A stretch of DNA of 36,150 nt from Candidatus Parvarchaeota archaeon (lineage in GTDB: Archaea; Nanobdellota; Nanobdellia; Parvarchaeales; Parvarchaeaceae), in contig JAGDXV010000012.1 in NCBI GenBank assembly GCA_023261805.1, forward strand, positions 1 through 36,150, read 5' to 3'. Every line of letters begins with the position of its first letter. Positions within the stretch are counted from its first letter, which is position 1. Shown piece by piece: positions 1 to 36,150 of this stretch. Made by a program: the position numbers and the translations under genes. Under the pieces are notes generated by a model. It ran no database searches, was not told where the DNA came from, and was given only the letters and a program-made list of their open reading frames with translations.

Positions 1-664
1 CGGGGGTGCCTATCTTAATGATCTTCCCATGGTCTATTATAGCAATTCTATCACACAATGAATCGGCTTCCTCAAGATAATGCGTCGTAAGAAACAAGGT
101 CATCCTGTACTGCTTCTTCATGCTTCTTATGTATTTCCACATCACACTTCTAGTTTGTACATCCAATCCTAAGGTGGGCTCATCCAAAAATAGTAGCTTT
201 GGATGATTCACAAGACCCATTGCCAATTCCAGCCTTCTCCTCATTCCGCCCGAGTATGTATTGACTTTTCTCTTTGCTGCCTGGACGAGCTCGACCATCG
301 AAAGAAGATCAGCTATTCTTTTCTTTGATACACTTCGCGGAAGGCCATACATGTCCGCCATCAGAAGCATGTTATCATACCCTGTTAAATCCTCATCGGC
401 TGTATACTCCTGCGGGACTACGCCTATCAATGACCTCACAGTATTCTGTTCTTTGGAGATATCATGCCCTAATATCTTTGCTTTTCCTTCGGAAGGAGAC
501 AGCAAGGTCGTCAACATCTTTATGGTCGTACTTTTACCCGCGCCATTAGGACCCAGAAATCCGAATATTTCTCCTTCATAAACATCAAAGCGTATATGGT
601 CCACCGCAGTAAAGTTACCAAATTTCTTCGTTAACCCATCTACATTGATGACCGAATTTTGCAT
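1..664 (-). CDS. ABC transporter ATP-binding subunit, DrrA/ABC-2 type (partial, C-terminus off left edge)
   Basis: This gene reads leftward from an ATG at 664-662 and stays open to base 1, so about 221 N-terminal residues are present. It is a cytoplasmic ATPase that should power an ABC-2 type exporter (drug, lipid or polysaccharide); the permease is expected beyond the left edge. The translation shows all nucleotide-binding motifs in order: Walker A GPNGAGKST near residue 38, a Q-loop VPQE, the signature YSGGMRRRLELA, Walker B LLFLDEPTLGLD and the H-loop TTHYLEEAD. YSGGM with LGLD is typical of the DrrA/CcmA-like group. A TATA-like box about 25 bases upstream suggests a leaderless mRNA, and an inverted repeat overlaps the upstream side of that promoter. 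The exported substrate cannot be told from the ATPase. Confidence 0.93.
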   Translation of the reverse strand, partial: MQNSVINVDGLTKKFGNFTAVDHIRFDVYEGEIFGFLGPNGAGKSTTIKMLTTLLSPSEGKAKILGHDISKEQNTVRSLIGVVPQEYTADEDLTGYDNMLLMADMYGLPRSVSKKRIADLLSMVELVQAAKRKVNTYSGGMRRRLELAMGLVNHPKLLFLDEPTLGLDVQTRSVMWKYIRSMKKQYRMTLFLTTHYLEEADSLCDRIAIIDHGKIIKIGTP

Positions 665-682
665 TTAATTTATAATCATCTC

Positions 683-693
683 TTATTTATAAA
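683..693 (-). promoter_or_regulatory. TATA box of the ABC ATPase gene
   Basis: On the minus strand the sequence TTTATAAATAA is centred about 25 bases before the ATG at 664. That is the normal archaeal TATA-to-start distance, so transcription would begin at or next to the start codon. Confidence 0.5.
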
Positions 694-694
694 T

Positions 695-711
695 ATATCG
701 TTTTTCGATAT
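695..711. promoter_or_regulatory. inverted repeat beside the ABC promoter, possible operator
   Basis: ATATCG and CGATAT form a perfect 6-base inverted repeat around TTTTT. It lies where the BRE/TFB site of the minus-strand promoter should be, so a bound dimeric repressor could block initiation. No regulator gene of an ABC-drug type is seen next to it, so the role is inference. Confidence 0.3.
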
Positions 712-759
712 CGAATAAGAACATAATTATTAAAAGCAAAGAAGTAAATAAATAAAGAA

Positions 760-1680
760 ATGACAACCTCGTTACTTTTTTGCGAAGACAGAGAAAGCAG
801 ATTGAATGATCTGAAATCAAAGCTTATAGAAAGTATTGGAGGAATGAACGTATACTTGTGGAAAGACAAAAATGAAATTATCCTCACAGCAGAAGATTAT
901 CCAAAGACTATCAATACCGTGCTTAAGATATTGTCAATTTCCGAAAATGCAATACTGTATTTAAATGGGTTATCTGCTTACACCGCCGAGTTGGCTATAG
1001 CATTGGAATATAGTGATGTAAAGAACAAAGTGATCGTATATGATGATGAGGATGTTCTTAAGAAATTCAGAGAATTCTTCAAAAAATACAAGATAAGCCA
1101 GGCCAATTGTATAAATATCAATGAGAAGAACGTGTATGAACCCATAAAACGCGAAGAGAAAGGAGAAAAGGCTGTTATGTCTATAGACAAGAATTTTGTC
1201 GTCAAAGGGATAGGAGACGTAGCTATAGGTTTCATCGTTAATGGTTCAATCAAAAAAGGCGACCGTCTGTCCTTACTCCCATCAAAGGATAAAATTGTGA
1301 TCAAGAATATTCAAATCATGGATGTCGATGTAAATGATGCTAGAGCAGGAGAGTATGTAGGATTAGCTCTAGGAGGAACGAACGAAATGAAGGTGAAGAA
1401 TAGCTATTTCATATCAAGTGATGATGTGATTGCCAAGTCTTTTGAAGTTAAAACGGATGTGTGCGAACTGTACGGACAAGACATCTTCAACAAGCAGTTC
1501 TCCTGTGCAGTTTTTGGACAAAATCTAAAAGCGATACTGACCACAGAAAACGGTAAAACAAAAATCAACTTCGATTATTTTGTACCCGAATTTTCAAGTC
1601 TTACACTAGCTGATTCAAGCTTACAGCCTGGAAAAAACAGAATAGTTGGAAAGGTCACCACAAACAAAAACCATCTATAA
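760..1680 (+). CDS. SelB-like (aSelBL-type) translation factor homologue with degenerate G domain
   Basis: A 306-residue protein. Residues about 138-225 look like domain II of SelB/EF1A-type factors: FVVKGIGDVAIGFIVNGSIK, then KKGDRLSLLPS, IKNIQIMDVDV and ARAGEYVGLAL, in the same order as in SelB domain II. Residues about 226-306 would be a domain III beta barrel. The first 130 residues should be the GTPase domain, but no P-loop, DxxG or NKxD motif is present. Archaeal SelB-like (aSelBL) proteins are known from archaea without selenocysteine; they lack the SECIS-binding C-terminal domain, and some have a severely disrupted GTPase domain. This protein fits that group. It may bind a particular aminoacyl-tRNA or the ribosome. 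It stands alone, 95 bases from the divergent ABC gene. Function is unproven. Confidence 0.7.
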   Translation: MTTSLLFCEDRESRLNDLKSKLIESIGGMNVYLWKDKNEIILTAEDYPKTINTVLKILSISENAILYLNGLSAYTAELAIALEYSDVKNKVIVYDDEDVLKKFREFFKKYKISQANCININEKNVYEPIKREEKGEKAVMSIDKNFVVKGIGDVAIGFIVNGSIKKGDRLSLLPSKDKIVIKNIQIMDVDVNDARAGEYVGLALGGTNEMKVKNSYFISSDDVIAKSFEVKTDVCELYGQDIFNKQFSCAVFGQNLKAILTTENGKTKINFDYFVPEFSSLTLADSSLQPGKNRIVGKVTTNKNHL

Positions 1681-1704
1681 ATAAAAGAAAAATGAAATAA
1701 GTAT

Positions 1705-1794
1705 ATGCATCATATTACTATTGAAGAAGAGATGAAACCAGTATTAAAAGAATCCTTCGCCGATCAAATTCAGTTAAAATTATCAATTGAATGA
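1705..1794 (+). CDS. possible 29-residue small protein overlapping the next start (ATGA)
   Basis: A short frame opens with ATG at 1705 and ends with a TGA at 1792-1794, inside the ATGA that begins the next gene. It starts MHHITIEEEMKP and is acidic at its N-terminus. The 4-base stop-start overlap is the pattern of coupled genes in this window, which is the only argument for it. It has no recognised family and could be chance. Confidence 0.2.
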   Translation: MHHITIEEEMKPVLKESFADQIQLKLSIE

Positions 1795-2303
1795 GTATGC
1801 AACTTACAATCTGTGGTGTTGATGCAGGAAAAAACACTGCTATAGCGGTGCTTGGAATGGACGGAAAACTGCTGCATCTGGAGAGCTTCAAGAACAAAAA
1901 ATATGAGGAAGTAGCCCGTGTGATAAGTACATACGGGAAAACATTGATCGTCGCGACAGATGTAAATCCTCCTCCGAAAACAGTCAGAAAAATTGCCTCT
2001 TCACTAAACTCTAAGCTTTTCTATCCAGCCAAACAGTTTAAAAAGAAACAGAAATACAATGTCACACAAGCTTATAATGAAATCATATCAAACTCGCATG
2101 AAAGGGATGCGCTTGCATCTGCTATGAAGGCATATAAAAAGTATACAGGCTTGATCATGAAAATTGAGCGGTTTGTTGGTTATTCCGATGAAGAATACAA
2201 AGAAGAAATAATATATGATATAATAAGACATCTTTATCCGAACATCAAAAGCGCCCTGGGAAAAACAAAGGTCATAAATAACAATCAGCAAATTAACTCC
2301 TAA
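1791..2303 (+). CDS. DUF460 RNase H-fold (RuvC/YqgF-like) protein, short form
   Basis: A 170-residue protein with the hallmarks of archaeal DUF460 (COG2433, a possible RNase H-fold nuclease): an N-terminal GVDAGKNTAIAVLG strand-turn carrying the first acidic residue, VATDVNPPPKTVRKIASSLN, and SHERDALASAMKAYKKY with a conserved late Asp. Usual family members are several hundred residues and continue into a long coiled-coil C-terminal half; here the protein stops soon after the nuclease-like domain with a short lysine-rich tail. Translation could also start at the Met two codons on. Its substrate is unknown even in the full-length family. The SDR gene follows 49 bases later behind its own TATA box. 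Confidence 0.75.
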   Translation: MSMQLTICGVDAGKNTAIAVLGMDGKLLHLESFKNKKYEEVARVISTYGKTLIVATDVNPPPKTVRKIASSLNSKLFYPAKQFKKKQKYNVTQAYNEIISNSHERDALASAMKAYKKYTGLIMKIERFVGYSDEEYKEEIIYDIIRHLYPNIKSALGKTKVINNNQQINS

Positions 2304-2308
2304 GAAAG

Positions 2309-2345
2309 TTTATATATATCTATGGCTGATTCTATAGTAAGGTGA
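2309..2345 (+). promoter_or_regulatory. promoter and ribosome binding site of the SDR gene
   Basis: TTTATATATAT at 2309-2319 is a strong TATA-like element. GGTGA at 2341-2345 lies seven bases before the ATG at 2353 and matches the archaeal anti-Shine-Dalgarno end. This gene therefore appears to have a short leader with a Shine-Dalgarno site. Confidence 0.5.
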
Positions 2346-2352
2346 AATAAAG

Positions 2353-3135
2353 ATGCCTACAAATGTAAAAGATCTTTTTGATTTAAGTGGCAAATCGGCT
2401 ATAGTCACCGGAGCATCCAGCGGCTTAGGGATAAGCTTTACCGAAGCGATGGCTGAGGCGGGGGCAGATGTACTAATCTGCGCAAGAAGAGAGGAAAAGC
2501 TCATAGAAAATGCAAATAGGATCGCTTCCTATACCAAAAGGCAGGTAATTCCATTGAAAGCAGATCTCACAAAAGAAGAAGACATCATAAATGTCGTTAA
2601 AACTGCTGAAGAGAAGTTCGGAAAAATTGATATACTCATAAACAATGCGGGTGTTGCCGTAGCCGGTCCCTCCGTGCAATTAACTAAAGAGGACTGGCAG
2701 AAAGTGATAGATGTTGATATATCAGCTGTCTTCCTTCTTTCTAAGCAAGTGATAATGAGCATGATAAACCACAATGTAAAAGGAAGAATAATAAATATAG
2801 CATCAATATACGGTTTGTTTGGGGACATAGTTCCTGCAGCACCTTATTACGCGAGCAAGGGAGCAGTCGTTAATCTGACTAGAGCCCTGGCTGTTGAGTT
2901 TGCACCACAAAATATACGTGTGAACGCGATAGCACCAGGGTATTTCCCAAGCGAGATGACACAGGACATACTTAAGGACAAAATTTTACTGGAGCACATT
3001 GAGCAGAGAACACCTATGGGAAGAGTGGGAGACCCAAACGAGCTTAAAGGTGCCGCAGTATTCCTGGCCTCAGATGCCTCCTCATACATCACCGGACATA
3101 TATTGGCCGTAGATGGTGGATGGAGCTCAGTCTGA
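2353..3135 (+). CDS. SDR-family NAD(P)-dependent oxidoreductase
   Basis: A 260-residue classical short-chain dehydrogenase of normal length. The Rossmann motif TGASSGLG lies at 19-26, NNAG at 97-100, the catalytic Ser at 151, YxxxK at 165-169 and the PG of the cofactor loop near 194; the C-terminus ends in the common VDGGW. Arginines at 45-46 after the second strand suggest NADP(H) is preferred. Closest textbook relatives are FabG and glucose 1-dehydrogenase, but fatty-acid synthesis is not expected in an archaeon and the substrate cannot be assigned. The next gene begins five bases after its stop, so the two unknown proteins downstream are probably co-transcribed with it. Confidence 0.9.
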   Translation: MPTNVKDLFDLSGKSAIVTGASSGLGISFTEAMAEAGADVLICARREEKLIENANRIASYTKRQVIPLKADLTKEEDIINVVKTAEEKFGKIDILINNAGVAVAGPSVQLTKEDWQKVIDVDISAVFLLSKQVIMSMINHNVKGRIINIASIYGLFGDIVPAAPYYASKGAVVNLTRALAVEFAPQNIRVNAIAPGYFPSEMTQDILKDKILLEHIEQRTPMGRVGDPNELKGAAVFLASDASSYITGHILAVDGGWSSV

Positions 3136-3139
3136 AAAG

Positions 3140-3670
3140 ATGAAAATTCAATACGAAATTGATCCAGAAGAACTGAAAAGAAAAACGCTGGAGCGATTAC
3201 TTTTAGAGGAATATTTTTGGGGTGAATATGAGGACTGGGCAGGAAGAACCGTTTATCTGAAATATACCCAAAAAGGGATGAGTATAGAATGGCCAGACAG
3301 AAAACCTAAAAATAAATATTACGACCCAAGAGACACAGCTAGTGCGAATGCTGATGCTTCTAGATTTGATCCGCGCATTCCGCTTGGGAAATACAATTTA
3401 ATATTAAGAAATTTTTACGAAGAAAACGGAGTTAAAGTTCTATCTATGGAGTCTCCATACAATTTGTTGTACACTTTTTACATAAAGGAAGAGGGTGAAA
3501 AACCCATACTGAAAAGATTCAGTACGAAAAGCAGCAGGAATTTCTATTCAAATTACTCAGCTCCTAGGGATATCAGCATTAGAATAATACTTAATAAAAA
3601 CAACAATATAAGCACCGACACAGCAACGAAAAGAATAAATATGCTTGCTGATATTAAAAATCTATGGTAG
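3140..3670 (+). CDS. hypothetical protein, tandem paralogue A
   Basis: About 176 residues, not recognised. I chose the ATG at 3140, just after the SDR stop, over an in-frame ATG at 3113 that would overlap the SDR coding end. It has no signal peptide or membrane segment and is rich in charged and aromatic residues. It opens with a helix-like segment (EELKRKTLERLLLEEYFWGE), passes through YDPRDTAS and FDPRIPLGKYNL, then beta-rich sequence. The next gene has the same plan: an opening ELLERDYTVG, then RDPRIYFRLDKVKL. The two are probably diverged duplicates. Co-transcription with the SDR gene is likely from spacing. No function is proposed. Confidence 0.7.
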   Translation: MKIQYEIDPEELKRKTLERLLLEEYFWGEYEDWAGRTVYLKYTQKGMSIEWPDRKPKNKYYDPRDTASANADASRFDPRIPLGKYNLILRNFYEENGVKVLSMESPYNLLYTFYIKEEGEKPILKRFSTKSSRNFYSNYSAPRDISIRIILNKNNNISTDTATKRINMLADIKNLW

Positions 3671-4131
3671 CAAATATGAATTTAGCGTATCAAGTCGAAG
3701 GATATGAAGTAAAAAACAAAGCTCTTGATGAATTACTTGAAAGAGACTATACGGTGGGCCAAAATGTTAATCCAAACAACAAGGGGTTTTATACAACATA
3801 TGAATACATGTCAAATAGAATCAAAGTAATTTGGGAAACAAGAGAATCAACTGAAATATACAATCTCAAAGACATGAATGACTTAAAGAATTCGGTAGGA
3901 AGATGGTATTTTAATCGGGACCCGAGGATATACTTTAGACTTGATAAAGTAAAGCTTGTTGACGTGAACAAACGCATCGCTCCAAATTCCATCACCTATG
4001 AACTGGAATTCAATTTTGAGCCTAGAGGAATCGGAGGAAAACTTAACATTAAAAACAGCCATATAACTGATTTCTCCATACAAAACCCTTACAAAAAGGA
4101 GTACTGGAGCCACATTAAATTGTTCTTGTAG
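3664..4131 (+). CDS. hypothetical protein, tandem paralogue B
   Basis: A 155-residue unrecognised soluble protein. Its ATG at 3664 overlaps the last codons and stop of the preceding gene; a second Met lies four codons on. Residues about 18-31 (ALDELLERDYTVGQ) and the later RDPRIYF align by eye with paralogue A, and both alternate short beta strands with polar turns. The gene ends 16 bases before the 3' end of convergent hisS. Nothing in the sequence indicates catalysis or binding. Confidence 0.68.
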   Translation: MVANMNLAYQVEGYEVKNKALDELLERDYTVGQNVNPNNKGFYTTYEYMSNRIKVIWETRESTEIYNLKDMNDLKNSVGRWYFNRDPRIYFRLDKVKLVDVNKRIAPNSITYELEFNFEPRGIGGKLNIKNSHITDFSIQNPYKKEYWSHIKLFL

Positions 4132-4147
4132 AAAGAAAAAACAAAGA

Positions 4148-5344
4148 TCACAAAGACGACTCGCTTACTTTCTTCTCTTCTTTCGTTTTAAGATCTCTAA
4201 TGGTGACTTTACCCTCAGCTAGGTCTTTATTTCCGACAATTACGGCATAGCGTATCCTTTTTGCATTACAGTAGTCTAATGCTTTCTTCAATGATTCACC
4301 AAGAATCAAATCTGTACTAACCATACTATCCCTGAGTCTCATAGCTATCTCTGTTGCTTTTTTATCATTGTCAACAGAAATTATACAGTATTTCTCTGAG
4401 AAGTCTATTTTGTTCCTCTGACCTAATATCTCCATCGCCCTGTCAAAGCCTAAAGTTCCGCCGACGACAGGTATTTCCACATCAAATTTCTTTCCAAGGC
4501 CGTCGTATCTTCCACCACCAGATACGGTTCCCTTGTACTCCTTCGCATAAGATATAAATTCAAAGATATTTCCATCGTAATAATCCAACCCACGAACAAG
4601 AGAATTATCTATTTTTACATTTGTTATACTGTAATCCTTCAGATAATCGACCAGCTTAAATATTTCATCTCTCCCCTGTCCTTCAGCAGGTTCGTCTGAG
4701 GAGATATATTCAAGAAGTCCTTTAGCCTTTTCTGAGCCTATAAGCTTGTCTAGAAGTTCCTTCACTCCCTTTTCGCCTATTTTGTCCAGTTTATCTACTG
4801 TCCTCATGACCTCAAGACCAGTTAAAAATGGTATTCCTAATTCATCTATCTTTGACTGAAGAGCTTTCCTGTTGTTGATGTGTATATCGTACTCTTTTAT
4901 CCCTATTGCCTGAAAAGCAGAATGTATACAGGCTATAACTTCTGCATCATAAAAAATAGACTTGCTTCCATATATATCAACATCTGCTTGAATAAATTCT
5001 CTGTATCTTCCTTTTGAAACGTCCTCGTATCTCCAGACAGGTCCAACAGAGTAAGCCTTTATCGGTTTGGGTATACTTTTATTTTCTATGACTGCCTTAA
5101 GCTTCGAGATGGTATGCTCCGGACGGAGAGCCAGTTTTTCGCCCTTCTTGTCGCTGAAAGTATACATCTGAGATTCTATCTCCGGCCCCGACTTCTGCGA
5201 AAACAGGGAAAAGTACTCCAAAGCCGGTGTTTCTATCGGCTCAAAGTTGAATGCCTTATAAACATCGACTATCGTCTGAAGAACTTTCTGCCTAAGTATG
5301 GCTTCTTCCCCTACAAAGTACTTTACTCCCTTCACTGTTTCCAT
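4148..5344 (-). CDS. hisS: histidyl-tRNA synthetase
   Basis: Charges tRNA-His with histidine in the cytoplasm. About 398 residues, a little short for the family. Visible class II features are the KGVKYFVGEEAILRQ start, motif 2 around VWRYEDVSKGRYREFIQADVD, the histidine-specific motif LVRGLDYYDGNIFEF, motif GGGRYDGL and motif 3 GGTLGFDRAMEIL. The C-terminal anticodon-binding domain follows (RYAVIVGNKDLAEGKVTIRDL). I place the start at the ATG at 5344; an in-frame TTG two codons upstream (5350) is the only longer option and less likely. It shares a palindromic TATA element with divergent sufS; its own leader would be roughly 15-20 bases. Confidence 0.96.
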   Translation of the reverse strand: METVKGVKYFVGEEAILRQKVLQTIVDVYKAFNFEPIETPALEYFSLFSQKSGPEIESQMYTFSDKKGEKLALRPEHTISKLKAVIENKSIPKPIKAYSVGPVWRYEDVSKGRYREFIQADVDIYGSKSIFYDAEVIACIHSAFQAIGIKEYDIHINNRKALQSKIDELGIPFLTGLEVMRTVDKLDKIGEKGVKELLDKLIGSEKAKGLLEYISSDEPAEGQGRDEIFKLVDYLKDYSITNVKIDNSLVRGLDYYDGNIFEFISYAKEYKGTVSGGGRYDGLGKKFDVEIPVVGGTLGFDRAMEILGQRNKIDFSEKYCIISVDNDKKATEIAMRLRDSMVSTDLILGESLKKALDYCNAKRIRYAVIVGNKDLAEGKVTIRDLKTKEEKKVSESSL

Positions 5345-5379
5345 CCTCAAAAACCTTAAAGAATTATCTATTCTTATAG

Positions 5380-5397
5380 ATTAATTTATAAATTAAT
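5380..5397. promoter_or_regulatory. shared palindromic TATA element between hisS and sufS
   Basis: ATTAATTTATAAATTAAT is a perfect 18-base palindrome whose centre lies 26 bases before the sufS ATG and about 44 bases before the hisS ATG. A TATA-binding protein could sit on it in either direction, so it may serve both genes: leaderless for sufS, short leader for hisS. Confidence 0.5.
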
Positions 5398-5414
5398 ATA
5401 ACATTGTTATAATT

Positions 5415-6623
5415 ATGTTTGATCCATACAAGGTAAGAGAAGACTTTCCAATACTTGGAAGGAAGATAAACGGACATAATTTAATATACTTTGATAATGC
5501 AGCGACAACGCAAAAGCCAAACAAAGTTATAGAAGGCATTTCTTATTTCTACAGGGAACTCAATGCAAATCCATTGAGGAGCGTTCATTCTCTCGCTCAA
5601 AATGCTACAAAAGCTTACAATGAAGCCAGAGAAAAGATTGCAAAGTTCATAAATGCTGAACCCGAGGAAATAATATTCGTAAGAAATGCAACAGAAGCTA
5701 TAAACCTTGTATCATTCAGCTTGCCATTCAGGAAAGGAGACAGCGTCGTGACAACATACTTGGAACATCACTCGAACCTTCTCCCTTGGCTTAGACTCAA
5801 GAAAAACGGGATAAATGTAAAAATGGTAGACATAGATGAAAACTATGAGCTTAAAATGGATGATTTCGAGCATCTTCCGCGCAATACAAAGCTGGTTACC
5901 TTCACACATGCTTCAAATGTAACAGGGACGATAACAAATGCAAAAAAGATAATAAAACTCGCACATGAAGCGAGAAGCCTAACACTTGTGGACGCCGCCC
6001 AATCAGTTCCACATATGAAGGTTGATGTGAAAGAGCTGGACTGTGATTTCCTTGCTTTTTCCGGACATAAGATGCTTGGACCCCTTGGTATCGGAGTGCT
6101 ATATATCAAAAAGGACGTGCAAAGGCAGTTATCGACATTTATGGAAGGGGGAGAGATGATTCAAAGCGTCGAGATAAACAAAATAATATATGCTGAACCG
6201 CCTTTGCTGTTCGAAGCTGGAACGCAAAATATAGAAGGGGCGTACGGTCTCGGACTAGCAGTTGATTATCTGAACTCGATAGGTATGAAGAATATCGAAA
6301 GATATGAGGAAAAATTAACAAAATATTTGTATCAAAAAGCCAAAGAAATCAACGGGATAGAGATACTTAGCGGAAAAAGCAAACAATTTGGGCCAATACT
6401 CTCTTTCAATATCCCTGGATTACACTCGCATGACGTCGCTTTCCTATTAGATAAAAAGGGGATAGAGATACGTTCAGGCTTCCACTGCGCCCAGCCACTG
6501 ATAGAGGATAAACTAAAAGCGAATGGAGCCGCAAGGGCAAGTTTATATCTATACAATACAAAAGAGGAGATAGATGCCTTCACAGCAGAATTGAAGGAGA
6601 TCACAAAGCATTTGCATGGATGA
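5415..6623 (+). CDS. sufS: cysteine desulfurase, SufS type
   Basis: A PLP enzyme that takes sulfur from cysteine as a persulfide for iron-sulfur cluster building. Its 402 residues match the SufS/CsdA group. The PLP lysine is K219 in FSGHKMLGPLGIG, and the catalytic cysteine is C358 in RSGFHCAQPL; the short HCA loop is typical of SufS rather than IscS. The N-terminus (VREDFPIL, then YFDNAATTQKPNKVI) is also typical. The next gene, a SufU/IscU-like protein, overlaps its end by eight bases, so sulfur transfer from this enzyme to that partner is likely. No sufBCD is present in the window. Confidence 0.95.
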   Translation: MFDPYKVREDFPILGRKINGHNLIYFDNAATTQKPNKVIEGISYFYRELNANPLRSVHSLAQNATKAYNEAREKIAKFINAEPEEIIFVRNATEAINLVSFSLPFRKGDSVVTTYLEHHSNLLPWLRLKKNGINVKMVDIDENYELKMDDFEHLPRNTKLVTFTHASNVTGTITNAKKIIKLAHEARSLTLVDAAQSVPHMKVDVKELDCDFLAFSGHKMLGPLGIGVLYIKKDVQRQLSTFMEGGEMIQSVEINKIIYAEPPLLFEAGTQNIEGAYGLGLAVDYLNSIGMKNIERYEEKLTKYLYQKAKEINGIEILSGKSKQFGPILSFNIPGLHSHDVAFLLDKKGIEIRSGFHCAQPLIEDKLKANGAARASLYLYNTKEEIDAFTAELKEITKHLHG

Positions 6624-6999
6624 GGATAGATTTTACGAGTTATCTGAACTGTATAAGAATCCTAAGCACAAAGGAAAAATTGAGAATGCCGACTATAAAT
6701 ATGAGGACTTTTCAATATCCTGTGGGGATAGATTCAGCGTTTATCTAAAGACAGAAGGAAAAAAGATAAAAGATGCCTCTTTTGATGGAAATGGATGTGT
6801 CATATCAACCGTTGCTGTATCAAAATTGTGTGACTTTCTCATAGGAAAAGATATCAGTACAATCGAAAAGATGGATCTGAAGGATATAGAAAATCTGCTA
6901 GGAATAGGAAAAATAAGCTCAAGCAGGATCGACTGCGCACTGGTTGGCTTGAAAGCCTTCAAAAGGGCCATAGAATCAAAAAACTCAAATATTTATTGA
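6616..6999 (+). CDS. sufU: SufU/IscU-like sulfur acceptor or Fe-S scaffold
   Basis: A 127-residue IscU/SufU-fold protein. The three conserved cysteines are C36 (ISCGD, with the conserved D38), C61 (GNGCVIST) and C107 (RIDCALVGL). These would bind zinc (SufU as sulfur acceptor) or an assembling cluster (IscU as scaffold); the overlap with sufS favours a SufS partner. The usual NPxCGD is altered to SISCGD. Start at the ATG at 6616 is supported by the eight-base overlap with sufS and by the typical FYELSELYKNPKHKG N-terminus. Lack of the long SufU-specific insertion cannot be judged firmly, so scaffold versus acceptor remains open. Confidence 0.9.
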   Translation: MDEDRFYELSELYKNPKHKGKIENADYKYEDFSISCGDRFSVYLKTEGKKIKDASFDGNGCVISTVAVSKLCDFLIGKDISTIEKMDLKDIENLLGIGKISSSRIDCALVGLKAFKRAIESKNSNIY

Positions 7000-7004
7000 T
7001 AAAG

Positions 7005-7029
7005 GCGCTCTAATGAAGTATGAGAGCGC
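7005..7029. promoter_or_regulatory. inverted repeat enclosing a start codon
   Basis: GCGCTCT at 7005-7011 and AGAGCGC at 7023-7029 form a perfect 7-base inverted repeat with an 11-base loop that ends in the ATG of the next gene. As RNA it would bury the start region if transcripts enter from sufU; a leaderless transcript starting near 7020 would lack the upstream arm. Confidence 0.3.
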
Positions 7030-7361
7030 AGGAGTTGCCTACATCAACGATTTTACTCATAGTCTTAGCTATAATTGTCCTTGTTTTAGTTTTTATTTTT
7101 GTCCTGCATCCGGTCTCGCTGTTCAGTCTTCCCTCTCCAAGCTTAAACCTTACCTCATTCGTGCATAACTGCCAGATAGACTGCGATACAGCTACATCCA
7201 ACAATCCAGCCAATACAGCTTACTGCAAAGATACGATGATTTATCAAGGCAATCTAATACATTGCTATAACATAACTTCATCCGGAAACATTGGAAAAGG
7301 CTCCTGTACATATACAGCAAATAACGGGAGCTTGATCACAGCAAATTCTTCGACTTGCTAG
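7020..7361 (+). CDS. small membrane-anchored cysteine-rich surface protein, possible class III signal peptide
   Basis: A 113-residue protein. Residues 9-31 form one strong hydrophobic helix (LPTSTILLIVLAIIVLVLVF), and the rest is a polar, Asn/Ser/Thr-rich exterior domain with N-glycosylation-like sites and six cysteines, which could form disulfides outside the cell. The N-terminus MRAQELP places R-A-Q directly before the hydrophobic stretch, like an archaeal prepilin (class III) signal cut by PibD/FlaK-type peptidase; the Glu after Gln fits that motif imperfectly. The giant surface protein at 15986 begins in a similar way (KAQS). Start codon ATG at 7020 is inside an inverted repeat. No family recognised. 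Confidence 0.6.
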   Translation: MRAQELPTSTILLIVLAIIVLVLVFIFVLHPVSLFSLPSPSLNLTSFVHNCQIDCDTATSNNPANTAYCKDTMIYQGNLIHCYNITSSGNIGKGSCTYTANNGSLITANSSTC

Positions 7362-7367
7362 CTGAAA

Positions 7368-8342
7368 ATGGAATTACAGATAGAAAATGAGATCAGAAGG
7401 GATTATAGAACGGGGAAGTTCGCCATAATGGCTCCAAATAGAGGAAAAAGGCCAGAAGATTTTTCTGTATCAAAAGAAGTTGTAACTTCCGATGTCTCCA
7501 AATGCCCTTTCGAGTACGGAAAAGAGTACATGAGTAAAGAGATAATGCATGTTGGAGACCCATGGAAGATAAGAGTGATAGAAAACAAATTTCCTGAACT
7601 GATGAGTACGATCCCACTTATGTTCTCTAAAGGAAACTTCAAGAAAATCTCTGGTTATGGATACAATGAAGTTGTAGTGGATTCGCCTGATCACAATACG
7701 CCGTTTGAGCTGCTCGATGATTCACAATTAAAATTATGGCTCGATACAGTAATTGAACGCGAGATTTCGCTCTATGATAGAAACTACATAAAATATGTCT
7801 TAATTTTTAAAAACTCCGGGGAGTCTGCCGGGGAAAGCCTCTCGCATCCACATACACAAATTATGGCATGGCCGGTGATCATAGGGACAATCAAAAGAGA
7901 GCTTAGATTAGCCAGAAAGTATAAACAAGAAAAAGGAAAATGCTTGTACGAGGATGTGCTTGATGAAGAACGAGTTAGACTTCTCTATGAGGACAATTAC
8001 TTCATTGCAATAGCACCATTTGCTTCCAGATTCGCCGGTGAATCAATGATACTTCCAAAGAGACATGTCAATTTCTTTGCTGATTTGAATGAAAATGAAA
8101 AATTTGATCTAGTCAAAACTCTGAAACTAATCTTAGCAACAAATCGAAAGATATTTGGAAATTATTCTTACAATTTCGCATTTAAAGAATTAAAGAACTA
8201 TCCAGAATTCCACGCGCATATAGATATTTATCCAAGGCTGACAATTGAGGCTGGTGTAGAATTAGGAAATGATGTCTTTGTGAATCAATTGACACCCGAA
8301 GATTATTCAAAAAAATTTAGATCAGTATTGTCTCTAACCTAA
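7368..8342 (+). CDS. galT: galactose-1-phosphate uridylyltransferase (GalT), HIT superfamily
   Basis: Transfers UMP between UDP-glucose and galactose 1-phosphate. The 324 residues show both GalT lobes: N-terminal RRDYRTGKFAIMAPNRGKRP, KCPFEYGKE, ENKFPEL, YGYNEVVVDSPDHN, and the active-site GESLSHPHTQIMA with the nucleophilic His of HPH; the C-terminal lobe has FAGESMILPKRHV and FHAHIDIYPRL. The structural zinc site is usually CPFCPG; here the second Cys is replaced (CPFEYG), so zinc is probably lost or bound differently. It begins seven bases after the small surface protein. Its end overlaps the end of convergent trxB by nine bases. An ADP-type or other nucleotidyl specificity cannot be excluded. 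Confidence 0.88.
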   Translation: MELQIENEIRRDYRTGKFAIMAPNRGKRPEDFSVSKEVVTSDVSKCPFEYGKEYMSKEIMHVGDPWKIRVIENKFPELMSTIPLMFSKGNFKKISGYGYNEVVVDSPDHNTPFELLDDSQLKLWLDTVIEREISLYDRNYIKYVLIFKNSGESAGESLSHPHTQIMAWPVIIGTIKRELRLARKYKQEKGKCLYEDVLDEERVRLLYEDNYFIAIAPFASRFAGESMILPKRHVNFFADLNENEKFDLVKTLKLILATNRKIFGNYSYNFAFKELKNYPEFHAHIDIYPRLTIEAGVELGNDVFVNQLTPEDYSKKFRSVLSLT

Positions 8343-9254
8343 ATTTTTGGATGCTAAAAACTTGTCAGCATCTATAGCTGCCATTGCTCCCCAACCAGCT
8401 GCTATCACCGCCTGCTTATACTTTCTATCCTGAACGTCACCAGCTGCAAAAACACCATCTTTGCTTGTCTTTACAAAATCGTGGGTTATTATATATCCTT
8501 GCTCATCCATATCCAGCTGCCCCTTAAACAATCCCGTATTAGGGTCATGACCTATAGCTATGAATACTCCGTCGGTCTTGATTTCTTTAATTTCTCCGGT
8601 GACTGTATCACGAATTCTAACCCCTTCGACATGGTCCTTTCCGAGTATATCATCAATTATGCTGTTCCAAATGATCTTTATCTTAGGATTTTTGAAAACT
8701 TTGTCCTGCATGATCTTACTTGCCCTAAATTCGTTCCTGCGATGTATTATTGTGACATCAGATGCAAATTTAGTCAGATAATTAGCATCCTCCATAGCAC
8801 TGTCTCCTCCTCCAACAACCACCACGGATTTATTCTTAAAGAAGGCGCCATCGCAGGTAGCACAACCCGAAACCCCGTGTCCTATTAAGCGCTTCTCATT
8901 CGGTAATCCAAGCCATCTCGCACTTGCGCCTGTGGCTATTATCAAACTGTATGTATCGTACTCTTCATCCTCCACAAAAATCTTGTATGGGTAAACGCTC
9001 AGATCCACTTTAGTTGCATCTTTCTCTATGATCTTTTTAACAAACTTCTTAGCATGAGCTTTCATTTTTTCCATCAATTCTGGGCCCAATATTGATTCAA
9101 ATCCGGGAAAATTCTCAACCTCGGAAGTTAGTGTAAGCTGCCCGCCTGTTTGATATCCACTTATCAATAGCGGATCTAAATCATTTCTCGCTGCATAGAT
9201 TGCAGCAGTATATCCGGCCGGACCAGAACCCAAAATTATAACTTTCTCAGTCAT
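8334..9254 (-). CDS. trxB: thioredoxin reductase-type flavoprotein
   Basis: A 306-residue FAD-NAD(P)H disulfide reductase of normal length. The FAD dinucleotide motif GSGPAG is at 9-14, TGGQL at 36-40, the redox pair C131-A-T-C134 followed by DG, the pyridine nucleotide motif VVGGGDSAMEDA, and the C-terminal FAD-binding AAGDVQD with KQAVIAAGWGAMAA. It should keep thioredoxin or a glutaredoxin-like protein reduced; no partner is encoded nearby. The HRRNEFRAS stretch after the second Rossmann motif fits NADPH use. A palindromic ATTTAAAT 27 bases before the ATG suggests a leaderless transcript. It is convergent with galT and divergent from the glycogen synthase gene. Confidence 0.95.
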   Translation of the reverse strand: MTEKVIILGSGPAGYTAAIYAARNDLDPLLISGYQTGGQLTLTSEVENFPGFESILGPELMEKMKAHAKKFVKKIIEKDATKVDLSVYPYKIFVEDEEYDTYSLIIATGASARWLGLPNEKRLIGHGVSGCATCDGAFFKNKSVVVVGGGDSAMEDANYLTKFASDVTIIHRRNEFRASKIMQDKVFKNPKIKIIWNSIIDDILGKDHVEGVRIRDTVTGEIKEIKTDGVFIAIGHDPNTGLFKGQLDMDEQGYIITHDFVKTSKDGVFAAGDVQDRKYKQAVIAAGWGAMAAIDADKFLASKNLG

Positions 9255-9277
9255 CTATGATGTGAATGACTCCAATA

Positions 9278-9285
9278 ATTTAAAT
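9278..9285. promoter_or_regulatory. shared palindromic TATA element between trxB and glycogen synthase
   Basis: ATTTAAAT is centred 27 bases before the trxB ATG (leaderless distance) and about 44 bases before the ATG at 9326. The rightward gene has GGAG at 9311-9314 ahead of its start. This repeats the arrangement seen between hisS and sufS. Confidence 0.45.
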
Positions 9286-9325
9286 ACTTTGCCATGTTCC
9301 TATAATATGAGGAGAAAATAGGTTT

Positions 9326-11086
9326 ATGCAATACTTTCTTGTTGAGATATCATACGAAGCCGGAAATAAAGTTGGTGGTATATGGACCGTTCTAACATCA
9401 AAATCCAGGGTTATGAAAGCGAAATTCGGCGACAACTATTTGGCTATAGGTTTCTATAACCCGTCCCAAGCTGCCATAGAGATGATAGAAGAGGAACCAT
9501 CAGGGTACATACTCAATGCGATCAAGGATATGCAACTGCCGGGGATAAAGTTCCACTATGGAAGTTGGGCACAGGGAAACAATGTAAAGTTACTTCTGCT
9601 GGATACAAGCGAATTCAAACAGAATAATGTAAATCAGATAAAAGGTATGTTTTGGGACAAATTCAAGATAGATTCATTAAATGCACCAGAAGATTATAAT
9701 GAACCTCTTGCATGGTCATATGCGGTGGGCGCATTCGTTGAATCGCTTGCAAAATTCATAAATATGAAGATAGTTTGCCAGGTTCACGAATGGCTATCAG
9801 CAGGGGCAATACTGTACTTAAAGATGAAGAATTCGAGGATACCGACGGTGTTCACAATACATGCCACGGTTCTTGGTAGGGCGATCTCTTACGGAGGAAA
9901 CGACATTCAAGCCCTACTCAAACAAAAGAGCATAGACGACAAAGTTGCATACGACTATGGCGTACAAGCAAAACATCTGACTGAAAAAGCCGGCGCCTTC
10001 AATGCGACCGTGTTTACAGCAGTTAGCGAAACTGTTGCGGATGAAGCACAGGTCATGTTAGGAAAGCGTCCTGATGTGATTACAATAAATGGAATAGACA
10101 TCACTGGACTTCCATCGATGGATGATCTAGAAGCTATGAGAAAAACTGCACAGGATAAATTATACAACTTTTTGAACGCTTACTTTTTACCGTACTATGA
10201 TACCGAATGGATAATGTCGCCACTGATATTCACGAGTGGAAGGTACGAATTCTATGATAAAGGATTTGATTTATTTATAGATGCACTTGGAAGACTTGAC
10301 AAGATGTTGCCAGATGGAAAATACGTAATTGCCCTTATAGCCGTACCGACAGGTACGCTATCAACCAAAAATGAGGTGGCAGCAAACTATTTGACATATC
10401 TAAGCGTTAAGGCGCAACTAAGCAGAGACATTAAAGGATTTGAGGAAACCGCTTCAATGTTACCAACAGCAAACTATTCTTCCCTAGACAAAGCATACAA
10501 TAGAATAATCACCGATGCGAGACTTGTGATATCCGAGCTGAGAAGGCCAAGACCAACAAACCCTCCAATATGTCCATTCGTTTTATCTTATCCAGAAGAA
10601 AATGATCAGATATTATCTGCTCTCAAAAGAAATGGGCTTGTTAATTCAAAAGACAACAAGGTTAAAGTGATTTTCTATCCTAAATATCTGATGATCGGGG
10701 ACGAATTGTTGAATTTGACATACAATGAACTTCTTTCAATCTCAACAGCAGGGGTGTTTCTGTCTAAATATGAACCATTTGGATACACACCGCTTGAAGC
10801 CGCCGCTTACGGTTCCCTGAGCTTTACTACTGACCGTTCCGGCTTCGGAAAGTACCTTCAAACCTACAAATTCACTAACCAAGGCATCTTTATCGAAAGC
10901 CTCAGTGACGAGCGTGACAACGTAGTTAAGAAAGTGGCCTATGACATACTTCAAATAGTCTCCCTGGAGCAAGATGATATATTTGCACTGAGGACATCAG
11001 CGAGAAAAACCGCAGAGCTATTTGATTGGGAAGGTTTGATAACTAATTATCTTCAGGCATATGAGCTGGCACTGTCCCGTCCATAA
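9326..11086 (+). CDS. glycogen synthase, GT3-like
   Basis: Builds alpha-1,4-glucan from a nucleotide sugar in the cytoplasm. Its 586 residues resemble the GT3 (eukaryote-type) glycogen synthases more than GlgA: VEISYEAGNKVGGIWTVLTSKS at the N-terminus, HATVLGR at 179-185, GRYEFYDKGFDLFIDALGRL near 305-325, and the GT-B acid pair E483-E491 in EPFGYTPLE. The N-terminal GNKVGG is the sugar-nucleotide loop. A GH57 glycosidase is convergent and overlaps its 3' end by 44 bases, so the two form a glucan-making and glucan-remodelling pair. UDP-glucose is the likely donor for GT3 enzymes, but the sequence does not settle it. Confidence 0.85.
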   Translation: MQYFLVEISYEAGNKVGGIWTVLTSKSRVMKAKFGDNYLAIGFYNPSQAAIEMIEEEPSGYILNAIKDMQLPGIKFHYGSWAQGNNVKLLLLDTSEFKQNNVNQIKGMFWDKFKIDSLNAPEDYNEPLAWSYAVGAFVESLAKFINMKIVCQVHEWLSAGAILYLKMKNSRIPTVFTIHATVLGRAISYGGNDIQALLKQKSIDDKVAYDYGVQAKHLTEKAGAFNATVFTAVSETVADEAQVMLGKRPDVITINGIDITGLPSMDDLEAMRKTAQDKLYNFLNAYFLPYYDTEWIMSPLIFTSGRYEFYDKGFDLFIDALGRLDKMLPDGKYVIALIAVPTGTLSTKNEVAANYLTYLSVKAQLSRDIKGFEETASMLPTANYSSLDKAYNRIITDARLVISELRRPRPTNPPICPFVLSYPEENDQILSALKRNGLVNSKDNKVKVIFYPKYLMIGDELLNLTYNELLSISTAGVFLSKYEPFGYTPLEAAAYGSLSFTTDRSGFGKYLQTYKFTNQGIFIESLSDERDNVVKKVAYDILQIVSLEQDDIFALRTSARKTAELFDWEGLITNYLQAYELALSRP

Positions 11087-12233
11087 GCGAATCACCCAAT
11101 GACTTTAATATATTCATAAAATTGATGTACGCAATATAAGGTGAATCATAAGCATTGAAGTATTTGTGAATGTCTCCGTCCGAAAACCATTTCGTACACA
11201 TATAATAAAAGTTGTCTGACGTCTGAAGATACCTCCAAACTTTCAATAGATTCTCGTCTTTCGTTTTCTTTATTTTCTCTCCTAGAACCTTAAGCTGCTC
11301 GAATGCTGCGATTTGCATTGAATTTCCTAGCCATGCTGATAGATCCCTGTCTACATCTGCCCAAGAAAGAATGTCGTTGATATCTATAACACCGACAGGC
11401 TTAAGCTCCGCCGTTTCTGTGACGGTGTTGAAACCGACCCCCTCCTTAAGAAGAGAGGGAATAAGTTTTCTCATAAATTCAAAGATGCCTGTCTCCTTCC
11501 ATTGATGTTCTCCAAAGGTCTCGTAATCCATAAAAAGATTCACTGTATCGCCCTCGTTTGAAGCAACCCATCTAGCGTATTTATCAGCCGTCAAAGGAAA
11601 TTCTTTCCAGTCTCTAGAAGAAAACCTAAAAGAAATGTCATCGCTAAGCCTATAATTTCTAAGTTCAACGCTTATGCTTGAACCAGGAGGAGAATAAACG
11701 TAATTCGGGGATCTCCAGCCTAATACTTTATCCCATCCTTCGGCAAGTATGCCTTTATATCCCATTTCTGCCGCTATTTCCGCGATACCGTTTGAATACA
11801 TCGCCTCAGTATTTCTGAAGATCTTCGGAGAATAGTTAAAATACTTTTTGATCATTTCCCTGTGCATCCTTATCTGCTCTTCATACTCATCTTTACTCAT
11901 AAGATAGGCAAGAGAATGATAATAAGTCTCATCGAGAATGTCTACATTTCCGGTATCAAATAGCTCTTGAAAAAGGGAAATTACATCCTTTCTGAACAAT
12001 TCTGCCTGTTCGAAAAATGTTCCAGTGAATGAAAAGCTTAATTTCAGCTCTGGATAACTCTTAATCAAATCGATAAACATCTTTGTAGCGGGAATATAAC
12101 ACTTATCTGATACGCGATTAAATATCTGCTTATTTCTTTCCCAATCGATAACATCCGGTGTCCCATCGAAATAAAGTTTCCTTCTAAGCCTCATTGGCTG
12201 GTGAACTTCAAAATAAAAAGTAACATTAGGCAT
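11043..12233 (-). CDS. GH57 family alpha-glucan glycosidase (alpha-amylase-like)
   Basis: A 396-residue retaining glycosidase. HQP at 11-13 is the first GH57 conserved region, the nucleophile is E143 in FRNTEAMYSNG, and the acid/base is D236 in MDYETFGEH; GWDKVLGWRSPNYVY and a C-terminal helical part follow. No signal peptide is seen, so it should act on intracellular glucan, consistent with the neighbouring glycogen synthase. Amylase, amylopullulanase-like and 4-alpha-glucanotransferase activities all occur in this family and cannot be separated here. Its last 44 bases are antisense to the end of the synthase gene. A TATA box at 12255-12265 lies 27 bases before the ATG, so the mRNA is probably leaderless. 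Confidence 0.9.
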   Translation of the reverse strand: MPNVTFYFEVHQPMRLRRKLYFDGTPDVIDWERNKQIFNRVSDKCYIPATKMFIDLIKSYPELKLSFSFTGTFFEQAELFRKDVISLFQELFDTGNVDILDETYYHSLAYLMSKDEYEEQIRMHREMIKKYFNYSPKIFRNTEAMYSNGIAEIAAEMGYKGILAEGWDKVLGWRSPNYVYSPPGSSISVELRNYRLSDDISFRFSSRDWKEFPLTADKYARWVASNEGDTVNLFMDYETFGEHQWKETGIFEFMRKLIPSLLKEGVGFNTVTETAELKPVGVIDINDILSWADVDRDLSAWLGNSMQIAAFEQLKVLGEKIKKTKDENLLKVWRYLQTSDNFYYMCTKWFSDGDIHKYFNAYDSPYIAYINFMNILKSLGDSLMDGTVPAHMPEDN

Positions 12234-12254
12234 ATACTATTTTTGATTCAATAA

Positions 12255-12265
12255 AGTATATAAAC
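12255..12265 (-). promoter_or_regulatory. TATA box of the GH57 gene
   Basis: On the minus strand GTTTATATACT is centred about 27 bases upstream of the ATG at 12233, which fits leaderless transcription. Confidence 0.5.
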
Positions 12266-12323
12266 ATGAGCCAATTAGCAATGAACCAAAAAGGGTTAAA
12301 TTAAGGTATAGATATCAAATTTT

Positions 12324-13595
12324 ATGAAGAAAGAGGCCGATATAGGCTACACGGTAGAGATTTTCTTTAATGGGCTGAACTTACATGGTACTATAATAAA
12401 CGAAGAAGAGGGAAATATCTTTCTAAAATTAAAATCAGGGTATGATGTTGTTATACCCAAAAATAAAATCAAAAAATTAAAAATCTTGCAAAGGGGAGAG
12501 AAAAAAGAGGCAGAGATAGAAAATAAAATAGGCGATAAAAACTTTGACATAAAGATCCTAACCACAGGTGGAACCATAGACTCAAAGATAGATTACATTA
12601 CCGGTGGTGTGTCCCCTGGTCTGTCTGCTTCCGATTACATAAAACTTGCCCCAGAAATCATGAACTATGGAAAAATATCGATAGAAAAGATAATGAGCAT
12701 ACTTTCAGAAAATATACAAGTTAAAGATTGGATTAAAATCGCTAAAAAAGTGAATGAAGCAATAAGTGCCGGCGGAAAAGGAGTCGTCGTGACTATGGGC
12801 ACAGACACTATGCATTACACTGCTTCGATGCTTTCTTTCATGCTAAATCCTCTTTCAGTTCCTCTGATCTTCACAGGGGCACAAAGAAGTTCTGATAGGG
12901 GCTCCAGTGACGCTAGTATGAATCTTCTGACGTCTGTTATAGCCGCCTCGAAGGTGAGTGCAGGTGAATCCATGATATGCATGCATGCAACCATGAATGA
13001 TTCATACAACTTTCTTTTAAGAGGAAACAGAACGAGAAAAATGCATACCGAGAGAAGAGACGCATTCAGACCCATAAATTCAAGACCAATAGCTAAAGTC
13101 TTTCCAAATGGAAATATAGAGATGATCTCCCAGCCGATAAAACCAGGTGAGAAAACACACCTTGACACAAAGATTGATGAAAACGTTAAAATGATACTTA
13201 CATATCCCGGATTCAATGCAGATGATCTTGATTTCTACCTAAAGAAAAAGGTCTCGGGAATAGTAATACAGGGGACGGGATTTGGAAATATACCTATGGG
13301 TAACAAATCAGTTTACAATTCAATCGTCAAAGCGCATGAAAAGGGGATACCTATAGTTATCACATCACAAACAATATACGGAAGAACAAACAGGTTCGTT
13401 TACAGCACACTCAGAGAAATCTCCAAATTCGAAAATATAATCTATGTAGAAGATATGCTGCCGGAGACCGCCTTCACAAAGCTGATGTTCGTGCTTGGGC
13501 ACACACATAAAATAGAAAAGGTAAAAGAGCTGATGGAAAGACCGCTCGCCGGCGAGATGAGTGAAAGAAGCGAAATAGACACCTTTTTAATATGA
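12324..13595 (+). CDS. gatD: Glu-tRNA(Gln) amidotransferase subunit D
   Basis: The asparaginase-like half of the archaeal GatDE enzyme, which releases ammonia so that Glu-tRNA-Gln becomes Gln-tRNA-Gln. Residues 1-70 form the small N-terminal GatD-specific domain; the L-asparaginase-like domain follows with TTGGT at 80-84 and GTDT at 159-162, and SVPLIFTGAQRSSDRGSSD near 190. Total 423 residues, normal for GatD. It overlaps gatE by four bases (ATGA), as expected for two subunits made together. A weak TATA-like GTTAAATTAAG at 12295-12305 sits about 25 bases before the ATG. Presence of GatDE means tRNA-Gln is charged indirectly in this organism. Confidence 0.96.
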   Translation: MKKEADIGYTVEIFFNGLNLHGTIINEEEGNIFLKLKSGYDVVIPKNKIKKLKILQRGEKKEAEIENKIGDKNFDIKILTTGGTIDSKIDYITGGVSPGLSASDYIKLAPEIMNYGKISIEKIMSILSENIQVKDWIKIAKKVNEAISAGGKGVVVTMGTDTMHYTASMLSFMLNPLSVPLIFTGAQRSSDRGSSDASMNLLTSVIAASKVSAGESMICMHATMNDSYNFLLRGNRTRKMHTERRDAFRPINSRPIAKVFPNGNIEMISQPIKPGEKTHLDTKIDENVKMILTYPGFNADDLDFYLKKKVSGIVIQGTGFGNIPMGNKSVYNSIVKAHEKGIPIVITSQTIYGRTNRFVYSTLREISKFENIIYVEDMLPETAFTKLMFVLGHTHKIEKVKELMERPLAGEMSERSEIDTFLI

Positions 13596-15409
13596 AAGTA
13601 AGATGTGGATTTGAATGGCATGTACAGCTGGATACATCAAAGCTCTTTTGCGGCTGTGACAGCAAGATAAGTGATAAAATAGATTATACAATAGAAAGAG
13701 TCCTAAGAGCCTCAGCCGGAGAAAGTGGAGTCAAGGACGTAAGTGCTTCTTTTGAGGAAGAAAGACACAGAAAAGTATTTTATTTGGGCTCAAGAGATTC
13801 CTCCTGCCTGGTCGAAGCCGACGAAGAACCGCCTCATAAATTAAATGAGGAAGCTCTGCAGATTGCAGTGAATATTGCAACTGCATTGAAAATGAAAATA
13901 TTTGAAAATATAATATTCATGAGAAAGACGATAGTGGACGGGTCAAACACATCAGGTTTCCAAAGGACCGCACTCCTCGGAATGGATGGAGAATTCAGGG
14001 ATAAAAAGAAGAATATAAAGATCAAAACTCTTATGCTTGAGGAGGATTCAGCAAGAAAAGAAAAAGAAGATCAAAACAGCATCTCTTACAAACTTGACAG
14101 ATTGGGCGTTCCGCTGGTCGAAATATCGACAGATGTAATAGACACAGATGAAAACGAGGCGAAGGAAATAGCACTTGAGTTTGGCACATTCACGCGATTA
14201 TTTAAGGTCAAGAGGGGCATCGGGACGATAAGGCAAGATATAAACTTGTCGGTAGAAGGCGGAAGCCGGGTTGAGCTGAAGGGTTTCCAAAACTTAAGAC
14301 AGATGGAAAAAGTTATACTTAATGAGGGGCAAAGACAACAAAACCTCCTCAAAATAATAAAAGAAAAGGGACACCTTAAATCGTTACTAAATGAAAATCA
14401 GATTACTGAAATATCTGGACTTCTAAAGGGCACAGAATCTAGAATAATAAAAGAGGCAATAGCCAACAAAAATAAAATCCTTGCGGTAAAATTGCCTGAA
14501 ATGAAAGGATTGCTTGGATCGCTAATTCAAATGAATAAGACTTTTGGAGCTGAAATCAGTGATTACCTTAAGATAAGAAATGGAGCAGGCATTATACACT
14601 CGGATGAGCTTCCCGGCTATGGAATATCTGAAATTGAAAAGCTATCCATAGAAAAGGCATTGGGCTGCGAAACTGGAGATGCATTCATGTTTTCTATAGT
14701 TAAAGATGAAGAAAGTGGAAAAGAGGTTGTCAAAAATGCAATATGTAGATTAAAGGAGCTTCTGACAGAAGTGCCATCAGAAGTCAGGGTAGTTAATGAC
14801 GACGGCACAAATAGCTTTTTAAGACCTATCGGTGGAGAAGCCAGACTTTATGTAGAGACAGACCTTCCGCTGATCAGAATAAATAAGCAGATCTTTGAAA
14901 AAGCGAAGATCTACAAAGATATCAGCATAGAAAAGCTTGGAAAAGAATACGGAATGGATGAGGAAACGGTAAATTTACTCATAAAGGAAAACAAACTTAA
15001 TCTTGCAATAAAATTGAGAGAAGATCTAAAAGTCAGTCCCAAAGACATAATAAAAGTAATGATAAACGATGCAAAGTACATTAAAAATAAATTTGGAGTT
15101 GAGATAAACGATGAAACACTGATCTATCTCCTTAAAAAGATATCAAGAAATGAAATCTCGAGGGATTCATCCAGATTCATACTTGAAGCCCTGGCATCTG
15201 GTGATTGCAAGACAGTCGATGAATGCATTAGTAAACATAAGCTTCAGAGAGTGCCGGAGGGAACACTTAGAAAAGAGGTTAAAAATATAGAAACTAGCTT
15301 AAAGACAAAGGATCCTGTGAAAATTATAACTTCACTTCGCGAAAAATTCGGTTTTTCATTCGATGCAAGTGATGTAGTTAAAATACTGAAAGAAGATGAT
15401 ACCAAATAA
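13592..15409 (+). CDS. gatE: Glu-tRNA(Gln) amidotransferase subunit E
   Basis: The kinase/transamidase and tRNA-binding subunit of archaeal GatDE. Its 605 residues begin KVRCGFEWHVQLDTSKLFCGC, carry RKTIVDGSNTSGFQRT (GatB/E cradle signature) and LVEISTDVI, then the insertion domain related to bacterial AspRS, and a C-terminal helical YqeY-like tail. The ATG lies in the ATGA overlap with gatD. The next gene starts 14 bases before its stop, so the methylase is very probably in the same transcript. Nothing is missing by eye; the length is close to the family norm. Confidence 0.96.
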   Translation: MKVRCGFEWHVQLDTSKLFCGCDSKISDKIDYTIERVLRASAGESGVKDVSASFEEERHRKVFYLGSRDSSCLVEADEEPPHKLNEEALQIAVNIATALKMKIFENIIFMRKTIVDGSNTSGFQRTALLGMDGEFRDKKKNIKIKTLMLEEDSARKEKEDQNSISYKLDRLGVPLVEISTDVIDTDENEAKEIALEFGTFTRLFKVKRGIGTIRQDINLSVEGGSRVELKGFQNLRQMEKVILNEGQRQQNLLKIIKEKGHLKSLLNENQITEISGLLKGTESRIIKEAIANKNKILAVKLPEMKGLLGSLIQMNKTFGAEISDYLKIRNGAGIIHSDELPGYGISEIEKLSIEKALGCETGDAFMFSIVKDEESGKEVVKNAICRLKELLTEVPSEVRVVNDDGTNSFLRPIGGEARLYVETDLPLIRINKQIFEKAKIYKDISIEKLGKEYGMDEETVNLLIKENKLNLAIKLREDLKVSPKDIIKVMINDAKYIKNKFGVEINDETLIYLLKKISRNEISRDSSRFILEALASGDCKTVDECISKHKLQRVPEGTLRKEVKNIETSLKTKDPVKIITSLREKFGFSFDASDVVKILKEDDTK

Positions 15410-15989
15410 AAAACAACTATCGATAGAACTCAGCAAGATAAACGAAGTGGAACACAAAAATGTTTCCCTAGAGCAGTATCAAACAGATCTGAAGACAGCT
15501 GTAGACTTTCTATATTTTTCCTATGAAAATGGTGGTATATACAACAAAACAGTTGCTGATCTTGGATGCGGAAATGGCATTCTTGGTATAGGCGCAAAAC
15601 TTCTTGGGGCAAAGACTGTAGATTTTTATGATATAGACCAAAAGGCTGTCGATGTATGCAGAGAAAATCTCCTTAATTTAAAAATAAAATCAGATGTTTA
15701 CAGATCTGATTTTTTTGATATAACTAAAAATTATGACACAATTATATCCAATCCTCCTTTCGGAATCAGAACAAGCTTTGATCCTGTCCTTTTTATAGAA
15801 AAAATAAAGACACTCTCTTCAAACTTTTTCATAATTTTGCCAGAAAACAAGAGAACATTAGAGATATCAGAGAGACAGGGCACGCTTCTACATAAACTTG
15901 GAGACATTTCCATACCTGCTTTTGCGAGCGGCCACAAAAAAGAAATATTTAAAGTTCCAGTTGTAATTGTATATAGTATTAAAATATGA
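15396..15989 (+). CDS. METTL5-like N6-adenine RNA methyltransferase
   Basis: A 197-residue SAM-dependent methylase of the COG2263/METTL5 group. LEQYQTDL near residue 25 is the family N-terminal signature, DLGCGNG at 55-61 binds SAM, DID near 78 contacts the ribose and NPPFG at 119-123 is the catalytic motif of N6-adenine methylases. Human METTL5 modifies 18S rRNA A1832; an archaeal homologue probably modifies the matching small-subunit rRNA site. The eukaryotic enzyme needs TRMT112; no such partner is in the window. It overlaps gatE by 14 bases and the surface protein gene by four. Confidence 0.85.
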   Translation: MIPNKKQLSIELSKINEVEHKNVSLEQYQTDLKTAVDFLYFSYENGGIYNKTVADLGCGNGILGIGAKLLGAKTVDFYDIDQKAVDVCRENLLNLKIKSDVYRSDFFDITKNYDTIISNPPFGIRTSFDPVLFIEKIKTLSSNFFIILPENKRTLEISERQGTLLHKLGDISIPAFASGHKKEIFKVPVVIVYSIKI

Positions 15990-18900
15990 TAAATGACAAA
16001 GCGCAGTCAATTCAGATATGGACATTGATAGTTGCGGTTATAGTCATAGCCTTGTTTTTAATTCTGACATATCTTTACAAAGCTGGTATCCTCTCTAACT
16101 TTAGCCTGGTCGGATCTATAATTAGTCAATTCATAACAGGTAACAAGGGAATATCAAAATTCGTGCAAGTACAGACATCATTCACACCATACAACTGTAG
16201 TTCAAGCGGCTGCATCCCCTTCAGTCAGCAATATAGCTCCTCATTCTGGTGGGCCGATTATGATGGGAATAACCAGTCAAATAGTTTGAACCAACCAATA
16301 AACTTCACAACAACTAGCGGAAACTTCTATCTTGTCATGTACCCTGCTGATGCAAATAACATGTTTTATTGCCCAACTCAAAGCATACAGAAATATCAAA
16401 CTGGTGAAAATTACAAGGTTAATTATGAAATCTGCGGAGTCACCTTCAGTGAAATTGGTCTGCCAAGCGGATATACCTGGATCGCAAGTTATAACAATAA
16501 AAATTACTCTTCGAATACTCCGTATATTCCTGTGATCGCAAACGCACCTGGTTACTATCATGTCTGGAATTTATCAAATACGTCCTTTAATCAGCAATTA
16601 ATGGAAGCTTGCACAACAACTTATAAAGCGGGAAGTAATGCTGTTGGAGTATTAGATTCAGCTGGATCAACAATAACTGTGCCATTCACATCCCAAACAA
16701 AATGCGAGAAGATAATTACTACCTTTACTGAAAGAGGATTACCACCGGGATATGAATGGCGTGTCAATTACACGTACTGGAATTCATCCTCAGGAAATAC
16801 AATAACTTTTTCCTCATTAAGTGGTCCGCATAACGTTAAAATCCCTGCTTTATCGAATTCTTCTAATAACTGCGTGAGTGTATACACGCCGCAAAATGTT
16901 CCGACAAGTGTACAGGCGGGAACACAGGTTTCAATAAACTTCAAAGAGGAGACATACTGCCTCACAACGTTTTACGAACAGAACCTTCCACCGGGATACA
17001 AATGGATGGTTAAATATGATAATCAGATGAATCAAACTGAAACCTCAGCCACTGGAAGCAAATTAACATTAAACGCTTCGGAGCCGTCCTCCTCGCTCAC
17101 AGCGAACGCATCAGTATCTGGCTTATACTGTGGAACATCCCCTTCCCAGACAGATGTCACAGTTCAGCCAGGTGGGACGTATACATTCAACTCATGGCTT
17201 TGTAACTCTACTTTCAACGAAACCGGTCTGCCGAGTGGAACAGAATGGAACATCACATATAACGGAATATACCAAACTTCAACTAGCCACATCATAAAAT
17301 TTGTTAACATGCCTTCTTCATCATCAAAACTTGAATTCACTGCTTATCCAATTACAGTATCGACCGGAACTACAAATGTAGCCACATTTTCAATAGTTGG
17401 CTATGGTGGACAGACGGGAGGAAATTCCGCCTCTTATAGCCTGCCATCGGGCGCCTCTCTGTACCTGTGCAATGGAGGGGACGGAAACGGCGCTTTATCC
17501 TCTTATTCCTGGTCTGCTGACACGACAACATTTTCATCGTATGCAAGCATTGGACATCAATCAGGCAATGTGTGCTCTGACTCTTCTTTATCTTCAGATA
17601 TAGCTGTTGGAGGAGCAGCGATAGATACGAACACTCAGTACTCATTACAAACCCAAACATTCAGTGGGAATTCGTTCTCATATACATATTCTGAAAGTCA
17701 AAGCGCAGATGTTATAATATCCATTTCATGTGGCTGGTATGAATGCAATTCAATTACAGTGCCAAGTGGATGTCAACAATTATTCTACCAAAATGGAGGA
17801 GACTACTATGAGACAACTTATATGGCAGTATGTTACAATCAGGGGGCCGGCTCATATAGATTAAGCGGCGGATTAAATGGAAATGGTTACGTCGCAGTTG
17901 GGGTATACTCATTTCCAATCTCAGCAAACACAATATCTAGTGCATATTACTATTATCCGAAGCCCTCTTCTGGTTACAATTACACCGGCCTAAACGAAAC
18001 AATCAATTATTCATTATCTGTAAAGCTCCCGCCAAATGTAGTATATTATGTTCCAATAACAATAACAAACAATCAAAACACTCCTACGCCATCCCCATTC
18101 CAGCAAGAGATATCTGTACCTTCATGGGTGATAAATGCATATGCCTCATCAAACATGCAAAACACAATCTTCTTTTATAAAAATGGACAGGTGATTCCTT
18201 CTTGGTTGGAAACATATTCCTATCCAAACAGCGCGACATACTGGGTCAAGTTAAGCAATAGCATACCTGCTGATTCATCTATAACAATATACATGGGCTT
18301 TGGATACACCTCCACTAATCTGTTTAATAATGTGAATGATGGAGAGGCGCCTCAATTATCGCCGGTGTATGGAGAATACAACGACATAGCTAATGTAATG
18401 AACAGCGGTTTAGAATATCAAATATATTATGATCCAAGCGGGGAATGCGACAGTCAAAATTATCAGAATCAGGTATATGCAGCTACATTAAATAATGGAG
18501 TAACAATAGAATCTTGCGCACCAATGTCCTCTTCAACAAATCCGTTTTATACAAACCTTGTAGGAAGCTCACAAGTTGTGAACGGGATGAACGAGAACAA
18601 TGTGATCTTTAACTATCAGGAAGACTATAAAAGTGGTGCTCCTTATCCAGATCCTCCAATTCCACCATTGGACACAACAAATTCCTGGATAATAAAGGCC
18701 ATAGGCTGGGCACAAGTCAACTCGCCAGTTACATTTTATGTAGGAACTGATGATGGAATTGCGCTTGGATACTCTACCTCTTCGTATTCTGGCAACGGCG
18801 CATACTGGCTTGGTGGAAGTTCAAATCCAAACAATATAATTTCCCAATGGCATGAACAAAGCTTCAGCGTGTTTTCAGGAGCAGAAAACACGATTGGTAC

Positions 18901-19744
18901 AGTTAGATTAGAAATGGATTATTATGAGGGACCCACACAGGCTTACACCGCTCTCTGGTCAAGTGCACCAGTTTATTATTATTCACCAACTGCCCCGCCA
19001 AATGGTGTTATGCCCTCTGTACAATTTGTTTATTCAGGCACTTTAACTACATTTACAGAGTCGGGTTTACCTTCAGGAGCGGGTTGGTGGGTTGATTATG
19101 ACGGTATCAATGAATCATCAACATCCACTTCAATATCTTTTAAAATTCCTCCTGGAACTTACTCTTTCTCAACAGGTGCATTTCAGGTTAGTAATAGCCC
19201 TACTTACACTCCGTCGCCGGCTTCAGGGAGCCTAGCAGCAGGAAACACCCAATCTATATCCTTCTCATCAGTTAACTACCCAGGAATACCTGCTTTTACT
19301 GCTTCCGGTAGCTGGGATGTGGACTCGACCAACACCCAAACCGATCCAGGAAACACAATAGTGCCTGATGGAAATTATGGTTATATAGAGACGAATGACC
19401 CTTGGACTGGACAGTGGGAAGAAGCACAATGGGAATGGACTTTTCCCTCTTCCTTAACTGGAACCTTTTATACTAAATGGTATGCCTATGATGCTTTAAA
19501 TGGCGGATGCCAGCCATTTGGAACTGATGTGACTCTCACGTGGGCGGCATCAAATGATGGTAGTACTTGGACTACTTTCTATACACACACGTTTACTTCC
19601 GCCGGCGGAGTAGGCTCCTCAACCTCTCCTGAGATCACAGACATCACCGGAACTTATAAGTACATAAGAGTTACACAGTACTCTAATACAGCAAATATGG
19701 CTTGCCCAATGATAACTTGGGTGGATGGGGTATGGGAAGATTAA
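15986..19744 (+). CDS. giant secreted or pilin-anchored surface protein with LPSG repeats, DUF2341-like and PA14-like domains
   Basis: A 1252-residue surface protein. One N-terminal hydrophobic segment (about 9-31) follows K5-A6-Q7-S8, a good match to a class III prepilin-type signal. Five repeats of the form TF-E-GLPSG-W-V-Y begin near residues 153, 246, 328, 409 and 1022. Residues about 687-830 (VPITITNN, then PSWLETY and ITIYMGFGY) resemble DUF2341, about 900-995 resembles a PA14 sugar-binding domain (FYVGTDDGIALGYS), and the end from about 1107 looks like a jelly-roll carbohydrate-binding domain. Ser/Thr/Asn/Tyr dominate, cysteines are scattered and there is no C-terminal anchor. An adhesion or host-contact role is inferred. 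Its ATG overlaps the methylase stop (ATGA). Such LPSG repeats are common in thermoacidophile surface proteins. Confidence 0.8.
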   Translation: MINDKAQSIQIWTLIVAVIVIALFLILTYLYKAGILSNFSLVGSIISQFITGNKGISKFVQVQTSFTPYNCSSSGCIPFSQQYSSSFWWADYDGNNQSNSLNQPINFTTTSGNFYLVMYPADANNMFYCPTQSIQKYQTGENYKVNYEICGVTFSEIGLPSGYTWIASYNNKNYSSNTPYIPVIANAPGYYHVWNLSNTSFNQQLMEACTTTYKAGSNAVGVLDSAGSTITVPFTSQTKCEKIITTFTERGLPPGYEWRVNYTYWNSSSGNTITFSSLSGPHNVKIPALSNSSNNCVSVYTPQNVPTSVQAGTQVSINFKEETYCLTTFYEQNLPPGYKWMVKYDNQMNQTETSATGSKLTLNASEPSSSLTANASVSGLYCGTSPSQTDVTVQPGGTYTFNSWLCNSTFNETGLPSGTEWNITYNGIYQTSTSHIIKFVNMPSSSSKLEFTAYPITVSTGTTNVATFSIVGYGGQTGGNSASYSLPSGASLYLCNGGDGNGALSSYSWSADTTTFSSYASIGHQSGNVCSDSSLSSDIAVGGAAIDTNTQYSLQTQTFSGNSFSYTYSESQSADVIISISCGWYECNSITVPSGCQQLFYQNGGDYYETTYMAVCYNQGAGSYRLSGGLNGNGYVAVGVYSFPISANTISSAYYYYPKPSSGYNYTGLNETINYSLSVKLPPNVVYYVPITITNNQNTPTPSPFQQEISVPSWVINAYASSNMQNTIFFYKNGQVIPSWLETYSYPNSATYWVKLSNSIPADSSITIYMGFGYTSTNLFNNVNDGEAPQLSPVYGEYNDIANVMNSGLEYQIYYDPSGECDSQNYQNQVYAATLNNGVTIESCAPMSSSTNPFYTNLVGSSQVVNGMNENNVIFNYQEDYKSGAPYPDPPIPPLDTTNSWIIKAIGWAQVNSPVTFYVGTDDGIALGYSTSSYSGNGAYWLGGSSNPNNIISQWHEQSFSVFSGAENTIGTVRLEMDYYEGPTQAYTALWSSAPVYYYSPTAPPNGVMPSVQFVYSGTLTTFTESGLPSGAGWWVDYDGINESSTSTSISFKIPPGTYSFSTGAFQVSNSPTYTPSPASGSLAAGNTQSISFSSVNYPGIPAFTASGSWDVDSTNTQTDPGNTIVPDGNYGYIETNDPWTGQWEEAQWEWTFPSSLTGTFYTKWYAYDALNGGCQPFGTDVTLTWAASNDGSTWTTFYTHTFTSAGGVGSSTSPEITDITGTYKYIRVTQYSNTANMACPMITWVDGVWED
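16442..17400 (+). repeat. four tandem LPSG-type protein repeats
   Basis: Units start at codons 153, 246, 328 and 409 of the surface protein, giving periods of about 93, 82 and 81 residues. Each opens with TF-E-x-LPxG-W-x-x-Y. A fifth unit at 19049 is separated by some 600 residues of other domains. The units have diverged at the DNA level. Confidence 0.75.
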
Positions 19745-20382
19745 AATATATAAAGATAATGACTTTGTTCATCGCTGCGATATCAATATTATCATTCTCC
19801 GTCGCATCTGCACCTTCTTATTCCCTTATACCAACTGATTTTGTAAATGTTGGAAATGTTACAAACATATACCATGAGTTTCCGACAATAGGAAGAGGCG
19901 TGGTTACTGCCTATGAATATGATCTTCCAAATTATGATAATTTTTCACTAGTTTACAGACTTGTAAACTATGCGAACTTTTCATCAGCTTCCGCTGCATT
20001 TTCATACATGTATAATATAAGCAACTACACTCGCTTTCCGGATCAAACGTTTGGGTTATCAAAAGTACCTGGATTTCATTCCTATGGCCTTCTTTTATCT
20101 CCAGCTGATAATAGCGCCTCGCTATTACTGTTCGTTAATGATTCTGTCGCAGAACTCGATGTTTTTGGAAACACTAGCAAAGCATCATACTATACTGTAC
20201 TCTCAGGATTTTCAAACAACTTTTTCGCATTAAGTATTCCACCAGGGCAGTTCGGTGCACCCAGCCAGAAAAGCGGTCTTAGCCAAAGTAGCATACTCTA
20301 TATAGGAATAATACTATCAGTAGTGATTATCGTAATATTCTTAGTGTATCTACGCTACAAAGGCAAGAGCCGCCCAAAGTGA
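19732..20382 (+). CDS. secreted protein with C-terminal membrane anchor, unknown
   Basis: About 216 residues. The N-terminus (MGRLKYIKIMTLFIAAISIL then SFSVASAPS) is a classic signal peptide, and the C-terminus (SSILYIGIILSVVIIVIFLV then YLRYKGKSRPK) is a membrane helix followed by a basic stop-transfer tail, so the middle faces outward. The exterior domain is rich in Ser, Asn, Tyr and Phe with several N-glycosylation-like sites. I chose the ATG at 19732, which follows a GG-rich tract and overlaps the giant surface protein by 13 bases; an ATG at 19702 would add ten residues ahead of the signal. Position suggests it works with, or anchors, the giant protein. No known family. Confidence 0.75.
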   Translation: MGRLKYIKIMTLFIAAISILSFSVASAPSYSLIPTDFVNVGNVTNIYHEFPTIGRGVVTAYEYDLPNYDNFSLVYRLVNYANFSSASAAFSYMYNISNYTRFPDQTFGLSKVPGFHSYGLLLSPADNSASLLLFVNDSVAELDVFGNTSKASYYTVLSGFSNNFFALSIPPGQFGAPSQKSGLSQSSILYIGIILSVVIIVIFLVYLRYKGKSRPK

Positions 20383-20564
20383 CATCCTTCCATAAATGAA
20401 TCCATAGGCTTCCGATTCTATTGAAATCTTACAGAAAAATGAGCAAGAAAGCTTCGACCTTGAGTATGTCAGAATTCCCCATAGCGTTTAGTTCCTGCTT
20501 CTTATGATCATGGCTCATAGACGAAGGATTTAATATAAGAAAAATTATACTTACTGGTGGAACG

Positions 20565-21305
20565 ATGGACAACAAAAAATATATAGAATCCGCAAAAAAG
20601 AGCATTAAGAAGGGATTATCGGTAGATGATCTAATAAAAAGGCAAATAGATGCTTTTGATGCACTAAATAAATCAGAAAATTTGCTCTTCAAAACCGCCT
20701 ATGATCTTCTGTTTCTTTATTTTCCAGAGGCAGCATCGCTCATCAAAGGTAAGGATCAATTTATAAATATGACGAAAAAAATAAACGAAATCTCATACGA
20801 CGAGATAGCAAGTATCCTTAAGATAGATAGCGAAAGCATGGGATATGATTTACCAAAAGAAGGAAAAGATACATTAAGCGCACTTATAAAAGAGATAGAT
20901 GAAATTGAAAAAACGAAGGCAGTGATCGAAGAAAAAATTGAAAATATAATGCAAAAAGAGTACCCGAATCTTCTTTCGATCGGTGAACCGATCCTTATAG
21001 CCAGATTGATAAGATTAAGCAACGGGGTTAGAAAACTCAGCATGATGCCATCATCAAAAATACAGGTACTCGGCGCGGAGAAGAACCTATTCTCAAAGGG
21101 CAGGAGACCAAAATATGGAGTAATATTTTCCCACCCTCTCGTATCAAACTCAAAAAATCCGGGTAAAGCGGCAAAAACTTTGGCTTCCACAATCAGCATA
21201 GCCGCAAGGGCTGATGTGATATCCAAAAAGGATATCAAAGATGAATTAATGAAAAGAATCTCAAAGATATCTAAGGAGAATCAAAATGGAAATTACAAGG
21301 GTTAG
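20565..21305 (+). CDS. Nop5/Nop56-like C/D RNP core protein lacking the N-terminal domain
   Basis: A 246-residue Nop5, whereas archaeal Nop5 is usually near 370-420. The coiled-coil domain begins almost at once (RQIDAFDALNKSENLLFKTA, about 27-46), passes through DEIASIL and SMGYDL, and leads to the Nop RNA-binding domain (IGEPILIARLIRLSNG, SSKIQVLGAEKNLF, GRRPKYGVIFSHPLV and AARADVIS). The roughly 110-residue N-terminal domain that grips fibrillarin in known C/D RNPs is absent, and no matching frame lies upstream. It guides 2'-O-methylation of rRNA and tRNA with L7Ae, C/D sRNAs and fibrillarin. GGTGG at 20555-20559 and TTTAATATA at 20529 support the ATG at 20565. It overlaps fibrillarin by 20 bases. 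Confidence 0.9.
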   Translation: MDNKKYIESAKKSIKKGLSVDDLIKRQIDAFDALNKSENLLFKTAYDLLFLYFPEAASLIKGKDQFINMTKKINEISYDEIASILKIDSESMGYDLPKEGKDTLSALIKEIDEIEKTKAVIEEKIENIMQKEYPNLLSIGEPILIARLIRLSNGVRKLSMMPSSKIQVLGAEKNLFSKGRRPKYGVIFSHPLVSNSKNPGKAAKTLASTISIAARADVISKKDIKDELMKRISKISKENQNGNYKG

Positions 21306-21960
21306 TGACTCAATATTTTGGATTAAAAATAAAAACAGGATCCTTGCAACTGTCAATCTTACCCCAGGAACATCTGTATATGGGGAAAGGCTCATCAAGC
21401 ATGGAAACAAAGAATATAGGGAATGGAACCCAAATAGGAGCAAGATAGCCGCTGCGATCTATAAAGGCTATAAAAATATTGAAATTCATTCAGGTTCTTC
21501 TGTACTCTATCTGGGGGCTTCCACCGGGACCACAGTTTCCCATGTATCGGATATAATTGGGGAGAAAGGAGTTGTATACGCTGTGGAAATATCAGAAGAG
21601 GTGGGAATTCCCCTCGTTTTACTGGCGGAAAAAAGAAAGAACATATTTCCTATAATTTATGACGCTGCAAAATTGGAAGACAAAAAGAACGATATAGAAA
21701 AGGTCGATTTCATATATCAGGACATAGCCCAGAAGAATCAGATAGAAATATTCATACGGAACGCCAATCTATTTCTCAAAAGCAATGGAAGAGGTGCAAT
21801 AGCAATAAAGGCAAGAAGTATAGATGTGCTCAAGAACCCAAATGAGATAATATATGAATCAATAAAGATACTCGAAAAGAGATTTAAGATAGAAGGATCT
21901 GTAAGACTTGATCCTTTCCAGAAAGATCATGCTATTATATTTGTATCAAATAAAAGATAA
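21286..21960 (+). CDS. flpA: fibrillarin-like rRNA/tRNA 2'-O-methyltransferase
   Basis: The SAM-dependent catalytic subunit of C/D-box RNPs. Its 224 residues are normal for archaeal fibrillarin: short N-terminal beta domain, then YLGASTGTTVSHVSDIIG (SAM motif I, L76-G81), VYAVEIS, IIYDAAKLED, VDFIYQDIAQ and AIKARSID with the catalytic Lys and Asp, ending PFQKDHAIIFV. GGAG at 21275-21278 is seven bases before the ATG, inside the nop5 reading frame, so the two are made from one mRNA. Because nop5 lacks its fibrillarin-binding domain, the contact between these two proteins must differ from the known one. Confidence 0.95.
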   Translation: MEITRVSDSIFWIKNKNRILATVNLTPGTSVYGERLIKHGNKEYREWNPNRSKIAAAIYKGYKNIEIHSGSSVLYLGASTGTTVSHVSDIIGEKGVVYAVEISEEVGIPLVLLAEKRKNIFPIIYDAAKLEDKKNDIEKVDFIYQDIAQKNQIEIFIRNANLFLKSNGRGAIAIKARSIDVLKNPNEIIYESIKILEKRFKIEGSVRLDPFQKDHAIIFVSNKR

Positions 21961-21970
21961 TATCTAAAAT

Positions 21971-22342
21971 TCATTGACTGATTATTCCTGCAATCTCATC
22001 GGCAGCTTTCTTTGCTTCAAGGAGTATTAAACCATAGTTTGAACTTGGATCGAGCATTATTGAAAGAATTGCATTTTCACCAGCTTTTATTGCAACAACT
22101 CTGGTATCACTTGATTCTGCAATAACTCTTTCAAAAGATTTTGACCCTAATGATTTAAGCGCCGTCTCTGCAGATCCAACCATTGAAGCAAGCATCGCAG
22201 CAAATGTATTTTCATTGATTCCGCTTGGAATAAGTGAGACCATCGGAATACCATCGGCCGATATAATAGATGAAGCCTTAATTCCGCCGATCGTTCCTAA
22301 ACGCTCCAAAACTGCTTTTAATGTTTCGACCTTTGTACTCAT
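21971..22342 (-). CDS. roadblock/LC7 domain protein (MglB/CvnB-like)
   Basis: A 123-residue single-domain protein of the roadblock/LC7 fold: helix KVETLKAVLERLGTI, strand ASSIISADGIPMVS, central helix ENTFAAMLASMVGSAETALKS, strands FERVIAES and TRVVAIKAGENAILSIML, and a final helix. Such proteins dimerise and bind Ras-like GTPases; MglB of Myxococcus is the GTPase-activating partner of MglA. Here the GTPase is encoded 31 bases upstream in the same direction, so a GTPase-regulator pair is likely. It is the last gene of the four-gene operon. Whether it activates hydrolysis or merely binds cannot be seen. Confidence 0.85.
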   Translation of the reverse strand: MSTKVETLKAVLERLGTIGGIKASSIISADGIPMVSLIPSGINENTFAAMLASMVGSAETALKSLGSKSFERVIAESSDTRVVAIKAGENAILSIMLDPSSNYGLILLEAKKAADEIAGIISQ

Positions 22343-22373
22343 ATCAATTTTAAACTTCTTTTACTATTTAAAT

Positions 22374-23576
22374 TTATCTTAACTGCTCAAATAGTAAAGA
22401 CAGTGCTTTTTCCACCTCCTCTCTCTTTAACTGGGTTGGCTGATTCGGATCTATTCTGGACAAATCAACCGCTGTAGTCTGTGTTATCGGAGCGTCCTTT
22501 CCAAGATGCAATTTATCCTTTATCTCATCCAAAGACAACGCCCCTGGCAAATCAAATTTATTGGCGACGACGACTATTGGTAATCCATAAGCCTCTGTCT
22601 TCCTGAGCATCTCGATCGCCCTCGGAAAGCCTTCTGGTCTTGTAGCATCAACAACTAAAATAACACCTATTGCCTCACCACCTAATAGTTTAAGAAGCGG
22701 ATCAAAACGCTCCTGACCAGGAGTACCAAACATATCAGCTATATATCCCCTGAAATCTAGCGTCCCATGATCAAGGGCTATGGTTCCTCCTAATCTATCC
22801 ACACTGACTGCATTGGGACACGCTGAATGAATAAAGGAACTTTTCCCCGCGTCTGTAGGACCTGTGACAAGGATCTTTGGTATATATAACTTTATACCCC
22901 CAGGTTTCAAGGCTTTGAACAATGCGGAGGTCATCGCACGCTGTTCCTTTATCCAATCGCACTTTATAACTGCGAAATATTGACCAAAAATTACGCGCTT
23001 CTCAACACCTTTTATATCTATAACTGCATTCGCTCTGGTGAAAATGCTATTGACGCCGTTTCTGTCGTAATCCCACTCTGTGAACAGCAAAACACCGGTT
23101 CCTTTCTTTTGATTGATCTTTGATGAAATCAGATCAATAAGTTTAGCGGCAGTATCAAAATCGAACTGGTCGACTATTAATGACAATGAATCGACTACAA
23201 CCAAATCGTAGCCCTTCTCGATCTCATTTCCAACCTTTGAAAAGATCTCCTCCTTATCAGCAGGATTCTGAATAACAACAACATTTTCCGAGCCACTTTG
23301 CTGTATCCCCGTTATATTGCTGTACGCATCAAGTATTTTTAGGTCATCCGAAACTGTAAAATCGTATTCTTTCATCTCAGTAAGATAAGAGGAAGGAGAT
23401 GTACGATTAAGCAAAAGAAGAACCTTTTTCTTGTTCAAAAGATTGTTGTGAATTATCTGATAACCGAAGACTTCATTTCCAACCGCAGGGGAAGCGGAGA
23501 AAACCACAATCTTCTTATCCGGTAAGCCCCTCAAATCCTCATCCAATCTTTCAATCCCAAAAACCGGATCCGCCAT
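22374..23576 (-). CDS. RecA/KaiC-like domain fused to a Ras/Arf-like small GTPase
   Basis: A 400-residue two-domain protein. Residues about 1-225 have a RecA/KaiC core: FGIERLDEDLRGLPDKKIV, a Walker A position SASPAVGNEVF (27-37) that has lost its Lys and Thr/Ser, and a Walker B GYDLVVVDSLSL (122-133). Residues about 230-400 are a small GTPase of the COG2229 type: G1 GPTDAGKSS at 239-247, a T265 switch I, G3 DMFGTPGQERFD at 281-292, G4 NKFD at 339-342 and G5 TTAVD near 367. The GTPase looks intact, the ATPase dead. COG2229-type GTPases occur with roadblock proteins in Streptomyces conservons, and a roadblock gene follows here. A signalling or cell-organisation role is inferred. Confidence 0.85.
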   Translation of the reverse strand: MADPVFGIERLDEDLRGLPDKKIVVFSASPAVGNEVFGYQIIHNNLLNKKKVLLLLNRTSPSSYLTEMKEYDFTVSDDLKILDAYSNITGIQQSGSENVVVIQNPADKEEIFSKVGNEIEKGYDLVVVDSLSLIVDQFDFDTAAKLIDLISSKINQKKGTGVLLFTEWDYDRNGVNSIFTRANAVIDIKGVEKRVIFGQYFAVIKCDWIKEQRAMTSALFKALKPGGIKLYIPKILVTGPTDAGKSSFIHSACPNAVSVDRLGGTIALDHGTLDFRGYIADMFGTPGQERFDPLLKLLGGEAIGVILVVDATRPEGFPRAIEMLRKTEAYGLPIVVVANKFDLPGALSLDEIKDKLHLGKDAPITQTTAVDLSRIDPNQPTQLKREEVEKALSLLFEQLR

Positions 23577-23610
23577 AAAAATTACACATGCTCCTCAAAT
23601 TTAAAGGTTT

Positions 23611-24288
23611 TTACAGGGGAGACCACGATAACACCTCCTTTTCTGTCCCAGTCACTGTGAAATATCTCTTTGCATCGTCTCCAAGTTTGAGTTTGATTAT
23701 CGCATCCATCAATGATTTCGCTGTCTCGCTGACGTCTGGGGAATGCATGCTTTCGTCCAGAGAGAAGAAACCGGTTACACCGCTTAATTTCGATCTACCA
23801 CAGACAAACTGCAAGAATCTGAAAAGAGTAGCATTGTTATTGTACAGGAGCAGAGCCGATACAGAATCCATTATGTTTATCACCGTGTAGCCATCCTTGA
23901 CAAAATCACTATTTATCGTGGACATCGCTACAGATAACCCTGTCAAATCCAAAGGACCATTCAAAACTTTTATGTAAGGGGTATCCGATGTCTGTGCCAT
24001 TATGTTTCTGCTGAAATCATCTATCAGTTTAAAAGAAGAACCTAATGAGGAAGACACACTAGGAAAAGACTTTGTGATGCTTGATACCACTTCTTCCGCT
24101 GATTTAGAGATGCTGATATAAAGTACAGCTGCATTACCTTTCAATGCATTCGCCGCCAAGCTATAAAGAAACTGATCTTTTCCACTCTCTTTATCGCCGA
24201 GAACGAGATAGTTTTTCCTAGTGCTTAATCCGCCTGTCAGGCTATCAAATGATTGAAAACCTGTTAAAATGTTTGACATAATTATCAC
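23611..24288 (-). CDS. RecA/KaiC-like ATPase with altered P-loop
   Basis: A 225-residue single RecA/KaiC-type domain. ILTGFQSFDSLTGGLSTRK is the typical KaiC opening; the P-loop GDKESGKD (31-38) keeps the Lys but has Asp where Thr/Ser binds magnesium; YTVINIMDSVSALL is Walker B. No second KaiC domain and no obvious autokinase residues. Translation may start at GTG 24288, which overlaps the upstream stop (GTGA), or at ATG 24279 three codons later. It sits between an unknown protein and the RecA-GTPase fusion, and may pair with the fusion's dead RecA domain. Ligand binding or weak ATP use is likely; the function is unknown. Confidence 0.75.
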   Translation of the reverse strand: MIIMSNILTGFQSFDSLTGGLSTRKNYLVLGDKESGKDQFLYSLAANALKGNAAVLYISISKSAEEVVSSITKSFPSVSSSLGSSFKLIDDFSRNIMAQTSDTPYIKVLNGPLDLTGLSVAMSTINSDFVKDGYTVINIMDSVSALLLYNNNATLFRFLQFVCGRSKLSGVTGFFSLDESMHSPDVSETAKSLMDAIIKLKLGDDAKRYFTVTGTEKEVLSWSPL

Positions 24289-24905
24289 AAAATTTTAACT
24301 TTTATTGACTTTATACCGAGCATAACTCCATCTACAACTGGTGAAACATCAACAACTATTTCCCCCTCATTATCTTTCTGAAATGAAATATCCATCTTTG
24401 CACTGCTCTCGACGGAGATCGTTATTATTGGAAATAAATATGTAACTAGACTCTTGAAGAACGCCTTCGAATTTCCTTTCTTCACAATTATGTTGATATC
24501 ATCCCCTGTCCCTTCAGGCGTCTCCACGATCTTGAAAGCCTCAGTGTCGATGACTATATCTATAATTCTATCATGAGGAAGACCTAAAAGATCCTCTATA
24601 ATTTCATCTATATCCTCATTAGTTCCAAATCTTTTTGAAACATTCTTCTGCTGGTCTCCTTGTGTAAAATCTATCCTTAAATCAACATATTGGACAAAGT
24701 TCAGCCTAAGAAGTATATTGTATATGTCCTTTGCATAGATCCTTATTGGATGAACCGTCTTTATCTTAATGCTTCCATCTTCTGACCTCTCCATGCTTAT
24801 ACTGAGTTTCTTGTAATCGAGAAGGCTCTGAAGAGCTTTTAATTTTCCTGTGTGATCGTACAAGTTCTTTATATCCGCTGCAACATCAAAAGCACTAACA
24901 TCCAT
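24285..24905 (-). CDS. unknown protein, first gene of the GTPase-roadblock operon
   Basis: A 206-residue soluble protein that I do not recognise. It has an N-terminal helical part (FDVAADIKNLYDHTGKLKAL), a central alpha/beta region with many charged residues and a C-terminal part rich in beta strands (ITISVESSAKMDISFQ, GEIVVDVSPVVDGVMLGIKS). No membrane segment, zinc site or P-loop is visible. Its stop overlaps the GTG of the RecA-like gene by four bases, so the two are coupled. A TATA element TTTAAATA at 24926-24933 lies 25 bases before its ATG and would drive the whole four-gene unit as a leaderless mRNA. Confidence 0.7.
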   Translation of the reverse strand: MDVSAFDVAADIKNLYDHTGKLKALQSLLDYKKLSISMERSEDGSIKIKTVHPIRIYAKDIYNILLRLNFVQYVDLRIDFTQGDQQKNVSKRFGTNEDIDEIIEDLLGLPHDRIIDIVIDTEAFKIVETPEGTGDDINIIVKKGNSKAFFKSLVTYLFPIITISVESSAKMDISFQKDNEGEIVVDVSPVVDGVMLGIKSIKVKIL

Positions 24906-24925
24906 AATGATCCTAAATTATATCA

Positions 24926-24933
24926 ATATTTAA
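24926..24933 (-). promoter_or_regulatory. TATA box of the RecA/GTPase/roadblock operon
   Basis: TTTAAATA on the minus strand is centred about 25 bases upstream of the ATG at 24905. No other promoter-like site is evident inside the operon, where gaps are at most 34 bases. Confidence 0.45.
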
Positions 24934-24969
24934 ACACACTGTCCTAATTTATAACTTTTGTGAGCCAAT

Positions 24970-25269
24970 TCAAACGCCACTCAGAAGCTTGTCTATATTG
25001 TAGCCTTTTGCTCTCAGTCTTCCCCAATCATTTTTCTCATACTTATACATGACGTCTCCCTTTTTATCTTTCTCTATATCCCAGGGCTTAACAATGACTA
25101 TGTCTCCCTCATTGATCCAAAGGTATCTGCTTAGACTTCCTTTTACAACGCATAATCTTATCTTATCGTCCATACACTTAACATACATCCTTCCAAAACC
25201 AAGAAGCTGGGTGATCACTCCTAATACTTCGTCATTCGACGGAAATCTGAATGTAGGTGGCTTTGTCAT
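24970..25269 (-). CDS. translation initiation factor aIF1A
   Basis: A 99-residue S1-like OB-fold protein that binds the A site of the small subunit and helps start-codon selection. Seen are the DEVLGVITQLLGFGRMYVKC first strands, DKIRLCVVKGSLSRYLWINE, GDIVIVKPWDIEKDKKGDV and the C-terminal YEKNDWGRLRAKG, matching aIF1A/eIF1A in order and length. It stands between the unknown-protein pair upstream and the GTPase operon downstream, all on the minus strand. TATA-like sequence about 25-30 bases before the ATG suggests its own promoter. Confidence 0.93.
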   Translation of the reverse strand: MTKPPTFRFPSNDEVLGVITQLLGFGRMYVKCMDDKIRLCVVKGSLSRYLWINEGDIVIVKPWDIEKDKKGDVMYKYEKNDWGRLRAKGYNIDKLLSGV

Positions 25270-25305
25270 GAATAAAAACTAAGAAATTTATCAATAAATG
25301 CTTAT

Positions 25306-26115
25306 TCAAAGCAGTTTTCTGGCTAGATCGCTTTTCATGCCAACGAATATTCCTATGTCATCAAAAGCATTCAGATCATCGTTCGGAACAAGATTATACG
25401 GTACCTGTATCCTTTCCCCACTTCGCGAAACAATCGCAGGGAATTGATACTCTGGTTTACCATTGTTATAAAGAACAATAGGAACGATTTCACCTGGGTT
25501 CACACGCGGAAAACGGCTTTTGGTGATGTCATCAACAACTTCCTGTGGGACAAAGCCATAATTTCCAAAACCGATAGAATAGTGGAGCTTATAATGAGAA
25601 CGAGTGGTAAACTTTCCTTTTATCGCATCCAAAATTGACTCTGGTTTGTATTTATCATTCAGCCCGTTCGTAAGATATCCAACTATCAGACCTCCTTTTA
25701 TCTTTATAAATTCTTCTGAATCTACAATAGCAAGATCCCTCTGCTTTGAATCTACCGGCCTGTACAGGGAGTCATTCAAATAAACAACACCATTTTGTAA
25801 ACCTAAATTCTTTGCTTGGTTATCTGGAATCGAAATAACAATAACAGGACCAAGAACCCTATAATAATCCTTTTCTTGATGTTCTATTCTTCTTATAATA
25901 TAAACTGCTTTATCTGCAAAGAGAGTCTTTCCACGGACGTATGCATAGCCTTCATCCACAAAGTCTTTGTAATCAACAGGAGTTCTGGAAAGTGAATGAG
26001 ACATCAGGTATTCGTTGTACAAATCATTATTATAACCATTCGTGACTAATCCTACAGCACGACTTCCCAAGTTATTTAAACCTGAAGATAACACGTCTTC
26101 TAACTTTCTAAGCAT
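25306..26115 (-). CDS. hypothetical protein
   Basis: A 269-residue soluble protein, not recognised. It has a helical N-terminus, then beta-rich sequence with hydrophobic strand-like segments (DYYRVLGPVIVISIPDN, GGLIVGYLTNGL, GEIVPIVLYNNGKPEYQFPA, RIQVPYNLVP). There is no signal peptide, membrane helix or metal motif. Its start overlaps the upstream gene by eight bases, so the pair is co-translated. Possibly the two proteins form one complex. Composition looks like its neighbours, with no sign of transfer. Confidence 0.65.
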   Translation of the reverse strand: MLRKLEDVLSSGLNNLGSRAVGLVTNGYNNDLYNEYLMSHSLSRTPVDYKDFVDEGYAYVRGKTLFADKAVYIIRRIEHQEKDYYRVLGPVIVISIPDNQAKNLGLQNGVVYLNDSLYRPVDSKQRDLAIVDSEEFIKIKGGLIVGYLTNGLNDKYKPESILDAIKGKFTTRSHYKLHYSIGFGNYGFVPQEVVDDITKSRFPRVNPGEIVPIVLYNNGKPEYQFPAIVSRSGERIQVPYNLVPNDDLNAFDDIGIFVGMKSDLARKLL

Positions 26116-26968
26116 AAAGCACCTCCTCTAGCCTCTTCTTAGCACCCTCTCCTGACATCGCCGCTTCTATCCCCAAAACACGCTCCTCTGTGGTTGGGCC
26201 GACAAGCACATCAAGTCTCGGACCAAAAATTAATCCCTTTAAGAATTCGTACGCGCCTAAAACAAACCTTTTAGCTGCTGACATGTATTGAGGTACTGTT
26301 TCCATACCATGGAAAGAATTATAGTAATAATCACCTGTATTTCGCAACGCAGTTAAGGCACGAATTTGAAGATCATCCTCATAAACCATCGCATTAGAAG
26401 GATTTATCTCATTACGCTTGAAATTTCCCAGATGAAAGCCCTGTGAACGCGCACGATTATATATTTCAGCTAAAACATTATACATGTTTATCTTATAGTT
26501 CTTCCTCTCAAAGAATCTAAAACCGTATTTTGCCTTCAATATATACAAAGGTTTATTGTCTTTATTAAATACTATCCTTCCATTTTTCATGTACGGCTCT
26601 ATCTTATAATCTAAAAGGGGGAGACCAGCGACATTTGGAGGCACGAGAAGTGACAGTGCTTGAAGCCTATTAAATCTCCATTGCTCCAGCAGTTGCTCCT
26701 CTTCACCAGCGATCCTCGCCCTGCCTCTCTGTGTTTCCTGATAAACAGAAGCTATGGCCTCATTACTGTATATATCACCGATTCCCCTCTCTCCTTCTAA
26801 TTCTTTTTCTATCGAATCAACATAACTGTCTAGTCTTTCAGAGGTTCCGCCTGGACTGGGAAAATTTCCAGCCGCACGTCTCTGCTCTATTCTATCTGAT
26901 ATCTCTCCTATATCTGCTACTGCATCCGCAGGTGTTTTGAAAGTATTCGTCACAGTCTTCATGCTCAT
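26108..26968 (-). CDS. hypothetical protein
   Basis: A 286-residue soluble protein of unknown family. The first 110 residues are strongly charged and probably helical or coiled (EQRRAAGNFPSPGGTSERLD, YQETQRGRARIAGEEEQLLE); the middle holds aromatic-rich sequence (YGFRFFERKNYKINMYNVLA); the end contains KRFVLGAYEFLKGLIFGPRL. No membrane helix is clear. Two start codons (26968 and 26962) are equivalent. A TATA-like GTATTTATATTAG lies upstream at about the leaderless distance. It leads a two-gene unit with the next protein. Confidence 0.62.
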   Translation of the reverse strand: MSMKTVTNTFKTPADAVADIGEISDRIEQRRAAGNFPSPGGTSERLDSYVDSIEKELEGERGIGDIYSNEAIASVYQETQRGRARIAGEEEQLLEQWRFNRLQALSLLVPPNVAGLPLLDYKIEPYMKNGRIVFNKDNKPLYILKAKYGFRFFERKNYKINMYNVLAEIYNRARSQGFHLGNFKRNEINPSNAMVYEDDLQIRALTALRNTGDYYYNSFHGMETVPQYMSAAKRFVLGAYEFLKGLIFGPRLDVLVGPTTEERVLGIEAAMSGEGAKKRLEEVLYA

Positions 26969-27075
26969 ATTTAGAATTAAACTAATATAAATACTTTACT
27001 ATCACTCTAAAATAGTTATTTTAATTAGATACGAATCACTGCCTTTTTAAGTGCACTTTTACAATGAGGTTTCAA

Positions 27076-27687
27076 TTAAGCATAAACATCTTTGTATTTC
27101 ATGTAACGATCATTTATCTTCTTCCAATCAAGATTGGCAAAGAAAGGCTCAAGGTACCTAGCCCTGTCTGGTCCATAATCGACATAATACGCATGTTCAT
27201 ATACATCGAGAGCTATTAAGGGAATCGCACCCCATACTGCTCCATCATTATGCGCATCAGCCAAGAATACACGCAGCTTGTTATCGGTCGGATCGATGCA
27301 AAGCACAGCCCAGCCTCTTGCTGACTTGGCTGTTGCAACCATCTCCGCTTTGAATGCATCAAAACTACCGAAATCCTCCTTTATTTTCTTTATCACATCC
27401 ATGTCATCGGAGAACTTTCCATCTCCTCCGAACATGTCAAAATATAGTTCATGCAGTAATTGACCGCTCGCATTGAAGGTTTCCTCTTTTTTCAGGGCCC
27501 TGTATTCACTGTAATTGGCATTGGCAGAAGATTTATCAATACTCTTGAGTTTAAGATGAACCTCATTTCTTTTGTTGACATACCCAGCGTAATGCACGTC
27601 GTGATGAAAGCTTATCTGCTTCTCAGAGAAACCATTCAAGCTCTTGTATCTCAATTGTTTCACATCATACTTACTGTCGTAATTCAT
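27076..27687 (-). CDS. sod: superoxide dismutase, Fe/Mn family
   Basis: Converts superoxide to hydrogen peroxide and oxygen in the cytoplasm. The 203 residues carry the metal ligands H28 (SFHHDVHYAGYV), H79 (SGQLLHELYF), D161 and H165 (DVYEHAYYVDYG). The NASGQLLHELYF segment is of the archaeal type, and metal choice (Fe, Mn or cambialistic) cannot be fixed by eye. I chose ATG 27687 because a full AGGAGGTG (27704-27697) stands nine bases ahead; a GTG at 27699 would place that site too close. Its leader contains a small GCACA/TGTGC inverted repeat. It is divergent from the proton pump gene. Confidence 0.95.
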   Translation of the reverse strand: MNYDSKYDVKQLRYKSLNGFSEKQISFHHDVHYAGYVNKRNEVHLKLKSIDKSSANANYSEYRALKKEETFNASGQLLHELYFDMFGGDGKFSDDMDVIKKIKEDFGSFDAFKAEMVATAKSARGWAVLCIDPTDNKLRVFLADAHNDGAVWGAIPLIALDVYEHAYYVDYGPDRARYLEPFFANLDWKKINDRYMKYKDVYA

Positions 27688-27696
27688 ATCACCTAA

Positions 27697-27704
27697 CACC
27701 TCCT
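27697..27704 (-). promoter_or_regulatory. strong Shine-Dalgarno site of sod
   Basis: AGGAGGTG on the minus strand, nine bases before ATG 27687, decides the start codon. Most genes here appear leaderless, so this strong site stands out. Confidence 0.7.
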
Positions 27705-27717
27705 GATAGAAATTTCA

Positions 27718-27732
27718 GCACAAAAAGTGTGC
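27718..27732. promoter_or_regulatory. small inverted repeat in the sod leader
   Basis: GCACA at 27718-27722 and TGTGC at 27728-27732 pair around a 5-base loop, between TATA-like sequences (27741-27750 and 27761-27770) and the sod start. It could be a regulator site or a weak RNA hairpin. Confidence 0.25.
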
Positions 27733-27841
27733 CTACTCAAAATAAATAAGACATTTCGACATATAAATAGATTCGCACATCAGGATGTAACTCCAAAATC
27801 AATGAGAAATGTTTAATAATAATAGGTGCATTTAACTAAGA

Positions 27842-30265
27842 ATGCAAACTATCGATGTAAATTACTGGAAAAACCTCAAGATAAAAGATGCACTTTCTGA
27901 ATTATCAACAACCGAAAATGGCTTATCGTCTTCGGAAGCACAAAAAAGACTGTCAAAATATGGATACAATGAGATACCGGAAAAGAAACAGCGCCCTATA
28001 ATCAAATTTCTCAAGACATTCTATGGACCTATACCTTTCATGCTTATAGCGGTCATAGTGATATCGTTTTTTCTGTCCAAAGATATAGACGCCTATATAG
28101 TTATAGGGCTGCTTCTATTCAATTCAATAGCCGCTTTTGCTGAGGAATATAAAGCTGACAATACATTGGAGCTGCTCAAGAAGAAGCTTTCTGTCAGCGC
28201 AAATGTCATAAGGGATGGAAAGTGGCAGACGATCGCGGCAAGGGAATTAGTGCCTGGGGACATCATAAGGATAAGGATGGGGAGCATCGTTCCAGCGGAT
28301 GCCAAGATAATAGAGAGCAATTATCTTTCAGTTGATCAATCCGCACTAACTGGAGAATCTTTGCCTATCACAGCCAAAGAAGGTGATGTGATTTATTCCT
28401 CCTCTATAATAAAAGGAGGAGAAGCGACAGCTCTGGTCATATCAACGGGGCAGAATACTTTCTTCGGAAAAACTGCAAATCTTGTAAGTGTAGCCAGGAG
28501 CAAAACACACCTAGAATCAGCGATAATGAGATTGATAAGATATTTGATAATAATAGACGTTGGACTGGTTGCCGCCGTCATTATCTATGCGCTGACTATA
28601 AACGAAGGGATACTCACCATAATTCCTTTTGCCTTGCTTATATTACTGGCATCCGTCCCTGTCGCTCTTCCGGCTGCATTCACTGTAGCTATGGCCTATG
28701 GAACGGAGAGACTTTCATCAAAGAACATCCTTATCACAAAACTTGAATCGATAGAGGAAGCTTCCACAATGAACGTTGTTTGTCTTGATAAGACGGGAAC
28801 AATAACAAAGAACCAATTAGCGATAGAAGATCCAATACCTATGACGGAAAAAACTGTGGAGGAAGTCATAAAGTATGCAGCCTTTGCATCAAGAAAGGAA
28901 GATCAAGATCAGATAGACCTTGCGGTCCTTGAAGGGGTTCAAAAATACAAGGTAGATTTAGGTGATTTTAAGGTTCTGAATTTTGTGCCTTTTGACCCTA
29001 ATAAGAAGCTTTCAAGTGCAACGGTTTCCATAGAAGGTACTATAATAGAAGCGACAAAAGGGGAGCCAAATACAATAATGTCGATGTGCAATCTAAATGA
29101 GCAACAGAAGTTATATTTCAAAGATAAATTGCTTGAACTTTCAAAAAGGGGCTTCAGAACGGTCGCTGTAGCCTACAAGAGGGGTGATGATAAAGCATGG
29201 AATTTTGTTGGATTAATACCGCTTAATGATGAACCCAGAGAAGACAGTAAGGAATTGATATCCGAGCTTAAAAATCTCGGGCTAAAAGTGAAAATGCTTA
29301 CTGGGGACAACGAAGCGATCGCAAAGGAGATTGCGACAAGAGTCGGAATAGGTGATAAGATACTTAACGTTGATTCGCTCAAAGGAAAAAGTGAAGACGA
29401 GATATCGGACCTTGTGATAGAAAATGATGGGTTCGCTGGTGTTTTCCCTGAAGACAAATACATGATTGTAAAGGCACTGCAAAGAAAAGGATACCATGTT
29501 GGAATGACTGGAGACGGGGTGAATGATGCTCCCGCACTCAAGCAGGCTGAAGTAGGAATAGCGGTATACAATGCCACCGATGTCGCTAAGAATGCAGCTG
29601 ACATAGTGCTCACCTCCTTTGGAGTTAAGGCTATAGTCGACGCTGTAAAGGAAAGCCGATCTATCTTTGAAAGGATGATAAGCTACACATTAATGAAAAT
29701 TGCAAAGATAATGCAAATTGCCTTCTTCCTTTCCGGTGCCTTTCTTGTACTTGGATTCCTTCCAATCAGTACGCTTCAGCTGATACTGATGATCTTTTTA
29801 AATGACATCGGAAGCATAACATTATCCACTGACAACGAACAATACTCAAATGGGCCAGACACGTGGGATGTCAAATCGATCTTCACCGCTTCATTCATAT
29901 TCAGTATATTTTTGATCGTAGAGGCTGCGATTCTGACTTTCGTTGGACTTAATATATTTAAGTTGAATCACCTAGAATTCGAAACATTTTTGTTCGTAAT
30001 ATTTGCAGTCTCGATAGAAATAATCAAACTATCAATTAGAGAAAGAAAGACAATGTGGAATTCATGGCCAAGCATCTGGGTTTCCTCTGGATTAGTAGTA
30101 AGTGTGATCATCTCACTGCTTCTTGCCTATTTCGGAATACTTATGACACCTATAAGCTTGGAACTGATCCTGATGATAGTTGGCATCTCGATGGCATTCT
30201 TGCTACTAACAGATATAACAAAGGTCCTCGCCTATAAACATTTCGCTGAATTCAAGGACCTATAA
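27842..30265 (+). CDS. plasma-membrane H+-transporting P-type ATPase (P3A)
   Basis: Pumps protons out at the cost of ATP. Its 807 residues match archaeal P3A pumps in length. The cytoplasmic N-tail is followed by M1-M2, the actuator TGES at 170-173, M3-M4 with PVALPAAF, the phosphorylated D316 in DKTGT, the hinge TGDGVNDAP at 556-564 and M5-M10. N654-D655 in M6 (FLNDIGSITL) fits the membrane Asp that carries the proton in plant and fungal pumps. No long autoinhibitory C-terminus is present. Such pumps are common in acidophilic archaea and suit pH homeostasis. GTTTAATAATAAT at 27811-27823 lies 26 bases before the ATG, so transcription is probably leaderless. Confidence 0.93.
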   Translation: MQTIDVNYWKNLKIKDALSELSTTENGLSSSEAQKRLSKYGYNEIPEKKQRPIIKFLKTFYGPIPFMLIAVIVISFFLSKDIDAYIVIGLLLFNSIAAFAEEYKADNTLELLKKKLSVSANVIRDGKWQTIAARELVPGDIIRIRMGSIVPADAKIIESNYLSVDQSALTGESLPITAKEGDVIYSSSIIKGGEATALVISTGQNTFFGKTANLVSVARSKTHLESAIMRLIRYLIIIDVGLVAAVIIYALTINEGILTIIPFALLILLASVPVALPAAFTVAMAYGTERLSSKNILITKLESIEEASTMNVVCLDKTGTITKNQLAIEDPIPMTEKTVEEVIKYAAFASRKEDQDQIDLAVLEGVQKYKVDLGDFKVLNFVPFDPNKKLSSATVSIEGTIIEATKGEPNTIMSMCNLNEQQKLYFKDKLLELSKRGFRTVAVAYKRGDDKAWNFVGLIPLNDEPREDSKELISELKNLGLKVKMLTGDNEAIAKEIATRVGIGDKILNVDSLKGKSEDEISDLVIENDGFAGVFPEDKYMIVKALQRKGYHVGMTGDGVNDAPALKQAEVGIAVYNATDVAKNAADIVLTSFGVKAIVDAVKESRSIFERMISYTLMKIAKIMQIAFFLSGAFLVLGFLPISTLQLILMIFLNDIGSITLSTDNEQYSNGPDTWDVKSIFTASFIFSIFLIVEAAILTFVGLNIFKLNHLEFETFLFVIFAVSIEIIKLSIRERKTMWNSWPSIWVSSGLVVSVIISLLLAYFGILMTPISLELILMIVGISMAFLLLTDITKVLAYKHFAEFKDL

Positions 30266-30297
30266 AGTTGATTTAACTAATTAGCCGAGTCCTTTTT
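30254..30297 (+). terminator. terminator-like stem and T-run after the proton pump
   Basis: AAGGAC at 30254-30259 pairs with GTCCTT at 30289-30294 and is followed by TTT. The stem overlaps the last codons of the pump gene. The loop is long (29 bases) with a small inner repeat, so this is only a moderate candidate; archaeal termination mainly needs the T-run. Confidence 0.35.
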
Positions 30298-30340
30298 CGT
30301 AAGATAGGGAATGAAAGACGATAGGGATACGTATTTATGA

Positions 30341-30403
30341 AAAAACGATAAAACAAAAAGTATGATGTTGAAGCGAGAAGCCCCGTGCGGAAGCTCGGGG
30401 TAG
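30341..30403 (+). pseudogene. tnpB: 3' remnant of an IS605-type tnpB gene
   Basis: An open frame of 20 codons after a TGA at 30338 ends with MMLKREAPCGSSG and a TAG at 30401. The K-R-E-A-P ending with a Gly-rich tail is typical of TnpB C-termini, and in those genes the last codons lie within the structured right end, as here. The rest of TnpB is absent; upstream sequence back to the proton pump gives no further match in this frame. Taken with the hairpin, this looks like the tail of a lost IS200/IS605-family element. The call rests on remembered family sequence patterns. Confidence 0.5.
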
Positions 30404-30410
30404 TTCGCTT
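30371..30410 (+). mobile_element. IS605-type right-end hairpin, possible omega-RNA 3' scaffold
   Basis: An outer stem AAGCGA (30371-30376) with TCGCTT (30405-30410) encloses a GC-rich hairpin: CCCCG (30381-30385) with CGGGG (30396-30400), a T-T mismatch, two more GC pairs and a GGAA tetraloop. GAAGCCCCG-loop-CGGGGTAGTTC is the form of IS605/TnpB right ends, which are also the 3' scaffold of TnpB guide RNAs. The sequence after about 30410 would be in the guide position. No left end or transposase is visible. Confidence 0.5.
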
Positions 30411-30443
30411 TTGCTTGTTTATGAGGCCGCTAAGAAAAGCGCT

Positions 30444-31286
30444 TCAATGCTGCCCAAGAAGAGCAGCAAGAGAAAGCACTTCTCTATCAGGGACTCCCGA
30501 TAGGTCTCCAAAGGCACCCGCATTCACAGAGTCTAATGATTTGTTGAACTCCTCTTCATGTAGCTTGTAAACGTCTGCAGCAAGCATCCTTTTATCCTTC
30601 AGACTCATTCCTGATAGGATGCCCGCATAATTAGCTTTAAGACTGTTTACGACTTTATTCGCTTCCTCAGGCGTGTGGTTTTGTTTTTCGTAAGCCTTAA
30701 TGAACTCTATTGATTTTCTGTTGTACCAGTGGCTAAGAACATATTCAGGGTTCTTTTCCAAATTTTCCTTATAATCGTTCAGTATCAGCGCATAATTCCT
30801 TACTGAGTTCAATGCAGGATGCTGAGATAGCGATGGAAAATACTTCGAATTTGTAGATACCGCTGCCGCTATCCTACGAGCAGTTGAATCATCCATCGTC
30901 TTAAGGGAGCCTCTGATCAGATCAGCATAAGGCTTTGCTAAAATATCTAATGTGTTCAGTCCATACTCAACATCTTTTTCTGTAGCATCGCCGTTTTGAC
31001 TTTTAACAGATAACGCTTTTACTGTAGGCTCAACTAAAGGACGGTAAATTTTTACTCTTGGCTCCCGACTTACACTGTCTAAAGCGTTTATTAAGGTGTT
31101 CATATCCCCGGGTTTAGGATCATAAGGACTAGTCTTACCACTAAATTTAGCGTATGTTGCACCCAGGATACTTAATACATCGCCCTCTTCATCAAGCACT
31201 TCATCCAATGTAGCTTTTCCAATAGGATTTGCAGCATTAGCCATTGCTTTTCCAGGATTTACATTCCCTGCCTTTACGTTTGCCAT
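30444..31286 (-). CDS. hypothetical helical protein
   Basis: About 280 residues, not recognised, predicted by eye to be almost all helix and soluble. It starts MANVKAGNVNPGKAMANAAN, a small-residue and Asn-rich tail, then acidic LDEVLDEEGD and a chain of amphipathic helices (AVSTNSKYFPSLSQHPALNS, SHWYNRKSIEFIKAYEKQN, LKDKRMLAADVYKLHEEEFN). No repeats are clear enough to call TPR. The ATG at 31286 has GGAGGT nine bases ahead (31301-31296), which beats the GTG at 31292. A TATA-like TTAAATATAAG lies near 31331-31345. It is alone between the tnpB relic and the sugar-nucleotide operon. Confidence 0.65.
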   Translation of the reverse strand: MANVKAGNVNPGKAMANAANPIGKATLDEVLDEEGDVLSILGATYAKFSGKTSPYDPKPGDMNTLINALDSVSREPRVKIYRPLVEPTVKALSVKSQNGDATEKDVEYGLNTLDILAKPYADLIRGSLKTMDDSTARRIAAAVSTNSKYFPSLSQHPALNSVRNYALILNDYKENLEKNPEYVLSHWYNRKSIEFIKAYEKQNHTPEEANKVVNSLKANYAGILSGMSLKDKRMLAADVYKLHEEEFNKSLDSVNAGAFGDLSGVPDREVLSLAALLGQH

Positions 31287-31295
31287 ATTCACAAT

Positions 31296-31301
31296 ACCTC
31301 C
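31296..31301 (-). promoter_or_regulatory. Shine-Dalgarno site deciding the start of the helical protein
   Basis: GGAGGT on the minus strand is nine bases before ATG 31286 and only three before the alternative GTG 31292. This is the same geometry as at sod. Confidence 0.6.
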
Positions 31302-31483
31302 ATTATTTTACTACTCAATAATTATGATAATTACTTATATTTAAGCTTTTCGGTTGTATGCTTTGCAGATATAAAACAATTAAAATCTATGATCACTTTA
31401 AAATGATTACATATTCTAAAAATACCGGCCACTAAGTCATTTTAACCTTTTTATATGAAATGCCTTCATAATAAAAGGTATAG

Positions 31484-32818
31484 ATGGAAGAAACAAGCAT
31501 ATTCAGAGCGTACGACATTAGAGGAATATACGGAAAGGATCTAAATGAAGACTTGGCCGAGAAGATCGGAAAGTCGATAGGTACCTTCTTCCAGGGAAAG
31601 ATAGGCATCGGAAGAGATGTAAGAGCAAGCAGCGATTCACTACACAATTCACTTGTCAAAGGAATACTATCGACAGGCAGTGATGTTGTTGATTTTGGTG
31701 TAATACCGACGCCAACCTTGTATTTCGCAGTTAGACGCTTGAAATTGAACGGAGGAGTTATAGTTACCGCGTCCCATCTTCCTCCTGAATGGAATGGATT
31801 CAAAACATGTGCAAGCGATGGAACGATAATTTCTGAGGGCTTCGGACTTGAAAGGATCAAGGAGATCTATGAAAATAAAAGATATGCAAGCGGATCTGGA
31901 TCAATAACCAAAAAGTCTGTAATCGAGGATTATATTGAGGAGATCTCAAGTAAGATAAACATCAACAGAAGGATAAGAGCGGTGTTTGATTTTGCTAATA
32001 GCGTCACCTCTTTGGTTGTACCACAAATAGCAAAAAACCTGGGGATAGATGCTTACTTCATAAATGACGATATTAAAACATTACCGAACAGACCATACGA
32101 ACCTGATCAAAACTCCCTCTCTCAGTTAAGTGAGGAAGTGATCAAAAGGAAGGCTGATGTTGGCATCGCATATGATGGAGACGGGGACAGGGTTGGCTTT
32201 GTGGATGAAAAAGGGAGAATATTCGCCTCTGGAAACATTACAATACCCTTGTTCGCGATGAATTATCTTAAAAACAAAAAAGGGAAGGTAGTCTTTGATA
32301 TAACCTGCTCGTCAGCTGTTTCTGATTTCATAGAAAAGTTAGGGGGAGAACCTGTGCAGGTCAGAGTTGGTCATGCATATTGCGTTTCAGAGGTTAAAAA
32401 ACAGGGAGCTATATTCGGTGGACAATATTCAGGCCACCTTGTTTTCCCAGAGATGAACTATTCTGATGACGCTATGTTTCCGAGCATGAAACTTATAGAG
32501 ATGCTCTCAAGCGGAAACAAGAAACTATCTGAATATGTGGACATGATACCTGTATATCCTACAACAGAAATAAAACAGATCGAATGCGATGACAACAAAA
32601 AGTTTGAAGTGATAGAGAAAGTCAAGGAAGAAGTTAAAAAGAGAAATTATAAATTTATAGACATAGATGGTGTAAAAATAATCGATACTGATGGATGGGT
32701 TCTTATAAGGGCTTCAAATACCTCCCCAATAATTAGGGTGAATGCGGAGGGAAAAACAATGGAAAAAGCACAAGCTTTACTTAAGCTTGGAGAAGAGCTT
32801 GTGAGAGGTGAAATATGA
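31484..32818 (+). CDS. phosphohexomutase (PMM/PGM/GlmM family)
   Basis: Moves phosphate between C6 and C1 of a hexose phosphate through a phosphoserine. 444 residues, normal length. FRAYDIRGIYGKDL opens domain 1; the phosphoserine is S97 in VTASHLPPEWNG (usual form TASHNPPEYNG); the magnesium loop DGDGDR is at 231-236; GGQYSGHLVFPEM near 310 binds the sugar (Glu of GEMSGH replaced by Gln); RASNTSPIIRV near 415 binds phosphate. Substrate could be glucosamine-, N-acetylglucosamine-, mannose- or glucose-phosphate. The two coupled genes downstream favour an amino sugar. TTTTTATATG at 31448-31457 is a likely TATA element. Confidence 0.88.
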   Translation: MEETSIFRAYDIRGIYGKDLNEDLAEKIGKSIGTFFQGKIGIGRDVRASSDSLHNSLVKGILSTGSDVVDFGVIPTPTLYFAVRRLKLNGGVIVTASHLPPEWNGFKTCASDGTIISEGFGLERIKEIYENKRYASGSGSITKKSVIEDYIEEISSKININRRIRAVFDFANSVTSLVVPQIAKNLGIDAYFINDDIKTLPNRPYEPDQNSLSQLSEEVIKRKADVGIAYDGDGDRVGFVDEKGRIFASGNITIPLFAMNYLKNKKGKVVFDITCSSAVSDFIEKLGGEPVQVRVGHAYCVSEVKKQGAIFGGQYSGHLVFPEMNYSDDAMFPSMKLIEMLSSGNKKLSEYVDMIPVYPTTEIKQIECDDNKKFEVIEKVKEEVKKRNYKFIDIDGVKIIDTDGWVLIRASNTSPIIRVNAEGKTMEKAQALLKLGEELVRGEI

Positions 32819-33516
32819 TAGAACAGGCGGTGATACTTGCAGCTGGAAAAGGAAAAAGAATGAAAAAGAACACGACGGATCCTGTACTTCTCAACACGCC
32901 GAAACCTTTGCTCAAAGTTAAAGGTATCTCCCTTATAGAAAACAAGATCAAACCACTCATAGAAAAAGGAGTGGATGTAGTGGTTGTGATAAATAAAGAC
33001 GATGAAAAGGCTTTCAAGGAGGCTCTGAAAGACTATCCTATCAAGTTTGTATATCAAGGAAACGAGACAGGGACAGCAGCAAGCCTTTATTCATCAAAGG
33101 AACTTATAAACAAAGACATGTTTTTGGTCTTGATGGGAGATGATCTGATTGACTATGACACTGATAATGTTCTCAATCTCAATGAACCGACGGTCTTTGC
33201 AGCAAAAGTTGAGGATGTAAGCAATTACGGGGCAATAGTCACAAACGAAGAGAATGAGGTAATAGACATACTGGAAAAGAAAAAGAGCGGAGAGGGCCTC
33301 GCCAACACAGGAATATATGTAATGCCAAAAGAATTTTTTGAAATATACAATGAAATTCCTGTGGACGAAAAAAGCGGTGAAAAATTCTTAACCGAGGCGA
33401 TCTGGCTGCTTAGAAAAAAAGGCATAAAATTCAAGGTTAAAACAATAAAAAGGTGGATCGGTATAAACACGCCAGAAGAACTTAAAAAAGCGGAGGAAAC
33501 GTGGAATCCAAAATAA
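32815..33516 (+). CDS. sugar-1-phosphate nucleotidyltransferase
   Basis: Activates a sugar 1-phosphate with NTP, releasing pyrophosphate. 233 residues hold only the Rossmann-like pyrophosphorylase domain: AVILAAGKGKRM near 6-16, TPKPLLKVKGISLIE, YQGNETGTAASLYSS, the metal-binding LMGDDLIDYD, and NTGIYVMPKEFFE. There is no left-handed beta-helix acetyltransferase domain as in bacterial GlmU. It overlaps the mutase by four bases (ATGA) and the GNAT gene by 16, so the three are one unit. UDP-N-acetylglucosamine synthesis is the best reading; dTDP-glucose or GDP-mannose types cannot be excluded. Confidence 0.85.
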   Translation: MIEQAVILAAGKGKRMKKNTTDPVLLNTPKPLLKVKGISLIENKIKPLIEKGVDVVVVINKDDEKAFKEALKDYPIKFVYQGNETGTAASLYSSKELINKDMFLVLMGDDLIDYDTDNVLNLNEPTVFAAKVEDVSNYGAIVTNEENEVIDILEKKKSGEGLANTGIYVMPKEFFEIYNEIPVDEKSGEKFLTEAIWLLRKKGIKFKVKTIKRWIGINTPEELKKAEETWNPK

Positions 33517-33935
33517 GACCTGCTGAAAAAAGAGATTTGCCAAGTCTGCTTGACCTGATGAACCAGCTTAGTCCGTACAGTTCACAAATAGACTATACAA
33601 AGATTAGCGAGACTTTTTCAAGCATTCTAGAGGATAAATTCTATCGACTTATCGTTTATGAAACCGATGACAAGATTGTGGGCACTGCCCTTCTTCTAGT
33701 ACAGAAGAACCTTTCCCACGGCGGTAGACCATATGGACACATAGAAAATGTAGTTGTCGATTCCAGCTACCGAGGAAAAGGGATAGGGAAGGAAATGCTA
33801 GAATATCTGATAAATGAAGCAAGAAAATACAATTGCTATAAAGTAATACTCAATGGAAGAAAGGGAACCGAAGGCTTCTATGAAAGTGCCGGCTTCAAGA
33901 GAACAGATGAGACAGAAATGAGAATTGATCTATAG
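33501..33935 (+). CDS. GNAT acetyltransferase, GNA1-like (glucosamine-6-phosphate N-acetyltransferase candidate)
   Basis: A 144-residue GNAT of about the length of eukaryotic GNA1. The core GHIENVVVDSSYRGKGIGKE has the acetyl-CoA pyrophosphate loop RGKGIG, and ARKYNCYKVILNGRKGTEGF then FYESAGFKRT resemble GNA1, where NCYK and GFY-K-GF are conserved. Start is GTG 33501, with GGAGG at 33492-33496 four bases ahead; no upstream ATG fits. It is coupled to the nucleotidyltransferase, which lacks its own acetyltransferase domain. Together they could make UDP-GlcNAc. A different amine substrate is possible. It converges with secE, overlapping it by six bases. Confidence 0.75.
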   Translation: MESKIRPAEKRDLPSLLDLMNQLSPYSSQIDYTKISETFSSILEDKFYRLIVYETDDKIVGTALLLVQKNLSHGGRPYGHIENVVVDSSYRGKGIGKEMLEYLINEARKYNCYKVILNGRKGTEGFYESAGFKRTDETEMRIDL

Positions 33936-34424
33936 AAATTGTATCAAAAGCTGTATAGCAAATCCTATAGCACCGACGATAAGCGTACCGATGGCCACCA
34001 TTATGGAAAGTTCTTTGTACTCCTGTTTTGTTGGTTTTCTAGTAAGCAGGAGAACACGCCTGTACTCAGACCAGTAATGATTCAACATCAAATTTATTCG
34101 TTTTGGGGATAGAACTGAAAGCGCACGTCTCACCTGACTAAATTTCTTGGAAAAATTTATCCCTTTTCTTGTTTGCACAGCTTTGTTGGCTTGTTGTTCA
34201 GTCCTCACAGTTTGCTGATTTACCTCCGGCTTTGCTGTAATCTCTGTCTTTTTCTCTTCTTTTTTTGGTGTTGTCACCTGCTGAACAGTGACCGGTGCTT
34301 TTTCCTGCTTCTGCGTAGCACTCTGAACCTCACCAACCTCTTCTTTTGTTTCCGATACTTTCTCACTCACAGCAGAATCACTATTTACAGTGGAATTTGC
34401 ATCGGCAAGACTTCCTTTTTCCAT
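33930..34424 (-). CDS. secE: SecE/Sec61-gamma protein-translocase subunit with long N-terminal extension
   Basis: The clamp subunit of the SecYE channel in the membrane. The last 70 residues are a normal archaeal SecE: an amphipathic YWSEYRRVLLLTRKPTKQEY, then the single membrane helix (SIMVAIGTLIVGAIGFAIQL) ending LIQFL. In front are about 90-95 extra residues rich in Glu, Lys, Gln, Thr and Val, without hydrophobic segments, likely disordered and cytoplasmic. Archaeal SecE is usually only 60-70 residues. It starts one base after the ftsZ stop; ftsZ-secE-nusG is a common archaeal order, but here nusG does not follow because the next gene is convergent. Confidence 0.85.
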   Translation of the reverse strand: MEKGSLADANSTVNSDSAVSEKVSETKEEVGEVQSATQKQEKAPVTVQQVTTPKKEEKKTEITAKPEVNQQTVRTEQQANKAVQTRKGINFSKKFSQVRRALSVLSPKRINLMLNHYWSEYRRVLLLTRKPTKQEYKELSIMVAIGTLIVGAIGFAIQLLIQFL

Positions 34425-34425
34425 C

Positions 34426-35556
34426 TTACCCCAAGAATTTTATCCCTAACTCTTCTTCTACTTGCTCTTTTTCCTTAAGCTCTTTCTCTTCGCCAATAGA
34501 TTTACCGGTTATTTGCTTCGATGATACCCCTGTTATTATAGCCATAACTCTCACCGTGCTCTTAAGATCAGGAAATATGTGAGCCCCCCAGATTATCCTC
34601 GCGTCTTCAGGAAGATGCCTTTCCAATAATTCTACAACAGTATTGGCCTCTTCAAGCGTCAAGGACGGCCCACCGCTCACATCAACTAGCATCCCTTTCG
34701 CGGTTGAAACATCAACATCTACTAAAGGATTGTTCAATATTTTATCGACAACAGTTTCGAGCTTCTTGTCCTTTGCATCGCTTTCTGCGGATCCTATCAG
34801 AGCTACACCGCCGTTCGACATTATCATCCTAACATCAGCGAAATCAACATTGATCAGACCGGGCTTGGTTATTAGCTCCGTGATCCCTTTGACCGCGCTT
34901 GTAAGAACATCATCGGCTATCTTGAAAGATATAGGCAACGGTAAATTCGGAGCTATCGCCCTGAGCTTCTCATTCGGTATGACGATCAGCGTGTCAACCA
35001 CCTCTTTCAGCCTTTCTATCCCCTGAAGAGCAGAATTGTATCTCTGTTTGCCTTCCATTTTAAAGGGAGTTGTGACAACAGCAATGGTAAGCGCATTAAG
35101 CTTTTTGGCTATCTTCGCAACCACTGGAGCCCCGCCAGTACCTGTACCTCCTCCCATTCCCGCACATATAAAAACCATGTCAGCCCCCTGAAGGGCTTCT
35201 TTAATCTCTTCCTCCTGCTCCTTTGCGGCAGCTTCCCCAATCGACGGATCAGAACCCGCACCAAGGCCTTTCGTTAATTCCTTTCCTATCAGTATCTTCT
35301 TGTCAGCTGGAGTACACAAAAGATCCGCTGCATCTGTATTTATTGCGATCAATTCGGCTCCCTTTATACCGACCTCAAACATCCTGTTAAGAGTATTATT
35401 ACCTGAACCGCCTACACCAACGACTTTGATACTTGCCCTTTTACTTACAACTAAATCTTCAAGCGCTTTATCAAACTCCTTTGTCCTGCTTATCTCGAAA
35501 TTTGGCGCCTTTATTCCCTCATCAGATATGCTTCCCCTTAAATTATCGCCATCCAT
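34426..35556 (-). CDS. ftsZ: cell division GTPase FtsZ
   Basis: Tubulin-like GTPase that forms the division ring. The 376 residues show [15 protein letters not shown] near 45-59, NTDAADL at 73-79, the tubulin signature GGGTGTG at 135-141, and the T7 synergy loop [16 protein letters not shown] with the catalytic Asp residues. A charged linker leads to the C-terminal [10 protein letters not shown], a candidate partner-binding tail. About 38 residues precede the core, longer than in many FtsZ. It lies one base from both the FKBP stop upstream and the secE start downstream, so the three genes form one operon. Confidence 0.97.
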
Positions 35557-35557
35557 A

Positions 35558-36150
35558 TTACGATGAACTAATTTGTACTTTATATTCTTTATTCACATAC
35601 TTATTTATATCCTCTATTATTGCATTTCTAAGATACTCGGCCAAATCTCCTTTCATTGTTATCACTACATCTTTTTCCGTAATATTGACAGACTCCGGTT
35701 CTTTGTTCGCATAGTGCTTGAATATAGCGGCACATTTCTCTTTATCATCATTTAGTACTTTAACTATTTCAATTTCATAAATCACGTCTTTTCCAGCTAA
35801 GATATTATTAAAATTCACAAGTACTCTTCCACCGCTCACAGACATAACATACGCTGGAACACCGTCTAGTGTGACAACGTCTCCAACGCTTGGCTGTATG
35901 CCGTTCTCCGTGAAAACACCTAAACCTACAGTCTTGACTAATTTAGGATTGTATTCCCCGAAAGCTTCCTTAGCCTTAAGTTCTAATGTATATTTATCCC
36001 CAACATTCTTTCCTATCAGTGATTTACTGATAGCAGGGAGAGTATAGTTTGCACTTGGGATCACCAAAACCGGAGAAAAATCCATTTTCTTTGTGTCGAA
36101 TCCTTCTTTTTCTGCTAGATCCTTGTATGTCAAATCAAAGATCGAGCCTG
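35558..36150 (-). CDS. FKBP-type peptidyl-prolyl isomerase, archaeal long type (partial, N-terminus off right edge)
   Basis: Speeds proline cis-trans isomerisation and acts as a folding helper. The frame is open to base 36150 and starts here with GSIFDLTYKDLAEKEG, the usual FKBP strand G-x-x-F-D, so the true start lies outside. Next come PVLVIPSANYTLPAISKSLI, GKNVGDKYTLELKAKEAFGE, the insert-in-flap domain (QPSVGDVVTLDGVPAYVMSV, GGRVLVNFNNILAGKDVIYE) and a C-terminal extension of about 75 residues (DDKEKCAAIFKHYANKEPES onward), as in long archaeal FKBPs. It is followed by ftsZ with a single base between. At least 197 residues are in the window. Confidence 0.9.
   Translation of the reverse strand, partial: GSIFDLTYKDLAEKEGFDTKKMDFSPVLVIPSANYTLPAISKSLIGKNVGDKYTLELKAKEAFGEYNPKLVKTVGLGVFTENGIQPSVGDVVTLDGVPAYVMSVSGGRVLVNFNNILAGKDVIYEIEIVKVLNDDKEKCAAIFKHYANKEPESVNITEKDVVITMKGDLAEYLRNAIIEDINKYVNKEYKVQISSS

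Follow-up and report, generated by a model that had tools for sequence, protein, structure and literature searches.

A Nop5 without its fibrillarin-binding domain throughout Parvarchaeota, and a box C/D sRNA that may still guide 23S rRNA methylation

The Nop5–fibrillarin locus

The DNA analysed here (the window, 36,150 nucleotides in length) forms contig C18 in a draft assembly of 546 kb, estimated as 88.7% complete, from a member of Candidatus Parvarchaeota. It contains a short Nop5 gene, preceded by putative expression signals and overlapped by the gene for fibrillarin, and the features of this locus are as follows.

20529–20537, + strand: TATA-like element TTTAATATA (as TTTAATATAAG, 20529–20539), 36 nt before the Nop5 ATG; sequence and pattern count
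20557–20561, + strand: GGTGG before the Nop5 ATG, a possible ribosome-binding site judging by the sequence
20565–21305, + strand: Nop5 (aNop56) without the N-terminal domain (NTD), 246 amino acids; PF01798, PRK14552, PDB alignment and AlphaFold2 (AF2)
20565–20621, + strand: lead helix (predicted helix 3–17), conserved in all Parvarchaeota; AF2 secondary structure
20622–20960, + strand: coiled-coil helices (predicted helices 20–52 and 98–132); AF2
20967–21284, + strand: C-terminal Nop domain with the L7Ae/k-turn-binding signature (MPSSKIQVLGAEK...PKYGVIF); PF01798 and alignment A2
21286–21960, + strand: fibrillarin, 224 amino acids, full length; PF01269 (profile positions 8–225 of 227, E = 2.2e-81) and NF003276, above cut-off

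The Pfam Nop profile (PF01798) covers residues 32–229 of the Nop5 open reading frame (E = 7.7e-34; profile positions 3–219 of 228, above cut-off), which places the C-terminal, snoRNA-binding Nop domain in this protein. Residues 8–234 match positions 125–371 of the 417 in the NCBIfam model PRK14552, and the score of 145.7 bits falls below the full-length equivalog cut-off of 452 bits. The Nop5 chains of P. furiosus and other archaea in the PDB align only from chain residue 124–137 onwards. Taken together, these alignments confirm that about 105–124 N-terminal residues are missing relative to full-length archaeal Nop5, in agreement with the initial annotation, which had put the loss of the fibrillarin-binding domain at roughly 110 residues.

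An AF2 model of the protein, computed from a 45-row alignment (pLDDT 90.4, pTM 0.82), comprises helix 3–17, a coiled coil formed by residues 20–52 and 98–132, and the C-terminal domain, and its top match among solved folds is PDB 3nvi (TM 0.75). The α/β fold of the NTD (residues ~1–124) is absent from the model, as it is from the alignments and from the upstream reading frames. The coiled-coil dimerisation domain, by contrast, is recovered both in the PDB Nop5 alignment and as AF2 helices, and dimerisation is predicted. The lead helix can be aligned to the segment directly preceding the coiled coil in NTD-bearing Nop5 and, on that alignment, is the equivalent of the last helix or hinge that joins the NTD to the coiled coil in the full-length protein; the hinge of P. 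furiosus Nop5 comprises residues 116–122 (PMC7089733).

Reading of all three frames at 20301–20666 revealed no NTD-like sequence upstream of Nop5, and the Nop5 frame itself is open for just 19 codons before the ATG, so that neither an upstream frame nor a frameshift is in evidence and the earlier reading of 20383–20564 as free of a matching frame holds. A 9.7-bit match to an NTD profile near the ATG was dismissed, as it is not conserved among relatives. Over the full 36 kb of the window, the + strand contains the motif TTTAWATA at two positions.

Fibrillarin, which had been described as intact and overlapping, is both: its first 20 nt are shared with the end of the Nop5 gene, and its K-D-K-H catalytic tetrad (match columns K37, D130, K159 and H199) is 100% conserved in the Parvarchaeota family, nearly all members of which carry Nop5 and fibrillarin as an overlapping or adjacent gene pair. 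The genome also encodes L7Ae (G000:C26:18069–18335; PF01248, E = 2.4e-26), for which the nearest NCBIfam model is eL8 at 117 bits, below the cut-off of 134.6.

Other genes in the window were characterised by inspection of their sequences. A cluster at 21971–24905 (− strand) appears to encode a Roadblock-type protein and a KaiC-like ATPase, and at 22374–23576 (− strand) a RecA/KaiC-like domain seems to be fused to a small Arf/Rab-like GTPase. At 15986–19744 (+ strand) lies a gene for a secreted-looking protein of 1,252 amino acids with repeats of the motif F.E.GLP.G..W...Y.G.

Distribution of the short Nop5

The order to which the window's genome belongs consists of one family (f1, Ca. Parvarchaeota; three genera), represented by 32 genomes. 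Nop5 is present in 30 of these, and every one of the 28 genes with a readable start has the short N-terminus. The start carries a conserved motif, MDNxxFIxxARKxIKxxLSVDDLI, and nearly all members fit MDN..(F/Y)I..A(R/K)K.(I/V)K..LS.DDLI.

Across the class, the length of the NTD is graded from about 80 residues to none. Nop5 was found in 129 of 281 class genomes that are at least 80% complete. It is absent from about half of the sampled genomes, mainly those of family f5 and its relatives, and nearly as many are without full fibrillarin. Loss of the NTD recurs in at least 15 families of the class besides Parvarchaeota, NTD-less Nop5 being found in f1, f3, f14, f17, f22, f31, f37, f38, f53, f56, f64, f65, f66, f72, f73 and f74, and also in one Diapherotrites and one Micrarchaeota record. 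The short forms retain 31–45 residues directly before residue 32, which correspond to the segment linking NTD and coiled coil in full-length Nop5. On a combined Nop5 and fibrillarin tree (112 rows), the NTD trait requires 12–13 changes, two of which are forced by well-supported branches alone.

Differential conservation of fibrillarin revealed no single surface that is lost across all NTD-less lineages. A family-specific change was observed in the helix after strand 2 (residues ~103–110; the window's gene at 21286–21960 and 26 family orthologues), from SPRVxRDL to SEEMGxxL. Elsewhere this helix reads S/A-P-R-V-x-R-D/E-L, with two near-invariant arginines, and in nearly all Parvarchaeota it reads S/A-E-E-M-G/A-x-x-L; the neighbouring family f34 keeps K-R. 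The change is a possible trace of rewiring in Parvarchaeota; it does not mark NTD loss in general, because other NTD-less families mostly retain the arginines.

A box C/D sRNA matched to 23S rRNA

A box C/D sRNA of ~60 nt, with C/D and C′/D′ boxes and guides whose target lies opposite the fifth nucleotide counted from D or D′, is encoded on contig C30 of the window's genome (− strand, ~19,340–19,415). It was first found by pattern in a related genome (G025), and then, by means of its guide, in the window's genome and nine further genomes of the family. At no more than one mismatch, it occurs in 11 of the 32 Parvarchaeota genomes, including two of the eight near-complete ones, and it was not seen at that threshold in the most complete genome (G017); some relatives may have lost it or diverged. 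Matches to the canonical C/D pattern are rare in Parvarchaeota. A strict pattern scan of the window's genome gave zero matches and a relaxed scan also missed the sRNA, owing to terminal boxes that deviate from the canonical form (C, ATGATTC; D, ATGA, for example). The terminal boxes are off consensus in most members (G000:C30 and loci L172–L182). At the two loci that were inspected (L172 and L181), the sRNA is found where a pair of transporter genes has its 3′ end, and it may be processed from the transporter mRNA.

The terminal stem of the sRNA shows compensatory change: in an alignment of ten distinct rows (A4), 94% of cells are paired and three of five pairs have changed on both sides, and 0 of 500 shuffles performed as well. 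The pair beside the tandem G·A of the k-turn changes from G–C (three genomes) to U–A (five genomes), which, given two U·C exceptions, is suggestive only.

The D′ guide (AGUGAACACCUU) pairs over 11–13 nt with the A-loop of 23S rRNA (AGGUGUUCACU), which sets the U of GG-U-GUUC at the fifth position from D′; by comparison with E. coli, we take this U to be U2552. The D guide (AAGGGUAGCU) pairs over 9–10 nt with AGCUACCC, 114 nt upstream of the A-loop site, and its target presumably corresponds to about U2438 in E. coli numbering. The assembly of the window's genome lacks 23S rRNA, and its guides were checked against the 23S rRNA of relatives; with that of a member of the same genus (G001), there is one mismatch in the A-loop pairing and one G–U at the D site.

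Orthologous sRNAs were found in families with NTD-less Nop5 (f31, f53 and f74) and in families with NTD-bearing Nop5 (f69, f27, f24 and f7). Since f31, f53 and f74 are NTD-less, the guide has been retained without the NTD in four families. The Parvarchaeota guides form 9–10 Watson–Crick pairs with their own 23S rRNA, compared with 6–7 with that of f24, f53, f67 and f69, and the D guides of other families are adapted to their own 23S rRNA, GGAGUAGCU with AGCUACUCC in f7 and GGAGUAACU with AGUUACUCC in f69. The D guides of the NTD-less f31, f53 and f74 form 7–8 pairs with class-type 23S rRNA. The D′ guides of other class members address U2552 or, in f31, f53, f69, f27 and f24, the adjoining segment of the peptidyl-transferase centre, CCGGGGAUAAC. 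As read from these pairings, the guides co-vary with 23S rRNA between lineages, and their pairing at D+5 sites is maintained by selection.

The peptidyl-transferase ring of Parvarchaeota 23S rRNA itself deviates strongly from a sequence that is otherwise near-universal. In nine genomes from the three genera (L169, 2911–3060; L170, L171 and L268–L273), positions 2443–2454, in what is presumably E. coli numbering throughout, read UGGGCGUAAGAG (G2447C, A2448G and C2452G), and in most of them positions 2497–2509 read CCACAGUCUUUGG (A2503U, U2504C, G2505U and C2507U), with G2582A compensating C2507U. The deviant ring, common to nine of nine genomes, was placed on the Rfam model of the archaeal LSU in a high-confidence alignment. 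It is mostly canonical in relatives outside Parvarchaeota, and family f6 shares 2447C and 2448G. A literature search found no report of it, and it is possibly more surprising than the loss of the Nop5 NTD.

A proposed C/D RNP without its usual anchor

To our knowledge, the NTD of Nop5 is the fibrillarin anchor in every characterised archaeal C/D RNP. Gagnon and colleagues (2012) reportedly abolished dimerisation with fibrillarin by deleting the NTD of the M. jannaschii protein. The main fact contrary to a functional RNP without this domain is that, by NMR, fibrillarin of P. furiosus has the Nop5 NTD as its exclusive binding site (PMC7089733); the recovery of the sRNA from only 11 of the 32 family genomes and the A-loop mismatch with the same-genus 23S rRNA also count against it. 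In Parvarchaeota, the NTD has been lost but the enzyme has been kept together with a matching guide RNA, which argues that fibrillarin is held in some other way.

On balance, it seems probable that the NTD-less Nop5 belongs, throughout the lineage, to a pared-down C/D sRNP that still guides 2′-O-methylation of the peptidyl-transferase region of 23S rRNA (at U2552 and ~U2438). In such a particle, the coiled coil would be retained for dimerisation, the C-terminal Nop domain would grip L7Ae and the k-turn, and fibrillarin, co-transcribed and catalytically intact, would be recruited without the NTD. The most likely route would be through contacts of fibrillarin with the lead helix or the base of the coiled coil and with the guide–target duplex, made on a partly rewired fibrillarin surface. 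Both the methylation by this RNP and the docking place of fibrillarin are what we infer from the conserved components. The initial annotation had offered two consequences of the truncation, a minimal RNP with another contact or the loss of guided methylation; the former is favoured by the persistence of L7Ae, of a fibrillarin with its catalytic residues and of a guide sRNA co-evolving with its 23S target, and the same sequence evidence makes the latter unlikely. For the class as a whole, we lean slightly towards the reading that many nano-sized archaeal lineages independently dropped the NTD, with fibrillarin positioned by the lead helix, the coiled coil or RNA, and that the domain is non-essential for guided methylation.

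Alternatively, a separate adaptor, too diverged for an NTD profile or unrelated to the NTD, might bridge Nop5 and fibrillarin. A profile (A1) was built from 28 NTDs of the class, and scans with it took in 46 genomes. It recovered six of six held-out NTD-bearing Nop5s (E ≤ 9e-10), and its weak best matches in the PDB were the canonical NTDs of S. solfataricus and P. furiosus Nop5 (E = 0.004–0.07). Among 21 Parvarchaeota and 19 other NTD-less genomes, it returned no stand-alone NTD with a match better than E = 0.01, nor was the fibrillarin-holding domain found with it elsewhere in the window's genome; the separate gene for the missing domain that the initial annotation proposed to look for did not turn up in these genomes. 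The NTD is weakly conserved (mean column identity 28%), however, and the profile is blind to the long, unrecognised N-termini of f2, f4, f8, f9, f12 and f13, as a diverged adaptor would require. Given these scans, the lack of any new conserved feature within the Nop5–fibrillarin gene pair and the very small size of the genomes, we regard an adaptor as unlikely, although it is the strongest of the alternatives. The one recurrent weak match, to the C-terminal part of the DnaG primase, was rejected as a stand-alone NTD. This part of archaeal DnaG (G000:C21:29292–29360) weakly resembles the first NTD strands (IIGTRGAFLINDKYEILGKIPY), probably by chance.

It is somewhat less likely again that Nop5, L7Ae and the sRNA form a fibrillarin-free, Prp31-like RNP that serves as an rRNA folding chaperone, with fibrillarin acting alone or elsewhere. 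Prp31, a strong fold match, has a Nop domain and needs no fibrillarin to bind 15.5K and U4 RNA, and guide pairing could be selected for chaperoning alone. However, the fibrillarin and Nop5 genes remain paired in nearly every member of the family and the catalytic tetrad is invariant, both of which speak against a particle that dispenses with the enzyme. Moreover, in all organisms studied the A-loop is methylated at U2552, G2553 or both (PMC7994747), and the D′ guide places its fifth nucleotide on the first of these two positions.

That the gene is decaying and the C/D system is being lost, as has happened in about half of the class, where Nop5 and fibrillarin are missing, is very improbable. 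Such a course would fit the 152 of 281 class genomes without Nop5, the mere 137 of 281 with fibrillarin above the family cut-off and the rarity of canonical C/D patterns in Parvarchaeota, but the Nop5 core, the fibrillarin tetrad, the promoter, the start motif and the sRNA guides are clearly constrained across three genera. Finally, a wrong gene start or an assembly or frameshift artefact can be set aside with near certainty, because all readable Nop5 genes of the family, from 28 independent genomes, start at an equivalent place, which neither chance nor assembly error explains, and here the upstream frame is absent and a TATA-like element lies immediately 5′ of the gene.

A search of the open-access literature for Nop5 or fibrillarin together with DPANN found no published report of NTD loss in Nop5. 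A natural and repeated loss of this domain, combined with a guide–target system that has been kept, implies either a different anchor or a dispensable NTD, and both bear on the way in which the enzyme of the RNP is positioned at its substrate.

Comparison with known systems

The total length of Parvarchaeota Nop5 is similar to that of Archaeoglobus fulgidus Nop5 (1NT2; 258 amino acids). The latter, which was reportedly crystallised in complex with fibrillarin, keeps the NTD, and it is the coiled coil that is shortened. A short chain by itself therefore does not indicate that the NTD has been lost.

Prp31 of the U4 snRNP resembles Parvarchaeota Nop5 in being a Nop-domain protein that lacks a fibrillarin-binding NTD and binds an L7Ae homologue on a k-turn RNA. 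It differs in being eukaryotic and spliceosomal, in its extra C-terminal parts and in having no fibrillarin gene as neighbour, and its identity to the Nop5 described here is ~20%. The C-terminal domain of Prp31 is absent from the Nop5 open reading frame, in the 246 residues of which PF01798 is the sole domain found, and the neighbouring gene is fibrillarin.

With the archaeal Nop5/aNop56 proteins of P. furiosus, S. solfataricus and M. jannaschii, the Parvarchaeota system shares the coiled coil, the C-terminal Nop domain, the neighbouring fibrillarin gene, L7Ae and a C/D sRNA; it differs in that Nop5 lacks the whole α/β NTD and keeps only the last helix or hinge. The same domain content is found in PDB 3nvi, in which an artificially N-terminally truncated P. 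furiosus Nop56/58 is bound to L7Ae and box C/D RNA. That truncation is a laboratory construct, whereas the one in Parvarchaeota is natural and fixed in the lineage.
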